DNA of 64,000 nucleotides from Microbacterium arborescens (GTDB lineage Bacteria > Actinomycetota > Actinomycetes > Actinomycetales > Microbacteriaceae): NCBI RefSeq assembly GCF_030369635.1, contig NZ_CP128474.1:3224001-3288000 (forward strand), given 5' to 3'. Each line of letters begins with the position of its first letter. Position 1 is the stretch's first letter. Below, piece by piece: positions 1-64,000 of the stretch. The notes beneath the pieces were generated by a model, which was not told the origin of the DNA, searched no databases, and saw nothing but the letters and a program-made list of their open reading frames with translations. The translations under genes were made by a program, and so were the position numbers.

Positions 1-1
1 G

Positions 2-1042
2 GCCGCGACAGCGATCTCCGCTCTCGTCCTCGCGGGCTGCGCCGGCAGCCCGACCGACACCACCGCCGGCGGTGAACCCCAGGGCCTGAAGGTGGCCCTG
101 TCGAACGGGTTCGTCAACGGCTGGCGCCTGACCCTCATCGACAAGTTCGAGACGGAGGCCGCGAAGCTCAAGGAGAGCGGCGTCGTCTCCGACTACAGCG
201 TCGTCAATGCCCCGGGCGAGAACAGCGCGACCGAGCAGGCGTCCCAGATTCGCAGCCTCATGCTTCAGAACCCCGACGTGCTCATGGTCATCCCGGCATC
301 CTCGACCGCCCTCGTCCCCGTCATCGAGGAGGCGTGCGCCGCCGGCATCACCGTCGTGATCGTCGACGCCGACATGGACACCAGCTGCGGCGTCGTCGTG
401 CGCAACGACTACGGGCAGTGGGGCGCCGACTCGCTCCAGCCCGCCCTCGACGCCATCGACGGCAAGGGCGACATCATCCTCAACCGGGGCGTCATCGGCT
501 CGCAGCCCGACGAGGCGTTCTACGCCCGCCAGCAGGAGATCCTCGCCGGCTACCCCGACGTGAAGGTCGCCGCCGAAGTGAACGGCTTCTGCGACGCCGC
601 GACGGCGCAGAAGGAGATCGTCGCGATCCTCGGCTCGATGCCGACGATCGCCGCGGTTCCCGGATGCATCGGCGGCATGGGCGTCGTCCAGGCCTTCCAG
701 TCGGCCGGGCGCGACATCCCGGTCGTCGTCTTCGACACCGACGGCAAGTCGCTGTCGTTCTGGAAGGAAAGCGGCATCGACAACGGGTCGTTCGCGGCGC
801 TGACCGATCCCGGACAGATCGTCGCCGCCCTCTACGCCGCCATCGCCAAGCTGCGCGGCGACGAGGTGCCCGACGACGTGGTCCTCCCGCTCGTGCAGGT
901 CACGCAGGAGAACCTCGACTACTGGGTCGAGACCCTCGGCACCGACGAGTACGCCGCCAACGCCTGGGACGAGGCGACCACCGACGCCGCCATCGCGGCT
1001 CTGCTGGCCGGCGACGACGTCGCCACGCCCGCACTGCCCTGA
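2..1042 (+). CDS. CUT2-family sugar ABC transporter substrate-binding lipoprotein (5' truncated)
   Basis: Extracytoplasmic solute-binding protein of the RbsB/LsrB class (Peripla_BP_4) that should deliver a sugar or polyol to the ATPase and permeases just downstream. The frame is open from base 2. The first visible residues are the end of a signal peptide with a lipobox (LAGC, cysteine codon around base 38), so the start codon lies before the window and the protein is a lipoprotein. A methionine (GTG) start at base 92 would lie inside the mature domain and is not credible. The body shows the alternating alpha/beta pattern of the family. It ends 44 bp before the ATPase gene, on the same strand. 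The ligand cannot be read from sequence; neighbours suggest a phosphorylatable sugar, polyol or AI-2-like molecule. Confidence 0.88.
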   Translation, partial: AATAISALVLAGCAGSPTDTTAGGEPQGLKVALSNGFVNGWRLTLIDKFETEAAKLKESGVVSDYSVVNAPGENSATEQASQIRSLMLQNPDVLMVIPASSTALVPVIEEACAAGITVVIVDADMDTSCGVVVRNDYGQWGADSLQPALDAIDGKGDIILNRGVIGSQPDEAFYARQQEILAGYPDVKVAAEVNGFCDAATAQKEIVAILGSMPTIAAVPGCIGGMGVVQAFQSAGRDIPVVVFDTDGKSLSFWKESGIDNGSFAALTDPGQIVAALYAAIAKLRGDEVPDDVVLPLVQVTQENLDYWVETLGTDEYAANAWDEATTDAAIAALLAGDDVATPALP

Positions 1043-1086
1043 CACCCGGTGATGCCGTGGCCGACCAGCTCGAACCAGGAGACCCG

Positions 1087-2580
1087 ATGACAACCCTGTC
1101 GCACACCCCCGCGACCGCACCCTCGGACGTGGCGCTCGTCACGGCCGAGGCCGTCGCCAAACGGTATGGAAACACGACGGCCCTGGCCGGGATCGACATC
1201 TCGGTGTCGGCCGGCGAGATCCTCGGCCTGGTCGGCCACAACGGCGCCGGCAAGAGCACCCTCATGCGGGTGCTCGCCGGGCGCGAGCAGCCCGAGGCCG
1301 GCAGCATCCGCTGGCAGACCGGCGCCGCGACCGCGAAGCCCGGCACCGAGCAGCCCGGTGTGCGGATGATCTACCAGGAGCTCGCCCTCTGCCCCGACCT
1401 CACGGTCGCCGAGAACATCGCGCTCTCGGATGCCGGCACCCGAGGTGCGGGCTGGAACCGCCGCGCCGAGCGGCGGGTGTCGCGCAAGCTCGACGAGGTC
1501 TTCCCCGGACACGGCGTCTCGGCGCTGCGCCGGGCCGGCGACCTCACGATGGCGCAGCGGCAGATGGTCGAGATCGCGCGCGCACTGTGCACGCCGTCGC
1601 TGTCGCTGCTCATCCTCGACGAGCCGACCGAATCGCTCAGCATCAACGCGACCCGCCAGCTCTACGACGCCCTCCGCGGCCTCGCGGCCGAGGGCGTCGG
1701 CATGGTCCTCATCTCCCACCGGATGCAGGAGGTGCTGGCCCATGCCGACCGGATCGCCGTCATGAAAGACGGACGCGTGGTCGACGTGGTCTCGGCGCGA
1801 GAGACCGACGAGGACGCACTGCTGGCGGCCATGGGCGGCGAGGTGCACGCCGACACCGCCACGGTGCGCCGGGTGAGCGCGGCGAGCGCTCGGCCCGAGA
1901 TCGACGCGACGGGCACCGTCGCCCGGATCGACGGAGGCGAGGTGCCGTTCTCGGTCTCACCGGGCGAGATCGTGGGCCTCGCCGGCCTCGCCGGCCACGG
2001 TCAGGACGAGCTGCTGCACCGGCTCTGGGCCAACGCGCGCGGCGTCCGTGTCGTACGCGGGCGCGCCTACGTTCCCGGCGACCGCCAGACCAGCGGGATC
2101 TTCTCGCTCTGGAACGTCGCCGACAACCTCACCGTCTCGGCCACGCGTCATCTCGCGAGGGCCGGTATCGTCCCGCCCGCCCGGCGCCGGCGGCTCGCGG
2201 AGGAATGGGTGCAACGCCTGAACGTGAAAGGCGGCGCACGCGCACCGATCACGTCACTGTCGGGCGGGAACCAGCAGAAGGTCATCGTGGCGCGGGCGTT
2301 CGCGACCGATGCTCCCCTGGTGCTGCTCGACGACCCCTTCCGCGGCGTCGACGTCACCACGAAGAACGAGCTCTACGCCCTCATGCGCGTCGAGGCCGCA
2401 CGCGGCCGCTCGATCGTCTGGTACTCCACCGAGAACGGCGAGATGGCGCATTGCGACCGTGTCTACGTCTTCCGTGCCGGGCGCGTCGTCAGCGAGCTCG
2501 CGGGCGACGACATCACCGACGAGCGCATCATCGCGGACTCGTTCGGAATCGACGCCGAGACAGTCCAGGAGGACCGATGA
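1087..2580 (+). CDS. CUT2 sugar ABC transporter, duplicated ATP-binding protein (RbsA/LsrA type)
   Basis: Energises import of the ligand bound by the upstream lipoprotein. About 497 residues with two fused nucleotide-binding domains, as in RbsA, MglA and LsrA. The N-terminal domain has Walker A (GHNGAGKST) and Walker B followed by DEPTES. The C-terminal domain keeps the signature LSGGNQQKV and Walker B (LLDDPFRGVD), but its Walker A position reads AGLAGHGQDE without GKS/T. That degenerate second site is normal for the family. The start ATG at 1087 follows a short purine-rich stretch. The stop overlaps the next start by 4 bp (ATGA), so translational coupling with the first permease is likely. 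Confidence 0.93.
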   Translation: MTTLSHTPATAPSDVALVTAEAVAKRYGNTTALAGIDISVSAGEILGLVGHNGAGKSTLMRVLAGREQPEAGSIRWQTGAATAKPGTEQPGVRMIYQELALCPDLTVAENIALSDAGTRGAGWNRRAERRVSRKLDEVFPGHGVSALRRAGDLTMAQRQMVEIARALCTPSLSLLILDEPTESLSINATRQLYDALRGLAAEGVGMVLISHRMQEVLAHADRIAVMKDGRVVDVVSARETDEDALLAAMGGEVHADTATVRRVSAASARPEIDATGTVARIDGGEVPFSVSPGEIVGLAGLAGHGQDELLHRLWANARGVRVVRGRAYVPGDRQTSGIFSLWNVADNLTVSATRHLARAGIVPPARRRRLAEEWVQRLNVKGGARAPITSLSGGNQQKVIVARAFATDAPLVLLDDPFRGVDVTTKNELYALMRVEAARGRSIVWYSTENGEMAHCDRVYVFRAGRVVSELAGDDITDERIIADSFGIDAETVQEDR

Positions 2581-3548
2581 CCACCGACGTGCTCTCCCCA
2601 CCCACCGCGCCGCAGCGCCTGCGCGCCTCCGCCGTCAACGGATCGCCCGCTCTCCTCGCACTCGTCGCGCTCATCGCGATCTTCGCCGTGACCGCCGTCC
2701 TGCAGCCCGGGATCCTCAGCGTGCCTGGCCTGACCCTGATGCTGATGTCGTCGGTGCCGCTCGTGCTCGCCGCCCAAGCGCAGATGATCATGATGGCCGT
2801 CGGCGACATCGACCTGAGCGTCGGCTATCTCGTCGGCCTCATCACGGTCATCGCGGCGACGCTTCTGCGGGAGACCCCCGCCCTCGCGATCGCCATGATC
2901 GCCGGCATCCTCGTCGTGTACGCACTGCTCGCCTGGGTGGTGCAGCGCCGCGGGGTGCCCTCGATCATCCTGACGCTGGGCATGTCGTTCGTGTGGCTGG
3001 GGATCGGACTGCAGATCCGGCCGACGCCCGGCGGTCAGACCCCCGACTGGCTCTCGGCGCTGTCGACCTGGCGGCCGACCTGGTTCCCGGCACCGCTCAT
3101 CTTCATCGCCGCGGCCACGGTCCTGGGATGGTGGATCACGCGACGCTCCCTCGCCGGGGCCCGCATGCGCGCGCTCGGCTCGCAGGCCGCGACGCTCGAG
3201 AAGACGGGCGCCTCGCTCGTCGCCACCCGCGCGACGGCATACGTCGCCGCGGCCGCGCTCCTCGTCGTCTCGGGCCTGCTCCTCGCCTCGCAGACCTGGT
3301 CGGGCGACATCAACGCCGCCGGCGAGTACACCCTCATGACGATCGCCGCGGTGATCCTCGGCGGGGGAACCTTCTCGGGCGGCCGGGCCCTGCCGATCGG
3401 TACGACGCTCGGCGCGATCACCCTCGGCCTCATCACCGTGCTGCTCAGCCTCATCAACCTCCCGTCCGCCCTGCAATCGGCCGCACAAGGCGTCATCGTC
3501 ATCGCCGTGCTCGCGGGCCGCATGATCACCGAGAGGATCGCGCGATGA
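2577..3548 (+). CDS. CUT2 sugar ABC transporter permease 1 (RbsC/LsrC type)
   Basis: Integral membrane subunit of about 323 residues, almost wholly hydrophobic, with the BPD_transp_2 pattern. It has repeated helices and the family segment MAVGDIDLSVGYLVGLI, equivalent to the GxIDLSVG motif of RbsC. ATGA overlaps link it to the ATPase upstream and to the second permease downstream. Having two distinct permease genes beside one ATPase is the arrangement of lsrACDB and of some rhamnose importers; ribose systems usually have a single permease gene. The two permeases presumably form a heterodimer. Confidence 0.92.
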   Translation: MTTDVLSPPTAPQRLRASAVNGSPALLALVALIAIFAVTAVLQPGILSVPGLTLMLMSSVPLVLAAQAQMIMMAVGDIDLSVGYLVGLITVIAATLLRETPALAIAMIAGILVVYALLAWVVQRRGVPSIILTLGMSFVWLGIGLQIRPTPGGQTPDWLSALSTWRPTWFPAPLIFIAAATVLGWWITRRSLAGARMRALGSQAATLEKTGASLVATRATAYVAAAALLVVSGLLLASQTWSGDINAAGEYTLMTIAAVILGGGTFSGGRALPIGTTLGAITLGLITVLLSLINLPSALQSAAQGVIVIAVLAGRMITERIAR

Positions 3549-4615
3549 CCTCCGCCTCCATCCCGCTCCCGGCGCTCCGCCGCGGCCCCGTCTGGCCCGC
3601 CTGGGGGTGGTCGCTCCTCGGCGTCCTCGCCGTGTGGGCGGTCATCATCGCTGTGCGCCCCGGGTCGCCCCTCGATCCCATGGCCCAGGCCCTTTCGCTC
3701 GCGCCGTTCCTCGTGCTCGTCGCCCTCGGGCAGATGCTGGTGATCACCCTCGGCCCGGGCAACATCGACGTCTCCGTCGGCACCGTCATCTCGATGGCCT
3801 CCTACGTCTCGGTCGGCGTGGGCGCCACGGCGGGGCCGGTGATCGGGCTCGCCGCCGGGGTCGGCTCCGGGCTCGCCGCCGGCGCGGTCAGCGCGGCCGC
3901 CATCCTGCTCCTGCGGGTGCCGCCAATCATCGCGACGCTCGCGACGAGCCTCGTCGTCACCTCTGCGACGCTCCTGCTGGCGGATGCCGCACGCGCCGGC
4001 GCCGACGCGGGCCTGCGGGCCTTCGTCACGGCCAAGGCTCTCGGCATCCCCGTCATCGCGCTCGTCGTCGCGGCCATGACCGTGATCGTCTGGCTCGCCC
4101 TCACGCGGACCCGCGTCGGCGTGGCGGTCATCGCCGTCGGCCAGAGTGTTCGCGCCGCCGAGCGCGCCGGTCTGCCGGTGGCCGGGGTGACGGTCACGGC
4201 CTACCTCGTCTCGGCGGGCCTGGCGGGGCTCGTCGGCGGCCTGCTCGCCGCCTTCATCTCCCCCAGCACGGTGCTCGGCAGCTCGTACATGCTCGACTCG
4301 ATCGCCGTCGTCGTGATCGGCGGCACCCTCATCTCCGGCGGTCGCCCCGTGCCGGCCGGCGCCTGGACGGGCGCCCTCTTCTTCGTGCTGCTGTCGGGAC
4401 TGCTCAACCTCGTGGGGTGGTCGATCGGCGCTCAGAACGTGCTCAAGGGCGTGCTCGTCGTCCTCGTCGTCGTGATCGCCTCGGCCGCCACCGGAACCGG
4501 CCGCAGCTCTCTGCACCGGCTGCGGGTGAGCCTGCGTCGCCCCGCCTCCGTTCCCTCGGCCCGACGCGCCGACACCGACCCCATCCCGAAGAACAAGGAG
4601 AACATCCATGGCTGA
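3545..4615 (+). CDS. CUT2 sugar ABC transporter permease 2 (RbsC/LsrD type)
   Basis: Second membrane subunit, about 356 residues, with family motif [18 protein letters not shown] near residues 75-90 and a conserved GG-T-L-SGGR segment near residue 260. It diverges clearly from permease 1, so this is not a recent duplication. The C-terminal ~40 residues are hydrophilic and basic (cytoplasmic tail). It starts within the stop of permease 1 (ATGA) and overlaps the LsrF-like gene by 8 bp, so the transporter and the first catabolic enzyme are co-translated. Confidence 0.91.
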
Positions 4616-5480
4616 CCTCGACGACCTGCGTGAGGGAACCGACTACTCCGGCCCCGCCGTGGCCGGAACCGGCTACCCCATCAAGGGCCAAGCAGGCCAG
4701 GACTGGGGGATGCGCGCGCGACTGTCGCGCGTGTTCGACCCCCGCGACGGCAAGACCGTGATGCTCGCATTCGATCACGGCTACTTCCAGGGCCCGACCT
4801 CCGGCCTCGAGCGGCTCGACCGCTCGATCCTGCCGCTGGTTCCCCAGGCGGACGCTCTGATGTGCACGCGCGGAGCCCTGCGCACGACCATCCCGCCGCA
4901 CTCGTCGAAGGGCATCGTGCTGCGCGCCTCCGGCGGTCCCAGCGTGCTCAAGGAGCTCTCCGACGAAGAGATCGCCGTCTCGATCGACGACGCCATACGA
5001 CTGGATGCCGCGGCCCTGGCCGTGCAGGTCTTCATCGGCGGCGACAACGAGACGAAGTCGGTGCGCAACATGACCACGCTCGTCGACGCGGGCCAGGCCA
5101 CCGGCATCCCGGTGCTGGCCGTCACCGCGGTCGGTCGCGACATGGTGCGCGATGCCCGCTACTTCCGGCTCGCCACCCGGATCAGCGCCGAGCTCGGCGC
5201 GGCGTTCGTGAAGACCTACTACGTCGAGGAGGGCTTCGAGACGATCACCAGTGCGTGCCCCGTCCCGATCGTCATCGCCGGCGGCAAGAAGGTCGAGGAG
5301 CGTGAGGCCCTGCGTGTGGCGTCGCGCGCCATGGCGGAAGGCGCGGCGGGCGTCGACATGGGACGCAACGTGTTCCAGTCGGAGCACCCGGCCGCCATGC
5401 TCGCGGCCGTCCGGGGGGTCGTGCACGACGGCCTCAGCGCCGACGACGCTTTCGACCTGTTCCAGACCCTCTCCCACTGA
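4608..5480 (+). CDS. lsrF: LsrF-like class I aldolase/thiolase
   Basis: TIM-barrel enzyme of the DeoC/FbaB/LacD class I aldolase family, 290 residues, very close to enterobacterial LsrF (3-hydroxy-5-phosphonooxypentane-2,4-dione thiolase of AI-2 breakdown). Shared segments include the opening [35 protein letters not shown]-like [22 protein letters not shown] and GVDMGRN. K202 in KTYYVE aligns with the lysine of LsrF reported as catalytic (family knowledge). AAGGAG precedes the ATG. It sits between the transporter and a FAD dehydrogenase, not next to LsrG or LsrR, so the substrate may be another phosphorylated diketone or ketose. Family assignment is secure; the exact reaction is inferred. Confidence 0.88.
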
Positions 5481-5483
5481 ACC

Positions 5484-5513
5484 GTCTCGGGGCGCCCGCG
5501 GGCGCCCCGAGAC
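5484..5513. terminator. Perfect 30-nt palindrome inside the operon (hairpin)
   Basis: GTCTCGGGGCGCCC is followed by GC and then its exact reverse complement, giving a 14-bp GC-rich stem whose centre can only form a tiny loop. It starts 4 nt after the lsrF-like stop and ends 14 nt before the next start. There is no T-tract, so a full Rho-independent terminator is doubtful. It may attenuate transcription or stabilise the upstream mRNA, giving transporter and aldolase more transcript than the dehydrogenase and kinase genes. It also comes close to the next gene's ribosome-binding region (GAAGGATGCAGC). Confidence 0.6.
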
Positions 5514-5527
5514 CCGAAGGATGCAGC

Positions 5528-7180
5528 ATGCCCTCGCTTCGTACCCATGCCGAGCCCACCTCGGCCGACGTCGTCGTCATCGGCGCCGGGATCAACGGCC
5601 TCGCCATCGCCCGTGAGGCCGCGAGCCGTGGCCTCCACGTCGTCGTCATCGACCGCGACGACATCGCCGCCCGCACCTCGGCGATCTCGACCCGTCTCAT
5701 CCACGGCGGCCTGAAGTACCTCGAGCGCGTGGAGATCCCGCTTGTGCTCGAATCGATCCGCGAGCGCAACATCCTGCTGCGCACCGCACCGCATCTCGTG
5801 CGCCCCTACCCCATGCTCATCCCGTTCTCGCGAGGCGCCTCGCGGCCGGGCTGGCTGCTCTCGTGCGGCCTGCTGCTGCACGACATCCTGTCGTTCGGCA
5901 AGAAGCTGCCGCGCAACCGCATCGTCTTCTCGCGGCGCCTGTCGCGCGAGTGGCCGTCGGTCGCTGCGGGCGGCGTGAAGTGGGGTGGCCTGTTCCAGGA
6001 CGCGCACGTGCCGGTGACCGAGCGCTTCGGCATCGAGCTCGCGATCGATGCGGCCAACCACGGCGCCACGGTGCTCACCCACACCCCCGTCACCGACCTG
6101 ATCCGCGAGAAGGGACGCATCGCGGGCGTGCGTTACCTCGACCGTGAGGACGGTCGCGAGCGGACGCTGCGCGCCCCGGTCGTCGTCAACTGCGCCGGCC
6201 CGTGGGTCGACGCGATCCTCGATCTGCAGGGCGAGCACCCGCGCCGCATCGGCCCGACGAAGGGAAGCCACCTCGTCGTCGACGCGTTCCCCGGCGCGCC
6301 CGACACCTGCATCTTCTTCGAGTCACCCGATGACAACAGGCCCATGTTCGTCCTGCCGTGGTGGGACGGAAAGTACATGATCGGCACGACCGATCTGCCC
6401 TACGACGGGTCGATCGACGAGATCGTCGTCGACGACGACGAGGTCGACTACCTGCTCCGCGCGGTAAACGACCTCATCCCGGGGGCCGGTCTGCGACGCG
6501 ACGCCGTGCTGTGGTCGTTCTCGGGAGTGCGCCCGCTTCCTTACGTGGCAGACCTGAGCGACCCGGCCTCGGTCAGCCGCGACAGCGAGATCGTCGTGCA
6601 CACCGGCGACGCCGCGGGACTGCTCACCGTCATCGGCGGCAAGTACACGACCCACCGGGCCCTGGGCGAGCAGGCGCTGCGGCGCATCGAGACGGCGCTG
6701 GGGCTCGGCCACCGCCGCTCCGCGACCCGCACCGCCCGGTTCCCCGGCGCCCCCGCGGGCGATCACGCACGCTTCATCACCGACAGCGTCACCCGAAGCA
6801 CCCTGCCGGAGCGCAGCGCCCGCCGGCTCGCCGACCTGTACGGAACCCTCAGTCGCCCGATCGAGATGCTGGCGGCATCCGACCCGTCTCTCGCCGAGGT
6901 CATCGAAGACGAGAGCGGGGCGATCGCCGCGGAGGTCGTCTACGCCGTCCGCGAGGAGGGCGCCCACACGCTCGAAGACGTGCTCATCCGCCGCACCGCG
7001 ATCGCGCTGAACAGCGACGTCGGCCTCGGCTGTGCGGCACGTGCCGCCGACGTCCTCGTCGCGCACGGCGACTGGAGTGCCGAGCGCGCGGAAGCCGAGC
7101 TGGCGCGATACCGTGAAGCCGCTCGGCGCTTCGCACCCCGAACCCTGCGCCCGGCACCCGCTCAGCCGACGGCCGCCTGA
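5528..7180 (+). CDS. FAD-dependent glycerol-3-phosphate dehydrogenase family protein (GlpD/EryB-like)
   Basis: Flavoprotein of 550 residues in the DAO/GlpD family. It has a Rossmann FAD motif GAGINGLAIAREAASRG near residues 17-33, the family RLIHGGLKYLE segment, a CAGPW motif, and GGKYTTHRALGEQ followed by a GlpD-type C-terminal domain. GlpD members oxidise glycerol-3-phosphate; EryB oxidises erythritol phosphate. Because a kinase of the LyxK/EryA clade follows 17 bp downstream, a polyol-phosphate dehydrogenase role is more likely here than glycerol metabolism (inference). Stretches such as RPGWLLSCGLLLHD could mediate membrane association and quinone coupling. Start ATG at 5528 is preceded by GAAGGA. 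Confidence 0.85.
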   Translation: MPSLRTHAEPTSADVVVIGAGINGLAIAREAASRGLHVVVIDRDDIAARTSAISTRLIHGGLKYLERVEIPLVLESIRERNILLRTAPHLVRPYPMLIPFSRGASRPGWLLSCGLLLHDILSFGKKLPRNRIVFSRRLSREWPSVAAGGVKWGGLFQDAHVPVTERFGIELAIDAANHGATVLTHTPVTDLIREKGRIAGVRYLDREDGRERTLRAPVVVNCAGPWVDAILDLQGEHPRRIGPTKGSHLVVDAFPGAPDTCIFFESPDDNRPMFVLPWWDGKYMIGTTDLPYDGSIDEIVVDDDEVDYLLRAVNDLIPGAGLRRDAVLWSFSGVRPLPYVADLSDPASVSRDSEIVVHTGDAAGLLTVIGGKYTTHRALGEQALRRIETALGLGHRRSATRTARFPGAPAGDHARFITDSVTRSTLPERSARRLADLYGTLSRPIEMLAASDPSLAEVIEDESGAIAAEVVYAVREEGAHTLEDVLIRRTAIALNSDVGLGCAARAADVLVAHGDWSAERAEAELARYREAARRFAPRTLRPAPAQPTAA

Positions 7181-7197
7181 GTGAGAAACGAGGATCG

Positions 7198-8688
7198 ATG
7201 AAGATCTGCGTCATCGGCATCGACGTGGGCCTCACGTCTGCCAAAGCAGCGGCGTTCGACGACGCCGGGCGGGAGATCCGCACGGTCTCGGCGCCGAACC
7301 CCCGCGTCGCGGTTTCGCGCGAGCGGCAGGAGATCGCGATGGACACGCTGTGGGACGTCGTGGCCGACGTCCTGCGCGACCTGACCGCGTGGCTCGCGGC
7401 CGACGGATGGACCGTCACGGCCGTCGGCGCGACCGGTCACGGCAACGGCCTGTACCTCGTCGACGAGCAGCTGCGGCCGGTGCGGCCCGCCATCGCCTCG
7501 ACCGACAGCCGGGCCGAGCACGTCGTCGCGGCCCTCGATCCTGCGGCGGTCGAGCGGATGCGGCTGCTCACCGGGTCGCTTCCGTGGGCCGCGCAGCCCG
7601 GCGTGCTGCTGCGGTGGCTGCTCGACAATGAGCCCGAGTCGCTCGAACGAGCACGCTGGGCACTGACCTGCAAGGACTGGATCACCGCGTGCCTCACCGG
7701 CGTCGCGAGCGCCGACACGTCCGACTCGTCGGGGTGCGGACTGGTCAACCTCCGCGAGCGGGAGTACGAGCCCGAGGTCTTCGACATGCTCGGTCTGCCC
7801 CGCGAACTCCAGCGCATCCTGCCACCCCTGCACGCGAGCGACGAGGTCGTCGGGACGATCAGCGCCGACGCCGCCGCACGCTCGGGCCTGACCGCGGGTA
7901 CGCCCGTCGTCGCCGGCTGCATGGACTGCGTCGCGAGCCCGCTCGGCGCAGGCTCCACCGATCTCGGCGACGTGACGGTGATCGTGGGCACCTGGGCGAT
8001 CAACGCGGTCGTGGTGCCGACGGATGCCGTTCCCCCGCGCGTCACGATCAACGCGCTGCTCCCCGATCCCCGCCTCATGCTGGCCATGGAGGTCGCGCCC
8101 ACGTCCGCCGCGAGCATCGAGTGGGCGTCCGGGCTGCTCGGCGCCCGCGCGACTCTCCCGTTGACTCCGCGCGACCTCCTCGAAGCCGCGCACGGCGCAC
8201 CCCCGCTGGCGGACGGGCTGCTCTTCCTGCCCTTCATCCACGGCGCGCCCGAGCATCTCGGCGCCTCCGGCACCTTCGTCGGAATCAAGGGCAGCCACGG
8301 CTACCCGCACGTCGCCCGCGCCGTCGCCGAAGGCATCACGCAGTACCACCGCGTGCAGATCGAGAAGGTCGTCGCGACGGGGGCCGTCGTCACCGACGCC
8401 CCGTGGACCCTCGCCGGCGGCGGGGCGAAGAACCCCCAGTGGGCGCAGATGTTCGCTGATGTCATCGGTCACGCGATGCGCCGGCAGCTCGGCACCGAGC
8501 TGGGCGCGCGCGGCGTCGCCTCGCTCGCGGCACGGGGCGTCGGGGTCGACATGACGCCGTGGGGCGTCGAACCCGACCCCGCGCTCGTCGTGCAACCGGG
8601 CATCTGCCGCACCGCGTATCAGCAGCAGGCGGCCCGCTTCGACCGCGTCGTGTCGTCGATGACGAGCGTCTGGGAGGCCTACGCATGA
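7198..8688 (+). CDS. FGGY-family carbohydrate kinase (L-xylulokinase/erythritol kinase clade)
   Basis: ATP-dependent sugar or polyol kinase, 496 residues, matching the ~498-residue LyxK. The N-terminal half carries GIDVGLTSAKAAAFDDAG and GATGHGNGLYLVDE, the latter closely resembling LyxK (GISAQGKGLFLLD). The catalytic-base region is AGCMDCVASPLGAG (D243), followed by a GTWAIN phosphate-binding loop. The C-terminal half has GGGAKNPQWAQMFADV, the FGGY ATP-site motif. It resembles LyxK/EryA more than LsrK despite the Lsr-like neighbours. The stop overlaps the aldolase-dehydrogenase start (ATGA). It should phosphorylate the imported ligand or its oxidation product in the cytoplasm. Confidence 0.88.
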   Translation: MKICVIGIDVGLTSAKAAAFDDAGREIRTVSAPNPRVAVSRERQEIAMDTLWDVVADVLRDLTAWLAADGWTVTAVGATGHGNGLYLVDEQLRPVRPAIASTDSRAEHVVAALDPAAVERMRLLTGSLPWAAQPGVLLRWLLDNEPESLERARWALTCKDWITACLTGVASADTSDSSGCGLVNLREREYEPEVFDMLGLPRELQRILPPLHASDEVVGTISADAAARSGLTAGTPVVAGCMDCVASPLGAGSTDLGDVTVIVGTWAINAVVVPTDAVPPRVTINALLPDPRLMLAMEVAPTSAASIEWASGLLGARATLPLTPRDLLEAAHGAPPLADGLLFLPFIHGAPEHLGASGTFVGIKGSHGYPHVARAVAEGITQYHRVQIEKVVATGAVVTDAPWTLAGGGAKNPQWAQMFADVIGHAMRRQLGTELGARGVASLAARGVGVDMTPWGVEPDPALVVQPGICRTAYQQQAARFDRVVSSMTSVWEAYA

Positions 8689-10637
8689 CGCCCTCGTCGG
8701 GCGTGTCCGACGCCCTCGACGAGATCGTGCGCGTCAGTCGGGCCCTCGGCGGCGATCCCTCGTTCGTCCTCCATGGGGGCGGGAACACGTCGATCACCGC
8801 GCGAGGCGAGGACGTCACGGGCGAGCCCGTCGACCTCGTCCTGGTCAAGGGGAGCGGATGGGATCTCGCCACGATCGAGCCGGCAGGATTCGCGCCACTG
8901 CGTCGCGACCGCCTCGAGCGCCTGCTGCGCCTGCCGCACCTCGACGACCCGACGATGGTGAACGAGCTGCGCCAGGCCTCGCTCGACGCATCGGCACCGA
9001 CGGCCTCGATCGAGGCGCTGCTGCACGCGTATCTCCCCGGCCGGGTCGCGCTGCACTCGCATGCCGACGCGATCGTCGCCGTGACCGATCGCGACGTGCC
9101 CGACGACGAGATCGCCGCGGCACTGGGCCCGCGGGTCGCCGTTCTGCCGTACGTGATGCCCGGCTTCCCGTTGGCACGCCTCGTGGCCGACACCGACCTC
9201 AGCGGCGTGGATGCGCTCGTCCTCCGCAATCACGGCCTGTTCACCTTCGGCGACGACCCCGACGCCGTGCTCGCCCGCCATCGCGAGATCGTCGCCCGCG
9301 CGACCGGGCTGTCGGCAATCATCGCACCCGGCGAGAGGGATGCCGGTCAGACGGATGCCGGTGGTCACGATATCCCCCCGCGCGGCACGCTCGAGACAAT
9401 CGCGGGCCTGCGCGCCGACATCGCGCGCGCCGCCGGACGGCCGATGCTGCTCCGACAGAGCCGGTCGCGCCGTGCCGCCGCGTTCGCCGGCCGCACCGAT
9501 CTCGACGCGGCCACGACCCGCGGAACCGCGACCCCCGAACACGTCATCTACACCAAGCGGCATCCGCTCGTCGGGCGCGATGTCGCGGCCTACGCGAGCG
9601 CGTACCGGGCCTACGTCGAGCGCCACCGGCACCGCCAGCCGGGCCCGATGACGCCGCTGGACCCCGCGCCGCGCGTCGTGTTCGACCCGGAGCTCGGGAT
9701 GCTGACCGCCGGCGACACCGTGCGGGACGTCAGGGTCGCGGCCGACATCGCGGAGCACACCATCGCCGTCATCGAGGCGGCGGACGCGCTGGGCGGCTAC
9801 CGGTCGCTCGACGAAGCGCAGAGCTTCGACATCGAGTACTGGTCGCTCGAGCAGGCCAAGCTCGCCGGCCGCCGCCGCGCGCCGCTCGCGGGGGAAGTCG
9901 CCATCGTGACGGGCGCCGCCTCCGGAATCGGGCGGGCCGCCGCGGAGCGACTGCTCGCCGATGGCGCCGCCGTGGTCGGGGTCGACCTCGATCCGAGCGT
10001 GCCGCACGCATTCTCGGGTGACGCGTGGCGCGGGGTGGTCGGTGACGTCGCCGACGCTGCGGTCATCGAGCGCACCCTCGAAGAGGCGGTCCGCACGTAT
10101 GGGGGCATCGACATGCTCGTCGTCGCTGCCGGGATCTTCCCCCGCAGTCAGCCGATCGCCGACCTCGACGATGCCGCGTGGGAGCGCGCCGTTCGCGTCA
10201 ACGCCACCGCGCCCCTGCGCCTGATGCGGGCGGCGCACGCGCACCTCGCGCTGGCGCCCCGGGGCGGGCGCGTGGTGCTCGTGTCGACGAAGAACGTCGC
10301 GGCACCGGGCCCCGGCGTCGCGTCGTATTCGGCGAGCAAGACCGCAGCGGCTCAGCTCGCGCGGGTCGCAGCGATCGAGTGGGCCGCTGACGGCATCCGG
10401 GTGAACCAGGTCGAGCCCGACGCGGTCTTCGACACGGCGATCTGGACACCCGAGCTGCTCGCGGAGCGCGCGGCCAGCTACGGCCTCAGCGTCGAGGAGT
10501 ACCGCACACGCAATCTGCTGCGCGTTGAGGTCACGAGCGCGATGGTCGCCGAGGCGGTCGCCGTCTTCTGTGAGCAGCTGCCGGCGACGACCGGCGCGCA
10601 CCTCAGCGTCGACGGGGGCAACGACCGGGTGATCTGA
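8685..10637 (+). CDS. Bifunctional class II aldolase / short-chain dehydrogenase (RhaD-ADH-like)
   Basis: Fusion of about 650 residues. Residues ~1-340 form a class II aldolase/adducin domain: HGGGNTS near the start, metal-site HSHADAIVAV and LRNHGLFTFGDD. Residues ~400-650 form an SDR: NAD motif VTGAASGIGRAA near 408 and catalytic YSASK near 548. The layout is that of actinobacterial and Bacillus rhamnulose-1-phosphate aldolase/lactaldehyde dehydrogenase fusions, which cleave a ketose-1-phosphate and oxidise the aldehyde. No rhamnose isomerase is nearby, so the substrate may be another phosphoketose produced by the two preceding enzymes. Last gene of the operon; a gap of 175 bp follows without an obvious terminator. 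Confidence 0.85.
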   Translation: MTPSSGVSDALDEIVRVSRALGGDPSFVLHGGGNTSITARGEDVTGEPVDLVLVKGSGWDLATIEPAGFAPLRRDRLERLLRLPHLDDPTMVNELRQASLDASAPTASIEALLHAYLPGRVALHSHADAIVAVTDRDVPDDEIAAALGPRVAVLPYVMPGFPLARLVADTDLSGVDALVLRNHGLFTFGDDPDAVLARHREIVARATGLSAIIAPGERDAGQTDAGGHDIPPRGTLETIAGLRADIARAAGRPMLLRQSRSRRAAAFAGRTDLDAATTRGTATPEHVIYTKRHPLVGRDVAAYASAYRAYVERHRHRQPGPMTPLDPAPRVVFDPELGMLTAGDTVRDVRVAADIAEHTIAVIEAADALGGYRSLDEAQSFDIEYWSLEQAKLAGRRRAPLAGEVAIVTGAASGIGRAAAERLLADGAAVVGVDLDPSVPHAFSGDAWRGVVGDVADAAVIERTLEEAVRTYGGIDMLVVAAGIFPRSQPIADLDDAAWERAVRVNATAPLRLMRAAHAHLALAPRGGRVVLVSTKNVAAPGPGVASYSASKTAAAQLARVAAIEWAADGIRVNQVEPDAVFDTAIWTPELLAERAASYGLSVEEYRTRNLLRVEVTSAMVAEAVAVFCEQLPATTGAHLSVDGGNDRVI

Positions 10638-10812
10638 GGCCGCGCCGTTTTTCGGCCGACCGAACGATTCGCTCGCCCGAAATGCTGTCAATCAGGGCTT
10701 TTCGTCATTTTCGACGGCCCGCGACTGGCAAGCTCGAGAGCGGCCGATCTCCGTTCGACGGTGCCCGGGACGATCGCCGGCCATCCCGTCATCCCCGCTT
10801 CGAGGAGGAGCC

Positions 10813-11379
10813 ATGTCGCCCTGGGCGCTCTTCATCCTGGCCGTCGGCGTCTCCGCCGATGCGTTCGCCGTAGCTCTCGGAAAGGGACTGCAGTTGCGCG
10901 CCCACGTGGTGCGGGGCGCCCTGCTCATCGCAGGCGCCTTCGGCCTCGCGCAGGCGGTGATGCCGCTGATCGGCTGGCTGCTGGGCAGCACGTTCGCCGA
11001 GGCGATCGCCCCGTTCGACCACTGGATCGCCTTCGGCCTCCTCGCCGCCATCGGCGCCAAGATGCTGTGGGAGGCGTTCCGTCCCGACGAGGACGACGCG
11101 GATGCCGCATCCGGCCTCTCCGCTCGCGAGATCGTGCTGCTCGCCCTCGCGACGAGCATCGACGCCCTCGCCGTCGGCCTGTCGTTCGCATTCCTCGACG
11201 TGCCGCTGTGGATCGCGGTCGTCTCGATCGGCCTCGTCACGTTCGCGCTGTCGTTCGTCGCGGTGCTGATCGGCCACCGCATCGGCACGCGCTGGCGCAA
11301 GCCCGCCGAGATCATCGGGGGCATCGTGCTCATCGGCATCGGCACCCAGATCCTCATCGAGCACCTCGTCGCCGGCTGA
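10813..11379 (+). CDS. mntP: MntP family manganese efflux pump
   Basis: Polytopic membrane protein of 188 residues with the MntP/YebN signature in both halves: VSADAFAVALGKG (residues ~14-26) and ATSIDALAVGLSF (~112-124), each contributing an essential acidic residue. Six hydrophobic helices are apparent. The family exports Mn2+. A strong ribosome-binding site (GAGGAGG) precedes the ATG. I looked for a yybP-ykoY manganese riboswitch in the 175-bp leader and did not recognise one. Confidence 0.93.
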   Translation: MSPWALFILAVGVSADAFAVALGKGLQLRAHVVRGALLIAGAFGLAQAVMPLIGWLLGSTFAEAIAPFDHWIAFGLLAAIGAKMLWEAFRPDEDDADAASGLSAREIVLLALATSIDALAVGLSFAFLDVPLWIAVVSIGLVTFALSFVAVLIGHRIGTRWRKPAEIIGGIVLIGIGTQILIEHLVAG

Positions 11380-11413
11380 CGCGCGGGTCGCGCTCGCGAG
11401 CCTCGGAGAATCA

Positions 11414-11456
11414 CGCGAACCTCGGATCTTTGCGCGCGAACAGTCCGAGGTTCGCG
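11414..11456. terminator. Hairpin between convergent mntP and DUF4287 genes
   Basis: A 13-bp perfect stem, CGCGAACCTCGGA at 11414-11426 and its complement at 11444-11456, enclosing a 17-nt loop. It lies between two convergent genes (ends at 11379 and 11509) and is symmetric enough to serve both strands. A third partial copy of the arm (GCGAGCCTCGGA) sits just before it at about 11397-11408. No clear T-run. Confidence 0.6.
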
Positions 11457-11508
11457 ACATCCTCCGAAGCACGGATGCCGGGGCGCGTGAGCGCCGGAGC
11501 GAGGCGGG

Positions 11509-11760
11509 TCAGCCCGCGAGCTTCGCCTTCACGTACGCGACCACGGCGTTCGCGTGACCGTGGCCGAGTCCGTGCTCGGTCTTGAGCGACTCGACCACCT
11601 GCATGTGCGACATCCCGGTCGAGAGCTGATCGGCTGCGATGTCGAGCCAGTGCTGGATCGGCAGCCCGTGCGTCTTCTCGATGCTCGGGAAGTACGACGC
11701 CGGCCCCTTCGGCTTGTTCGCGGGATCGATGTCCGGAGCGGGGACGCGCGACGCACTCAT
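11509..11760 (-). CDS. DUF4287 domain-containing small protein
   Basis: 83-residue cytoplasmic protein, recognisable as DUF4287 by SYFPSIEKTHGLPIQHWLDI followed by a helical second half ending GHGHANAVVAYVKAKL. The family is widespread in actinobacteria and has no assigned function; some members are fused to DUF5655 or other domains. Helical, no membrane segment. Monocistronic, convergent with mntP. Confidence 0.85.
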   Translation of the reverse strand: MSASRVPAPDIDPANKPKGPASYFPSIEKTHGLPIQHWLDIAADQLSTGMSHMQVVESLKTEHGLGHGHANAVVAYVKAKLAG

Positions 11761-11920
11761 GCGCCGAGGCTACCGCCGACCCGCGCTGCCGCGGGCGAGG
11801 AGTTTTTGCGAAGTCTCGTCACGAAACGGGTGGGCGGGCATCTCTTCGGTAGGTCGCGAGACCTGTCCGGCACTCCCCGTCGGGCCCCTGCCGGCCCCCA
11901 ACCGGTGGGGAACCGTGTAG

Positions 11921-11956
11921 CGAGAGGGGGAGCGACTTCGGCCGCTCCCCCTCTCG
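11921..11956 (-). terminator. Rho-independent-type hairpin after the CrtI-like gene
   Basis: A 14-bp perfect stem: CGAGAGGGGGAGCG at 11921-11934 pairs with CGCTCCCCCTCTCG at 11943-11956 around an 8-nt loop. It begins 5 nt beyond the stop of the oxidoreductase on the minus strand. No long T-tract follows, as is common in high-GC actinobacteria. Confidence 0.7.
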
Positions 11957-11961
11957 TGACG

Positions 11962-13398
11962 TCACGCCGACGCGGAACGCGCTCGAGGCCTCTCGTCCGC
12001 CAGCGCGCGATGGGCCGCGTTGTAGCCGCACATCCCGTGCACACCCGGCCCCGGCGGAGTGGCCGCCGAGCACAGGTAGACGCCGGGAACCCGGACGTCG
12101 TAGGGCGATGCCGCCGCTGCCGGGCCGAGGAGCAGCTGGCCGAGCGTCTTCGCCCCGGTGAGGATGTCGCCGCCGACGAAATTCGCGTTGTCGCGTGCGA
12201 GATCGCCTGTCGAGTAGCTGCGTTGCGCCACGATTCGGGAACGGAAACCGGGGGCGTAACGCTCGATCTGGCGGATGATGGCCGCCGTCGCGTCACCCGT
12301 GTATCCCTGCGGGACATGGGCGTAGGCGTACACGGGCGCCAGGCGGCCGACGCGGCGTGTCGGGTCGGCGACATCCTGCTGTCCGACGAGCACGAATGGC
12401 CGCTCGGGCATGCGGCCGCGCGAGGTCTCGGCCTCGGCCCGTGCGATCTCGGCGGCCGTTCCGCCGACGTGCACCGTTCCGGCGCGCGACACGTCCGGGT
12501 TGGTCCAGGGCACCCCGTCTTCGACGACGAAGTCGACCTTGAACGCGCCAGGTCCGCTCGTGAACCGCCGAAGACGGGTTTTACTCCAGCGCGGAAGAGC
12601 ATCGCCGACGATGCCCTCGACCTGCGTGGGATGTACATCGAGCATCAGGATGTCGTGGGGTGGCAGCTCCGCCCGGCTGCGAACCCGATGCCCGGTGACG
12701 AAGGTGACGCCGCGTTCCCGCAGCGAGGCGACGATCGCATCGGTGAGCTTCGAGGTACCCCCGACCACCACGGGCCACCCGACACCGTGAGCGGCGGTGA
12801 GAAGCGCGGCCGCCACCGCCCCCGCGAAGGGGCGTGAGAAGGGCTGGAACGAGTGAGCGGCGATCCCGGCGTACAGCGCTGCGGCGGGTTCAGAGGTCAG
12901 CAGCCGCGCGATCAGACTCGGCGGCGGAGCTGCGACCATTCCGAACCGGGCGAAGAGAAAGGGATGCCGCGGAATATGGAGCGGCGGTTCGAAGAGTTCC
13001 GGGGCGAGGGCATCGAAGCGGCGTGCCGGGGCGCCGAAGAGGCGACCCCACGCGGGTGCGCCGAGGCCGTGCAGGGTCATCTCCACCGATCGGTGCAGCA
13101 GTGCGGCGCGGCCGCCCTCGAGCGGATGAGCGACCTCGATCGACGCTTTGCCCCACTGCACATCCGGCGCAAGCTCGGCGATGTAGGGCGAGATGAGCGC
13201 GAGCGGATGCACAGCGGCGCAGTGGTCTTGGACGATCCCCGGGATCAGCGGCTCGGCCGCGCGGGCGCCGCCGCCCAGCACATCGTTCGCCTCGTAGACC
13301 GTCACGGCGTAGCCGGCCCGGTTGAGGACGTGGGCGGCGGCGAGCCCGTTGGGGCCGCTGCCGACGACGACGGCGGTGCCTTGCGCGACAGCGGCCAT
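11962..13398 (-). CDS. NAD(P)/FAD-dependent oxidoreductase, phytoene desaturase (CrtI) superfamily
   Basis: 478-residue flavoprotein with an N-terminal dinucleotide-binding motif (VVVGSGPNGLAAAHVLNRAG, residues ~11-30, then YEA) and a C-terminal CrtI-like closing segment (GVYLCSAATPPGPGVHGMCG near 440-460). This is the actinobacterial 'phytoene dehydrogenase-like' group related to mammalian PYROXD2; true carotenoid desaturases are normally next to crtB/crtE, absent here. Substrate unknown. Encoded alone, downstream of nothing obvious; its promoter lies in the ~80-bp gap shared with the end of the giant surface-protein gene, whose terminator is also there. Confidence 0.82.
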   Translation of the reverse strand: MAAVAQGTAVVVGSGPNGLAAAHVLNRAGYAVTVYEANDVLGGGARAAEPLIPGIVQDHCAAVHPLALISPYIAELAPDVQWGKASIEVAHPLEGGRAALLHRSVEMTLHGLGAPAWGRLFGAPARRFDALAPELFEPPLHIPRHPFLFARFGMVAAPPPSLIARLLTSEPAAALYAGIAAHSFQPFSRPFAGAVAAALLTAAHGVGWPVVVGGTSKLTDAIVASLRERGVTFVTGHRVRSRAELPPHDILMLDVHPTQVEGIVGDALPRWSKTRLRRFTSGPGAFKVDFVVEDGVPWTNPDVSRAGTVHVGGTAAEIARAEAETSRGRMPERPFVLVGQQDVADPTRRVGRLAPVYAYAHVPQGYTGDATAAIIRQIERYAPGFRSRIVAQRSYSTGDLARDNANFVGGDILTGAKTLGQLLLGPAAAASPYDVRVPGVYLCSAATPPGPGVHGMCGYNAAHRALADERPRARSASA

Positions 13399-13427
13399 GG
13401 CTGTGCACCTCTCTGGAAAGTAGGGAA

Positions 13428-13460
13428 GGTGGGGCGGGGCCCGAAGGCTCCCGCCCCACC
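13428..13460 (-). terminator. Terminator of the giant surface-protein gene
   Basis: An 11-bp perfect stem, GGTGGGGCGGG at 13428-13438 pairing with CCCGCCCCACC at 13450-13460, with an 11-nt loop. It starts 21 nt downstream of the minus-strand stop at 13481 and lies just before the next minus-strand gene, insulating the two. Confidence 0.65.
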
Positions 13461-13480
13461 CTTGGAATGGTACGAGGGGA

Positions 13481-16400
13481 TTACTCCGCCTCGACCTCCC
13501 GGTTCTTGCGGCGTCCGAAGACGGCAGCGAGCACGCCCAGGAGAGTCAGCATCGTTGCACCGATGCCGATACCCATGGCAGCCGCCGTGTCGCCTCCAGT
13601 ACGCGCGAGCGAGCCGTCGGACTTGCTCGACGCGCTGTTGCTCGACGCCTGAGCGCCGGGGTCGGTGCCGTTGTCGGCCGAGGCCGACGTCTCAGCGCCG
13701 GGGTCAACCGAAGCCGAGTTCTCAGCGCCCGGATCGACCGACGCAGACGCCGACGCGTTCACGTTGGTGTTCGGGTCAGCCGAGGAGTCAGCATCAGCCT
13801 GGAACTGCACCGAAGCATCCGTCGACGAGTTCGACGTTGCCGCCGCCTTCGCCGCCGACGAGGCGTCAGACTCTGCCGCGACCGACGCGTCAGCGTTGGT
13901 CTTGTCAGAGTTATCAGCCTGCGCGGCCGGGCTAGCCGAGACCTGAGCGGCAGCAGACGGGTCCGAAGACACATCAGCCGACGCCGCACTCGACGCATCC
14001 GGGTTAGCAGCAGCCTTCGCTGCAGCCTCCGCGTTCGGGGTTGCCGCAGCCGACGCAGCCGACTCAGCATCCGGGGATGCTGCAGCCTGAGCTGCGGCCT
14101 GAGCGGACGGGTTGCTGTTGTCATCAGCCTTCGCCGACGCCGACGCAGACGCCGAAGCGTTCACGTTGGTGTTCGGGTCAGCCGAGGAGTCAGCATCAGC
14201 CTGGAACTGCACCGAAGCATCCGTCGACGAGTTCGACGTTGCCGCCGCCTTCGCCGCCGACGAGGCGTCAGACTCTGCCGCGACCGACGCGTCAGCGTTG
14301 GTCTTGTCAGAGTTATCAGCCTGCGCGGCCGGGCTAGCCGAGACCTGAGCGGCAGCAGACGGGTCCGAAGACACATCAGCCGACGCCGCACTCGACGCAT
14401 CCGGGTTAGCAGCAGCCTTCGCTGCAGCCTCCGCGTTCGGGGTTGCCGCAGCCGACGCAGCCGACTCAGCATCCGGGGATGCTGCAGCCTGAGCTGCGGC
14501 CTGAGCGGACGGGTTGCTGTTGTCATCAGCCTTCGCCGACGCCGACGCAGACGCCGAAGCGTTCACGTTGGTGTTCGGGTCAGCCGAGGAGTCAGCATCA
14601 GCCTGGAACTGCACCGAAGCATCCGTCGACGAGTTCGACGTTGCCGCCGCCTTCGCCGCCGACGAGGCGTCAGACTCTGCCGCGACCGACGCGTCAGCGT
14701 TGGTCTTGTCAGAGTTATCAGCCTGCGCGGCCGGGCTAGCCGAGACCTGAGCGGCAGCAGACGGGTCCGAAGACACATCAGCCGACGCCGCACTCGACGC
14801 ATCCGGGTTAGCAGCAGCCTTCGCTGCAGCCTCCGCGTTCGGGGTTGCCGCAGCCGACGCAGCCGACTCAGCATCCGGGGATGCTGCAGCCTGAGCTGCG
14901 GCCTGAGCGGACGGGTTGCTGTTGTCATCAGCCTTCGCCGAAGCCGACGCAGACGCCGAAGCGTTCACGTTGGTGTTCGGGTCAGCCGAGGAGTCAGCAT
15001 CAGCCTGGAACTGCACCGAAGCATCCGTCGACGAGTTCGACGTTGCCGCCGCCTTCGCCGCCGACGAGGCGTCAGACTCTGCCGCGACCGACGCGTCAGC
15101 GTTGGTCTTGTCAGAGTTATCAGCCTGCGCGGCCGGGCTAGCCGAGACCTGAGCGGCAGCAGACGGGTCCGAAGACACATCAGCCGACGCAGCACTCGAC
15201 GCATCCGGGTTAGCCGCAGCCTTCGCTGCAGCCTCCGCGTTCGGGGTTGCCGCAGCAGAGGCAGCCGACTCAGCATCCGGGGATGCTGCAGCCTGAGCTG
15301 CGGCCTGAGCGGACGGGTTGCTGTTGTCATCAGCCTTCGCCGAAGCCGACGCAGACGCCGACGCGTTCACGTTGGTGTTCGGGTCAGCCGAGGAGTCAGC
15401 ATCAGCCTGGAACTGCACCGAAGCATCCGTCGACGAGTTCGACGTTGCCGCCGCCTTCGCCGCCGACGAGGCGTCAGACTCTGCCGCGACCGACGCGTCA
15501 GCGTTGGTCTTGTCAGAGTTATCAGCCTGCGCGGCCGGGCTAGCCGAGACCTGAGCGGCAGCAGACGGGTCCGAAGACACATCAGCCGACGCCGCACTCG
15601 ACGCATCCGGGTTAGCAGCAGCCTTCGCTGCAGCCTCCGCGTTCGGGGTTGCCGCAGCCGACGCAGCCGACTCAGCATCCGGGGATGCTGCAGCCTGAGC
15701 TGCGGCCTGAGCGGACGGGTTGCTGTTGTCATCAGCCTTCGCCGACGCCGACGCAGACGCCGAAGCGTTCACGTTGGTGTTCGGGTCAGCCGAGGAGTCA
15801 GCATCAGCCTGGAACTGCACCGAAGCATCCGTCGACGAGTTCGACGTTGCCGCCGCCTTCGCCGCCGACGAGGCGTCAGACTCTGCCGCGACCGACGCGT
15901 CAGCGTTGGTCTTGTCAGAGTTATCAGCCTGCGCGGCCGGGCTAGCCGAGACCTGAGCGGCAGCAGACGGGTCCGAAGACACATCAGCCGACGCCGCACT
16001 CGACGCATCCGGGTTAGCCGCAGCCTGAGCTGCAGCCTCCGCGTTCGGGGTTGCCGCAGCCGACGCAGCCGACTCAGCATCCGGGGATGCTGCAGCCTGA
16101 GCTGCGGCCTGAGCGGACGGGTTGCTGTTGTCATCAGCCTTCGCCGACGCCGACGCAGACGCCGAAGCGTTCACGTTGGTGTTCGGGTCAGCCGAGGAGT
16201 CAGCATCAGCCTGGAACTGCACCGAAGCATCCGTCGACGAGTTCGACGTTGCCGCCGCCTTCGCCGCCGACGAGGCGTCAGACTCTGCCGCGACCGACGC
16301 GTCAGCGTTGGTCTTGTCAGAGTTATCAGCCTGCGCGGCCGGGCTAGCCGAGACCTGAGCGGCAGCAGACGGGTCCGAAGACACATCAGCCGACGCAGCA

Positions 16401-19400
16401 CTCGACGCATCCGGGTTAGCCGCAGCCTTCGCTGCAGCCTCCGCGTTCGGGGTTGCCGCAGCCGACGCAGCCGACTCAGCATCCGGGGATGCTGCAGCCT
16501 GAGCTGCGGCCTGAGCGGACGGGTTGCTGTTGTCATCAGCCTTCGCCGAAGCCGACGCAGACGCCGACGCGTTCACGTTGGTGTTCGGGTCAGCCGAGGA
16601 GTCAGCATCAGCCTGGAACTGCACCGAAGCATCCGTCGACGAGTTCGACGTTGCCGCCGCCTTCGCCGCCGACGAGGCGTCAGACTCTGCCGCGACCGAC
16701 GCGTCAGCGTTGGTCTTGTCAGAGTTATCAGCCTGCGCGGCCGGGCTAGCCGAGACCTGAGCGGCAGCAGACGGGTCCGAAGACACATCAGCCGACGCCG
16801 CACTCGACGCATCCGGGTTAGCAGCAGCCTTCGCTGCAGCCTCCGCGTTCGGGGTTGCCGCAGCCGACGCAGCCGACTCAGCATCCGGGGATGCTGCAGC
16901 CTGAGCTGCGGCCTGAGCGGACGGGTTGCTGTTGTCATCAGCCTTCGCCGAAGCCGACGCAGACGCCGAAGCGTTCACGTTGGTGTTCGGGTCAGCCGAG
17001 GAGTCAGCATCAGCCTGGAACTGCACCGAAGCATCCGTCGACGAGTTCGACGTTGCCGCCGCCTTCGCCGCCGACGAGGCGTCAGACTCTGCCGCGACCG
17101 ACGCGTCAGCGTTGGTCTTGTCAGAGTTATCAGCCTGCGCGGCCGGGCTAGCCGAGACCTGAGCGGCAGCAGACGGGTCCGAAGACACATCAGCCGACGC
17201 CGCACTCGACGCATCCGGGTTAGCAGCAGCCTTCGCTGCAGCCTCCGCGTTCGGGGTTGCCGCAGCCGACGCAGCCGACTCAGCATCCGGGGTCGCTGCA
17301 GCCTGAGCTGCGGCCTGAGCGGACGGGTTGCTGTTGTCATCAGCCTTCGCCGAAGCCGACGCAGACGCCGACGCGTTCGCATTGGCCTGGAACTCCGACG
17401 ACGCATCCGTCGACGAGTTCGACGTCGCCGACGCCTTCGCCGCACTGGATGCATCAGCGTTCACCGACGCCGAAGCATCAGCGTTCACCTTGTCCGAGTT
17501 ATCCGCGTTCGCAGCCGGGCTCGCCGAGACCTGCGCGGCAGCAGACGGGTCCGAAGACACATCAGCCGACGCCGCACTCGACGCATCCGGGTTAGCCGCA
17601 GCCTTCGCTGCCGCTTCCGCGTTCGGGGTTGCCGCAGCCGACGCAGCCGACTCAGCATCCGGGGTCGCTGCAGCCTGAGCCGCCGCCTGAGCGGACGGGT
17701 TGCTGTTGTCATCAGCCTTCGCCGAAGCCGACGCAGACGCAGACGCGTTCGCATTGGCCTGGAACTCCGACGACGCATCCGTCGACGAGTTCGACGTCGC
17801 CGACGCCTTCGCCGCACTGGATGCATCAGCGTTCACCGACGCCGAAGCATCAGCGTTCACCTTGTCCGAGTTATCCGCGTTCGCAGCCGGGCTAGCCGAG
17901 ACCTGCGCGGCAGCAGACGGGTCCGAAGACACATCAGCCGACGCCGCACTCGACGCATCCGGGTTAGCCGCAGCCTGAGCTGCAGCCTCCGCGTTCGGGG
18001 TCGCCGCAGCCGACGCAGCCGACTCAGCATCCGGGGTCGCTGCAGCCTGAGCCGCCGCCTGAGCGGACGGGTTGCTGTTGTCATCAGCCTTCGCCGAAGC
18101 CGACGCAGACGCCGACGCGTTCGCATTGGCCTGGAACTCCGACGACGCATCCGTCGACGAGTTCGACGTCGCCGACGCCTTCGCCGCACTGGATGCATCA
18201 GCGTTCACCGACGCCGAAGCATCAGCGTTCACCTTGTCCGAGTTATCCGCGTTCGCAGCCGGGCTCGCCGAGACCTGCGCGGCAGCAGACGGGTCCGAAG
18301 ACACATCAGCCGACGCCGCACTCGACGCATCCGGGTTAGCCGCAGCCTTCGCTGCCGCTTCCGCGTTCGGGGTTGCCGCAGCAGAGGCAGCCGACTCAGC
18401 ATCCGGGGATGCTGCAGCCTGAGCCGCCGCCTGAGCGGACGGGTTGCTGTTGTCATCAGCCTTCGCCGAAGCCGACGCAGACGCAGACGCGTTCACGTTG
18501 CTCTGGGGCTCCTCGACCGGGGTCTTCGTCGAATCCTCGGGCGACTCGACGTTGCCGGGCTCGCCGGGCTGTCCCGGGGGCACGTTGCCCGTCGCGAGCG
18601 CGGTGTTCTCCACCGAACCCTTCTTCGCGTCGTCGGCAGTGATCACGTACGGCTCGGTCGACTCGCACTCAGCCGACTGGCCGGGCGCGAGAGCGATCGG
18701 GTCGCAGCTGACGCCGACGCCGGCGTTCTGCAGGAACTCGTCGCGGATCGCAATGTTCTCGATGTTCGCGATTCCGGTGTTGGTGACCTTGAACCGCCAG
18801 AAGATCTGGTCGCCCGGGTCGGTGATGCCGTTGTTATTCGTGTCGACGACCTTCGAGACCTCCTTGTCGAGGTTCAGACGTGCGGTCACAACCCGCGCAC
18901 AGTCGGTGGAGGACGTGTTGTTCCCGTAGTCGGGGTCATCCTCCATGCCCACCAGCTCGGCCGTGTTCGTCACACAGCCGCTGATGTCGTTCGCGGCCGT
19001 GACGCGGACGCGGAAATCGATCTTCTCGCCGGCTCCGACCTCACCGCCGTTGATGAGCAGAGTCTCCCGGCCGTCTGCGCCCGTCTGGGTGGTCAGCGTG
19101 ACACCCGGGCTGTCGACCAGGATCGCGTTGCTCAGCCCCGCGGGGAGCACGTCCTTGAGGAACCAGCCTCCCGACGGGGAACTGCCGACGTTGCTCACCG
19201 TGAACGAGTACTCGAACGACTCACCGGGCATGAACTCCACCGGGCCGGTCTTCTTCAGCGCGATGTCAGCCGGGTCACCGAAGTTGTAGGCCCCATCGTT
19301 GTCGATAGTGGAGTTCGCCGTCCCCACGCCTATCACTTCAGCGACCTGTGAGCCGGCGACACGTACATGCACGACCCTGCCGGAGGCGTTGTCGACAAAC

Positions 19401-20131
19401 CCGAGCAACCCGGATCCCGTCACCCAGGCAGCACCGTAGTTAGTCGTCCCGCCCGTCCGGAGTCCCGGCGCGTCGATCCTCGTCACAGTGTTGCTGGATA
19501 CGTCATAGCGCAGCAGGTACCCACCCGAACTCGCCGACCAGAAGTAGCCGTCCGCGTAGACAAGATCGTTCGGGCTGTCGTTTCGCACAGTCCCCGAGAA
19601 GGTGTGGGTCTCCTGCGCACCCGTTGCGAGGTCGATCGAGGCGATGACCGTTCCACCGGTCGAGTAGAACCACAACTTCCCGTCGTGGTATTCCATGCCC
19701 GACCAGCCCGTCACATTCGGTGCGACGGGTCCGGTCAGCCCGGCCACTCGGGTCGCCACACCACCCTGACCGATGCGATAGAGCGGGTCGCGCACCGCGG
19801 TGCCCGGGTAGAGCGTCGCATAGATGAAGCCGTCATCCGGGTTGAAAGCCATCGTCGACAGGTCGCCCGGCTGGACGGAACCCAATCGGTCGAAGCTGTA
19901 CTGTCCCGATGTCGGCGAGTATTTGACGTCAAAGAGCGAACCGGCAGATGTCCGGTTCGATTGCAGGAGCCATACCTGAGTCTTGTCGGTGGGCCACGGG
20001 TCACCCGCAGCCGCATTGGCCGCGGTCGCCGCACCCATCACGGCGAGGCTGATGACAGCCGCCCCCGCGCCGACCGTCAGCGCTCTGCGCTTCCAACGCC
20101 CCGGCGGGCGTGCATGTTGCTCATTCGTCAT
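13481..20131 (-). CDS. Giant LAXTG-anchored repeat surface protein with DUF11 domains
   Basis: 2216-residue wall-anchored protein. In order: signal peptide (residues ~1-41, cleavage near ANAAAG); a propeller-like head (~45-290) with repeating FNPDDGFIYATLYP- and YADGYFWSASSGGYL-type blades (DUF6923-like); two DUF11-like beta-sandwiches (~295-420 and ~420-535); a Pro/Glu linker; twelve tandem repeats (~545-2130); a sorting signal LARTG (2175-2179), a hydrophobic helix and a basic tail. The repeats use only eleven amino acids (A, S, D, N, P, T, Q, K, E, V, F) with a single Phe per unit, so they probably form a long, flexible or disordered stalk. LAXTG is the class E sortase motif; the enzyme is not in the window. 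AAAGGAG lies 10 nt before the ATG. An adhesin role is inferred. Confidence 0.88.
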   Translation of the reverse strand: MTNEQHARPPGRWKRRALTVGAGAAVISLAVMGAATAANAAAGDPWPTDKTQVWLLQSNRTSAGSLFDVKYSPTSGQYSFDRLGSVQPGDLSTMAFNPDDGFIYATLYPGTAVRDPLYRIGQGGVATRVAGLTGPVAPNVTGWSGMEYHDGKLWFYSTGGTVIASIDLATGAQETHTFSGTVRNDSPNDLVYADGYFWSASSGGYLLRYDVSSNTVTRIDAPGLRTGGTTNYGAAWVTGSGLLGFVDNASGRVVHVRVAGSQVAEVIGVGTANSTIDNDGAYNFGDPADIALKKTGPVEFMPGESFEYSFTVSNVGSSPSGGWFLKDVLPAGLSNAILVDSPGVTLTTQTGADGRETLLINGGEVGAGEKIDFRVRVTAANDISGCVTNTAELVGMEDDPDYGNNTSSTDCARVVTARLNLDKEVSKVVDTNNNGITDPGDQIFWRFKVTNTGIANIENIAIRDEFLQNAGVGVSCDPIALAPGQSAECESTEPYVITADDAKKGSVENTALATGNVPPGQPGEPGNVESPEDSTKTPVEEPQSNVNASASASASAKADDNSNPSAQAAAQAAASPDAESAASAAATPNAEAAAKAAANPDASSAASADVSSDPSAAAQVSASPAANADNSDKVNADASASVNADASSAAKASATSNSSTDASSEFQANANASASASASAKADDNSNPSAQAAAQAAATPDAESAASAAATPNAEAAAQAAANPDASSAASADVSSDPSAAAQVSASPAANADNSDKVNADASASVNADASSAAKASATSNSSTDASSEFQANANASASASASAKADDNSNPSAQAAAQAAATPDAESAASAAATPNAEAAAKAAANPDASSAASADVSSDPSAAAQVSASPAANADNSDKVNADASASVNADASSAAKASATSNSSTDASSEFQANANASASASASAKADDNSNPSAQAAAQAAATPDAESAASAAATPNAEAAAKAAANPDASSAASADVSSDPSAAAQVSASPAAQADNSDKTNADASVAAESDASSAAKAAATSNSSTDASVQFQADADSSADPNTNVNASASASASAKADDNSNPSAQAAAQAAASPDAESAASAAATPNAEAAAKAAANPDASSAASADVSSDPSAAAQVSASPAAQADNSDKTNADASVAAESDASSAAKAAATSNSSTDASVQFQADADSSADPNTNVNASASASASAKADDNSNPSAQAAAQAAASPDAESAASAAATPNAEAAAKAAANPDASSAASADVSSDPSAAAQVSASPAAQADNSDKTNADASVAAESDASSAAKAAATSNSSTDASVQFQADADSSADPNTNVNASASASASAKADDNSNPSAQAAAQAAASPDAESAASAAATPNAEAAAQAAANPDASSAASADVSSDPSAAAQVSASPAAQADNSDKTNADASVAAESDASSAAKAAATSNSSTDASVQFQADADSSADPNTNVNASASASASAKADDNSNPSAQAAAQAAASPDAESAASAAATPNAEAAAKAAANPDASSAASADVSSDPSAAAQVSASPAAQADNSDKTNADASVAAESDASSAAKAAATSNSSTDASVQFQADADSSADPNTNVNASASASASAKADDNSNPSAQAAAQAAASPDAESAASAAATPNAEAAAKAAANPDASSAASADVSSDPSAAAQVSASPAAQADNSDKTNADASVAAESDASSAAKAAATSNSSTDASVQFQADADSSADPNTNVNASASASASAKADDNSNPSAQAAAQAAASPDAESAASAAATPNAEAAAKAAANPDASSAASADVSSDPSAAAQVSASPAAQADNSDKTNADASVAAESDASSAAKAAATSNSSTDASVQFQADADSSADPNTNVNASASASASAKADDNSNPSAQAAAQAAASPDAESAASAAATPNAEAAAKAAANPDASSAASADVSSDPSAAAQVSASPAAQADNSDKTNADASVAAESDASSAAKAAATSNSSTDASVQFQADADSSADPNTNVNASASASASAKADDNSNPSAQAAAQAAASPDAESAASAAATPNAEAAAKAAANPDASSAASADVSSDPSAAAQVSASPAAQADNSDKTNADASVAAESDASSAAKAAATSNSSTDASVQFQADADSSADPNTNVNASASASVDPGAENSASVDPGAETSASADNGTDPGAQASSNSASSKSDGSLARTGGDTAAAMGIGIGATMLTLLGVLAAVFGRRKNREVEAE
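13741..18500 (-). repeat. Twelve tandem coding repeats (3 x 372 bp, then 9 x ~402 bp)
   Basis: The core encoding ADDNSNPSAQ recurs twelve times. Adjacent copies at the N-terminal side are 372 bp apart (three units of 124 residues) and the rest 402 bp apart (134 residues). Short units end in SSEFQANA; long units end in VQFQADADSSADPNTNV and use T/AAES variants in the second half. Units are nearly identical at DNA level. The few differences (for example GCC/GCA or GAC/GAA in the Ala-Asp tract, and Lys/Gln or Ala/Ser-Pro/Thr-Pro swaps) are shuffled between copies, as expected from recombination between units. Short-read assemblies may misstate copy number. Confidence 0.93.
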
Positions 20132-20215
20132 TCTGAGCGTTCTCCTTTGTTATCGGAAGTACCGGTGTCCCGGTGCTCTTCCCCCAATACGCCGACCGGC
20201 CGAGCCGGACGGCGG

Positions 20216-21388
20216 TCACCGCGAGCCCGCTCCCACGAGCTGCGCGGAGTCTGTGTGGTCCTGGGCTTCGGCCGCGGAGGGATCGACGTCCTCGGTCGTG
20301 GCAGGCATGCGCTGAACCTGGAGTTCTCCCCCTCCGGGACTCGATGCGGCCGCACGCCACTTCTCCGTGAATGTCTGAGCGATTCCCGCCCAAGACCGGT
20401 CGCGGATGAAGATCGCATCGATCGCGACCATCGTCAGCGAGAACCAGGGCAGGCCCATGAGCACGGCGATTCCGATGTGGAAGCCGAGCATTCCGAACAG
20501 CGCGATCAGTCGGGTCGGGCGCGTCAGCAGCATGAACGGGAATCCCGCCTGCAGGAACAGCGTGCCGAGTGTCAGGAAGGCGACAGCCGGCCCCCAGGCC
20601 ATGAAGAAGTCCGACAACGCGGGCCAGGTGCCGAAACGCGCCGTCTCGAGCGGGTGATAGATCGCCCAGCCCTCACGCCAGGGTGCGCCGCCGGCCTTGA
20701 ACAGGGCGCCCGAGGTGTACACGAAGATGACCTGTGCGGCCAGAGCGACGAGCGTGAGGTTGTGCGCGACGATGCCGATCTGACGCGGCGCGGATCCATC
20801 GCGGAACCACTCGCCCTTGCGTGCCCGACGGCGAGCGTCGAGCGACCACCGCGCGGCAGGGTCAGCGAAGAAGAGCAGGATCATCGCGATGCGGAACATG
20901 TTGTCGCCCTGGTCGCCGACCATGTCGTTGGCCTCGATGAAACCGACCCAGAGGCAGAAGAACACCGGAAGCACGACGCGGAATCGCCAGCCGAGGATGA
21001 ACAGGATGCTCAGGCCGATCAGCGCGACGTAGAGCGTGGAGTAGGCCAGGTCGTTGCCCATGGCGTTGTGGAATGACGAGAAGAGCCAGATTCTCGGAAA
21101 GTCGCTGAGCGGGTCCGCCATCTCGCGGTTCCAGGCGGAGCCCGAGCCGAACGAGTAGTAGCGGGTGTTGAAGTTCGTCAGCAGCAGTCCGAGTCCGGTG
21201 AGGCCGAACAGGATGCGGGTCACGGCCAGGCCGTAGAGCGCCTTCTTCGAGTCATGAAGCCAGTGGTTCGCGGCCGAGAACGTGCGGGTCGCGGCGACAG
21301 TCGTGGTCTGTGCGAACTGCGCGATGAGCGAGCCGACGAAGGTGAGGATGCGGGGCGTCGCCGTAGCGTTCGAGTCGGTGGTGCTCAT
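20216..21388 (-). CDS. HTTM domain-containing membrane protein
   Basis: 390-residue polytopic membrane protein of the HTTM (vitamin-K-dependent gamma-carboxylase-like) family. Segments such as ALYGLAVTRILFGLTGLGLLL, GDQGDNMFRIAMILLFF and TRPTRLIALFGMLGFHIGIAVLMGL-type helices fit a four-to-eight-helix core. Bacterial members are mostly of unknown function. The gene overlaps the upstream DUF5819 gene by 4 bp (ATGA), and this pairing recurs in actinobacteria. It ends 85 bp before the giant surface-protein start on the same strand, but that gap has its own strong ribosome-binding site. A role in processing or exporting surface molecules is possible but not shown. Confidence 0.85.
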   Translation of the reverse strand: MSTTDSNATATPRILTFVGSLIAQFAQTTTVAATRTFSAANHWLHDSKKALYGLAVTRILFGLTGLGLLLTNFNTRYYSFGSGSAWNREMADPLSDFPRIWLFSSFHNAMGNDLAYSTLYVALIGLSILFILGWRFRVVLPVFFCLWVGFIEANDMVGDQGDNMFRIAMILLFFADPAARWSLDARRRARKGEWFRDGSAPRQIGIVAHNLTLVALAAQVIFVYTSGALFKAGGAPWREGWAIYHPLETARFGTWPALSDFFMAWGPAVAFLTLGTLFLQAGFPFMLLTRPTRLIALFGMLGFHIGIAVLMGLPWFSLTMVAIDAIFIRDRSWAGIAQTFTEKWRAAASSPGGGELQVQRMPATTEDVDPSAAEAQDHTDSAQLVGAGSR

Positions 21389-22209
21389 CGGTTCAGGCCC
21401 TTCAGGTAGGTCTCGTACTGCGACCGGAACACCTCGGCGAAGCGGTCTTCGTTCTGTCCCGGCTCGGTGAACACCTCGCGCCAGCCCGGGCGGATGACGG
21501 TCGGGTCGGGGCGCTGAGCGTTCGGGTTGTTGCGCTCGGCGAACGGCACGACGTTCTGGCGGCTCACGCGGAACTGAACCGCGGTGACGTCGTCTCCCCA
21601 GATCGCGTGGGCGACCTGGGTCGCATAAGCGGTCGCCATGCGGTCGTCGCCGACGTAGGCGTCGGGATCGACCTCGTCGTCAGCACTCTCGAGCTCGGCC
21701 GACAGCGTCGACAGCCACTCGTCACCCATGTGGTTCTCGAGGGTCAGCGCGCGCTGGCTCTCGGACAGCCCGTCCCACGACTTCTTGAAGTTGCTCGCGA
21801 GTTCCTCGGCCTGGATGCCGGCCCGCGGCGGGAACAGGTTGTTCTTCACCATGGAGAGCTCGACATCGGTCGCGCTCACCCAGCCGGTCTCGGACTCGTT
21901 ACCCGCGTCATCTGTCACGAGGGCGCGAACGTTGAAGTGATAGTCGCCGTTGATCGGCTCGGGCGCGAACACACTCCACGACTGACCGAACAGCGGCAGC
22001 ATGTACGAGCTGAGCGCGTTCTCGGGAGGGAGCTGGCGCAGCGCCGAGGGCGGATAGATCCACAAGAACGAGGCGAAGACGTGCCACGCCGTCAACAGCA
22101 CCAGTGCCGTCGAGACGATGCGCACCGTCCATCGTGTCGACGCCTTGGCGTCTCCGTCGTTTCTCGCGGGCGTCGGCCTCCACCGCGCCGATGGCATTGT
22201 CCTGGTCAT
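21385..22209 (-). CDS. DUF5819 family protein
   Basis: 274-residue protein with one N-terminal membrane helix (IVSTALVLLTAWHVFASFLW, residues ~31-50) followed by a soluble extracytoplasmic domain. The segment MLPLFGQSWSVFAPEPIN is typical of DUF5819. No function is assigned. It is translated just before the HTTM gene with an ATGA overlap, suggesting the two act together in the membrane. The start could also be the ATG four codons later (MPSARW). The upstream gap to the E2 gene carries its promoter. Confidence 0.8.
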   Translation of the reverse strand: MTRTMPSARWRPTPARNDGDAKASTRWTVRIVSTALVLLTAWHVFASFLWIYPPSALRQLPPENALSSYMLPLFGQSWSVFAPEPINGDYHFNVRALVTDDAGNESETGWVSATDVELSMVKNNLFPPRAGIQAEELASNFKKSWDGLSESQRALTLENHMGDEWLSTLSAELESADDEVDPDAYVGDDRMATAYATQVAHAIWGDDVTAVQFRVSRQNVVPFAERNNPNAQRPDPTVIRPGWREVFTEPGQNEDRFAEVFRSQYETYLKGLNR

Positions 22210-22514
22210 TTCTCTCCCCGTGTACGTGGTCTCGGGGGCGCCCGTGAATGCGCCCTGACTTCGAGACCGCTGCGACGACGGATCGTGACGCGGAATGCGG
22301 GAAGTTTTTCGTCAGCACGGCGCGGGGCATCCGTGATCGCGGTTTCGGCGTCACGATCCGGGCGCGACGACGTGCCCCCCATGGGTCGACAGCTACCGCT
22401 TCGTCATCGACGAGCGGTACCGGACCTCACCCCGCGGGGATTCCCTCCCACGCCGAAGGGGGGAGCGTGATCACGCTCCCCCCTTCGCAGGTCTCCGACG
22501 ACGTACCGGCGGAA
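22210..22514. other. Intergenic region between DUF5819 and E2 genes
   Basis: A 305-bp gap with no credible gene on either strand. It holds the promoter of the DUF5819-HTTM pair at its low-coordinate side (minus strand) and the E2 operon terminator at 22454-22487. Several short frames cross it but have no ribosome-binding site or recognisable product. Confidence 0.6.
22454..22487 (-). terminator. 34-nt perfect palindrome after the E2 gene
   Basis: CGAAGGGGGGAGCGTGA is followed directly by its reverse complement (17-bp arms, centre TGATCA). It lies 27 nt downstream of the E2 stop on the minus strand and is the strongest hairpin in the gap. No T-run follows. Likely transcription terminator or 3' RNA-stabilising stem of the dehydrogenase operon. 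Confidence 0.72.
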
Positions 22515-23861
22515 TCAGTCCAGCAGCAGTGCGGGTTCCTCCAAGACGGATGCCACGTCGGCGATGAACCGGCTCATGCCGTCACCGTCCACGACACGGT
22601 GGTCGAACGAGCCCGACACGGTCGTGACGAAGCGAGGACGCACCTCGCCGTCGACGACCCACGGCTTCTGCCGGATGGTTCCCATCGCGACGATCCCCGA
22701 CTCGCCGGGGTTGATGATCGGGGTGCCGGCATCCATGCCGAACACGCCGATGTTCGTGATCGTGATGGTGCCGCCCTGCTGCTCGGCGGGGGAGGTCTTC
22801 CCCTCGCGCGCGGTGAGCGTCAGCTTCTCGAGCGCGCGGGCGAGGCCGCGCATGTTCAGGTCTTGGGCGTCCTTGATGTTCGGCACGAGCAGGCCTCGCG
22901 GAGTCGCCGCCGCGATGCCGAGGTTGACGTAGTGACGCACCCGGATCTCAGCGCCGTTCTCGGTCTCGACCCACGCCGCGTTCACCATGGGCGTGCGGCG
23001 CACCGCCCACACGACGGCACGCGCCATGATCAGCAGCGGTGAGACCTTGATGTCGGCGAAGTCGGGCGACGCCTTCATCCGCTTGACGAGTTCCATCGTG
23101 CGCGTCGCGTCGACGTCGGTCCACACCGATACGTGCGGCGCGGTGTGCGCGGAGTCGACCATGTGCTTGGCCGTGACCTTGCGCACGCCCTTGACCGGGA
23201 TCGTCTCCTCGCGGTCGTCAACCGGCCCGGCCGACACGACCGCCGGCGGAACCGGGATGGTCTGCTCGCGCACCTCGGGTCGGGCAGGCGTCTGCAGGTT
23301 GCGGAAGACGGATGCCTGCGACGCATGGTTGACGACATCCTCGCGGGTCACCTCGCCCGCGGCTCCTGTCGGCGTGACCGACGCGAGATCGACGCCGAGG
23401 TCGCGCGCGAGCTTGCGGATCGGGGGCTTCGCGACGACGCCCACAGCGGCACGGGCCGGCGGCTCAGCCGGCTTGCGGCGACGCGACTGCACCTGACCGG
23501 CTCCGCCGTACCCGACGAGGACCGAACCGTTCTCTTCCGCTGCATCACCGGCGGCGGCCGGCTTCTCGGCAGGGGTCTCGCCATGCTCGGAGTTGCCGCT
23601 CGCGGCATCCGCTCCCCCGGCCGCGCCCGCGATCGTGATGATCGCGGCCCCCACCTCGACAGTGGTGCCTTCGTCGACGAGCAGCTCGCCGACCGTGCCC
23701 GAGAACGGCGACGGCAGTTCGACGAGCGACTTGGCGGTCTCGATCTCGACGAGGACGTCGTTGACCGCGACCTCGTCGCCGGCGGCCACGCGCCACTGCA
23801 CGATCTCGGCCTCGGTGAGGCCTTCGCCGACGTCCGGCAGATGGAAGGTCTGGGTGCTCAT
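22515..23861 (-). CDS. 2-oxoacid dehydrogenase complex E2, dihydrolipoamide acyltransferase
   Basis: Core acyltransferase of about 448 residues. N-terminal lipoyl domain with the modified lysine in [12 protein letters not shown] (~residue 44), an Ala/Gly/Glu linker, an E1/E3-binding domain ([20 protein letters not shown], near 170-190), then the catalytic domain with active-site [14 protein letters not shown] near the C terminus. A single lipoyl domain suits branched-chain 2-oxoacid (BkdC-like) or pyruvate complexes. Start ATG at 23861 is preceded by AGAGGA and opens directly into [14 protein letters not shown]; upstream frame extension is not credible. Last gene of an E1alpha-E1beta-E2 operon. 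Confidence 0.92.
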
Positions 23862-23892
23862 GAGGGAATCCTCTCGCAGGCGCGTCGGGTGG

Positions 23893-24873
23893 TCAGTAGG
23901 CGAGGGCGCGGTCGACGGCCTCGAGGATGCGGTCGGCGTCGGGGAGGTACGCGCCCTCGAGCTTCGCCGCCGGGAACGGGACATCGAAGCCCGACACCCG
24001 CAGCACGGGAGCCTCGAGCGAGAAGAACGCCTGCTCGGTCACCGTCGCGGCGATCTCGGAGCCCAGCGATGTGAAGCCGGGGGCCTCCTGGCCGTAGACC
24101 ATGCGTCCGGTGCGCCGCACCGAGTCGAGGATCGGGCCGTAATCGACGGGCGACAGCGAGCGCAGGTCGACGACCTCGCACGACACGCCCTCGCTCTCGG
24201 CGAGCGCGGCAGCCTGCAACAGCACCGTCACCATCGCACCGTGGCCCACGAGCGTGACGTCGGTTCCGCGGCGGACCACGCGCGAGGCGTGCAGCGGCAG
24301 TGCCCGCGCGGCGAGATCGACCTCGCCCTTGGTCCAGTAGCGCGACTTCGGCTCGAGGAAGACGATCGGGTCGTTCGAGGAGATGGCGTCCTGGATCATC
24401 CAGTACGCGTCGTTCGGCGTCGAGGGCGACACGACCCGCAGACCCGGGGTGTGCGTGAAGTACGCCTCCGGGCTCTCCTGGTGGTGCTCGACGGCGCCGA
24501 TGTGCCCGCCGTAGGGAATCCGGATGACGACGGGGAACGACATCCGCCCATCGTGCCGGTTCGTGAGCTTCGCGAGCTGCGTCGTGATCTGGTCGAAGGC
24601 GGGGAAGACGAATCCGTCGAACTGGATCTCGCACACCGGCCGGAAGCCGGCCATCGCGAGTCCGATCGCGGTTCCGACGATGCCCGACTCGGCGAGGGGC
24701 GTGTCGAGTACGCGTCGGTCGCCGAACTCGGCCTGCAGCCCCTCGGTGACGCGGAACACGCCCCCGAGGCGGCCGATGTCCTCGCCCATCATCAGCACGT
24801 GGTCATCGGCCTGCATCGCGGCGCGCATGCCCGCGTTGAGCGCCTTGCTGAACGGCAGCGTCTCGACGCTCAT
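23893..24873 (-). CDS. 2-oxoacid dehydrogenase E1 component, beta subunit
   Basis: Transketolase-like pyrimidine-binding and C-terminal domains in about 326 residues, length typical of PdhB/BkdB. Recognisable segments: [19 protein letters not shown] (glutamate near the thiamin pyrimidine), [18 protein letters not shown] and [13 protein letters not shown]. It forms the alpha2beta2 decarboxylase with the preceding gene's product. Start ATG at 24873 overlaps the alpha stop by 4 bp (ATGA), so equimolar synthesis is expected; a longer frame upstream would extend into the alpha gene. Confidence 0.92.
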
Positions 24874-26006
24874 GCGCGTCCCTCCTCGAAGGATGCCTCG
24901 TAGTCGGCGAGCCACTTCCGCTGCCGATCGACGAGAGGGTGCTGCTCGCTGTAGACGTGAGCGAACATGCTGTCGGCCTCGGGAGCGGTGAGCTGGTTCG
25001 TGCGGACCCGGACGTCGTCGGCATAGGCCGCAGCCTCGGCATCCACGTCGTCGAAGAAGGATGCGGCGGCGCCGCGGCTCTCGAGATAGGCGCGCATACG
25101 GGCGATCGGGTCGCGCCGCGCCCAGAAGGCCTCTTCGTCGCTCGTGCGGTACTTCGTCGGGTCGTCGCTCGTCGTGTGCGCACCCATGCGGTAGGTCAGC
25201 GCCTCGATCGCACGGGGCCCCTCACCGGAGCGGGCCTCGTCGAGGGCGAGCTTGGTGACGGCATAGCTGGCGAGCACATCGTTGCCGTCGACACGGATCG
25301 ACGGCATCCCATAGCCGGCGCCGCGGCGCACGAGCGGGACCTTGGACTGCGTCGAGACCGGCACCGAGATCGCCCAGTGGTTGTTCTGCAGGAAGAAGAC
25401 CTGCGGGGTGTTGTAGCTCGTGGCGAAGACCATCGCCTCGTGCACGTCGCCCTGGCTCGAGGCGCCGTCGCCGTAGTAGACGATGACCGCTTCGTCGCGC
25501 TCGGGGTCGCCCGTGCCGGTGCGCCCGTCGAAGACCATCCCCATGCCGTAGCCCGAGGCGTGCAGCGTCTGCGAGCCGAGCACGAGCGTGTAGATGTGGG
25601 TGTTGCCGTTGCGGGGGTCGGTCGGGTCCCACCCGCCGTGGGTGAGGCCGCGCATGAGCCGGATGATGTCGATCGGGTCGACGCCGCGGATCGTGCAGAC
25701 CACATGCTCGCGGTACGACGGGAAGAGGTGGTCCTGGGGCCGGGTCGCCCGCGCGGAACCGACCTGAGCGGCCTCCTGGCCGAACGACGGAGGCCAGAGC
25801 GCGAGCTGCCCCTGACGCTGCAGGTTCGTGGCCTGGCGGTCGAAGGCCCGCACCGTCACCATGTCGCGGTAGAACGTCTCGAGCTCCGTGTCGGCGAGCG
25901 CCTCGATCACCGGCAAGTAGCGTTCGGCTTCGGGCGACGGGTCGAGTGAGCCGTCGGCCGCGAGGACGCGGACGAGAGCGGGATCGAGTTCAGCTTCGTC
26001 GGTCAC
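24870..26006 (-). CDS. pdhA: 2-oxoacid dehydrogenase E1 component, alpha subunit (pyruvate or branched-chain)
   Basis: Thiamin-diphosphate-dependent decarboxylase subunit of 378 residues. The ThDP motif is GDGASSQGDVHEAMVFATSY ... NN (around residues 168-197), and the phosphorylation-loop-like YRMGAHTTSDDPTKYR follows. Catalyses oxidative decarboxylation of pyruvate or branched-chain 2-oxoacids and acyl transfer to E2 lipoate. Sequence alone does not separate Pdh from Bkd; most high-GC actinobacteria use AceE for pyruvate, which favours the branched-chain role. First gene of the operon. No E3 (dihydrolipoyl dehydrogenase) gene is present in the window. Confidence 0.9.
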   Translation of the reverse strand: MTDEAELDPALVRVLAADGSLDPSPEAERYLPVIEALADTELETFYRDMVTVRAFDRQATNLQRQGQLALWPPSFGQEAAQVGSARATRPQDHLFPSYREHVVCTIRGVDPIDIIRLMRGLTHGGWDPTDPRNGNTHIYTLVLGSQTLHASGYGMGMVFDGRTGTGDPERDEAVIVYYGDGASSQGDVHEAMVFATSYNTPQVFFLQNNHWAISVPVSTQSKVPLVRRGAGYGMPSIRVDGNDVLASYAVTKLALDEARSGEGPRAIEALTYRMGAHTTSDDPTKYRTSDEEAFWARRDPIARMRAYLESRGAAASFFDDVDAEAAAYADDVRVRTNQLTAPEADSMFAHVYSEQHPLVDRQRKWLADYEASFEEGRA

Positions 26007-26130
26007 CCTCCCACGCTAACGCCCCCGGTATGACCCGATCTGCATGCGGTCGACAACGGATGCCGCGATTCGCGGTCGACACGGCACAACCCGGGGTGGG
26101 TTGGTGGGGGGCGGGGTGGGCGTGGCGCGG

Positions 26131-26202
26131 ATGCAAGGGATCGTGGCCGACACCCCGGGGCGACGGCATCCGAGTCGGGGTGTCGCACTGGATCCCTTGC
26201 AT
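26131..26202. repeat. ~72-bp palindromic intergenic element, copy 1
   Basis: Outer arms ATGCAAGGGATC and GATCCCTTGCAT are exact complements. Inner arms GACACCCCG and CGGGGTGTC also pair, leaving a GGCATCCG-containing centre. Same layout at 26751, 36652 and 37306. It stands about 50 bp upstream of the small START-like gene at 26252. Confidence 0.85.
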
Positions 26203-26251
26203 CGCGGTGCGACGGGCGCGAGCGGGCGGGGGGGGGTGGGAGGATCGGCGG

Positions 26252-26698
26252 ATGACGTCGTCATTCGAGATCGTGACGCGCGCCGCGGTATCGGCGGAGG
26301 CGCTGTTCGACGCGTCGCGTGACATCGGGGCGCACGTCGCCTCGATGCGCGGCACCGGCGAGCGCGCGATCGATGGTGTGACGAGCGGCCTGATCGGGCT
26401 CGACGAAACGGTGACCTGGCGGGCGTGGCATTTCGGCATCCCGTTCCGGATGACGTCGCGGGTCACGGCACTCGACCGGCCGCTCCGCTTCGTCGACGAG
26501 CAGGTCTCCGGGCCGTTCCGCGTGTTCCGGCACGAGCACCTCTATGTCGAGCGCGACGGGATGACGATCATGACCGACCGCGTGACCCTCGCCTCGCCCG
26601 TTCTCGGCCGAATCGCCGAACGCCTCGTGCTCGTACCCTATTTGCGCCGCCTGCTCACCCGCCGGGCCGAGCATCTGGTGACGTCCGTCTCGGGCTGA
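26252..26698 (+). CDS. SRPBCC (START/Bet v 1-like) family protein
   Basis: 148-residue cytoplasmic protein with the polyketide-cyclase/dehydrase-like helix-grip pattern: FEIVTRAAVSAEALFDASRD at the start, a beta-rich middle (FRMTSRVTALDRPLRFVDEQ) and a C-terminal helix LVLVPYLRRLLTRRAEHLV. The fold binds a hydrophobic ligand; the ligand here is unknown. The downstream segment RVFRHEHLYVERDG resembles cell-division-inhibitor-like SRPBCC proteins. Start ATG at 26252 follows GGGAGGATCGGCGG. Isolated gene, with a palindromic element on each side. Confidence 0.8.
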   Translation: MTSSFEIVTRAAVSAEALFDASRDIGAHVASMRGTGERAIDGVTSGLIGLDETVTWRAWHFGIPFRMTSRVTALDRPLRFVDEQVSGPFRVFRHEHLYVERDGMTIMTDRVTLASPVLGRIAERLVLVPYLRRLLTRRAEHLVTSVSG

Positions 26699-26750
26699 TC
26701 GCCGCGCCGCGTCCGGCCACGCGTGCCGCCCGCGCCGCGCACACACCGCG

Positions 26751-26822
26751 ATACAAGGGATCACGACCGACACCCCGGGCCGGCGGCATCCGCACCGGGG
26801 TGTTGCGGTCGATTCCTTGCAT
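26751..26822. repeat. ~72-bp palindromic intergenic element, copy 2
   Basis: Same length and structure as copy 1: ATACAAGGGATC ... GATTCCTTGCAT outer arms (one mismatch pair on each side) and ACACCCCG ... CGGGGTGT inner arms, centre GGCGGCATCCG. Followed by ATCCGCGCAC, a tail also found after copy 3. It lies between the SRPBCC stop and the 3' end of the GH13 gene. Confidence 0.85.
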
Positions 26823-26862
26823 CCGCGCACGGGCACCCACACCCCCACCACGCCGGGGCCGG

Positions 26863-28456
26863 TCAGCGGCCGAGGTCGATCACGGCCGCGCCGAAGGGCT
26901 CGAGGCGCAGGGTCGTGCCCTCGACACGCGCCCCGAACGACAGGAGAGGGATGCCGCGGCCACCGAGCGCCACGTCGCAGGGCCGGTCGGCCGGATTGAG
27001 CGCGACCAGAAGCGACCCTCCCCGCCGGTACACGAAGGGGTAGCCGGTCGTCGACCGTCACGTCGGCCCGCGCCGACAGTCGGGGATCGCCCCGCCGCAG
27101 CGCGATCGCGTCACGTAGGAAGTGCAGGAGGGATGCCGGGTCATGCAGCTGCCGCGCCACGGTCGGGGCGTCCGGGGCCGGGTCGGCGGGCAGGTACCTC
27201 GACTCGTGGGCGCGCTGCCCGAGAATCTCCACCGTTCCCCAGGCCATCGGCGTGCGCGATCCCGCTCGCTCGTACGTCGGCCCGAGCGACGACCCCTCGA
27301 GAGGGCCGACGCCCGGCAGGTAGCGCATGCCGATCTCGTCGCCGTAGTAGATCGAGGGCATCGCCGGCCAGGTCAGCACGAGCAGCAGCGCCGCGCGGGC
27401 CTGCCGCGCATCGCGGTCGCCGCTGACCATGCGCGTGAAGTCGTGGTTCGCCGTCGGCAGCCCGACGATCCCCCGGCTGCCGGCCTCACGGATGGCATCG
27501 CGCGCCTCGGACCACGCCTCGACGAATTCTGCCGCGTCGCCTCGACCGGCGGCGTCGGCCCACGCGTCGCGGGCGGGCCATGCCTCGTGGACGGTGCCCG
27601 AGCCGTTCTCGAACAGCGACTTCAGCGGCATCCCGTCGAAGTCGCCGCCGAACTGCAGGAAGAAGTCGACGTCGAATCCCGCGGGCACCGCTCGTGCCGG
27701 GTCGCCCCACTCGGAGATGAGGATGCGGCCCGGGTGCGTGCGGTCGAGACGACGGTGCACGTCGTGCCAGAGCTTCGCGGTCTCGACGTGTCCGGGATCG
27801 TCCTTCACGAGCGACGCGGCCATGTCGACGCGGAATCCCGCGACACCGCGGTCGTACCACCGCCGGATGATGTCGACGAGGGCATCTCGGTTGCGCGATG
27901 GCCCGGGTGCATCGACGGCCTGACGCCACGGCTCGTCCGGATGAGGCCGGGCGTAGCCGAAGTTCAGCGCGGGCTGGAAGTGGAAGAAGTTCGGCTTGTA
28001 GAACCCGCGGTCCCCGCGCGGCACCGGCACGAATCCGTCTGCGGCCACGGGGCTGAAGACGTACCGGTCACCCTCCGGGTCACCGTCGACGGGCGCGGCC
28101 AGCGCGTCGCCGAACCACACGTGCTCGTCCGAGGTGTGACCCGCCACGAGGTCGAGCACGATCCCGATGCCCCGCCGCTCGGCCTCGGCGAGGAGCCGGT
28201 CCATCGCCGCGTCGCCGCCGTACCGGTCGGCCACACGGTCGAAGTCGGCGACGTCGTACCCGGCGTCGCGGAAGGGCGAGACGAAGACGGGGTTGAGCCA
28301 CACGGCATCGACGCCGAGCCAGGCGAGGTAATCCAGTCGCGCCGCGACACCGTCGAGATCGCCGATGCCGTCACCGTCAGCGTCGGCGAAGCTCTGCGGA
28401 TACGCCTGATACAGGACGAGGCGGTCGAGGCGATCGGCCAGGGGAACGAGGGTCAT
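26863..28456 (-). pseudogene. GH13 alpha-amylase-family glycosidase with a C-terminal frameshift
   Basis: Glycoside hydrolase family 13 enzyme. Start ATG 28456 opens into LVLYQAYPQSFADADGDGIG. The catalytic set is intact: nucleophile in GVAGFRVDMAAS, acid/base in ILISEWGD, third acid in TANHDFTRM, plus SIYYGDEIGMRY. The reading frame runs to about base 27046, where one extra C (coding strand) shifts it. In the other frame the expected beta-domain continues (YPFVYRRGG, then SLLVALNPAD) and stops at 26863. Unshifted, the protein would be ~530 residues; as written the frame runs on through the palindrome and into antisense of the SRPBCC gene. It may be a real lesion or a base-call error. Predicted to hydrolyse short alpha-glucans; divergent from the LacI gene. 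Confidence 0.8.
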
Positions 28457-28496
28457 GACGCTGCTCCTTCGCAGGTTTTCTCGATGCAAGGCTTGA

Positions 28497-28510
28497 TGTA
28501 ACCGGTTACA
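28497..28510. promoter_or_regulatory. LacI-family operator 1
   Basis: TGTAACCGGTTACA, a perfect 14-bp palindrome with the central CG typical of LacI-family operators, 41 bp upstream of the GH13 start and on the same face of a second copy 32 bp away. Confidence 0.8.
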
Positions 28511-28528
28511 CGGAGGTACAGTCCCCAA

Positions 28529-28542
28529 TGTATCCGGTTACA
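28529..28542. promoter_or_regulatory. LacI-family operator 2
   Basis: TGTATCCGGTTACA, one mismatch from the perfect palindrome at 28497. Centre-to-centre distance 32 bp (about three helical turns), which would permit cooperative binding. It sits between the divergent GH13 and lacI-type genes, 75 bp before the regulator start. Confidence 0.78.
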
Positions 28543-28616
28543 TCGCCGGATCACAGAGCAACCCGGCACCAGACACCAGCACCCGCACCCGACACGACGA
28601 AGTGAGGTGGGCCCGC

Positions 28617-29639
28617 GTGGCATCCGATTCCCCCGCCGTTCGCCCGACCATCCGCGACATCGCCCGCGAGGCCGGGGTGTCGGTCGCGACCGTCTCGCGC
28701 GTCACGCACGACGATCCGCGCGTCGTCGCCGAAACGAAACAACGCGTCCAGGCCGCGATCGACCGGTTGGGATACCGCCCCTCGGCTCTCGGCCGCGCCC
28801 TGTCGTATCAGCGCACGAACACTCTCGGCATCGTGCTGCCCGGACTCGGCGGCCCCTACTTCGCCCAGCTCATCGAGGGCGCCGAGTCGGTGGCGGTCGA
28901 GCGCGGCGTCGTCATCAACGTCGTCGGAACCCACCTGCGGCCCGACGCCGCCGGGGCCGTGCGCCAACTCGCCGAACGCACCGACGGACTCATCATCGCC
29001 GGCGGCACGCTGCCGTCCGACGAGGTCGCCGCGCTCGCACGCTCGGGCCGAGTGATCGTCGTCGCCGGCGAGGCCGACGAGGCAGCGACCGTGGTGACCG
29101 ACGGCCGCGCGGCCGCCGCCGAGCTCACCGGCCACCTCGCCGACGTGCACGGGTACCGCCGCATGCGCTTCGTCGGTGAGCCCTCGGGGTCACCCGACAC
29201 GGCGTGGCGTTACGAGGGCTTCCGCGACGCTCTCGAGCAGCGCGGTCTCGCCGAGGCGGGTGAGCCCGTCCGGCTCGGCCTCGACGTGCGCAGCGGCGCG
29301 GTCGCCGCCCGGATGCTGCACGATGACGCGGATCTGCCCGATGCTCTCGTCTGCGCCAACGACGAGCTCGCGATCGGCATGCTGGCCACACTGCCGGGCC
29401 TCGGCCACCGCATCCCGGCGGATGTCGCGGTCACGGGCTTCGACGACCAGGCTCTCGCCGGCATCGCCTCGCCGCGCCTGACGACGGTGCACCAGCCGAT
29501 CGCCGAGCTCGGTGCTCGCGCAGCGGCCGGTGCGCTGGGCGATGACATCCGGTCGCACACCGTCCTGCCGACCCGACTGGTCGTGCGGGAGTCGTGCGGC
29601 TGCGCGCCGGAAACGACGCCGGAGGCGATGCCCGACTGA
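28617..29639 (+). CDS. LacI-family transcriptional regulator
   Basis: 340-residue repressor: helix-turn-helix TIRDIAREAGVSVATVSRV at residues ~11-29, hinge region GYRPSALGRALSYQRT, then a periplasmic-binding-protein-like effector domain (TLGIVLPGLGGPYFAQLIEG). GTG at 28617 is chosen because GAGGTGG lies 7 nt upstream; a GTG five codons earlier is possible. It probably binds the two TGTA-CCGG-TTACA sites upstream, controlling the divergent GH13 gene and itself, and by extension the transporter operon starting 53 bp downstream. Effector probably a di- or oligosaccharide (inferred). Confidence 0.9.
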   Translation: MASDSPAVRPTIRDIAREAGVSVATVSRVTHDDPRVVAETKQRVQAAIDRLGYRPSALGRALSYQRTNTLGIVLPGLGGPYFAQLIEGAESVAVERGVVINVVGTHLRPDAAGAVRQLAERTDGLIIAGGTLPSDEVAALARSGRVIVVAGEADEAATVVTDGRAAAAELTGHLADVHGYRRMRFVGEPSGSPDTAWRYEGFRDALEQRGLAEAGEPVRLGLDVRSGAVAARMLHDDADLPDALVCANDELAIGMLATLPGLGHRIPADVAVTGFDDQALAGIASPRLTTVHQPIAELGARAAAGALGDDIRSHTVLPTRLVVRESCGCAPETTPEAMPD

Positions 29640-29692
29640 GAACGCGACCGGTCGAGGAGCGACCGGCCTCACAGAGGAACGAGGAGGTTCCG

Positions 29693-31414
29693 ATGAGAAG
29701 ACGCAGAGGACTGGCGGCGGGAGCGATCGCCCTGACCGCGCTGCTCGCGACATCCGCGTGCGCGAATGTCGGCCTCGAGCCCGCACCCGAAGCCCCGCCG
29801 GGATTCATCGACGAGCTGCGGATGCCGTCCGAGGCCGGCGGATCGGTGCAGGGACTGCTCAACTACAACTGGCTCTCCCCCAACGCGACGGTTCAGACCT
29901 GGCTCTTCGAGCCGCTCATGATCCGAGACCGATTCACCTGCGAGGCCGTGCCCTGGCTCGCCACCGACTACGAGTGGGAACGCCCCGACCGCCTCGTACT
30001 GACCCTGCGCGAGGGCGTGGAGTGGAGCGACGGCGAGCCCTTCACCGCTGACGACGTCGTGTACACCTTCATGGCGGGCAAGGAGTTTCCCGCCGCTGAC
30101 AAGTCGGGCCTGTGGGGCGACTTCTTCGGCGCTCCCGCCGAGAGCGTCACCGCGGCCGACGACCACACCGTCGTCTTCGACTTCGCGGGTGCCGCGGTGC
30201 CGAAGACCGACGCCATCCTGCAGAACACCAAGATCCTGCCCGAGCACATCTACGCCGCGCAGGGCGATCCGACCCTGTTCGTCGACGAGCAGGGCGTGGG
30301 CACCGGCCCGTTCACCCCCGAGTCCTACAACGGACGCCGCCTCGTGCTCGAGCGCAACGAGAACTACTGGAACGCCGACGAGGTCCGCGTCCAGCGCCTC
30401 TCGCTCGAGGGCCAGTACGACGCGAACTCCGGGGCACTGAAGCTCCGCAGCGGCGCGCTCGACCTCTACCGCGGCGACATCCCCAACCCCAACCGCTCGG
30501 TGGTGGCGCCCGACCCCGAGAACGCGCATTTCTTCTACCCGCCCGACGCCATCACCGCCCTCGTGCTCAACAACGAGCGCCCGGTGCTCAACGACCCGAG
30601 ATTCCGCGAGGCCTTCGCCTACGCGCTCGATCGCGAGGCGCTCAGCCAGCGCGCGAGCTTCGGCATCATGGAGCCGGCGAGCCAGACGATGCTGCTCCTC
30701 CCCTTCCAGGAGCAGGCGGTGCCCGAGCAGTGGCGGGGCAAGGAGTTCATCCCCTACGACCCCGCGCGGGCGAACGAGATGCTGGATGCCGCCGGCTACG
30801 AGCGCGGGCCCGACGGGCTCCGCGTCGACGAGAACGGTGAGCCGCTGTCGTTCGTCTTCAGCGTGCAGGCCGGGTGGATGGACGTCATCGCCATGGCGGA
30901 TGTCGTCGCCCGCAACGCCGCCGACGTCGGCATCTCGGTGCGCATGGTCACGACCGATCCCAACGCGATCGAGGGGATGCAGAAGGCCGGCGACTTCGAC
31001 ATGACGGTCGACTTCATCAGCGGCGGATGCCAGCGGGCGCGCGACCTCGGCGCGAAGCTGCAGGCCTCGCAGATCTCGACCGAGCAGGAGCTTCTGCTGA
31101 ACCGCGCCCGCTACGTCAACCCGGAGATCGACGCTCTCATCGCCGAGTGGACCAACACCACCGACGAGAGCCGCACCGCCGAGATCGAAGCCCGGATCAT
31201 CGACATCTTCATGACCGAGTTCCCCTACATCGCGCTGCAGTACGCGCCGAACCGGCTCATCTACCGCACGAACAACGCCGTCGGATGGCCGAGCGAAGAC
31301 AACCCGTATCCGGTCGACCAGCTCATCCGCGTCCTCCCGAACCTGCGCCCGCCGGGAGAGGCGGATGCCGGCGGGGCGGATGCCGGCGGGGCGGATGCCG
31401 GCGGGGAGGACTGA
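29693..31414 (+). CDS. Family 5 ABC transporter substrate-binding lipoprotein (oligosaccharide/peptide type)
   Basis: Dpp/Opp-class binding protein of about 573 residues. Signal peptide MRRRRGLAAGAIALTALLA with lipobox ending TSAC (Cys ~22-25), SBP_bac_5 features including LREGVEWSDGEPFTADDVVYTF and GTGPFTPESYNGRRLVLERN. Such proteins carry peptides or, in many actinobacteria and thermophiles, beta-glucosides and other oligosaccharides. The flanking LacI regulator and glycosidases favour a saccharide. The C terminus ends in a threefold repeat of EADAGG/ADAGG coded by 15-bp tandem units. First gene of a five-gene operon. Confidence 0.9.
   Translation: MRRRRGLAAGAIALTALLATSACANVGLEPAPEAPPGFIDELRMPSEAGGSVQGLLNYNWLSPNATVQTWLFEPLMIRDRFTCEAVPWLATDYEWERPDRLVLTLREGVEWSDGEPFTADDVVYTFMAGKEFPAADKSGLWGDFFGAPAESVTAADDHTVVFDFAGAAVPKTDAILQNTKILPEHIYAAQGDPTLFVDEQGVGTGPFTPESYNGRRLVLERNENYWNADEVRVQRLSLEGQYDANSGALKLRSGALDLYRGDIPNPNRSVVAPDPENAHFFYPPDAITALVLNNERPVLNDPRFREAFAYALDREALSQRASFGIMEPASQTMLLLPFQEQAVPEQWRGKEFIPYDPARANEMLDAAGYERGPDGLRVDENGEPLSFVFSVQAGWMDVIAMADVVARNAADVGISVRMVTTDPNAIEGMQKAGDFDMTVDFISGGCQRARDLGAKLQASQISTEQELLLNRARYVNPEIDALIAEWTNTTDESRTAEIEARIIDIFMTEFPYIALQYAPNRLIYRTNNAVGWPSEDNPYPVDQLIRVLPNLRPPGEADAGGADAGGADAGGED
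31361..31405 (+). repeat. Three tandem 15-bp units in the binding-protein tail
   Basis: GCGGATGCCGGCGGG repeated three times in frame, encoding ADAGG units at the extreme C terminus of the binding protein. Likely slippage-prone and not structurally important. Confidence 0.85.
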
Positions 31415-31417
31415 GCC

Positions 31418-32404
31418 ATGGCCTACTACGCCCGCAAGACCGGCTACTTCCTGCTCACGCTCTGGGCCGCGATCACGCTGAACTTCATCATCCCCCGGCT
31501 CCAGCCCGGCGATCCGGCCGAGATCATGGTCCGTCAGCTCAACGGCCAGGGCGAGATCGATCCGGCCCAGGTGGCCGCCGTGAAGGCGATGCTCGGCTAC
31601 TCGAACGACAACGTCTTCATCGCGTACGGCGACTATCTGCGACAGCTCGCGTCGTTCGACCTCGGCACGTCGTTCACATACTTCCCGTACCCCGTCGCCG
31701 ACGTCATCGGCCAGGCGCTGCCGTGGACGCTCGTTCTCGTCGGCATCACCCAGATCCTCTCGTTCGTGCTGGGCACGCTGCTCGGGGCGATCGCCGCGTG
31801 GCGGCGCAACAGCCGTTTCGACGCGACGATCTCGGTCGGCTCGACATTCGTCGGCAACCTGCAGTCCGTGTGGATCGGTCTCATCGTCCTGTTCGTCTTC
31901 GCCTACACGCTCGGTTGGTTCCCGGCATCCGGCGGCTACGGCTACACGACCCCGGGGCTCACCCCGATCCACATCGCCGACGTCGTCTCGCACGGGTTCC
32001 TCCCCGCGCTGACGCTGATGGTCACGGCTCCGATCGGCTTCATCCTGTCGATGCGGAACACCATGGTGCAGGTGCTCGGCGAGGACTACATCCGCCTCGG
32101 CGCAGCCGCCGGACTGAAGGAGCGCACCCTCGCCCTCGGCTATGCGGCTCGGAACGCGCTGCTCCCGGTCATCACGGGGTTCGCGTTGTCGCTGGGTGTG
32201 CTCATGGGCGGCTCGATCCTCATCGAGACGGTCTTCGACTACCCCGGCATGGGGCGCCTCATGGGCGAGGCGACCTCGAACCGCGACTTCCCCCTCATGC
32301 AGGCCATCCTGCTGGCGACGATCGTCATCGTGCTGACGGCGAACTTCATCGTCGACCTCCTCTACCCCCTCATCGACCCCCGGGCCCGCCGGGCCAAGGC
32401 GTGA
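31418..32404 (+). CDS. ABC transporter permease, DppB/OppB type
   Basis: 328-residue inner-membrane subunit with the DppB opening (YYARKTGYFLLTLWAAITLNF, first helix), an extracytoplasmic loop, and the conserved cytoplasmic EAA-like loop RNTMVQVLGEDYIRLGAAAGL that contacts the ATPase. Six helices expected. It lies 3 bp after the binding-protein stop and 17 bp before the second permease. Confidence 0.93.
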   Translation: MAYYARKTGYFLLTLWAAITLNFIIPRLQPGDPAEIMVRQLNGQGEIDPAQVAAVKAMLGYSNDNVFIAYGDYLRQLASFDLGTSFTYFPYPVADVIGQALPWTLVLVGITQILSFVLGTLLGAIAAWRRNSRFDATISVGSTFVGNLQSVWIGLIVLFVFAYTLGWFPASGGYGYTTPGLTPIHIADVVSHGFLPALTLMVTAPIGFILSMRNTMVQVLGEDYIRLGAAAGLKERTLALGYAARNALLPVITGFALSLGVLMGGSILIETVFDYPGMGRLMGEATSNRDFPLMQAILLATIVIVLTANFIVDLLYPLIDPRARRAKA

Positions 32405-32421
32405 AAGGCAGGTGACGAACG

Positions 32422-33420
32422 ATGTCCGATGAGACCCCCATCCCCCAGCCGGCCTCGATGCCGCAACCGGCGCGAACCGAACCGATGCGCACCGAGCCCG
32501 TCCGCACCTTCCGGCGGCGCGTGACCGACGAAGATGCATCGACCAAAGAGATCGTGGCGGTCGTCCGACCCGCCCGGTGGTACGCCGTCATCTGGTCGAG
32601 CAGGAAGGCGCGCGTGGGCATCGTGATGCTCGTGGTGTTCCTGCTCGTCGCGGTGTTCGCCGATCTCCTCTCGCCGTACCGACCGAACGACGCGACCTTC
32701 GCGCCGTCGCAGGATCCGAGCTGGACCCACTGGATGGGCACGAACACGCTCGGCTACGACATCTGGACGCAGCTCGTCCACGGCACCCGCCTCTCGTTCG
32801 CGATCGGGGTGCTCGGAGGACTCGCCACGATCGTCATCGCGATCGTGGTCGGGCTGCTCGCCGGCTACCGCGAGGGCGGGCTGCTCGACGACATCCTGTC
32901 GTTCCTGACGAACCTGGCCCTGGTGATCCCGGTGCTCCCGCTGATGATGGTCATCGTCGCGTACAGCGAGACGCGCGGGCTCGGTCTCCTCGTCTTCGTG
33001 ATCGCGATCACCAGCTGGGCGGGCGCATCGCGCGAGATGCGATCGCTCATCATCTCGATGCGCAACCGCGATTACGTCACCGCCGCGCGGTTCGGCGGCG
33101 ACGGGATGCTGCGCATCGTGTTCCGGGAGATCATGCCGAACATGTCATCGCTGATCGTCTCGGGCTTCATCGGGGCCGCGACCGCCGCGATCGCCGCCGA
33201 GGCCGGCCTGTCGTTCATGGGCTTCGGCGATCCCAACACCGTCAGCTGGGGTCAGATGCTCGCTCAGGCCAACGCCAACGGCGCGCTCGTTCAGGGCCTC
33301 TGGGTCTGGCTGGTCGCGCCCGGCGTCATGCTCGCGCTCCTCATGACGTCGCTGACGTTCGTGAACTTCGGCGTCGACATGCTCAGCAACCCGCACCTTC
33401 GCGAAGAGGAGAAGTCATGA
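32422..33420 (+). CDS. ABC transporter permease, DppC/OppC type
   Basis: 332-residue membrane subunit. An N-terminal hydrophilic, Pro/Arg-rich stretch of ~45 residues precedes the first helix (VGIVMLVVFLLVAVFADLLSPY), then the DppC signature GTNTLGYDIWTQLVHGTRLS and the EAA loop REMRSLIISMRNRDYVTAARF. GAVVAL-type last helices end in FVNFGVDMLSNP, as usual. The stop overlaps the ATPase start (ATGA). Confidence 0.93.
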   Translation: MSDETPIPQPASMPQPARTEPMRTEPVRTFRRRVTDEDASTKEIVAVVRPARWYAVIWSSRKARVGIVMLVVFLLVAVFADLLSPYRPNDATFAPSQDPSWTHWMGTNTLGYDIWTQLVHGTRLSFAIGVLGGLATIVIAIVVGLLAGYREGGLLDDILSFLTNLALVIPVLPLMMVIVAYSETRGLGLLVFVIAITSWAGASREMRSLIISMRNRDYVTAARFGGDGMLRIVFREIMPNMSSLIVSGFIGAATAAIAAEAGLSFMGFGDPNTVSWGQMLAQANANGALVQGLWVWLVAPGVMLALLMTSLTFVNFGVDMLSNPHLREEEKS

Positions 33421-35123
33421 GCCCGACATCCGATCCGAGCGCGGCGCCCGTGCTCGATGTGTCCGACCTGTCGGTGCAGTACCGGCCGAAGCTCGGCGCC
33501 ACGCTCGACGCGGTCAAGCGGGTGTCGCTGCGCGTCGCACCCGGCGAGTTCGTGGGACTCGCCGGCGAGTCGGGCTCGGGCAAGACGACGTTCGCACAGG
33601 CCGTGCTGCGTCTGCTGCGGAGCCCGGGGCACATCACCGGCGGCTCGATCCGATGGGGCGATCGCGACGTCACGGCACTCGCCGACGACGAGCTGCGCCC
33701 GTTGCGCTGGTCGTACGTGTCGACGGTGTTCCAGTCGAGCATGAACTCGCTCAACCCGGTCGTGCGCGTCCGGAAGATGTTCGAAGACATCCTCGCCGAG
33801 CACACCGGGGCGGGCACAGCGGCTGCGCGGGCACGCGCGGAGGAGCTGTTCGACCTCGTCAGCGTCGACGCCCGGTTTCTCGACATGTACCCGCACGAGC
33901 TGTCGGGCGGCATGAAGCAGCGGGTGAACCTCGCCCTCGCGCTCGCGCTCAAGCCGAAACTGGTGCTGTTCGACGAGCCCACCACGGGGCTCGACGTCGT
34001 GGTTCAGAAGTCGATCCTCGACAAGATCCGCGAGCTGCAGGAACGCGAGCGGTTCGGTGCGATCCTCATCACCCACGACATGGGCACGCTCCTCGACTTC
34101 GCCGACCGTGTCGCCGTCATGTACGAGGGCGAGATCGTCGAGGACATGAGCGCGCAGGATGCCGTCACCACGGGCCCGCGGCATCCGTATTCCATCCACC
34201 TCGTCGGGTCGTACGCCGAGCTGCTCGGCGAGGACGTCGCCGGGTACACCGGAGCCGAGCTCGAAGCGCCCGTCGAGGTGTCGCAGGAGGCTCCGGTCGA
34301 GCACGCCCCCGTCATCGACGTCGAGAACCTCCACCGCCGGTTCTCGAAGCGGCAGGGGCTGCGGACCGAGCATGTGGATGCCGTGAAGGACGTCTCATTC
34401 ACGCTGCGCGAGGGCGAGGTGACGGCGCTGGTGGGCCAGTCGGGCTCGGGAAAGTCGACGATCGCGCGCATCCTCACCCGCATCGACGATCCGACTTCGG
34501 GCTCGGTGCGCTACTACGGACAGAAAGACGGCGAGGCGCACGACATCACGACGCTCCACGGCCGGCTCGCGCGCGAGTATCGGCGCAACGTGCAGTACGT
34601 GTTCCAGGATCCGTACGCCGCACTCAACCCGACGCTCACCGTGGGGTACTCGCTGTCACGACCGCTCGCGAACTTCCTGCACGTCGGGCGTCGCGAGGCC
34701 GTGGAGCGGTCGGCGAGCCTGCTCGAACAGGTCGGCCTGACCCCGGCGGGCCGGTACCTCGGGCGTCTCCCGCACGAGCTCTCGGGCGGCCAACGTCAGC
34801 GCGTCGTCATCGCCCGCGCCCTCGCCGCCGAGCCGCGACTCGTCGTCGCCGACGAACCGATCGCGAGCCTCGACGTGTCGATCCGTGCCGAGATCCTCGA
34901 GGTGCTGCAGTCGCTCGTCGCCGACCACGGCGTCGGGATGCTGTACATCACCCATGACCTGCTCTCGGCCAAGAGCCTCGCCAACCACGCGCTCGTGCTC
35001 CGAGGCGGCGAGCTCATCGAGGCGGGGCCGGCCGACCAGGTCATCGACAACCCGCAGGCCGAGTACACCCGACAGCTGCTCGATGCCATCCCCAACCCGT
35101 TCGAGAGAAGGACCGCCGCGTGA
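33417..35123 (+). CDS. Dipeptide/oligosaccharide ABC transporter, fused DppD-DppF ATPase
   Basis: 568 residues with two complete nucleotide-binding domains. Domain 1: Walker A GESGSGKT (~46-53), signature LSGGMKQRV, Walker B LVLFDEPTTGLD. Domain 2: Walker A GQSGSGKST (~341), signature LSGGQRQRV, Walker B LVVADEPIASLD. Both retain all catalytic motifs, unlike CUT2 ATPases. Equivalent to DppD plus DppF joined in one chain, common in actinobacteria. GTGA overlap with the enzyme gene downstream couples transporter and hydrolase. Confidence 0.93.
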   Translation: MSPTSDPSAAPVLDVSDLSVQYRPKLGATLDAVKRVSLRVAPGEFVGLAGESGSGKTTFAQAVLRLLRSPGHITGGSIRWGDRDVTALADDELRPLRWSYVSTVFQSSMNSLNPVVRVRKMFEDILAEHTGAGTAAARARAEELFDLVSVDARFLDMYPHELSGGMKQRVNLALALALKPKLVLFDEPTTGLDVVVQKSILDKIRELQERERFGAILITHDMGTLLDFADRVAVMYEGEIVEDMSAQDAVTTGPRHPYSIHLVGSYAELLGEDVAGYTGAELEAPVEVSQEAPVEHAPVIDVENLHRRFSKRQGLRTEHVDAVKDVSFTLREGEVTALVGQSGSGKSTIARILTRIDDPTSGSVRYYGQKDGEAHDITTLHGRLAREYRRNVQYVFQDPYAALNPTLTVGYSLSRPLANFLHVGRREAVERSASLLEQVGLTPAGRYLGRLPHELSGGQRQRVVIARALAAEPRLVVADEPIASLDVSIRAEILEVLQSLVADHGVGMLYITHDLLSAKSLANHALVLRGGELIEAGPADQVIDNPQAEYTRQLLDAIPNPFERRTAA

Positions 35124-36442
35124 CCGACACTGAGCTTCCTGGCACTGGGCTTCCTGGCACTGGGCTTCCTGTTGGTGAGCTTCCCGCGGACATCCGCGAG
35201 CTCACCGAGCGCGAGGTCGACGCATCGATCCGGTGGCTGTGGGCGCACGCGACCGCTGGTCTCGACAGCCCCGGTTGCGGACTCGTGCTCGACCGCGACG
35301 ACCTGCCGGGGGTCGCCACCATCGCGGCGACCGGCTTCGCCCTGGCGGCCTGGTGCGTCGGCGTCGAGCGCGGCATCCTCGACCGCGGCGACGTCCGCGA
35401 CCGGGCCGCCGCGACACTGCGCACCCTGGAACAGTCGGTGCCGCAACGCGGCGGGTTCCTCGCGCATTTCGTCGACGCGGCCACCGGCGAGCGCCAAGGC
35501 CGATCGGAGTACTCCACGATCGACACGACGCTCGCGCTCTGCGGCGCCGCGGTGGCGGCATCCTTCTTCGCCGGCGACGGCGACGCCGGACGGGAGATCG
35601 GCGAGCGCACCGAGCGCCTGCTGCAGCGCATCGACTGGCCGTGGATCATCGACGACTCGGGCGACCGGACCGTCGTGCGGATGGCGTGGGTCGCCGACCG
35701 CGAGGACGATTACGCCGACGGCGCCGACGAGGCCGGATTCGTGAGCGCCTGGTCGATGACCGCCGAGCAGCTGCCGATGTACCTTCTCGCGGCGGGCCAC
35801 GAGTCGGTGTCGCCCGAACTCGCGCGTGCGCTGTGGCAGGGGTTCGACAAGCCTGTGGGATCGTACGGCGGGCACGAGTGCGTGCACGAGCCGGCCGGAA
35901 CCCTGTTCACGTACCACTTTCCCCTCGCGTTCTACCCGTTCCAGCGGGTGCGCGACCTCGACGGGCATGACTGGTGGGCGAACGCTCGTGAGGCGTCGTT
36001 GGCCTCGCGCGCGTGGTGCGCAGACCAGGCGGGACGATGGAAGACCTTCGACGCTGGACTCTGGGGTCCGGCGGCGGGCCTCGGCCCGGGCGGGTACGTC
36101 GTCAACGGGGCGCGCCCCGCGCTGCGCGAGCCGCACGCCGACGGCACGGTGCCGCCCGTCTCGCTCTTCGGGGCGCTCGCCCTCGCGCCCGATGAGGTGG
36201 CGCCCGCACTGCGGGTGCTGCGCGATGAGCACCCGGGCGCGTGGAACGATTGGGGCGCAACCGACGGAGTCAACCTCGAGGGCGACGAACCCTGGTACGC
36301 CGAGCCCCGATACGGGCTCAACAAGGGGGCAACCGCGCTGCTCGGCGCCGCGGCACTCGGCTCGACGCTCGTGTGGGACGCATTCTCACGGCATCCCTGG
36401 ATCGCACGAGGCGCTGACAAGCTGGGCTTCACCCCGGCGTAG
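35120..36442 (+). CDS. Glycoamylase/GH144-like enzyme of a saccharide uptake operon
   Basis: 440-residue cytoplasmic protein (no signal peptide) with the alpha/alpha-barrel pattern of the Glycoamylase family (PF10091; GH144/GH162 relatives). Family-like segments: STIDTTLALCGAAVAASFF (compare DTALLLAG), WSMTAEQLPMYLLAAGHES, GTLFTYHFPLAFYPFQRVRD, GPAAGLGPGGYVVNGARP and YGLNKGATALLGA. GH144 members cut beta-1,2-glucan; activity here is not established. It is translationally coupled to the transporter ATPase (GTGA), so it probably degrades the imported oligosaccharide inside the cell. The N terminus contains an imperfect LPGTG/LPVGELP repeat coded by 15-bp DNA repeats at 35135-35164. Confidence 0.72.
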   Translation: MTDTELPGTGLPGTGLPVGELPADIRELTEREVDASIRWLWAHATAGLDSPGCGLVLDRDDLPGVATIAATGFALAAWCVGVERGILDRGDVRDRAAATLRTLEQSVPQRGGFLAHFVDAATGERQGRSEYSTIDTTLALCGAAVAASFFAGDGDAGREIGERTERLLQRIDWPWIIDDSGDRTVVRMAWVADREDDYADGADEAGFVSAWSMTAEQLPMYLLAAGHESVSPELARALWQGFDKPVGSYGGHECVHEPAGTLFTYHFPLAFYPFQRVRDLDGHDWWANAREASLASRAWCADQAGRWKTFDAGLWGPAAGLGPGGYVVNGARPALREPHADGTVPPVSLFGALALAPDEVAPALRVLRDEHPGAWNDWGATDGVNLEGDEPWYAEPRYGLNKGATALLGAAALGSTLVWDAFSRHPWIARGADKLGFTPA

Positions 36443-36760
36443 GTCGCCGGTCGTCGCGACTCGCGTGAGCTGACACCTCGCGCCCCCACGGGCCGCGACC
36501 AAGGGCGCGAACTGCCAAGCGAACGCCGCCGAGCGACGGGGGTCTTTCTGACCTGGCACTTCCCGCCCACACCGCCCCCGATACGGGCACTACCCGCCAA
36601 GCGAACCCCACCCAGCAGCGGGCGCCTCGCGAACCGGGCCCTCGCGCCGCGACGCAAGGGATGATGACCGACACCCTGCGGCAGCGGCATCCGTGCGGGG
36701 TGTCTCGTCGATTCCCTTGTATCCGCGCACAGCCGGAGAGTCGGGTGGGATGCTGGACGC
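36443..36760. other. 318-bp intergenic region with short repeats
   Basis: No gene recognised. It contains an 11-bp direct repeat GCCAAGCGAAC at 36514-36524 and 36596-36606 (82 bp apart), related half-motifs such as CTGGCACTTCCCGC between them, and the palindromic element copy 3 at 36652. A terminator for the transporter operon was not obvious. The promoter of the DUF1990 gene must lie near its 3' end. Confidence 0.6.
36652..36722. repeat. ~71-bp palindromic intergenic element, copy 3
   Basis: ACGCAAGGGAT ... ATTCCCTTGTAT outer arms and ACACCC ... GGGGTGT inner arms with centre CGGCATCCG, followed by ATCCGCGCAC as in copy 2. It lies 38 bp upstream of the DUF1990 gene. Confidence 0.83.
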
Positions 36761-37267
36761 ATGAGCCTGCCGCACCGCGATGAGTGGAACGCCGATGGGC
36801 GAGGCTTCCGCCGGTTCGAGAGGACCGTGCGCGTGGGTGCGGGCGATGCCGCCTGGCGACGAGCCCGCACCGACCTGCTCGCCTGGCGGGTAAAGACGCG
36901 CAGCGGATTCCGGGTGGTCCCCGATGTTCCCCCCGCCGTCGACGGGCGGCACTGGCTCGAGATCGGATTCGGGCCGCTCACCCTCCGCGAGCCGGTCGAG
37001 GTGGTCGCGTTCGTCGACGAGCCCGACCGCGTGGGGTACGTCTACCTCGCGCTGCCCGGCCATCCCCTCGAGGGAGAGGAGACGTTCCTCATCACGCGAC
37101 GCGGCGACGAGGTGCTCTTCACCCTGCGGTCACTCTCGCGACCGGCGCCGACGTGGTTCTGGCGGCTGGCCTATCCCGCCGTCCGCGTGGTGCAGGTGAT
37201 CGTGCGCACCCGCTACCTCAGCGCGCTGCGCCGCGGCGACCACTCCGCCGGCCCGCTGAGTCACTGA
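36761..37267 (+). CDS. DUF1990 (START-like) family protein
   Basis: 168-residue protein recognised as DUF1990 by the C-terminal half: PLEGEETFLITRRGDEVLFT followed by SLSRPAPTWFWRLAYPAVRVVQ, with an N-terminal AWRRARTDLLAWRVKTRSGF segment. DUF1990 belongs to the same helix-grip clan as SRPBCC proteins, though overall sequence differs from the gene at 26252. Function unknown. Isolated gene bounded by palindromic elements copies 3 and 4. Confidence 0.83.
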   Translation: MSLPHRDEWNADGRGFRRFERTVRVGAGDAAWRRARTDLLAWRVKTRSGFRVVPDVPPAVDGRHWLEIGFGPLTLREPVEVVAFVDEPDRVGYVYLALPGHPLEGEETFLITRRGDEVLFTLRSLSRPAPTWFWRLAYPAVRVVQVIVRTRYLSALRRGDHSAGPLSH

Positions 37268-37305
37268 ACCGCTGAGCCGCTGAGCCACTGAGGCGCTGAG
37301 CCGCG

Positions 37306-37378
37306 ACGCAAGGGATCGTGGCCGACACCCCGGGTGGACGGGCATCCGTCACGGCGTGTCGGGCCCGAAGCGTTGCAT
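37306..37378. repeat. ~73-bp palindromic element, copy 4 (degenerate)
   Basis: Left half ACGCAAGGGATCGTGGCCGA matches copy 1 closely; the right half (CGTGTCGGGCCCGAAGCGTTGCAT) has decayed and pairs poorly. Just before it, 37264-37304 is a short tandem of CTGAGCCGC-like 9-mers. It lies between DUF1990 and the convergent aminotransferase gene. Confidence 0.75.
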
Positions 37379-37409
37379 CCCGGCTCGCGGCTCCACGCGA
37401 CGCGCCGGG

Positions 37410-38474
37410 TCAGCCGACGACGGATGCCGCGGCCGCGACGATCCGCTCGATCGACTCCTCCTCGCCCACCGAGATGCGCACTCCGTCGCCGGCGAACGCC
37501 CGGACGATCAGGCCCGCCGCGTCGAAGGCCTCCGCGATCTCGAGCGCCCGCTCGCCCGCGGGCAGCCAGACGAAGTTGCCCTGCGCGACCGGGACGTCCC
37601 AGCCGGCCTCGCGCAACCGGTCGGCGAGCGCGTCGCGGCGCACGGCGATGTGACGCACCCGTTCGAGCAGCTCGTCCTCGGCGTCGAGGCTCGCGAGCGC
37701 GGCTTCCTCGGCCTGGGCCGTGACCGAGAGCGGGATGCCGGTGCTGCGGGCCGCGTCGAGGATGCGGTGGTCGCCGATGGCGTACCCGACGCGAAGTCCG
37801 GCGAGTCCGTACGCCTTCGAGAAGGTGCGCAGCACCACCACGTTGGCGTGGCCGGCGGCGAGCACGGCGGCGCCGGTGACGGCATCCGGATCGGTGACGA
37901 ACTCGGCGTAGGCCTCGTCGAGGACGATGAGGACGTCGGAGCGGACGCGCGCGACGAACGCGTCGAAGGCCGCCTGGCTGACGACGGGCCCGGTCGGGTT
38001 GTTGGGGCTGCAGACGATGATCATCCGCGTACGGTCGGTGACGGCATCCGCCATCGCATCGAGGTCGTGTCCGGCGTCAGCGGCCAGCGGCACGGCGACG
38101 GCGGTCGCTCCGGCGACGGTCGCGAGCCCGGGGTAGGCCTCGAACGACCGCCAGGCGAACATGATCTCGTCGCCCGGGCCGCTCGTCGCCGACGCGAGCT
38201 GGTACAGGATCGACACCGATCCGGCGGCCACGTGCACACCATCGGGCGCGACCGCGTAACGGTCTGCGAGCCGGGAGCGCAGGCGACCCGCCGAGGCGTC
38301 GGGGTACCGGTTGAACGTGGTCGCCGCGCGCACGGCCTCGACGACGCCGGGCAGCGGGTCGAAGGGGTTCTCGTTGCTCGACAGCTTGAAAGCGTCGGCT
38401 GAGGCCTGACGGCCCTGGCGGTATGCGGGCAGGGCCGCGATCTCGGGTCGGATGCGCACGGGCAGGTCGGTCAC
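37410..38474 (-). CDS. hisC: Histidinol-phosphate/aromatic aminotransferase (HisC/Pat family)
   Basis: PLP-dependent aminotransferase, 354 residues. Features: [15 protein letters not shown] near residue 30, [11 protein letters not shown] substrate/PLP segment near 175, DEAYAEF (Asp holding the pyridine N), and the Schiff-base lysine in [18 protein letters not shown] (~residue 224). In actinobacteria this clade often acts as the aromatic amino-acid aminotransferase Pat rather than in histidine synthesis; no his genes are nearby, so the Pat role is quite possible. Confidence 0.88.
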
Positions 38475-38546
38475 GATGCGAGTCTACGGATGCCGTCACG
38501 CCGATCGGATGACGCACGGGGGCGGCCGTGGGAGACTGACGGCACT

Positions 38547-38948
38547 ATGAGCCTCATCATCCGACTGATCGTCAACGCCTTCGCGGTCTGGATCGTGACG
38601 CTGATCCCGGCGCTGGAGGTGTCGGTCGTGGCGTTCCCGCCGGGCGGTGACCTGCAGCTCGTGCTCACACTGCTTCTGATCGCCCTCATCTTCGGGCTGG
38701 TCAACGCGGTCGTCGGCACTGTGCTGAAGGTGCTCGCGTTCCCGCTGTACATCCTGACCCTCGGCCTGATCTCGTTCATCATCAACGGCTTCCTGCTGTG
38801 GCTGACCGGATGGGTGACCTCGGGCTGGGACTGGGGCCTGCGCATCGGCGGCTTCTGGGTCGCTGTGCTCGCGGCCATCGTCATCGCATTGATCAACTGG
38901 GTCGCCGGCATCCTGTTCCGCCCTCGTCGCGACGCCGACCGCCGCTGA
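38547..38948 (+). CDS. Phage holin family (PF04020-type) small membrane protein
   Basis: 133 residues with four hydrophobic helices and the family features LIIRLIVNAFAVWIVTLI at the start, then FGLVNAVVGTVLKVLAFPLYILTLGL and INGFLLWLTGW. Despite its name this family (YvlD-like) occurs in ordinary chromosomes without phage context, as here. ATG 38547 opens on the first helix; a longer upstream frame has a hydrophilic lead with no ribosome-binding site. Confidence 0.88.
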   Translation: MSLIIRLIVNAFAVWIVTLIPALEVSVVAFPPGGDLQLVLTLLLIALIFGLVNAVVGTVLKVLAFPLYILTLGLISFIINGFLLWLTGWVTSGWDWGLRIGGFWVAVLAAIVIALINWVAGILFRPRRDADRR

Positions 38949-38999
38949 CACCGACCGCCGCTGACGCCCACCGGCACCGGCGCAGCCGAGATCGGAGGA

Positions 39000-40325
39000 T
39001 CACTCGGGCCGCTGCACACGGTAGGTCGTGACTTCCGCGGGCTCATCGCCCACGAACTGCGCGAGACGCTCGTGGACGTCTCCGACGCGGGGATCGCCCG
39101 ACGCGTCGGCGAGCGAGGCGGTGTCTCCGTACGCGTCCATGGAGTGAGCGCCGAGCGTGATGTCCGCGATGCCGGGCGGTGGATCGGCGATCCGCTCGAC
39201 GACGATGCTGCCCGGCGCCCCGGCACGATCGAGGTGGCCGCCGGACTGCAGGGCAGGGACGAGGTCGTCGGTGTGCCGCAGCGTGACCTGGACCGTGGAG
39301 TCACCGGGATCCGCCTGCACCGGCGAGCCGAAGGTCACGTTGCCGACGACGCGGAAGGGTCCGTCCAACGCGAGCCGTGACGTGATCGCGCCGCCCTGGG
39401 AGTACCCGACGGCGAGTACGGCGTCACCCGAGCGAGCACCGGCCGCTCGGAGAGCGGTGACCACCGATTCGTACGACGCCGAGGTGCGGCCGGCGTACAG
39501 CTGAACGTTCGACGACATGTCGAACGGTTCGCGGCCGCCGAAGCCGAGCGGCGATCGGGTTCCGGCGACGTAGACGGCGAAGTGCCTCTCGCCTCCGGCG
39601 ACGGTGTACCGCTCGACGCGCAGCTGATCACCCTCGCGCGGGATGCGCTCGGCGAGCGTCGCGAGGGTGAGCGGCGGCGAGGCCGATCCCGGTGGCGCCG
39701 CCGACCGGGCGACCTCAACGAGCGGCGCCGGCCCAGCATCTCCGACCGACCCGGGCCCGCCCCGCGCGGGCGGCGTACGCCCCAGCCCGAGCGCTCCGAG
39801 AGCCGTCAGGGCGAGGCCGCCGGCCGCGACTGCCGCGCCGCCGAGCAGACCCAGCGGGACGGTGGCGCCGCCGATCTGGCGCTGAAGCTCACCGTGCCGC
39901 AGTAACGGCCACGTCATCAGCAGCAGGTCGGCGCGGCCGCCGGCGCTCGGTGAGCGCTCGCGCGCCTCGGCGATGCGGTGATCGAGGAGCGCCGTCACCC
40001 GGCGATCGCCGTCCGCGGCGGCCCGTCGCGACACCTCGAGCTCGACGATGTCGTAGACGTCGGCGGCATCCCGCAACCCTCCGGCGAGAGCCGAGGCCTC
40101 GACCGCGAGCTCATGGAGAACGCGGGCGAGATCAACGGCGACGGCCGCGGCAGGCCACGCGGTCGCATCGTGCGCGGCGAGCTCGCGCGTGCCCGTCTCG
40201 AACGTCGACCGAAGTGCGTCGCATCGCGTCGACAGCCCGACGAGCACGGATGCCGCGGCCCGGAGCTGCCCCGTATCGACGGCGATGACCCCACCGTCGC
40301 GGATGTCGAGGGAGTCGTCGCTCAC
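39000..40325 (-). CDS. Alpha/beta-hydrolase with helical WXG100-like N-terminal domain
   Basis: 441-residue protein. Residues ~8-115 are helical with a central TAWPAAAVAVDLARVLHELA segment; a glycine/alanine-rich hydrophobic stretch (GLLGGAAVAAGGLALTALGALGLG) follows near 145-170. The C-terminal ~230 residues are a lipase-like alpha/beta hydrolase with nucleophile elbow GYSQGG. GTG 40325 is taken as start because the upstream frame overlaps the preceding gene. The 5-bp spacing to the small helical gene suggests a co-expressed pair, reminiscent of ESX effectors that carry a WXG-like domain. No ESX machinery is seen here. Substrate unknown. Confidence 0.7.
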   Translation of the reverse strand: MSDDSLDIRDGGVIAVDTGQLRAAASVLVGLSTRCDALRSTFETGTRELAAHDATAWPAAAVAVDLARVLHELAVEASALAGGLRDAADVYDIVELEVSRRAAADGDRRVTALLDHRIAEARERSPSAGGRADLLLMTWPLLRHGELQRQIGGATVPLGLLGGAAVAAGGLALTALGALGLGRTPPARGGPGSVGDAGPAPLVEVARSAAPPGSASPPLTLATLAERIPREGDQLRVERYTVAGGERHFAVYVAGTRSPLGFGGREPFDMSSNVQLYAGRTSASYESVVTALRAAGARSGDAVLAVGYSQGGAITSRLALDGPFRVVGNVTFGSPVQADPGDSTVQVTLRHTDDLVPALQSGGHLDRAGAPGSIVVERIADPPPGIADITLGAHSMDAYGDTASLADASGDPRVGDVHERLAQFVGDEPAEVTTYRVQRPE

Positions 40326-40330
40326 GGACC

Positions 40331-40633
40331 TCACGGGCCGCCCGCCACGAGCCGGACCTGAACCCGGCGCAGCTCGTCGTCGAGCTGATCGACGCGAGCC
40401 GCGACGCCATCCGCCCACGCGCGCCATGCGTCGAGGCGCGAGCGGTAGTCGCTCGCCGCCCGTGCGCGCCAGGCCGTCTCGTGCTGGAGCTCGGCGGCGC
40501 GGCGCCGGACCGCGTCGAGCTCGTCGCGCAGGGAGGGCAGGCGCGAGCGCAGCACCGCGATCATCTCGAGCGTCCGCACCGCGGCAGCATCGAGCCGCGC
40601 GGCGTCCGGAACGAGCAGGTGAGGAGAGGTCAT
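40331..40633 (-). CDS. Small helical WXG100-like protein
   Basis: 100-residue, wholly helical protein with a predicted helical hairpin. The turn region ETAWRARAASDYRSRLDAWR fits the W-x-A/G pattern of WXG100/ESX proteins, followed by a second helix with spaced hydrophobics (VAARVDQLDDELRRVQ). It precedes the hydrolase gene by 5 bp on the same strand. It could be a secretion partner or chaperone for the hydrolase. ATG 40633 is the only start that avoids the divergent phosphatase gene region; the ribosome-binding site is weak. Confidence 0.6.
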   Translation of the reverse strand: MTSPHLLVPDAARLDAAAVRTLEMIAVLRSRLPSLRDELDAVRRRAAELQHETAWRARAASDYRSRLDAWRAWADGVAARVDQLDDELRRVQVRLVAGGP

Positions 40634-40748
40634 GCCTGCCACGATGCCGCTGCGGGAAGCCGCAGAGACCGCCCTCGTCCGCCGCCGGGGAGGAGGTCGT
40701 GCGCCGATACGTCTGTGCAGGAAAGGCCGCATCCTCCACAATGGGACG

Positions 40749-41255
40749 GTGACCCGACGCGCCGACCCCTTCCGCGTCATGTTCGTCTGCACGGGGAACA
40801 TCTGCCGCTCCCCCATGGCCGACGTGGTCTTCCGCTGGTTCGTCGACCAGGCGGGACTCGGCGACCGCGTGGTGTCAGCGAGCTCGGGAACCGGCGACTG
40901 GCACGTCGGCGAGCCCGCCGACGGACGAACACTCGAGGCGCTCGAGCGTCGCGGATACGACGGACGGGGGCACCGGGCGCGCCGCTTCACCCTGTCCGAC
41001 TTCGATCGTTCCGACCTCATCGTCGCGCTCGACCGCTCGCACGAGCGCGTCCTGTCGAACTGGGCGCGCACGACGGCCGACACCGACAAGCTCGGCCTGC
41101 TGATGTCGTTCGACGCGCACGCGGGTGGCGACCTCGACGTTCCCGACCCGTACTACGGAGACGCCGGAATGTTCGACGAGGTGCTCGGTATGATCGAGAG
41201 CGCGAGCCGGGCGCTCTTCCGGCAGCTCGAACCCGCGATCCGCACCACGTCCTGA
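40749..41255 (+). CDS. Low-molecular-weight protein-tyrosine phosphatase
   Basis: 168-residue LMW-PTP. P-loop VCTGNICRS near the N terminus (nucleophile Cys ~14, Arg ~20) and general-acid motif VPDPYYGD near residue 133. Dephosphorylates tyrosine in proteins, often acting on polysaccharide-export kinases; no cognate kinase is visible here. GTG at 40749 gives the canonical short lead before the P-loop. Divergent from the WXG-like/hydrolase pair and 27 bp upstream of purB. Confidence 0.92.
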   Translation: MTRRADPFRVMFVCTGNICRSPMADVVFRWFVDQAGLGDRVVSASSGTGDWHVGEPADGRTLEALERRGYDGRGHRARRFTLSDFDRSDLIVALDRSHERVLSNWARTTADTDKLGLLMSFDAHAGGDLDVPDPYYGDAGMFDEVLGMIESASRALFRQLEPAIRTTS

Positions 41256-41282
41256 GCGCCCGTTCACACTGAATGGAGCCTC

Positions 41283-42665
41283 GTGACCTCTCTGCCCCCG
41301 CAGCCCCTGAGCCCCCTCGACGGTCGCTACGCCGCCGCCGTCGGCTCCCTCGCCGACTACCTCTCCGAAGCCGGTCTGAACCGCGCGCGGGTCGAGGTGG
41401 AGGTCGAGTGGATCATCGCCCTCACCGACCGGAGCCTGTTCGGCAGCTCGCCTCTCTCGGATGAGCACAAGACGCAGCTGCGCGGGCTGTACCGCGACTT
41501 CGGCCAGACCGAGATCGACTGGCTCGCGGCGAAGGAGGCGGTCACACGCCACGATGTGAAGGCCGTCGAGTATCTCGTTCGCGATCGCCTGTCGGCCCTC
41601 GGCCTCGACGCGATCGCCGAACTGACCCACTTCGCCTGCACGAGCGAGGACATCAACTCCGCCTCCTACGCCCTCACGGTCAAGCGTGCCGTCGAGAACG
41701 TCTGGCTGCCGAAGCTGCAGGCAGTGATCGACGCGCTCGGCGACCTCGCCCGCGAGCACCGCGACGCCACGATGCTCTCGCGCACGCACGGTCAGCCCGC
41801 GACCCCTTCGACGATGGGCAAGGAGATCGCCGTGTTCGCCTGGCGTCTCGCCCGCGTCGCCAAGCAGATCGAGGGCGGCGAGTACCTCGCGAAGTTCTCG
41901 GGCGCCACCGGCACCTGGTCCGCGCACCTCGCGGCGGAGCCCGACGTCGACTGGCCCGAGCTCTCGCGCTCGTTCATCGAGGGCCTCGGCATCGACTTCA
42001 ACATCCTGACCACCCAGATCGAGTCGCACGACTGGCAGGTCGAGCTCTACGACCGCGTCCGGCACGCCGGCGGCATCCTGCACAACCTCGCCACGGATGT
42101 CTGGACCTACATCTCGCTCGGCTTCTTCGCGCAGATCCCCGTCGCCGGCGCGACCGGGTCGTCGACGATGCCGCACAAGATCAATCCGATCCGCTTCGAG
42201 AACGCCGAGGCGAACCTCGAGATCTCGGGCGGCCTGTTCTCGACCCTCGCGCAGACGCTCGTAACGAGCCGGATGCAGCGCGACCTGACCGACTCGACGA
42301 CGCAGCGCAACATCGGCGTCGCCTTCGGTCACTCGCTGCTCGCCCTCGACAACCTGCAGCGCGGGCTGACCGAGATCTCGCTGTCGCGCGACGTGCTCCT
42401 GAAAGATCTCGACGCGAACTGGGAGGTGCTCGCCGAGGCGATCCAGACCGTCGTCCGCGCCGAGATCGCGGCCGGTCGCTCGCAGATCACCGATCCGTAT
42501 GCGCTGCTGAAGGACCTCACCCGTGGCCGCCGCGTCGGCGGATCCGAGCTCGCCGAGTTCGTCCGTGGGCTCGACATCGGTGATGCCGCCAAGGAGCGCC
42601 TGCTGGCACTGACGCCCGCGACCTACGCCGGCCTCGCCGACGACCTGGTGTCACGCCTGCCCTGA
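41283..42665 (+). CDS. purB: Adenylosuccinate lyase
   Basis: 460-residue fumarase/aspartase-superfamily enzyme catalysing two steps of purine synthesis (SAICAR and adenylosuccinate cleavage to fumarate). Motifs: HFACTSEDINSASYAL, MLSRTHGQPATPSTMGKE (catalytic His) and the signature loop SSTMPHKINPIRFENAEA with the catalytic Ser. Length and motifs match the PurB subgroup found in E. coli and actinobacteria. GTG start. Confidence 0.96.
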   Translation: MTSLPPQPLSPLDGRYAAAVGSLADYLSEAGLNRARVEVEVEWIIALTDRSLFGSSPLSDEHKTQLRGLYRDFGQTEIDWLAAKEAVTRHDVKAVEYLVRDRLSALGLDAIAELTHFACTSEDINSASYALTVKRAVENVWLPKLQAVIDALGDLAREHRDATMLSRTHGQPATPSTMGKEIAVFAWRLARVAKQIEGGEYLAKFSGATGTWSAHLAAEPDVDWPELSRSFIEGLGIDFNILTTQIESHDWQVELYDRVRHAGGILHNLATDVWTYISLGFFAQIPVAGATGSSTMPHKINPIRFENAEANLEISGGLFSTLAQTLVTSRMQRDLTDSTTQRNIGVAFGHSLLALDNLQRGLTEISLSRDVLLKDLDANWEVLAEAIQTVVRAEIAAGRSQITDPYALLKDLTRGRRVGGSELAEFVRGLDIGDAAKERLLALTPATYAGLADDLVSRLP

Positions 42666-42693
42666 GGCCTCGTCGTCAACGCGCCGCACCGAA

Positions 42694-42734
42694 AACGCAC
42701 CGCCCCGTCGAGAATGCTCGCGGGGCGGTGCGTT
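42694..42734. terminator. Bidirectional terminator between purB and the convergent membrane-protein pair
   Basis: A 14-bp perfect stem: AACGCACCGCCCCG at 42694-42707 and CGGGGCGGTGCGTT at 42721-42734, loop of 13 nt. Flanks are GAAA on the left and CTC after TT on the right, so both strands have a short A/T run. It lies between convergent genes ending at 42665 and 42784. Confidence 0.78.
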
Positions 42735-42783
42735 CTCGCGTGAACGGTACGCGCTGGGCGATACCTCAGCGCTGGGCGGTATC

Positions 42784-43122
42784 TCAGCGCTGGGGCGACG
42801 AGGGTGACGAGCCGGACGCCGGGTCGTCGGGCGTCTCGGACTCGTCGGGGTACAGCACGGGCCGGTCGACGCGCTTGCTCACCTGCGCGGGGTCGACGGC
42901 GAGCATCAGTAGCGCGATGATCACGAGCGTCGCGATGAAGGCGATGCCCGCGACGACCAGGGCCACCACGACGGCGCGTTCGACGTCTTCGCGCGGGATC
43001 GACTGGAACGCCCCCATCGAGACCAGGGTGATGACACCCGAGAAGATCGCCGCGACGAACGCGAGGCCCAGCAGCTGGACCGGACGCATGATCTCGCGGC
43101 GGGTGGGGTGTTCGCCGCTCAC
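42784..43122 (-). CDS. Small two-helix membrane protein
   Basis: 112 residues. Two transmembrane helices (LLGLAFVAAIFSGVITLVSMGAF and VVVALVVAGIAFIATLVIIALLML) separated by a short acidic loop (IPREDVERA), and a Pro/Ser-rich acidic cytoplasmic tail. I do not recognise a named family. GTG 43122 overlaps the upstream membrane gene's stop (GTGA), so the two are co-translated and probably act together. Confidence 0.75.
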   Translation of the reverse strand: MSGEHPTRREIMRPVQLLGLAFVAAIFSGVITLVSMGAFQSIPREDVERAVVVALVVAGIAFIATLVIIALLMLAVDPAQVSKRVDRPVLYPDESETPDDPASGSSPSSPQR

Positions 43123-43769
43123 GATGCGACCTCCGGATCGGACGAGGGGGATGACGGAACGGATGCCGCCGGCGCGAGCTCCTCGCGCCGCGGCGAGAAG
43201 CCGGCGATTCCGAGGAAGACGGCCACGACCGCGGCATAGCCGCCGAACAGCCCGACCCCGATCGTGATGCCGGTGAGCGTGAAGGCTCCGGCCTCCTCGA
43301 TGACGTAGTCGAGCCGGTAGGCCGGGTTGACCAGCAGCAGGCCGACGACCAGCAGAAGCGTGACCGCGCCGATGAGAACCTCGTCGCGCGCGACCGGGGC
43401 ACCGGAACGGCGACCGCGGATGCCGCCGATCAGCTCGATCGCCCCCGTGAGCGCGGCCCACGAGATGACGACGACGAAGAAACCGACCGTCGTCCGCAAG
43501 GGCGGCACGCCGGCGAGGATCGCGGCGATCAGGGTGATGATGCCGAGGACGATCGGCAGCGCGCGGCGGCCTGCGGGACTCGTCAACCATGCTCCGACGA
43601 AGAACACGATCGCGGTCGCCGTCGCGAAACCGCTGAAGACCGACATCCCTACGGTCGCCGAGTGATCGGGCGAGAAGGTGATCATCACCGCGGCGACGGC
43701 CGCGAAAAGGGCGCGCGCGAGCTGGACATGCCGCACCTCGAAGGTGCGGGCGGCGGATGCAGCAGACAC
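43119..43769 (-). CDS. Polytopic membrane protein of unknown function
   Basis: About 216 residues with six or so hydrophobic segments (for example LARALFAAVAAVMITF, ATAIVFFVGAWLT, ALPIVLGIITLIAAILAG, VGFFVVVISWAALTGAIELIGGI). The central part resembles DUF308/HdeD-like proteins. GTG 43769 is chosen since it starts just before the first helix; the long upstream frame is basic and overlaps the divergent oxidoreductase gene. Co-translated with the next small membrane protein. Confidence 0.72.
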   Translation of the reverse strand: MSAASAARTFEVRHVQLARALFAAVAAVMITFSPDHSATVGMSVFSGFATATAIVFFVGAWLTSPAGRRALPIVLGIITLIAAILAGVPPLRTTVGFFVVVISWAALTGAIELIGGIRGRRSGAPVARDEVLIGAVTLLLVVGLLLVNPAYRLDYVIEEAGAFTLTGITIGVGLFGGYAAVVAVFLGIAGFSPRREELAPAASVPSSPSSDPEVAS

Positions 43770-43899
43770 GGCGGACTCTCGCGATTCAGAACGGGATCCC
43801 CCTGATTCTACGCGTCCGACCCGGGAGGCCGCCCGTCGGCGGCATCCCCACCGCATCCTGTCGGGAATCCCGCCGCACACGCCGACGTTGGCTCGGCAC

Positions 43900-44823
43900 A
43901 TGAAGGCATTGACGTACAACGAGTTCGGCGGCAACGACCGCTTCGAGATCACCGAGCGGGAGATGCCCCACATCGGACCCGACACCCTCGTGGTGCGCGT
44001 GGTGGCCGCGGGCCTGAACCCCGTCGACTACAAGGTGCGCGAGGGCTACTTGCAGGGGCTCCTCGACGTTCAGCTGCCCGCCGTTCCCGGCTGGGATGTC
44101 GCTGGCGTCGTCGAGAAGGTCGGTCTCGACACCCCCGAGTTCCAGGTCGGCGACCCGGTGCTCGCCTACGCCCGCGCCGACGTCGTCAGCGGCGGCTCGG
44201 TCGCCGAATACATGGCGGTTCCCGTGCGCACGGCCACGCGCAAGCCGGACGGTCTCGACTTCACCGCGGCCGCTGCGATTCCGCTCACCGGCCTGACCGC
44301 GCTGCAGGCGATCGAGCGGTCGGCCGTCGGCGAGGGATCGACCGTCCTCATCCACGGCGCGGCCGGCGGAGTGGGATCGTTCGGTGTTCAGCTCGCCCGC
44401 CTGCGCGGCGCGCGCGTCATCGGCACCGCGTCGGAGCGCAACCACGACTACCTCCGAGGGCTCGGCGCCGAGCCCGTCGTCTACGGCGACGGCCTCGCCG
44501 ACCGGGTGCGCGAGCTCGCCCCCGAGGGCGTCGACGTCGTGCTCGACTTCGCCGGCGGAAGCTCGCTCGACTCCACGAACGACCTGCTGCGCGACGGCGG
44601 GGTCGTGACATCGATCGCCGACCCGCGGGCGGCATCCGAGTTCGGCGGCAACTACATCTGGGTGCGCCCGGATGCCGCGCAGCTCGCCGAGCTCGCGCGT
44701 CTCGCCGCCGACGGTTCGCTGCGGGTCGAGGTCGCCGAGACCTTCCCGCTTGACGACGCCGCCGCGGCGTATGCCCGTCTCGAAGAGGGACACACGCGCG
44801 GCAAGATCGTCGTCACGGTCTGA
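43900..44823 (+). CDS. NADP-dependent quinone-oxidoreductase-type MDR dehydrogenase
   Basis: 307-residue medium-chain dehydrogenase. N-terminal GroES-like domain with GLNPVDYKVREG and PGWDVAGVVEKVG; Rossmann domain with VLIHGAAGGVGSFGVQLARL (residues ~148-167). Zinc ligands of classical alcohol dehydrogenases are missing, as in quinone oxidoreductases of the Qor/YhdH group. ATG 43900 opens on MKALTYNEFGG, the family start. Likely reduces quinones or enals with NADPH. Monocistronic, divergent from the small membrane-protein pair. Confidence 0.9.
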   Translation: MKALTYNEFGGNDRFEITEREMPHIGPDTLVVRVVAAGLNPVDYKVREGYLQGLLDVQLPAVPGWDVAGVVEKVGLDTPEFQVGDPVLAYARADVVSGGSVAEYMAVPVRTATRKPDGLDFTAAAAIPLTGLTALQAIERSAVGEGSTVLIHGAAGGVGSFGVQLARLRGARVIGTASERNHDYLRGLGAEPVVYGDGLADRVRELAPEGVDVVLDFAGGSSLDSTNDLLRDGGVVTSIADPRAASEFGGNYIWVRPDAAQLAELARLAADGSLRVEVAETFPLDDAAAAYARLEEGHTRGKIVVTV

Positions 44824-44861
44824 CCCGACCGGATGTCGGAGGCGGGCGCGATCCTGGAGTC

Positions 44862-45311
44862 GTGCCCGCCTCGCCGATATCCGAGATGCCGTCCCCGTGC
44901 CGCGTCTGCGGCGGGCGGGCGGGCGGGGTCGACGCCGACACGGGGCATTGGCTGTGTCAGCGCTGCGGGTGGCGCCTGGGCGATGCGTTCGACGCCGATC
45001 TACCCCGACCGGTCGTCCCCGTCGTCTACTACCTGCGATTCGGCGCACGCGTGAAGATCGGCACGAGCGAGCGGCCGCGTCAGCGGCTGGCCGCGATCCG
45101 GCACGACGAGCTCCTCGCGCTCGAACGCGGCGGCCGGCCGCTCGAACAGCAGCGGCACCGCGAGTTCGCGGCCCTGCGAGAGGGCGGTGAGTGGTTCACG
45201 CTCACTGACCCGTTGACCGAGCACATCGAGACGCTGCGGGCAGCGGCATCCGACCCATGGCTCGCCTACGACCGCTGGCTGGGCGACGCCTACCGGCGCG
45301 CGTCGTCATGA
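44862..45311 (+). CDS. GIY-YIG nuclease-like protein with zinc ribbon
   Basis: 149-residue protein. An N-terminal CRVCGG...LCQRCG pair of CxxC motifs (residues ~13-35) should bind zinc; the C-terminal half is a short GIY-YIG-like (T5orf172/MUG113) domain with YYLRFGARVKIGTSERPRQRL and the EQQRHREFAALREGGEWF segment carrying the conserved Arg, Glu and His. Function unknown; such proteins are common in actinobacteria. ATG 44862 or an upstream alternative start near 44833 in another frame is not supported. Confidence 0.75.
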   Translation: MPASPISEMPSPCRVCGGRAGGVDADTGHWLCQRCGWRLGDAFDADLPRPVVPVVYYLRFGARVKIGTSERPRQRLAAIRHDELLALERGGRPLEQQRHREFAALREGGEWFTLTDPLTEHIETLRAAASDPWLAYDRWLGDAYRRASS

Positions 45312-45330
45312 CTCCGCGGCCGGCGCCGCG

Positions 45331-46137
45331 TCATTCTTCGGTGAGGAACTCGATCGCGGTCTGTCGGAACACCCGCGACCCCGGCGCATTGAAGTGATGC
45401 CGGTCGGGGATCTCGACGAATCGTCCCTGCGGCGTCGCGGCGGCGAGGGCTTTCGATCCCTCGATGATCGCGTCGCGCGATCCTGTCGCGAACAGCACAG
45501 GCTGCTCCGGCGCGTTGGCGGGGTCGGGGTCGACGGTGCCCGAGGCGCGCATGCCGCCGGCGATCGCCAGCAGCGCCCGCAGGTCGTTGCCGGGAACGCG
45601 CTCGGTGAGCTGCACGTAGTTCTGCGTGACCGGGTCGGTCACCTCGGTGCCGTTCTCAACGAGCGCGCGCACCTGATCGATGTCGAGGCGCGCGAGCGGG
45701 ATGCCGTCGGGCACGCCGCCCAGCACGCCGCGGGTGATGCGCGCGGAGAAGTCCTTCAGCACCTCCCAGCCCACGCGCGCACCCAGCGAGTATCCGACGT
45801 ACATCGCCGTGTCGACGAGGTAGGTGTCGAGCACCGCCTCGACGTCGGAGGCGAGCTGATGGAGGTCGTAGTCGGACGCGCGATGCGGCTTGTCGCTCGC
45901 CCCGTGACCGCGCTGGTCGAGACCGAGGACGCGGAACCCGGCACGCTGCAGGTCTCGCACCCAGCCGGTCGAGACCCAGTTGTCCTTCGTGTTCGACGCG
46001 AATCCGTGGACGACGACCACGGTCGGAAGTTCATCCTCCCCCCACGAGTAGGTGGCGATGCGATGGCCGTCTTCGCCGACGAGGACGAATCGCGGTTCGG
46101 GCAGCTCGGTCAGACCGGAGGATGCGGGGATGCTCAC
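45331..46137 (-). CDS. Alpha/beta-fold hydrolase
   Basis: 268 residues with oxyanion-hole region VVVVHGFASNTKDNW, LDQRGHGASDKP, nucleophile elbow VGYSLGARVGW and a C-terminal histidine in PDRHHFNAPGSR; acidic residue likely in FATGSRDAII. Soluble and cytoplasmic. Substrate unknown. It converges on the GIY-YIG gene (gap 19 bp) and its 5' side faces the DUF3140 remnant. Confidence 0.87.
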   Translation of the reverse strand: MSIPASSGLTELPEPRFVLVGEDGHRIATYSWGEDELPTVVVVHGFASNTKDNWVSTGWVRDLQRAGFRVLGLDQRGHGASDKPHRASDYDLHQLASDVEAVLDTYLVDTAMYVGYSLGARVGWEVLKDFSARITRGVLGGVPDGIPLARLDIDQVRALVENGTEVTDPVTQNYVQLTERVPGNDLRALLAIAGGMRASGTVDPDPANAPEQPVLFATGSRDAIIEGSKALAAATPQGRFVEIPDRHHFNAPGSRVFRQTAIEFLTEE

Positions 46138-46165
46138 TGTTCCATTCTCCCGCCCAGCGGGGCCG

Positions 46166-46360
46166 TCATTTCTTCGCGGGGTCGTGACCCCAGTTCATGA
46201 GCGAATAGCGCCAGGCCGTCTCGGTGATGTCACCGGAGGGGCGCTGCGCGAGGTGCCGGTTGACATAGCCGACGACTCTGCGCATGTGCTTCAGGTCCGA
46301 TTCGGTGAGATCGTCCTTCTTGGTGCGCAGGAGGTCGACGATGCGGCGCGGCGGTTGCCC
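46166..46360 (-). pseudogene. 3' remnant of a DUF3140 gene
   Basis: The minus-strand frame ending at 46166 encodes RRIVDLLRTKKDDLTESDLK, then HMRRVVGYVNRHLAQRP and finally WRYSLMNWGHDPAKK, the characteristic C-terminal ~60 residues of DUF3140 proteins. The N-terminal half is missing: similarity ends near 46355 and the same frame reaches the sortase stop codon at 46400 without any start codon. The gene was cut where the pilus operon begins, so this point looks like an insertion or deletion junction. Confidence 0.75.
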
Positions 46361-46399
46361 GGATGCACCCTCTTGAGAGCGATGCGGCGGATCTCGGCT

Positions 46400-47302
46400 T
46401 CACCGCAGGCGGCGACGCGGGCGAGCGAGCCATCCCGCGGCCACCGCGGACGCGGTGAGGGCAACGATCCACCAGGGGAAAGCCTGCTCGGCGACATCGG
46501 GCGGAAGCGTCTCATCGGCGAGACCGCTCGAGACGGTCTCGACCCGCGCGCCGCGGACGAGGAGCCGGTGGGTGTTGATGCCGGTCGGTGTGCACGTCAG
46601 GAGCGTGACGTAGTCGCCGTTCGGATCTCGGCGAAGGAGCTCTGCGTCTTCAGGCGTGACCGTGAGGATCTGATCGATCTCGTAGGTGAGGGTCTGCCCC
46701 GCGACCTCGATGAAGAAGCGGTCACCGACCTTCAGCTCGTGCAGGTCGGTGAAGAGCCGCGCCCCGGGCAGCCCGGAATGGCCGGTGAGGACGGCGTGCG
46801 TGTCGAGGCCGCCCGTCGGCACACTCGAACCGAGCAGATGCCCGATCCCCTTGTCGAGGGTTGCCGGGTCCGTGCCGTGGTAGACGGGCAGGTCGAGCGA
46901 TATCTCGGGGATGCGTACGCGCGCCATCGGCGCATTCAAGCCGGTCGACAGCTGGGCGTTGTAATAGTCGACATCACCGGCAGCCGGCGCGGGCGACCCG
47001 GCCTCGGTGAGGACGTAGGGATCGCGCAGAGGCCCCTGGGGAAGCCGCGTGTTGTAGTCCTTCGCTTCGGCGAGAAGCCGCTGCAGCTCGGCCGGCGGGG
47101 CAGCCTCGACGCGCTCGACGTACCCGGACACCTCGGTCGCGTGGGCGCGGTCTGAGAGCCACTGCGCAGCCGACGGGTAGAGCAGGATGCTCACTCCCAA
47201 CAGCATCGCGAGAGCCGCGAAGAGGTGGACCGGCGACCAGCGTCGTCGCGAGAGTCGACGACGGCCACGCCTCGTCGGAGGCATGGCCGTCGTCGCGCTC
47301 AT
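46400..47302 (-). CDS. Class C (pilus-polymerising) sortase
   Basis: 300-residue transpeptidase with N-terminal and C-terminal membrane segments (HLFAALAMLLGVSILLYPSA and PWWIVALTASAVAAGWLA). Catalytic triad: His in LTGHSGLP (~175), Cys in VTLLTCTP (TLxTC, ~236) and Arg in THRLLVRG (~244). A DPY tripeptide in PLRDPYVL (~95) fits the lid motif of class C sortases, which cross-link pilins. Gene order tip protein, pilin, sortase with gaps of 26-43 bp is a typical minimal actinobacterial pilus operon. Confidence 0.9.
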   Translation of the reverse strand: MSATTAMPPTRRGRRRLSRRRWSPVHLFAALAMLLGVSILLYPSAAQWLSDRAHATEVSGYVERVEAAPPAELQRLLAEAKDYNTRLPQGPLRDPYVLTEAGSPAPAAGDVDYYNAQLSTGLNAPMARVRIPEISLDLPVYHGTDPATLDKGIGHLLGSSVPTGGLDTHAVLTGHSGLPGARLFTDLHELKVGDRFFIEVAGQTLTYEIDQILTVTPEDAELLRRDPNGDYVTLLTCTPTGINTHRLLVRGARVETVSSGLADETLPPDVAEQAFPWWIVALTASAVAAGWLARPRRRLR

Positions 47303-47328
47303 GTGATGGTCGCCCGGGAACGGCCGGA

Positions 47329-48813
47329 TCAGGCCCGGGCGCGCCGCGCGCGCGACACGATGAAGAGCGCTGCTCCGCCGACGACCAGCACCCCGCCCGC
47401 GAGGTAGAGCAGCCCTGTTCCGGTTCCACCGGTCAGCGGAAGCTGGAAACCGGCGTTGCTCGGGACGTTCGTGACCGTCATGTCGATCCCGGTCGCCGTG
47501 CTCGCAGCGTTCACGAGGAAGCTCACGGGCTGAGCGAGCAGTTCGTAGCCGTCCGGCGACTGCGTCTCGACGAGGTAGTAGCGGATGAAGCCGGGGTCGC
47601 CCTCGGCGACCGTGGCACCGTTGGCGAAGTCGGAGTACCGCAGACCGTTGATGGTGAGCTCACCGCTGGTGGCGGTGACCTCGAACTCCGTCACTCCGTC
47701 GATGCTCACCGCGTTCGTCTGCGCGAGAGCGTCGGCCTCGCTGGTGAAGATCGCGAACTTCGCGCCGGTGAGCGCCTCTCCCCCCGTGCCCGCCTTCTGG
47801 AGGGTCATACCACCCCAGCGGGTCTCGACCGTCGGGGTGAGGACGGGGCCGCCGGGGTCGCCGGCTGCTGCGTCGAAGCTCGCGGCGTTGGGGTACAGCA
47901 CGGCCTGGTTCTCGATCTCACCGATCGCGTTGGCGGACGTGATGATGTTCACGATCACGCGAGTGCTGTTGTTCGCGGCCAGGACGGCGCGGCCGGCTGC
48001 CGTGAACTCCACCCGCACCGAGTTGGTCGCCTCGTCGAAGCCAATCGTGTAGTCGGTTCCCTCGCCGAGGGCGGTACCGCTCTCGAGCGCGACGGCTGTC
48101 GAGACGTAGTCGAGCTTGGCATCGAGGGTGTCGACGATGCGGTAGCCGTCGATGACCGACTCGTTAGGGATGTCGGTCGCGATCGTGAAACGAACCTCGT
48201 CGCCCAGTCCACGGGCGGTCGCGTCGGTGACGGTCTTCTCCGCCGCCGTCGTCGAGTTCTTCGGGTACACGTGCACGTCGTAGAGCCACGTGTCGTTGCT
48301 GTTCGGGTCGGTCAGCGGCACGGTGACGACGAACGGCACGCTCGGGGTGATGCCCGGGCCGTAGCCCGTCTCCTCGACGACGTAGACGCCGACGGGAAGC
48401 CCACCGAAGAGGGCCTCGCCGTCCGCGCCCGTGGTCTGCGTCGTCCCGCTCGAGAGGGTGTACCCCTCCGCAGTGATCGACCCCTCGGGATCGCCGGCGT
48501 TGAAAGAGGCGGCGAGGTCGGATGCCGCCGCCAGGCCGGCGTTCGTGCTGAGGTCGAGCCCCTGCACCTGGCGCGCGCGGAATGTGATTCCCTCGAGAGG
48601 CGTCAGCCCGGTCGTGTCGACTTCCGTACCGTTGTTCGGCAGTCCCGTCGGCGACTCCGGCCGGTCGAATTTGTGGATGGTGATCGACCCGGTCTCATCG
48701 GGGTCGATCACAGGGGCGGCGCTGGCGGGCGCGGCGAACGACAACGCTGTCAGGACCGCTATGGCAGCCGCAGCGAAAGCGCTGGCCGCGCGTGATCGTG
48801 TGCTCGTGGACAA
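47329..48813 (-). CDS. LPXTG-anchored major pilin (SpaH/SpaA type)
   Basis: About 494 residues. Signal peptide (residues 1-~32, ending PASAAP), pilin motif in WLYDVHVYPKN (Lys ~184), E-box YYLVETQSPDGYEL (Glu ~414), Cna-B/SpaA-type domain, sorting signal LPLTG (458-462), hydrophobic helix and basic tail. Class C sortase joins the pilin-motif lysine to the LPXTG threonine of the next subunit. TTG at 48813 is preferred as start because AAGGAG lies 5-6 nt upstream and the signal peptide begins there; a TTG at 48855 is possible. Lies between tip gene and sortase. Confidence 0.9.
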   Translation of the reverse strand: MSTSTRSRAASAFAAAAIAVLTALSFAAPASAAPVIDPDETGSITIHKFDRPESPTGLPNNGTEVDTTGLTPLEGITFRARQVQGLDLSTNAGLAAASDLAASFNAGDPEGSITAEGYTLSSGTTQTTGADGEALFGGLPVGVYVVEETGYGPGITPSVPFVVTVPLTDPNSNDTWLYDVHVYPKNSTTAAEKTVTDATARGLGDEVRFTIATDIPNESVIDGYRIVDTLDAKLDYVSTAVALESGTALGEGTDYTIGFDEATNSVRVEFTAAGRAVLAANNSTRVIVNIITSANAIGEIENQAVLYPNAASFDAAAGDPGGPVLTPTVETRWGGMTLQKAGTGGEALTGAKFAIFTSEADALAQTNAVSIDGVTEFEVTATSGELTINGLRYSDFANGATVAEGDPGFIRYYLVETQSPDGYELLAQPVSFLVNAASTATGIDMTVTNVPSNAGFQLPLTGGTGTGLLYLAGGVLVVGGAALFIVSRARRARA

Positions 48814-48856
48814 GAGTGCTCCTTGGGTGAGTGATCGTGTTTCGGGAAGTGCCAAG

Positions 48857-51013
48857 TCAGGAGGTGGGGTCGTGCTTCACCCGGGCGCGGTGGAGTGCAC
48901 CGAACGCGAGGAGGATGAGGATGCTCCCGGCGAGGTACACGGCGCCCTCGCCGGGGCCGCCAGTGGCGGGGAGGACGTACCGCGGCACGTCCTCGACCCG
49001 GATCGTCGCGACCCCGTCGACATCGACAACTGACAGGGTGGCCGCAGCATCGGTCAGGACGATCGTGCCCGCGGCGTCGACGGTGAACCCCACCCGCTGC
49101 GCGAGGAGCTGAAACCCCGGAAGCGCCCGCGTCTCTTCGAGGTAGTAGGAGCCCGCTTCGAGGGAAGTCACGAACAGTCCGATTGCCGGCTGCCCGGAAT
49201 CGTCGGTCCGCGGAGGCAGGGGGGCCCGAACGGGGGTGCCGCCCTGGGCGGCGGCGTACACGGCCCACAGCGAGCCGTCCATCGGAACGACCTGCCCCGT
49301 CGCGGACTCCCCGACCTTCTGCACCTGCACCAGCGAAGGAGTGACCTGCAGCGTCGAGCAGTTCTCGTCACAGGCAGCCGGCGGGTACAGACCCGTTCCG
49401 CTCACCGTGTTCCGGAGCTCACGCGACCAGGAGTCCGCGCCGACGACGACGTCGTACGAGAGCACGGCGCTCGCGCCGGGCGGCAGAACCACAGGTCCGG
49501 CCGTCAGCGAGTCCCCGGAGGGGTCGGCTACGGGCTGAGGCGTTCCGCCGGCCACCACGAGGGAGCCCGAGCCTGCCGTGAAGGTCGCATCGTCGAGGAC
49601 GCCGGCGAGGTCGTCGGTGAGGACGACATCCGGGACTGCGGCGGTGCCGGTGTTCGCGGCGGTCACTCGGTAGCTCAGGGTATCTCCCGGCTGAACGGTC
49701 GCTCCGTCGGCGAGCGGCTGCCCGTCCAGGAACGCGGCTTTCGCGAGACTCCATTCGCGGGTCACGGAGCAGGCCTGGGCCGACCCGCTGTCGTTCGCGG
49801 CGTTCGAGTCCGCTTCGTTGCCCTCGACGGTCGCGACGTTGGTCCGGCATTCGCCGACCGGCACGTTCGTGTTGACGGCGATGCGGAACGTGGTGGAGGC
49901 GCCGACGGCCAGACGGCCGCCGGCGACGGAGATCCTGTCGCCCGTCACCGTGGCGGTGACCCCGGCTGATATCGTCGGGTCGCTCATGCCTGCGGGCAAT
50001 GTGTCGATCACGGTCCATCCGCTCGAGGAGCCGGAACCGTTGTTCGTCACCGTGAGCTCGTATTCGATCCGGCTGCCGCTCACGAACTCGGCGGGCCCGG
50101 TCTTCGTGATCGAAAGGTCTGCAGGCAGGCCCGGGATCGACGTGCCGTCATTGAGGGTGGAGGACGGACCGGTGACCGGATCCGCTACTTCAAAGGTGGG
50201 GTTGGCGGAAGCGGGGTTGGAGATGACCACCTGGTACACCAAGCCGGTGCTGTTCGCCGAAAGGCCCAGGTTTCCGTTTCCGAACGTCCAGACCGCTCCG
50301 TAGCCGGCAGCCGAGTCGGGGAGGACACCCGTGAATCTCGTGATGTTGCCCGTGTTCATGTCGATACGGCGGATGCTGCCATTCGATGCCGAGCCCCACG
50401 CATATCCGTCTTTGAACGCGAAATCCGGCACGAACAGCTGGTTGTTGTTGCTCGCGATCGGGTCGCGCAGGGCGATTGTCTTGGCGACGGCGCCGGTGGC
50501 CACGTTGAGCGCGAGAACATTCGCGCTGTTCGTGCTGCCGATATAGAAAAGCCCGTCGGCCGGGTTGAACGCACCCGAGAAGAACTGCCGGGACCCGGAG
50601 ACCGGGTCGGAGTAGATCGTGGTCCCCACACGTGTCACGACGCCGCCCTGGCCGATGCGGACGAGTGATCCTTGAGGGAAGTTCCCTCCCGTCTCGGACA
50701 CGATTCCGTAGATGTAGTTGTCAGCCGGGTTGAATCCGATCGCGTTGTAGCCCGATGATGCACGCCCGCCCTCGTTCACGAAGGTGAACGATCCGTCGCC
50801 GCGCGTCTCCGCGCGCTGCAGCTGCGTCGGGGTCCCCTGGGAGATGAAGACGGTCGGCGTCGACGGGTCGAACGGATCGCCCGCGGCCGCCTGCGCCGAC
50901 GGCGCCCCACCGCCGACCAGCATTCCGCCGACGAGCACGGCAACGCCGGCGAGCATCGCGAGAAGACGCTTTCCGCGGTTCGACGATCTCGGCTTCGCCA
51001 CGAAACGTCGCAT
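48857..51013 (-). CDS. LPXTG-anchored pilus tip/adhesin protein with propeller-like head
   Basis: About 718 residues. Signal peptide (1-~42, ending AQAAAG); propeller-like head (~45-300) with FNPADNYIYGIV, LVRIGQGGVVTRVG and FNPADGLFYIGS blades; two DUF11-like domains (from LSITKTGPAEFVSGSRIEYE to ~535); a SpaA-type domain with E-box YYLEETRALPGFQLL; sorting signal LPATG (681-685) and basic tail. The head and first DUF11 domain match those of the giant LARTG protein. As first gene of the pilus operon with an LPXTG signal, it is the likely tip adhesin. ATG 51013 begins at a clean signal peptide; upstream frame is not coding-like. Confidence 0.87.
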   Translation of the reverse strand: MRRFVAKPRSSNRGKRLLAMLAGVAVLVGGMLVGGGAPSAQAAAGDPFDPSTPTVFISQGTPTQLQRAETRGDGSFTFVNEGGRASSGYNAIGFNPADNYIYGIVSETGGNFPQGSLVRIGQGGVVTRVGTTIYSDPVSGSRQFFSGAFNPADGLFYIGSTNSANVLALNVATGAVAKTIALRDPIASNNNQLFVPDFAFKDGYAWGSASNGSIRRIDMNTGNITRFTGVLPDSAAGYGAVWTFGNGNLGLSANSTGLVYQVVISNPASANPTFEVADPVTGPSSTLNDGTSIPGLPADLSITKTGPAEFVSGSRIEYELTVTNNGSGSSSGWTVIDTLPAGMSDPTISAGVTATVTGDRISVAGGRLAVGASTTFRIAVNTNVPVGECRTNVATVEGNEADSNAANDSGSAQACSVTREWSLAKAAFLDGQPLADGATVQPGDTLSYRVTAANTGTAAVPDVVLTDDLAGVLDDATFTAGSGSLVVAGGTPQPVADPSGDSLTAGPVVLPPGASAVLSYDVVVGADSWSRELRNTVSGTGLYPPAACDENCSTLQVTPSLVQVQKVGESATGQVVPMDGSLWAVYAAAQGGTPVRAPLPPRTDDSGQPAIGLFVTSLEAGSYYLEETRALPGFQLLAQRVGFTVDAAGTIVLTDAAATLSVVDVDGVATIRVEDVPRYVLPATGGPGEGAVYLAGSILILLAFGALHRARVKHDPTS

Positions 51014-51464
51014 CCTGACCCCCAGACAACCTGTCTCGAGTTCAGGAGGCCGAGACAGCCTGTCTATCCTCGATGAGGTGCCGCCGTTTCGGTGGGGAAC
51101 TGCGCCAAATAGGACGTCGGCCGCGCGCATCGAGACAACCGACGGAGTTCCTGCATGGGGCCGGCTGGCCGGTGAGGGTCTCATAGCGGGCACACCTGCC
51201 CCGCCCACGAGATGGATGGGTTCACGCGCCACGCTGGGTGGACGACGCGTCCGAGCAGTCCGACGTGAACCGTATCCCCGGCGACGGCCGCCACGGCAGC
51301 GGTCATGCCCGGCGGCGACTCGCCACGAGGGCCCCGACAGGTCCGCGCTGCGTGAGCCCGCATGCTGCCACGCATCCCTCACGACTGGCCAGAGGTGCGC
51401 GGGAGGGCTCGGATGGGGGTGGAATGGGATCACCGCTAAGAACCGCTACGAAGGGACACCCACC
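51014..51464. other. 451-bp divergent promoter region upstream of the pilus operon
   Basis: Gap between the pilus operon (minus strand) and the alcohol dehydrogenase (plus strand). No gene with a ribosome-binding site or recognisable product. It carries two 13-bp palindromes close to the pilus start (51024-51065), and a GAAGGGA-type ribosome-binding site at its right end for the dehydrogenase. Confidence 0.65.
51024..51065. promoter_or_regulatory. Two AGACA-NNC-TGTCT palindromes before the pilus operon
   Basis: AGACAACCTGTCT at 51024-51036 and AGACAGCCTGTCT at 51053-51065, 29 bp apart centre to centre, 11 and 40 bp upstream of the tip-protein start. Matched spacing and position suggest a dimeric regulator site. 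The regulator is not identifiable in the window. Confidence 0.55.
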
Positions 51465-52488
51465 ATGCGCGGAGTCATCATGCACGCCCCCGGCGACGTC
51501 CGCGTCGAGGAACGCGACGACCCGATCATCGAGAAGCCCACGGATGCCGTCATCCGCGTCGCGGCGGCCTGCATCTGCGGCTCCGACCTGTGGCCCTATC
51601 GCGGCGACGACCCCATCCGCCGCCCCATCCCCATGGGCCACGAGTACGTCGGCGTCGTGGAGCAGATCGGCGACGACGTCAGCGGCCTTTCCGTCGGCGA
51701 CTTCGTCGTCGGCTCGTTCATCGCCTCCGACAACACCTGCGAGATCTGCCGCGACGGCTACCAGTCGCACTGCGTCGACCGCGTGCCGATGGGCCGTCTC
51801 GGCTCACAGGCCGAGCGCCTGCGCGTTCCCCTCGCCGACGGCACGCTCGTCGTCGTCCCGGGCCAGCCCACCGACGACCAGATCCGTGGCCTGCTGGCGG
51901 CATCCGACGTGCTCGGCACCGGCTGGTTCGCCGCCGTCGCCGCTCAGGCCGGCCCTGGCAAGACGGTCGCGGTCGTCGGCGACGGAGCGGTCGGCCTCCT
52001 CGGCATCCTGTCGGCCAAGCAGCTCGGGGCCGAGCGCATCATCGCGATGTCGCGGCACGCCGACCGCCAGGCGCTCGCCCGCCGCTTCGGCGCGACCGAC
52101 ATCGTCGAGGAGCGCGGCGCCGACGGCGTCGCTCGCATCAAGGAGCTCACCGACGGCCTGGGCGCGCACTCGGTCATCGAAGCGGTCGGCACGCAGGAAT
52201 CGATGATGCAGGCGATCCGCTCCACCCGCGCCGGCGGTCACGTCGGCTACGTCGGGGTCTCGCACGACGTCGAGCTGCCGGGCGCCGAGCTGTTCGGATC
52301 CGGCGTGCACCTCCACGGCGGCCCCCGCCCCGGTGCGGCAGTACCTGCCCGAGCTGATCGAGCTCATCATGTCGGGGACGATCGACCCCGGAGCCGTGTT
52401 CGACCTGACGCTCCCCCTCGACGACGCCGCCGAGGGCTATCGAGCCATGGACGAACGCCGCGCGACGAAGGTGCTGCTCACCCTCTGA
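51465..52488 (+). pseudogene. Zinc-dependent alcohol dehydrogenase with a C-run frameshift
   Basis: Zinc-dependent medium-chain dehydrogenase, ~340 residues if intact. Catalytic-zinc region CGSDLWPYRGDDPIRRPIP then MGHEYVGVVEQIG; Rossmann motif VAVVGDGAVGLLGILSAKQLG. At 52322-52326 a run of five C shifts the frame after HLHGG. With four C the expected tail follows (PVRQYLPELIELIMSG ... AMDERRATKVLLTL) and stops at 52488. Unshifted reading is so family-like that the extra base is either very recent or a base-call error. ATG 51465 follows a purine-rich GAAGGGA. Monocistronic. Confidence 0.82.
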
Positions 52489-52510
52489 CCGGTACCGGGA
52501 TGCACGGCGC

Positions 52511-52548
52511 GTCTGCCGCGATCCCTTGCATGCGGGACCGCGGCAGAC
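52511..52548 (+). terminator. Hairpin after the alcohol dehydrogenase
   Basis: GTCTGCCGCG at 52511-52520 pairs perfectly with CGCGGCAGAC at 52539-52548 around an 18-nt loop. The loop contains ATCCCTTGCAT, the same string as the right outer arm of the 72-bp palindromic elements. It lies between convergent genes. Confidence 0.65.
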
Positions 52549-52552
52549 CGGC

Positions 52553-54607
52553 TCAGCCCCGCGCCGTGACCGCTCGCCGGCGCACCCGGGCGACGATGAG
52601 GAGCAGGCCGCCGAGGCTCAGCCCTGCGGCGAGCGCCAGCGGCGCGAGCGAGACCTCACCACCGGATGCCGCGAGCGAGCCGACCGCCCGGGCATCCGAG
52701 CTACCGCCCGGCGCCCCGGCCGGACCGGTGCCCGACGAGCCTCCCGACGAGCCTCCCGGCGAATCCGTGCCGCCGGGGGTTCCCCCTCCCGGTTCTCCCG
52801 CGCCTGGCTCGCCCCCGCCGGGCTCACCTTCGCCGGGAGCCGCCGTGATGTCGGCGAGTCCACCGTGGGTGAGGCTCAGGTACGGCGCCGAATGGATCGT
52901 CGTCATGGGCCCTTCCTCGGCCAGCAGCGCTGCGCGCTCGTCGGTCGGGAAGTGGTTCTGCGCCAGCTCGAAGTAGCTCATGCTGTGCGCCGTGATTCCC
53001 GCGTCACGCAGGTAATCGATCGTGCGCACGTTCGCGAGCTTCGCCGGGTCGCCCGTGTAGTAGGGGAAGGATGCCGGGTCGGCGACCCATCTCGTCGCGG
53101 CATCTGCGGCATCCGCGAGCCCGCGCCCGTTAGCGTTCACGTGATCGTGCACGTCGTAAGCGTGCGCCGACAGCGTCTCGGCGACGAGGAAGAGCGGCAG
53201 CAGAGAGAAGTGCGTGTACCAGATGCCGTAATCGCCGACGCCGTTGTTCCGGTCGACCTCTTCCGGAAGGTGCCCGTTCTCGTCGATCTGGTGATCGAGC
53301 AGCTCGACGGCGCGCGCGCTCGCAGCGTCGAGCCCCGCCTCGTCGTCGAGGTAGGCCGCGACGGCGGTCGTCGTCTCGAGGGCCCAGCTGCCCCAGTTGT
53401 TCGTGCGATGCAGGATCGACGCAGCGACCGGTGTCGCCGTCTCACGCAGGAAGCCGGCGAACACGGCCTCGGATGCCGCACTCCACACGGAAGTGCCGCG
53501 CAGCAGCTCCGCGGCGTGGACGAAGGCCGGGAAGTGGTAGCTGAAGGCGAGCGCGGAGTCCTCCCGGGTACGCACGCATTCGACCGTCGTGGTCCAGGCA
53601 TCGATGAACTGCGCGGCGTGCGCGCCGTAGCGGGCATCACCCGACAGGCGATACGCCAATGCGAGCTCGTAGGCGGTGTTCGCGTCGTTCTGCAGCCCGT
53701 CCCGCGCCGCACGGTGCGCGGTCGGATCGTTGTAGAAGAACGGCACGAAGAAAGTCGTGGGAGGAGCAGGTGTTCGCTCGAGACCCGCGTCGGCGGCCGT
53801 GAGCAGACGCGCGTACGCAGACGTCTGCGGCTGCTCACCCGCCGCGATGCGCGCCGACACCGCCTCGATGCGCGCGTCGCTGACGAGCACCTCGCCGCGA
53901 CCCGCATCCGTCGCCGGTGAACCCGACCATCCGACGCAGTCGGTCGGCACCGGCTCGGCGCGATCGATGACGCCCGACAGCTGCACGGCGTCGACCGACA
54001 TCCGGACGTCGCGGTGCGCCGCGAGCGCGAACCCACTGCCCGAGAAGGTGGCGTCTGTGACCTCGATCAGCGTCGTCACCTCCCCGGCGCCACCGAGACC
54101 CACCCGCATCCGCTCACCGTCGAGCGACGCCGTGACTGTCACCGGGCCGGCGCCGGGGCGGGCGTCGGTCTGCGCGGTGCCGAGCACGGCGACCTGCCCG
54201 TCACCGGCTGCGCGGATGACCGCCAGCTCTCCGCTGTTGCGCACGAAGACGGTGTAACCGGACTGCGTGTAGTCGTCGGCTGTTCCGGTGCGACGCACCG
54301 TGAAGCCCGCCCACGCGCTGGCTCCCCCGCCCGCAGAGGCGAAGGTCACCGTCGCCGTCGCCGCTTCGGCGAGGCCGCGGCCGGTCAGCGCGAGGATCGA
54401 TCCGCGCGACGACCCCGGCTGCACGACTCTCGCGACGCCGTCCGCCGCCTCCCACGTTCCGGCTGCGGGCAGCCAGTCGGGAGTCAGCTCATCGAACGCC
54501 TCCTCGATCGTCGCGGGCGGCGCCGGAGCGGCGACCGCGGGCAGAGCCGGTATCGCGAGCGCGACGGCTCCGATCACAGCGAGCGAGAATCTCCATCGAT
54601 TCTTCAT
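52553..54607 (-). CDS. Secreted, membrane-anchored alginate-lyase-like protein
   Basis: About 684 residues. Signal peptide (1-~29), a beta-sandwich/LamG-like domain (~35-215), then an alpha/alpha-barrel of the Alginate_lyase (PL5-like, PF05426) type at ~235-600, with LALAYRLSGDARYGAHAAQF, RTNNWGSWALETT and IWYTHFSLLPLFLVAE. In PL5 enzymes the first motif reads NNH; here a Trp replaces the His. A Gly/Pro/Ser linker and AVGSLAASGG plus a hydrophobic helix and RRR tail follow, resembling a degenerate LAXTG anchor. Probably displayed on the surface to cut a uronate-containing polysaccharide; activity uncertain. ATG 54607 is preceded by GAAAGGTACGAC. Confidence 0.8.
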   Translation of the reverse strand: MKNRWRFSLAVIGAVALAIPALPAVAAPAPPATIEEAFDELTPDWLPAAGTWEAADGVARVVQPGSSRGSILALTGRGLAEAATATVTFASAGGGASAWAGFTVRRTGTADDYTQSGYTVFVRNSGELAVIRAAGDGQVAVLGTAQTDARPGAGPVTVTASLDGERMRVGLGGAGEVTTLIEVTDATFSGSGFALAAHRDVRMSVDAVQLSGVIDRAEPVPTDCVGWSGSPATDAGRGEVLVSDARIEAVSARIAAGEQPQTSAYARLLTAADAGLERTPAPPTTFFVPFFYNDPTAHRAARDGLQNDANTAYELALAYRLSGDARYGAHAAQFIDAWTTTVECVRTREDSALAFSYHFPAFVHAAELLRGTSVWSAASEAVFAGFLRETATPVAASILHRTNNWGSWALETTTAVAAYLDDEAGLDAASARAVELLDHQIDENGHLPEEVDRNNGVGDYGIWYTHFSLLPLFLVAETLSAHAYDVHDHVNANGRGLADAADAATRWVADPASFPYYTGDPAKLANVRTIDYLRDAGITAHSMSYFELAQNHFPTDERAALLAEEGPMTTIHSAPYLSLTHGGLADITAAPGEGEPGGGEPGAGEPGGGTPGGTDSPGGSSGGSSGTGPAGAPGGSSDARAVGSLAASGGEVSLAPLALAAGLSLGGLLLIVARVRRRAVTARG

Positions 54608-54636
54608 GTCGTACCTTTCGTCGGGGTGTTCGGTGT

Positions 54637-56892
54637 TCACATCACGCGCAGCGACACGATCCGCGCCTGCGCGGCACCGTTCGTGGCCGTCACCCGCACC
54701 CGCAGGCCCGTGACCCCGTCGACCTCGACATCGTGCACACGCTGTCGTCGGCGGTTCGCCGTCACGCTGACCCGTTCGACCCAGACACCGTCGGCGCCGC
54801 AGGTCTCCACGACGTAGTCGCGAACCAGCTCGGGGAACACGCGGTTGGGCGTGCGGTGGTGATGCAGCGTGTTGAGCTCGACGTCGGTGTCGTCATCGAA
54901 CACCAGGCGCACGGCCGTGATCGACTGCTCGACGTCCCACGCGAGGGCGAGATGCGGCGCCGCGTCGTCGGGGCGCGACATCCACAGGTTCGGACCGCCG
55001 AAGAACCGCTGATAGCCGCCGACCGCCTGCTGGGCCGCGAAGGCCGATGTCTGGGGATGCAGGCGCACGCGCGGCGTGCGCCCTCGCATCGGGATCGCCG
55101 GCCACGCGATGACGCTCTCGGACTCGTCGACGGCGACGTTCTGATCACCGTCGGCCTGAGGTCGGTGCGGCAGGGTCAGCACTCCCGGCACCTGCGCCTC
55201 GGCGAGCACGACGCTCACATCGGGATCGGCGCCCAGGACCACGACGACGTTCTCGGGCTCAGCCGGGGTCCACACGAGCGGCAGCCGCACCCACTGCGGG
55301 TCGGCGGCTGCCCTCACGTCGACCGAGACCCGCATCCGTTCGTCGATGGGAACCGCGTTCTGCCGACGCCCGGTGGTCCACAGGGCGGCGGTGAGGGTGG
55401 TGCCGCGGGTCACCTTCAGCAGGACGTCGACGCCGTCGAGCCGCGGGTCCACCGGGACGAGCACCCCCAGGTCGGAGTCGAGCGTTTGCTCGGCGACAGC
55501 GGCATCCGGCACGAGTTCGACAGGGTCGAGCGTGGTCGCCACCGATGACGCCGATACGCGGGCCTGCCGCGCCAGGTCGGCCGGATCGGTGTTGCGCACG
55601 CCGAACACCGAGGCGTCCTGGCGCAGGAGCACCTGGCGCAACGCGTCGGCGTGGTCGGCCGCCAGCGCGCGCGGACGCACCCCGAGGTCGAGCGCGAGGG
55701 CGGCTCCGGTTCCCGCCGCTTCGCCGCCCGCGCCGCATGTGGCCATGACACGGGTCGAGCCGAACGCGACATGGCTCGCCGAGATGTCACGACCCGCTAC
55801 CAGCAGGTTCGCGACGTTGCGCGAGTAGTAGCTGCGGAACGGGATGCCGTAGATGCCGTTCGAGTACCGCTGGTGAGCCCCGGCCTCGGTGGCGTACATG
55901 CCCTCGACCGGGTGCAGGTCGATCGACCAGCCGCCGAACGCGACGTCGTCGTGGTGGTCGACCTGATCGAGGATGTCGTTCTGGGTCAGCACGTGGTCGC
56001 CGATGAATCGGCGGTACTCGCGCTTGCCCGGGATCGTGCCGACCCATTCGAGATCGAGGGTGTCGGCGTCGAAGCGGCCCGAGTTCTTGATGTAGTCCCA
56101 GATGCCGAAGATGACGGAGCGCAGCTCATCGCGGATCGCCTCGTTGTCGTGCACGGTGTCGAGGTGGCCGCCCCATTCGATCCACCAGTAATGCGCACCC
56201 GAGTCGCCGGACCGCAGGATCCGCGACGTCGGGATCGGGGTGGTCGTGATGTCCTTCGCCGAGTCCGGCGCGACGAAGTCGACCGGTCGCCCCACATCCT
56301 TCGTGTAGAAGAGGATCGTCGAGCCGAGGAGCTCGTCGTCGGCCGTCTCAGGCGCCCACGCCTCGCCGAACTCGTCGCGGGACTCCCGTCCGATCCGGAA
56401 CTCGGCGCCGGCCAGGTACCCGATGAGCCCGTCGCCGGTGCAGTCGAGGACATACGGGCTCCGGAACGTCGTGGCGATCTCCGACCCCATCGTCCACCCG
56501 TGCACGGCCGTCACGACCCGCTCGCCGTCGACGTCGTCGGTGTCGATCTCGCGCACATCCGTGTTGAGGAACAACCGGATGTTGGGCTCCGCCCGCACCG
56601 CGTCGAGCACGACCTCGTCCCAGATGATCGGGTTGCCCTCCGGGTTGCGGTACTGGTTCTCGACGTAGAGCTCACCGATCACGCCGCTCTCGCGGGCGAA
56701 CCGCTGGATGCCGTGCGACGTCGCGCCGACGACCCAGACCCGCACCTCCGACGACGAGTTGCCGCCCAGCACCGGCCGGTTGCCGATGAGCGCCACCCGC
56801 TTCCCCAGCCGCGCGGCGCTGATCGCCGCGCAGACGCCGGCAAGGCCGCCGCCGACGACGGTGATGTCGGATTCGATGTTCTGAGTGCGCAT
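54637..56892 (-). CDS. FAD-dependent oxidoreductase (PF12831) with C-terminal beta domain
   Basis: 751-residue flavoprotein without signal peptide. FAD motif VVGGGLAGVCAAISAARLG (residues ~11-29), NRPVLGGNSSSEVR, VLDCTGDGLIGYLAGAEF and a C-terminal-half segment NLLVAGRDISASHVAFGSTR characteristic of FAD_oxidored proteins near polysaccharide-utilisation genes. The last ~150 residues look like a discoidin/beta-sandwich module (AHLALAWDVEQSITAVRLVFDDD region). Substrate unknown; it probably oxidises a sugar or sugar acid released from the polymer. Placed between the lyase-like gene and the importer, all minus strand. Confidence 0.83.
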   Translation of the reverse strand: MRTQNIESDITVVGGGLAGVCAAISAARLGKRVALIGNRPVLGGNSSSEVRVWVVGATSHGIQRFARESGVIGELYVENQYRNPEGNPIIWDEVVLDAVRAEPNIRLFLNTDVREIDTDDVDGERVVTAVHGWTMGSEIATTFRSPYVLDCTGDGLIGYLAGAEFRIGRESRDEFGEAWAPETADDELLGSTILFYTKDVGRPVDFVAPDSAKDITTTPIPTSRILRSGDSGAHYWWIEWGGHLDTVHDNEAIRDELRSVIFGIWDYIKNSGRFDADTLDLEWVGTIPGKREYRRFIGDHVLTQNDILDQVDHHDDVAFGGWSIDLHPVEGMYATEAGAHQRYSNGIYGIPFRSYYSRNVANLLVAGRDISASHVAFGSTRVMATCGAGGEAAGTGAALALDLGVRPRALAADHADALRQVLLRQDASVFGVRNTDPADLARQARVSASSVATTLDPVELVPDAAVAEQTLDSDLGVLVPVDPRLDGVDVLLKVTRGTTLTAALWTTGRRQNAVPIDERMRVSVDVRAAADPQWVRLPLVWTPAEPENVVVVLGADPDVSVVLAEAQVPGVLTLPHRPQADGDQNVAVDESESVIAWPAIPMRGRTPRVRLHPQTSAFAAQQAVGGYQRFFGGPNLWMSRPDDAAPHLALAWDVEQSITAVRLVFDDDTDVELNTLHHHRTPNRVFPELVRDYVVETCGADGVWVERVSVTANRRRQRVHDVEVDGVTGLRVRVTATNGAAQARIVSLRVM

Positions 56893-56994
56893 GGTTCCTT
56901 CAGGGCAGGGGGATCACCGGCGGGAGCGAGACGGCTCCCGCCGGTCGGATGGCGGTCTGATCGAGCGGTGAGACGGACGCGGGCCCGGGCGGGC

Positions 56995-58281
56995 TCAGAG
57001 CAGGCGGGAGATCGCCTCCCCCGCGCTCTTCATCGCCGCGGCGGGCTGCGCCTGGCCGATGAGGACCGCCTGCACCTGTTCGGCGATCGCGGTCTCCATC
57101 TGCCCGTAGGCGGGGTACTTCCACAGCGGGCTGGGCTTCGCCGTCGCCGTGATCGACGACGTGAATGCCTCGACGAAGGCGTTCGAGGTGACCGCGTCCG
57201 ACGACAGCGCGGCATCCGTCGTCGGCGGCAGGCCCAGCGCCGTGAAGTACGTCTCGCTCTGCGCGGTGTCGCTGGTCAGCCACGACGCGAAGTCAGCCGC
57301 CGTCTGCGCCCCCTCGCCGTCGACGACGACGACGAGGTGTCCCCAGAGGACGTGCTGCGGGGTCTGACCGGCTTTGAGAACCGGCCGCGCGATCGGGATC
57401 ATCTTGTCGCTGAGCGAGGCGTCGGGCGACTGCGAGAGCACGGCCGACTTGCCCACGGGCGCATCGTCGTAGAGCGCGGTCGCACCCTGAGCGAAGAGGG
57501 TGCGGGCGGCGGCCCGGTCGACGTCGGGCGCGATGAGCCCCTCGTCGTAGAGCTTCTTGTACCACTCGACGGCCTTGATCGACGCTTCGTCTCCGATCGC
57601 CGACTCGTCGCCGTCGACGATCGGCGAACCGAAGGTCTGCATCCACACGACGATGTCCTTGAGCTGCGCGGCCTTCGTGCTCGCCGCGTAGGGGATCACC
57701 CCGATCCCCTTGAGCGCACGCAGGCCATCCTCGAACTCCTCGATCGTGGCGGGGGTGAGCGACGCCCCGGCACGGTCGAACAGCTCGGCGTTGCCGATGA
57801 GGCCGACGGCGCCGATCGTCCAGGGCAGTCCGAGCTGCTTGCCGTCCGACTTGCCCGCCCCCAGGGCGGCGTCGGTGTACCCCTTGCCCTGCGTGAACGC
57901 GGACAGGTCGGTGAGCTTCCCGAGCGCGGCGAGCGCCGACAGCCAGGCGACGTCGAGCTGCGCGGCACCGGCGAACTGGCCACCCCGCACCTGCAGCGTC
58001 AGCTGGTTGAGGTAGTCGTTGTACGGGTAGGCGACCGTGTCGATCCCGATGCCCTCGGCCTGCCGGAAGCTCGTCAGGGCCGACTCGATCGCCGGCTTCG
58101 CCGCTTCCTCCGACAGGCTCCACGACGAGAACGTGAAGTCGGTGGCGGTGCCGCCGCCCGGCGTCGCGGCCGGCGCACCGGAGCCTCCCGGGGCGCAACC
58201 GGCGAGCCCGAGCACGGCGGCGCCGCCGATGCCGAACACCGAGTACCGCAGCAGCGTGCGCCGCGAGATGTCCTGGACCAT
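56995..58281 (-). CDS. CUT1 carbohydrate ABC transporter substrate-binding lipoprotein
   Basis: 428-residue SBP_bac_1 protein. N terminus combines a Tat-like motif (SRRTLLRYSVF) with lipobox LAGC (Cys ~29), so it may be Tat-exported and lipidated. Mid-region AAQLDVAWLSALAALGKLTD and C-terminal WKYPAYGQMETAIAEQVQ are typical. It should bind the oligosaccharide released by the lyase-like protein. 28 bp downstream of the permease gene. Confidence 0.92.
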   Translation of the reverse strand: MVQDISRRTLLRYSVFGIGGAAVLGLAGCAPGGSGAPAATPGGGTATDFTFSSWSLSEEAAKPAIESALTSFRQAEGIGIDTVAYPYNDYLNQLTLQVRGGQFAGAAQLDVAWLSALAALGKLTDLSAFTQGKGYTDAALGAGKSDGKQLGLPWTIGAVGLIGNAELFDRAGASLTPATIEEFEDGLRALKGIGVIPYAASTKAAQLKDIVVWMQTFGSPIVDGDESAIGDEASIKAVEWYKKLYDEGLIAPDVDRAAARTLFAQGATALYDDAPVGKSAVLSQSPDASLSDKMIPIARPVLKAGQTPQHVLWGHLVVVVDGEGAQTAADFASWLTSDTAQSETYFTALGLPPTTDAALSSDAVTSNAFVEAFTSSITATAKPSPLWKYPAYGQMETAIAEQVQAVLIGQAQPAAAMKSAGEAISRLL

Positions 58282-58309
58282 GAATTCTCCTTCGAATCGG
58301 GTGGGTGGG

Positions 58310-59212
58310 TCAGCCCTTGACCGCGCCGGCGGTGATGCCGCCGACGAGGAAGCGCTGAAGCAGGATGAACGCGACGCAGACGGGCACCGACACCACGAGG
58401 GATGCCGCCATGAGCGCGGGCCACGAGGTGCTGGCCTCGGAGATGAAGGTGTTCACGAGGCCGGGCGGCAGCGTCTGCCGATCGGGCCCGGCGAGGGTGA
58501 GCGCGAAGATGAAGTCGTTCCACCCGCGGACGAAGGCGAACAGCCCGGCCGCGACGAGACCGGGGGCCGCCAGCGGGAACACGACCGAGTGGAAGATGCG
58601 CCACGGACCGGCACCGTCGATGCGCGCGGCCTCGATGAGGTCGTCGGGGAGCGCGTCGAAGAAGCCCTTCAGCATCCAGACGCACAGCGGCAGCGTGAAC
58701 GTCGTGAACGACAGGATCAGCGCGAGGTAGGTGTTCAGGAGACCGAACTGCGCGAAGACGAGGTAGAGCGTGACGAGCAGCAGCGCCTGCGGGAACATCT
58801 GGCTCGACAGCACGAAGTACATCAGCGACTTGCGGCCCGCGAAGCGGTACTTCGAGAAGGCGTATCCCATGTACATCGACACCACGACCGACAGCACGGC
58901 GGTCACGACCGACACGATCACGCTGTTGCGGAGGTAGCCGAAGATCTGCTCGTTGCCGAAGACCGCCGCGTAGTGCTCGAACGTCACCTGTGTGGGGAAG
59001 ATGGCCGGCGGGAAGGCGAACACGCGGTCGCTCGGGGTGAGCGACGTCACGAGGAGCCAGTACACGGGAGCGAAGCCGAAGAGGACGATCACCGCGAGCG
59101 CGGTCCACATGCCCCAGCGGATGCGGGTGCGTCGGCGTCGGGTCGGCCGCGGGGGCTCGGGGGCCGCCGCGGCCGTTGCCGCGGGCACGGGGACGGGGGT
59201 GATGGTGCTCAT
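58310..59212 (-). CDS. CUT1 carbohydrate ABC transporter permease (MalG type)
   Basis: 300-residue permease with Ala/Pro-rich cytoplasmic lead, first helix WTALAVIVLFGFAPVYWLL, and EAA loop LIEAARIDGAGPWRIFHSVVFPL, which docks the ATPase. ATG 59212 overlaps the stop of the upstream permease by 4 bp (ATGA); the longer upstream frame lies inside that gene. Confidence 0.93.
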   Translation of the reverse strand: MSTITPVPVPAATAAAAPEPPRPTRRRRTRIRWGMWTALAVIVLFGFAPVYWLLVTSLTPSDRVFAFPPAIFPTQVTFEHYAAVFGNEQIFGYLRNSVIVSVVTAVLSVVVSMYMGYAFSKYRFAGRKSLMYFVLSSQMFPQALLLVTLYLVFAQFGLLNTYLALILSFTTFTLPLCVWMLKGFFDALPDDLIEAARIDGAGPWRIFHSVVFPLAAPGLVAAGLFAFVRGWNDFIFALTLAGPDRQTLPPGLVNTFISEASTSWPALMAASLVVSVPVCVAFILLQRFLVGGITAGAVKG

Positions 59213-60144
59213 CGGGAGCCTTCCTTCTCGCCACGCTCGGAGAGCCACACGTAGACCACGACGAGCACCGTCAGCAGCGCCATCCAGACGATGCCGAGCG
59301 CGCCGGCGTGACCCAGGTCGTAGCCGCGGAAAGCGGTGTCGTACACCTCGGTGGCGAAAGTGCTGGTAGTGCCCGCGGGGCCGCCGTCGGTCAGCACGAA
59401 GATCGTGTCGAAGTGCTGGAAGTTCCAGATGAACTCGAGCAGCACGACCAGAGCCGCGACGCCGCGGATGTGCGGCCAGGTCACGGCGAAGAATCGGCGG
59501 ACGACTCCGGCTCCGTCCATCGAGGCCGCCTCGTGCAGTTCGCCGGGGACCGTCTGCAGTGCGGCCAGCAGCATGACCATCACCCAGGGGAAGGTGTTCC
59601 ACGTCTTCGCGATGATGAGCGCACCACGAGCAGTGTCGGTCTGGAAGAGCCAGGCGACCGGACTGTCGATGGCACCGAGGCTCATGAGGATGCCGTTGAG
59701 CACACCGTAGTTGGCGTCGAAGATCCACATCCAGAGGAACGAGACGACGACCCCGGGAATCAGCCACGGGATGAGGAAGGCGCCCCGCAAGATGCGCTGG
59801 CCCGGGAAGCGCTGGTTCAGCACGAGCGCGAGCGCGAGCCCGATCAGGAACGGGGCGATGGTCGCGCCCACGGTGAAGATGAGGGTCTGCCAGACGAGCC
59901 GACCGAAGTCATCCGCAAGGACGGCGGACAGGTTCTCGAGCCCCACGAACTCCATGCCCGGATAGAGCAGGTTCTCGTCGAAGAACGCCGAGACGAGCGA
60001 CCGCAGCAGCGGGTAGAGCACGATCGCGCAGAGCAGCACGAACCCGGGCAGCAGCAGGAAGACCAGGAAGGTGCGCTCGCTCAGCCGCGAGCCGAGTCGG
60101 CCCCGCCCGGGGCTCTCGTGAGCGGTCACGCTCGAAGAGGTCAT
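59209..60144 (-). CDS. CUT1 carbohydrate ABC transporter permease (MalF/UgpA type)
   Basis: 311-residue permease: LLPGFVLLCAIVLYPLL first helix, FLIPWLIPGVVVSFLWMWIF and EAA loop LHEAASMDGAGVVRRFFAV. First gene of the minus-strand transport-catabolism operon running to 52553. No ATP-binding subunit is encoded; such importers in actinobacteria normally borrow a shared MsiK-type ATPase. Confidence 0.93.
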   Translation of the reverse strand: MTSSSVTAHESPGRGRLGSRLSERTFLVFLLLPGFVLLCAIVLYPLLRSLVSAFFDENLLYPGMEFVGLENLSAVLADDFGRLVWQTLIFTVGATIAPFLIGLALALVLNQRFPGQRILRGAFLIPWLIPGVVVSFLWMWIFDANYGVLNGILMSLGAIDSPVAWLFQTDTARGALIIAKTWNTFPWVMVMLLAALQTVPGELHEAASMDGAGVVRRFFAVTWPHIRGVAALVVLLEFIWNFQHFDTIFVLTDGGPAGTTSTFATEVYDTAFRGYDLGHAGALGIVWMALLTVLVVVYVWLSERGEKEGSR

Positions 60145-60221
60145 CGTCGTCCTTCGTTTCGTCGTCCGGGCCGTCGTCTGCGACTCCCGGGGTAGCGACT
60201 ATCCGCGTCGCCGAACTCAGA

Positions 60222-60267
60222 GTGCACGACGTGCGCACAGTGCGCAACCGTCATGCACTATGTGCAT
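60222..60267. promoter_or_regulatory. Candidate IclR operator region
   Basis: Between divergent permease and iclR genes. It holds the palindrome ATGCACTATGTGCAT (60253-60267, 6-bp arms) and repeated GTGCRCA half-sites (GTGCACGACGTGCGCAC at 60222-60238, GTGCGCA at 60240). The spacing fits IclR-type dimers or tetramers. Likely controls both divergent units. Confidence 0.6.
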
Positions 60268-60305
60268 AATGGGGTGACGGACGTCGGCGGCGAAAGCGAG
60301 GAAGC

Positions 60306-61076
60306 ATGGCTGCGGAGAAGGGCGCCAATCAGAGCGTCGAGAAGGCGATCACGGTTCTCGAGACCTTCTCGGGGGGCGAGCCCATGCGCGTGAGCGATGT
60401 CGCGCGCGAAGCCGGGATCGGTCAGTCGACCGCGTCCCGTCTGCTCGCGACTCTCGAGGCCGGCGGGCTGGTCGAACGCGATCCGCAGACGGCGCTGTAC
60501 TTCCTCGGCGCCGAGCTCATGACCCTCGCGGGCATTGCGATCAATCAGAACCGGGTGCACCGAGTCGGCCGTCAGATCGCGCAGAGCCTCGCCGGCGAAA
60601 TCGGTCTCGGCGTCAACATCGCCCTCCTTCGCGGCGCGGAGCTGGTCTACCTCTGCAACTTCGAAGGGCCGCTGTCACCGAAGTCGCACACGCTGATGGG
60701 GCAGCGCGTGCCGCTGCATGCGACCAGCATCGGCAAGGCCACGCTCATCGGCACGAATCGCGAGAAGCGCCTACGGCTGTTGCCGGAGCTGCCCGGCTTC
60801 ACCGAGGCGACCATCACGACGCACGAAGCGCTCGACCGCGAGGTCGCGCTGACCGCGAGACGCGGCTACGCGATCGAGGTCGAGGAGTTCGTGCTCGGAC
60901 GGGCCTCGACCGCAGCGCCGATCCTCGACCGCAGCGGGAAGATCGTCGCGGCCGTCTCCATCTCCGGGCCGCTCACGGCGATCGATCTCGAGGCGCGCGG
61001 CGCGGAGCTGGGCCGCACGGTCGTCGAGACCGCCGACCGCATCAGCTCGGGCCTCGGCTATCAGGGCCCGGCCTGA
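60306..61076 (+). CDS. IclR-family transcriptional regulator
   Basis: 256 residues: winged helix-turn-helix (VSDVAREAGIGQSTASRLLATLE, residues ~28-50) and C-terminal IclR effector domain (GQRVPLHATSIGKATL, then GYAIEVEEFVLGRASTAAPI). Faces the importer operon divergently, so it most likely controls that operon and itself in response to a uronate or oligosaccharide-derived acid. Its 3' end overlaps the APC permease 3' end by 16 bp (convergent). Confidence 0.9.
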   Translation: MAAEKGANQSVEKAITVLETFSGGEPMRVSDVAREAGIGQSTASRLLATLEAGGLVERDPQTALYFLGAELMTLAGIAINQNRVHRVGRQIAQSLAGEIGLGVNIALLRGAELVYLCNFEGPLSPKSHTLMGQRVPLHATSIGKATLIGTNREKRLRLLPELPGFTEATITTHEALDREVALTARRGYAIEVEEFVLGRASTAAPILDRSGKIVAAVSISGPLTAIDLEARGAELGRTVVETADRISSGLGYQGPA

Positions 61077-62407
61077 GCCTTGCGGTCCGACCGGCGGCGC
61101 CCCGCGCGTGCGATGAAGAACAGGATCGTGCCGACGACGATGTAGCCGGCGGTGCCGAGCCACACCGGCCCGGTCTGCTGCGTGAGCAGCACGATGCTGG
61201 CGATGATCGCGAGCACGGGCACGACCCGCGGCACCGAGAAGTGCTTGTGCTCGACTTTGTCCTTCTTCAGCACCAGGACGCTGACGTTCGCCGACAAGAA
61301 GACGAGCAGAAGCAGCAGCACCGTCGTCTCCGCGAGTGTTCCGATGTCACCGAGCACCGTGAGGAGCATCGTGGCGCCCGCGACGACGAGGATCGAGACC
61401 CACGGCGTGCGACGCTTCGACAGCACGCGACCGAAGGCGTGGGGCAGGAGCCCCGATTCGGCGAGACCGTAACCCACGCGGCTGGCCATCACCATGAACA
61501 GCAGGGCCCCGTTGGCGATGGCCACGAGGGCGATGAGGCTGAACAGCCACGGCGGGATCGCGAAGCCGCTCGCGGTCACGACGTCCAGCAGCGGCCCGGT
61601 CGACTCGGCGAGCTCGGCAGGGGGCACGACGATGACGGCCCCGATCGCGATGAGCAGGTAGACGACCGCCGCGGTGATGATGGCGCCGAAGAGCGCCCGG
61701 GGGTATGACTTCGACGGGTTCTTCACCTCTTCGGCCATGTTGGCCGCCGCCTCGAAGCCGAGGAACGAGAAGAAGGCGACGATGGATGCCGCGAACGCCC
61801 CCTGCAGCGGGGCCACGTCCGGGGCGAACTCGAAGATCCGTGCCGGCTCGCCGCCGCCCCCGGCGAAGACCATCGCCGCGACGAAGATGACGATGACAAG
61901 CCCCGACACCTCGATGATCGACGCCACGAAGTTCGTCGCGAGCGACTCGCGCACACCCCGCAGGTTGATGAGGGTGAGTACCGCGATGAAGGCGATCGCC
62001 ACGGGGATCGGCGGAATGTCGAACAGCGCGGCGAAGTAGTCGCCCGCGAACGCGTTCGCGAGCGCCGCCGCCGTCGTGATGCCCGACGCCATCATGAGGA
62101 AGCCGACGAGGAACGACAGGAACGGGATGCCGAACGCCTTGTCGACGTAACGAGCCGCCCCGCCCGCGTGCGGGTACTTCGTGATCAGCTCCGCATACGT
62201 TCCCGCCGTGAGCAGAGAGACGACGAGCGCGATCAGCAGCGGCAGCCAGATCACACCGCCGACATCGGTCGCCATGGTCCCGACGAGGGTGTAGATGCCG
62301 GCGCCGAGGGTGTCGCCGACGATGAACGCGAACAGGAGGGGGGTCCCGATGGCCCGTTTCAGCCCGGGGCGATCGTCAGCGATCGGCGCACTGGTGTCGT
62401 TGGTCAT
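61061..62407 (-). CDS. APC-family amino acid permease
   Basis: 448-residue transporter with about twelve helices. APC features: GDTLGAGIYTLVGTMA (helix 1, substrate loop), AFFSFLGFEAAANMAEEVKNPSKSYPRA and a C-terminal basic tail. Substrate cannot be assigned; similar to cationic amino-acid or YfnA/CAT-like members. Ends within the IclR 3' end on the opposite strand. Confidence 0.91.
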   Translation of the reverse strand: MTNDTSAPIADDRPGLKRAIGTPLLFAFIVGDTLGAGIYTLVGTMATDVGGVIWLPLLIALVVSLLTAGTYAELITKYPHAGGAARYVDKAFGIPFLSFLVGFLMMASGITTAAALANAFAGDYFAALFDIPPIPVAIAFIAVLTLINLRGVRESLATNFVASIIEVSGLVIVIFVAAMVFAGGGGEPARIFEFAPDVAPLQGAFAASIVAFFSFLGFEAAANMAEEVKNPSKSYPRALFGAIITAAVVYLLIAIGAVIVVPPAELAESTGPLLDVVTASGFAIPPWLFSLIALVAIANGALLFMVMASRVGYGLAESGLLPHAFGRVLSKRRTPWVSILVVAGATMLLTVLGDIGTLAETTVLLLLLVFLSANVSVLVLKKDKVEHKHFSVPRVVPVLAIIASIVLLTQQTGPVWLGTAGYIVVGTILFFIARAGRRRSDRKAQAGP

Positions 62408-62517
62408 CGCATCACTTCAGCGGCTCGCCCCGGATCCGAACAACCCCTGGCGTCGGCGCGCGATCTGTGGTTGTGCCCCTGACACGCGCGTGCCACCGGT
62501 GCAGGCAGGATGTGAAC

Positions 62518-63264
62518 ATGCCCGACGCTCCCGCTCGCCTGTTCCTCCGCGGTGCCGCAGATCTCGCTCGCGGGTTCGGCTTCTGGTCGCGCCGCCCCGG
62601 GGTCATGGCGCTCGGCCTCATCCCCGCCGCGATCGTCGGCCTCGTCCTCCTCGGCGGACTCATCGCGCTCGGCGGGTTCCTGCCGGGGATCGTCGACTCC
62701 CTCACCCCGTTCGCCGACGCCTGGCCGGGACTGTGGGCCACGCTCGTGAGGATCGCCGCGGGCACAGCGCTCCTGGGCGGCGCGATCGTGCTCGTCGCGG
62801 TATCGTTCACGGCGTTGACCCTCATGGTGGGCGAGCCGTTCTACGACCGCATCTGGCGGGCCGCGGAGGCCGACCTCGGCGGGCCGGTACCCGACAGCGA
62901 GAGCGGGTTCTGGCGCTCGGTCGGCGATGCGATCGGGCTCATCGCCCGCGGTCTGCTCGCGGCCGCCATCGCGGCGCTCGTCGGCCTGATCCCCGTCGTC
63001 GGCGGCGTACTGGGGTCGGTCACGGCGGTGTCGCTCACCGGCTGGCTTCTCGCGGATGAGCTGACCTCGCGCGCCCTGTCGGCCCGCGGCATCCGAGCCG
63101 CCGACCGTCGGCGGCTGCGTCGAGTACACCGCGCCCGGTTCCTGGGCTTCGGCATCGCCACGCAGCTGTGCTTTCTTGTTCCGCTCGGGGCCGTCGTCGC
63201 GATGCCGGCTGCCGTCGCCGGCTCGACCCGGCTGGCGCGGACCGTGCTGGACGCGCACGACTGA
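62518..63264 (+). CDS. EI24 domain-containing membrane protein
   Basis: 248 residues with several helices and the EI24/CysZ-like pattern: FGFWSRRPGVMALGLIPAAI, LMVGEPFYDRIW, and C-terminal LGFGIATQLCFLVPLGAVVAMP. CysZ members move sulphate; actinobacterial EI24 proteins are uncharacterised. ATG 62518 is chosen because GCAGGA lies 7 nt upstream; an in-frame start at 62467 would add a Cys-rich lead unlike the family. Confidence 0.85.
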   Translation: MPDAPARLFLRGAADLARGFGFWSRRPGVMALGLIPAAIVGLVLLGGLIALGGFLPGIVDSLTPFADAWPGLWATLVRIAAGTALLGGAIVLVAVSFTALTLMVGEPFYDRIWRAAEADLGGPVPDSESGFWRSVGDAIGLIARGLLAAAIAALVGLIPVVGGVLGSVTAVSLTGWLLADELTSRALSARGIRAADRRRLRRVHRARFLGFGIATQLCFLVPLGAVVAMPAAVAGSTRLARTVLDAHD

Positions 63265-63280
63265 GGCCCCGCGCCCGGCG

Positions 63281-64000
63281 TCAGTCGTGCCGGACCGAAT
63301 CGGGCTCCTCGTCGCGGATACGCTCGTTCTCGATCTGGAACGTCGAGTGCAGCACCGATACCTCGAAATGCTCCGCGACGCACGAGCGCACCTCTTGCAG
63401 CACCTCGGCCGCATGGCCGTCGGTGAAGCACCGGTCCTCGACGACGACGTGCGCCGTGATGGTCGGAAGCCCCGACGCGACCGTGGAGGCATGCAGATCA
63501 TGCACGTCGGTCACGTGGTCCAGGCGCAGGATGTGTGCACGGACGTCGTCGAGGTCGAGCCCCTGCGGCGTGAACTCCATCAGCACCGACGCCGTCTCGC
63601 GCATGAGCTTGACCGCGCGGGGCACGATGAGGGCGGCGATGAACAGGCCGGCGACGGCATCCGCCTGGGCGAAGCCGGTCGTCGCGATGACGATCGCCGC
63701 GACGATGACCCCGACGGACCCGAGGGCGTCGTTGAGCACCTCGAGGAACGCCGCACGCATGTTGAAGTTCGCGCCACGGTTCGATGCGAGCACCGCGATC
63801 GCGACGATGTTGGCCACGAGCCCGACCACGCCGAAGACGAGCAGCTCGAGCGCGGGAACCTCCGGCGGCTCGAACAGGCGACGGATGCCTTCGATCGCGG
63901 CGTACACGCCCACCACGAGCAGCAGCGCCGCCTGGGCGAACGCCGCGATCACCTCGATCCGGCGGAAGCCCCACGTCCGGCGGGCGTTGGCGGGCCGCAT
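63281..64000 (-). CDS. Cation diffusion facilitator metal exporter (5' truncated)
   Basis: C-terminal ~239 residues of a CDF/ZnT-type transporter; the start lies beyond base 64000. Visible: helix FRRIEVIAAFAQAALLLVVGVYAAIEG, metal-site-like NMRAAFLEVLNDALGSVG (where many members have HxxxD-type residues in this helix), and the cytoplasmic domain VTDVHDLHASTVASGLPTITAHV. Exports Zn2+, Cd2+, Co2+ or similar in exchange for protons. Convergent with the EI24 gene. Confidence 0.88.
   Translation of the reverse strand: MRPANARRTWGFRRIEVIAAFAQAALLLVVGVYAAIEGIRRLFEPPEVPALELLVFGVVGLVANIVAIAVLASNRGANFNMRAAFLEVLNDALGSVGVIVAAIVIATTGFAQADAVAGLFIAALIVPRAVKLMRETASVLMEFTPQGLDLDDVRAHILRLDHVTDVHDLHASTVASGLPTITAHVVVEDRCFTDGHAAEVLQEVRSCVAEHFEVSVLHSTFQIENERIRDEEPDSVRHD

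What the first reader, a model, noticed from the sequence alone, without database searches (positions are those of the whole stretch)
13481..20131. 2216-residue wall protein with twelve near-identical repeats in an eleven-letter alphabet
About 71% of the protein is 124- or 134-residue repeats made only of A, S, D, N, P, T, Q, K, E, V and F, with one Phe per unit and no Gly, aromatic Tyr/Trp, Leu, Ile, Cys, Met, His or Arg. Three short units precede nine long ones, and sequence variants are shuffled among copies, indicating recombination that keeps units alike and copy number variable. The regular single Phe and acidic/polar content suggest a specific stalk rather than random low complexity.
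Basis: partly seen in the sequence, partly recalled or inferred. Interest (0 to 1): 0.75.

Follow-up and report, generated by a model that had tools for sequence, protein, structure and literature searches.

The report
Repeat-stalk wall protein with gene partners
A Microbacterium carries a wall-anchored protein whose head sits on a long, probably floppy stalk of twelve almost identical repeats, and two neighbouring genes that travel with such stalk proteins in many relatives probably help to finish or modify it.

Summary
In detail: 2216 aa, minus strand 20131-13481, three 124-aa and nine 134-aa units (aa 545-2122, 71%), exactly eleven residue types, one Phe per unit, one-contig genome. The head is a predicted beta-propeller/Ig/Ig; the tail is an LARTG sorting signal; two repeat units get no predicted fold (pLDDT 35). 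A same-species draft has two units, so length probably varies. Site patterns support recombination, excess synonymous change supports constraint on the protein. The Phe is not a conserved landmark.

The more interesting result lies outside the given coordinates. The wall gene follows DUF5819 and HTTM. Of 198 same-genus genomes, 28 have the repeat; in 26 a DUF5819-HTTM pair lies beside the repeat protein, in two the array runs off a contig. Of 27 fetched DUF5819-HTTM pairs elsewhere in the family, 21 have a sortase-signal neighbour, usually with a low-complexity stalk; in another family 0 of 6 do. The HTTM proteins keep the lysine that aligns with the catalytic base of human vitamin-K-dependent carboxylase. 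I infer that the pair matures stalked wall proteins; this is untested. Searches of the open-access library found no paper naming DUF5819 or 'choice-of-anchor G'.

The parts
13481..20131 (-). wall protein gene, 2216 aa
   Evidence: ORF; units and tail
20006..20131 (-). signal-peptide-like N-terminus, aa 1-42 (read by eye)
   Evidence: sequence; no signal-peptide program was run
19283..19963 (-). DUF6923, aa 57-283; predicted beta-propeller
18905..19267 (-). DUF11 domain, aa 289-409
   Evidence: PF01345 E 8.8e-15
18566..18841 (-). DUF7507 domain, aa 431-522
   Evidence: PF24346 E 3.7e-19
17384..18499 (-). three 124-aa repeat units, aa 545-916
13766..17383 (-). nine 134-aa repeat units, aa 917-2122
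13484..13609 (-). sorting signal: LARTG, hydrophobic stretch, basic tail, aa 2175-2216
   Evidence: sequence; scored by my rule
20132..20215 (-). 84-nt gap with a Shine-Dalgarno-like AAAGGAG; identical in AG238
20216..21388 (-). HTTM membrane-protein gene, 390 aa; K231 and H304 invariant in 19 of 19 aligned proteins
   Evidence: PF05090 E 9e-11
21385..22209 (-). DUF5819 gene, 274 aa; overlaps the HTTM start by 4 nt
   Evidence: PF19136 E 2.7e-39
11962..13398 (-). FAD-dependent oxidoreductase gene, 478 aa, 82 nt after the wall gene; an occasional further neighbour of the pair in relatives
   Evidence: Pfam; relatives near 9 of 65 fetched family loci

Best explanation
This is a sortase-anchored surface protein. 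A folded propeller/Ig/Ig head is held away from the wall by a disordered, acidic Ala/Ser-rich stalk whose length changes by gain and loss of near-identical units. The two genes just upstream, DUF5819 and HTTM, are partners of such stalked wall proteins and most likely mature them at the membrane (modify or process them) before or while sortase attaches them. Shown by sequence: architecture, homology of the units to those of other wall proteins, gene linkage, and the conserved HTTM lysine. Inferred: disorder (a prediction), adhesion by the head, and any maturation step.
For: Array and anchor. Head folds with confidence, two units do not: pLDDT 88.2 against 34.8. 12 versus 2 units at 7 of 1632 nt head differences. 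Within-class variable sites are mostly synonymous, 10 of 13 and 9 of 12 against 27% expected (p 2e-4 and 6e-4; sites are not independent). Linkage from the repeat: 26 of the 28 repeat-positive genomes (198 searched) have DUF5819-HTTM beside the repeat protein, the other two arrays run off contig ends; the second array of genome G166 also has the pair, 2 kb upstream. From HTTM: 17 of 20 fetched loci have DUF5819 by my models, 15 of these 17 (the window among them) a same-strand sortase-signal neighbour. From DUF5819 in the family: 27 of 27 fetched loci have HTTM, 21 of 27 such a neighbour. In 59 genomes, HTTM in 9 of 9 repeat-positive against 11 of 50 others, Fisher p 1.3e-5. The link follows stalk and anchor more than head: heads are DUF6923 here, SdrD_B-like in L170, DUF11-like in the second G166 protein, choice-of-anchor G in 7 of 8 scanned; this genome's own choice-of-anchor G protein ends without stalk or sorting signal and has no pair within the 19 kb fetched around it.
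Against: No expression, localisation or biochemical data; linkage does not show that the pair acts on the stalk. In family f25, 0 of 6 fetched DUF5819-HTTM loci have a sortase-signal neighbour. In the genus L119 and L128, in the family L162 and L185, and in f33 L253 have none by my rule; L167 and L169 have an Ala/Ser-rich neighbour without a scored signal, L172 a candidate 1.4 kb off, L176 a low-complexity protein 3 kb off. Gene order differs from the usual one: here the pair comes first. The 2-unit AG238 allele is from a draft assembly and could be a collapse.
Confidence: 0.62

Rival explanations
1. The pair serves the choice-of-anchor G head or another shared feature of these proteins; the stalk is a plain spacer.
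For: 7 of 8 partner proteins scanned carry choice-of-anchor G.
Against: The window protein, L170 and the second G166 protein have other heads but keep the pair; the choice-of-anchor G protein of this genome has no pair in the 19 kb around it.
Confidence: 0.15
2. The pair works like SdpA-SdpB: it processes a secreted precursor and releases a peptide, the wall protein being its carrier.
For: 19 of 19 HTTM proteins match the SdpB model TIGR04033 (best E 3.7e-20; window 54.3 bits). [quoted passage not shown]
Against: The window's score is far under the curated cut-off of 178.4; no SdpC-like family in the wall protein. Immunity genes were not searched for.
Confidence: 0.12
3. The stalk is an O-mannosylated, mucin-like spacer made by the general protein mannosyltransferase, and the neighbouring pair does something else.
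For: Array is 24.7% Ser+Thr; the genome has a PMT match in a 531-aa frame.
Against: Does not account for the gene linkage; no glycosylation evidence.
Confidence: 0.2
4. The array is functionless low-complexity expansion, or an assembly artefact.
For: Very high identity; large copy-number difference to AG238.
Against: Excess synonymous change; 57-62% identity to units of three other wall proteins; one-contig genome; a further array of the kind in G166.
Confidence: 0.08

Closest known systems
Periscope Proteins (SasG, Rib, Sgo_0707; PMC8201768, abstract, introduction excerpt and one results section seen)
   Same: N-terminal domain, array of near-identical repeats, wall attachment, repeat number that varies
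   Different: Their repeats are folded domains forming rods; here no fold is predicted and no Pfam repeat matches
choice-of-anchor G proteins (NF033766), mostly of Microbacterium
   Same: homologous Ala/Ser-rich units, sortase anchor, DUF5819-HTTM neighbours
   Different: head is DUF6923-DUF11-DUF7507 here; the pair precedes the wall gene
Human vitamin-K-dependent gamma-carboxylase GGCX (PF05090; PDB 9wfn and others)
   Same: profile match E 3.8e-6; positions of K218, W223, H287 and F299 conserved in 19 of 19
   Different: Glu-pocket residues N158/N159/H160 not conserved; protein about half as long, so the later substrate-binding part seems absent; activity unknown
SdpA-SdpB of Bacillus subtilis (TIGR04033)
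   Same: HTTM-type membrane protein with a second gene and a secreted product
   Different: under the family cut-off; the product is a huge wall protein, not SdpC
Ser-Asp stalks of staphylococcal Clf/Sdr proteins (recalled; weak matches to three partner proteins)
   Same: acidic low-complexity wall-proximal stalk
   Different: different sequence; no DUF5819-HTTM link known to me

Membership tests
Periscope Proteins | long, highly identical tandem repeats | tested here: met
Periscope Proteins | wall attachment signal at the C-terminus | tested here: met
   LARTG signal by sequence only
Periscope Proteins | repeat number differs between strains | tested here: inconclusive
   12 versus 2 units in the same species, but AG238 is a draft
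Periscope Proteins | repeats are folded domains forming a rod | tested here: not met
   AF2 pLDDT 34.8, pTM 0.17 with 8 rows; no Pfam repeat. A prediction, not a measurement
Periscope Proteins | N-terminal ligand-binding domain | tested here: inconclusive
   propeller/Ig head, ligand unknown
choice-of-anchor G family (NF033766) | choice_anch_G domain | tested here: not met
   no match; the genome's one match is another gene
HTTM family PF05090 | score over the curated cut-off | tested here: met
   42.3 against 27.7 bits
vitamin-K-dependent carboxylases | catalytic lysine (K218 of GGCX) | tested here: met
   K231, 19 of 19
vitamin-K-dependent carboxylases | Glu-binding residues N158, N159, H160 | tested here: not met
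   aligned columns differ; residues named in PMC12589487 (passages)
vitamin-K-dependent carboxylases | carboxylation activity | not testable with these tools
   needs biochemistry
SdpB family TIGR04033 | score over the curated cut-off | tested here: not met
   54.3 against 178.4 bits

The most novel reading that the evidence does not exclude
DUF5819-HTTM is a menaquinone-dependent maturation enzyme, a bacterial cousin of the blood-clotting carboxylase, whose natural clients are the low-complexity stalks of sortase-anchored wall proteins. It would add acid groups, more likely to Asp than to Glu since many partner stalks hold almost no Glu, and so make stalks that bind calcium or stiffen on demand; the FAD-dependent oxidoreductase found beside some of the modules could supply the reduced quinone.
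Probability: 0.15. Interest if true: 0.92.

Novelty: new variant of a known kind. Interest (0 to 1): 0.6.

Why it matters
If right, it gives a family without known role (DUF5819) and bacterial HTTM proteins of this type a class of likely clients, and adds disordered, length-variable stalks to the known rod-like ones. It also gives a genetically simple place, one pair and one such stalk protein in this genome, to ask what bacterial relatives of GGCX do.

Tried and rejected
Regular Phe as structural landmark: rejected. Repeat as a known Pfam or NCBIfam domain: none found. Solved relatives: none of the whole protein at E 0.01; none convincing of DUF5819 (best E 0.67).

Orthologues with the same head and array: of 198 same-genus genomes, 25 have a head relative at E<=1e-20 and 28 the repeat at E<=1e-6; by their coordinates the two fall in one gene only in the window's own genome. 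Of 366, only the own genome and G288 (same species, same coordinates as AG238) match at E<=1e-60. One search printed 15 of 17 head loci asked for; six showed an antisense frame, so eight stalks were not seen there. P0096 (570 aa) and P0097 (759 aa), both called partial by their source, end inside the array; P0095 (611 aa) ends inside the first unit. The candidate lists were capped at about 8,000.

Promoter/terminator scan uninformative. Foldseek integrin rows for the head span several domains at high rmsd and were not used. Paper searches: DUF5819 0 papers, 'choice-of-anchor G' 0. For HTTM with LPXTG or sortase, 1,086 papers hold two of three terms and the 5 listed hold HTTM 0 times, so absence of such a paper is not shown. 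Searches served for listings. A find in PMC9704523 gave one reference only.

The Ala/Ser-rich and sorting-signal rules are my own thresholds; by that rule 40 of 523 called genes of 100 aa or more in 47 loci carry a signal, partners included. The gene caller took some Ala/Ser-rich genes for antisense frames; counts are from the six-frame versions. In one search, 74 of 92 pairs over 86 loci have a neighbour, but 19 of the 86 loci were chosen for the repeat, so I quote sub-counts. The comparison with 17 other sortase ORFs is small and uncurated. In G135 (L201) the wall gene is spread over two overlapping frames; it is counted among the 26.

A FAD-dependent oxidoreductase as fixed fourth member: not supported. 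Relatives lie in 9 of 65 fetched family loci (19, 27, 18 and the second G166 locus), six of them on the same strand within 0.6 kb of the pair, and in 0 of 20 loci fetched after the class-wide search.

Full report
WHAT IS THERE. The gene runs from 20131 down to 13481 and encodes 2216 aa. Its array (aa 545-2122) has three 124-aa units followed by nine 134-aa units and uses exactly eleven residue types. The nine long units differ pairwise by 0-9 of 402 nt, and seven of the nine are identical in protein. TRF sees one array of period 402 with 12.1 copies. The genome is one contig. It is a Microbacterium: its nearest held relative, called the same species, is Microbacterium sp. AG238.

STALK. Two units fold to mean pLDDT 34.8 with weak short helices. 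The array carries a net charge of -149 over 1578 residues. As a random coil I estimate an end-to-end distance near 39 nm for twelve units against 13 nm for two (formula recalled). The repeat search found 94 proteins; three of them aligned to two window units are 57-62% identical, and in the five whose sequences I read the units lie between a folded head and the sorting signal. Genome G166 has another array of the kind: 25 exact 342-nt copies in register and 30 starts in all (TRF 30.2 copies).

VARIATION. AG238 (L080, the same record as G288) has an orthologue of 906 aa with two long units, 7 of 1632 nt head differences, 1 of 285 nt tail differences and an identical 84-nt gap. In the first 246 nt, 76 of 210 pairs of two-state sites show all four combinations among the twelve units, which needs recombination or repeated mutation. 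Variable sites within each class are mostly synonymous, 10 of 13 and 9 of 12, against 27% expected.

NEIGHBOURS. Upstream lie DUF5819 (21385-22209) and HTTM (20216-21388), overlapping by four bases; the wall gene follows after 84 nt. I tested whether this is accidental. Of 198 same-genus genomes, 28 have the repeat; for all 28 the locus was fetched, and 26 have DUF5819 and HTTM on the same strand beside the repeat protein; the G187 and G043 arrays run off contig ends, and the G043 contig that holds the pair ends in a sortase-signal protein. G166 has two repeat genes: the second, with the 30-copy array, also has DUF5819 and HTTM upstream, in the window's order, with a FAD-dependent oxidoreductase between. 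Of 59 same-genus genomes searched for HTTM, 20 have it: 9 of 9 repeat-positive and 11 of 50 others. Of the 20 loci fetched, one per genome, 17 have DUF5819 and 15 of these a sortase-signal neighbour. Of 199 family genomes, 27 have DUF5819; I fetched the 27 over-cut-off matches not already in hand. All 27 have HTTM; 21 have a same-strand sortase-signal neighbour, L167 and L169 an Ala/Ser-rich one without a scored signal, L172 a candidate 1.4 kb downstream, L176 a low-complexity protein 3 kb off, L162 and L185 none. Class-wide, 65 of 345 genomes match DUF5819; of 20 loci that I chose, 0 of 6 in f25 and 13 of 14 others have a sortase-signal neighbour for at least one pair; in f26 the module is sometimes doubled.

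WHAT THE PARTNERS SHARE. Partner stalks need not be this repeat: VDADGMDAD, TDPGTEPG, SPDASTDT, TDTEA, TDAAG and DVDADV types occur. The wall-proximal stretch of 70 partners is of lower complexity than that of 17 other sortase ORFs in the same loci (median entropy 2.24 against 3.60 bits, p 3e-7); Asp reaches 8% in 59 of 70 and Glu 3% in 21 of 70. Eleven of 70 fall under 8% Asp, so Asp-richness is a tendency, not a rule. Of eight partner proteins scanned, seven have the choice-of-anchor G head; L170 has an SdrD_B-like one, the second G166 protein only a DUF11 match, the window protein DUF6923. This genome's own choice-of-anchor G protein (580 aa) shows neither stalk nor sorting signal and no pair in the 19 kb around it. 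That favours stalk and anchor over head as the common target.

THE PAIR. The HTTM profile of 19 proteins matches human GGCX at E 3.8e-6. K231, W237, H304 and F316 are invariant in 19 of 19 and align with GGCX K218, W223, H287 and F299. K218 is the base that deprotonates the quinol; W223 and F299 line its pocket (PMC12589487, passages; the number of H287 follows from F286 and N290 given there). The Glu-holding N158, N159, H160 are not conserved. The genome has two VKOR matches and a PMT match. All 19 HTTM proteins also match the SdpB model, the window's far under cut-off. DUF5819 has no convincing solved relative.

HOW IT MOST LIKELY WORKS. Shown: architecture, homology of the units, linkage, conserved lysine. 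Inferred: the protein is secreted, the pair matures it at the membrane, sortase fixes it, and the disordered stalk displays the head at a distance set by unit number. The chemistry is open; quinone-dependent acid addition is the boldest reading and SdpAB-like processing a sober rival.

KNOWN KINDS. It works like a Periscope Protein but fails the folded-repeat criterion by prediction, so I do not file it there. By head it is not a choice-of-anchor G protein.

Noticed in passing
window 46544-51433, minus strand: Pilus-type locus: sortase, pilin-like protein (GramPos_pilinD1, SpaA) and a DUF6923-headed sortase substrate related to the wall protein's head.
   Followed up: partly
window 11962-13398; L081 1373-2890; L123, L128, L164, L170, L177: A FAD-dependent oxidoreductase of one family lies beside some of the modules; a possible electron donor.
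   Followed up: partly
L081 4726-15007 (genome G166): Thirty 342-nt repeat starts, 25 copies exact in register; the spacing is 311 nt once, which changes the frame. Left as found.
   Followed up: partly
L244, L246, L247 (family f26): DUF5819-HTTM-wall protein module occurs twice in tandem.
   Followed up: partly
L237-L242 (family f25): DUF5819-HTTM pairs in genomes of 6-10 Mb without a sortase-signal neighbour; partner there unknown.
   Followed up: no
L009 956-6646, minus strand: 1896-aa head paralogue of the same genome with many DUF11-like repeats in place of the stalk.
   Followed up: partly
L201 7913-13247 (genome G135): Repeat-bearing wall gene spread over two overlapping frames; error or real break not decided.
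   Followed up: no
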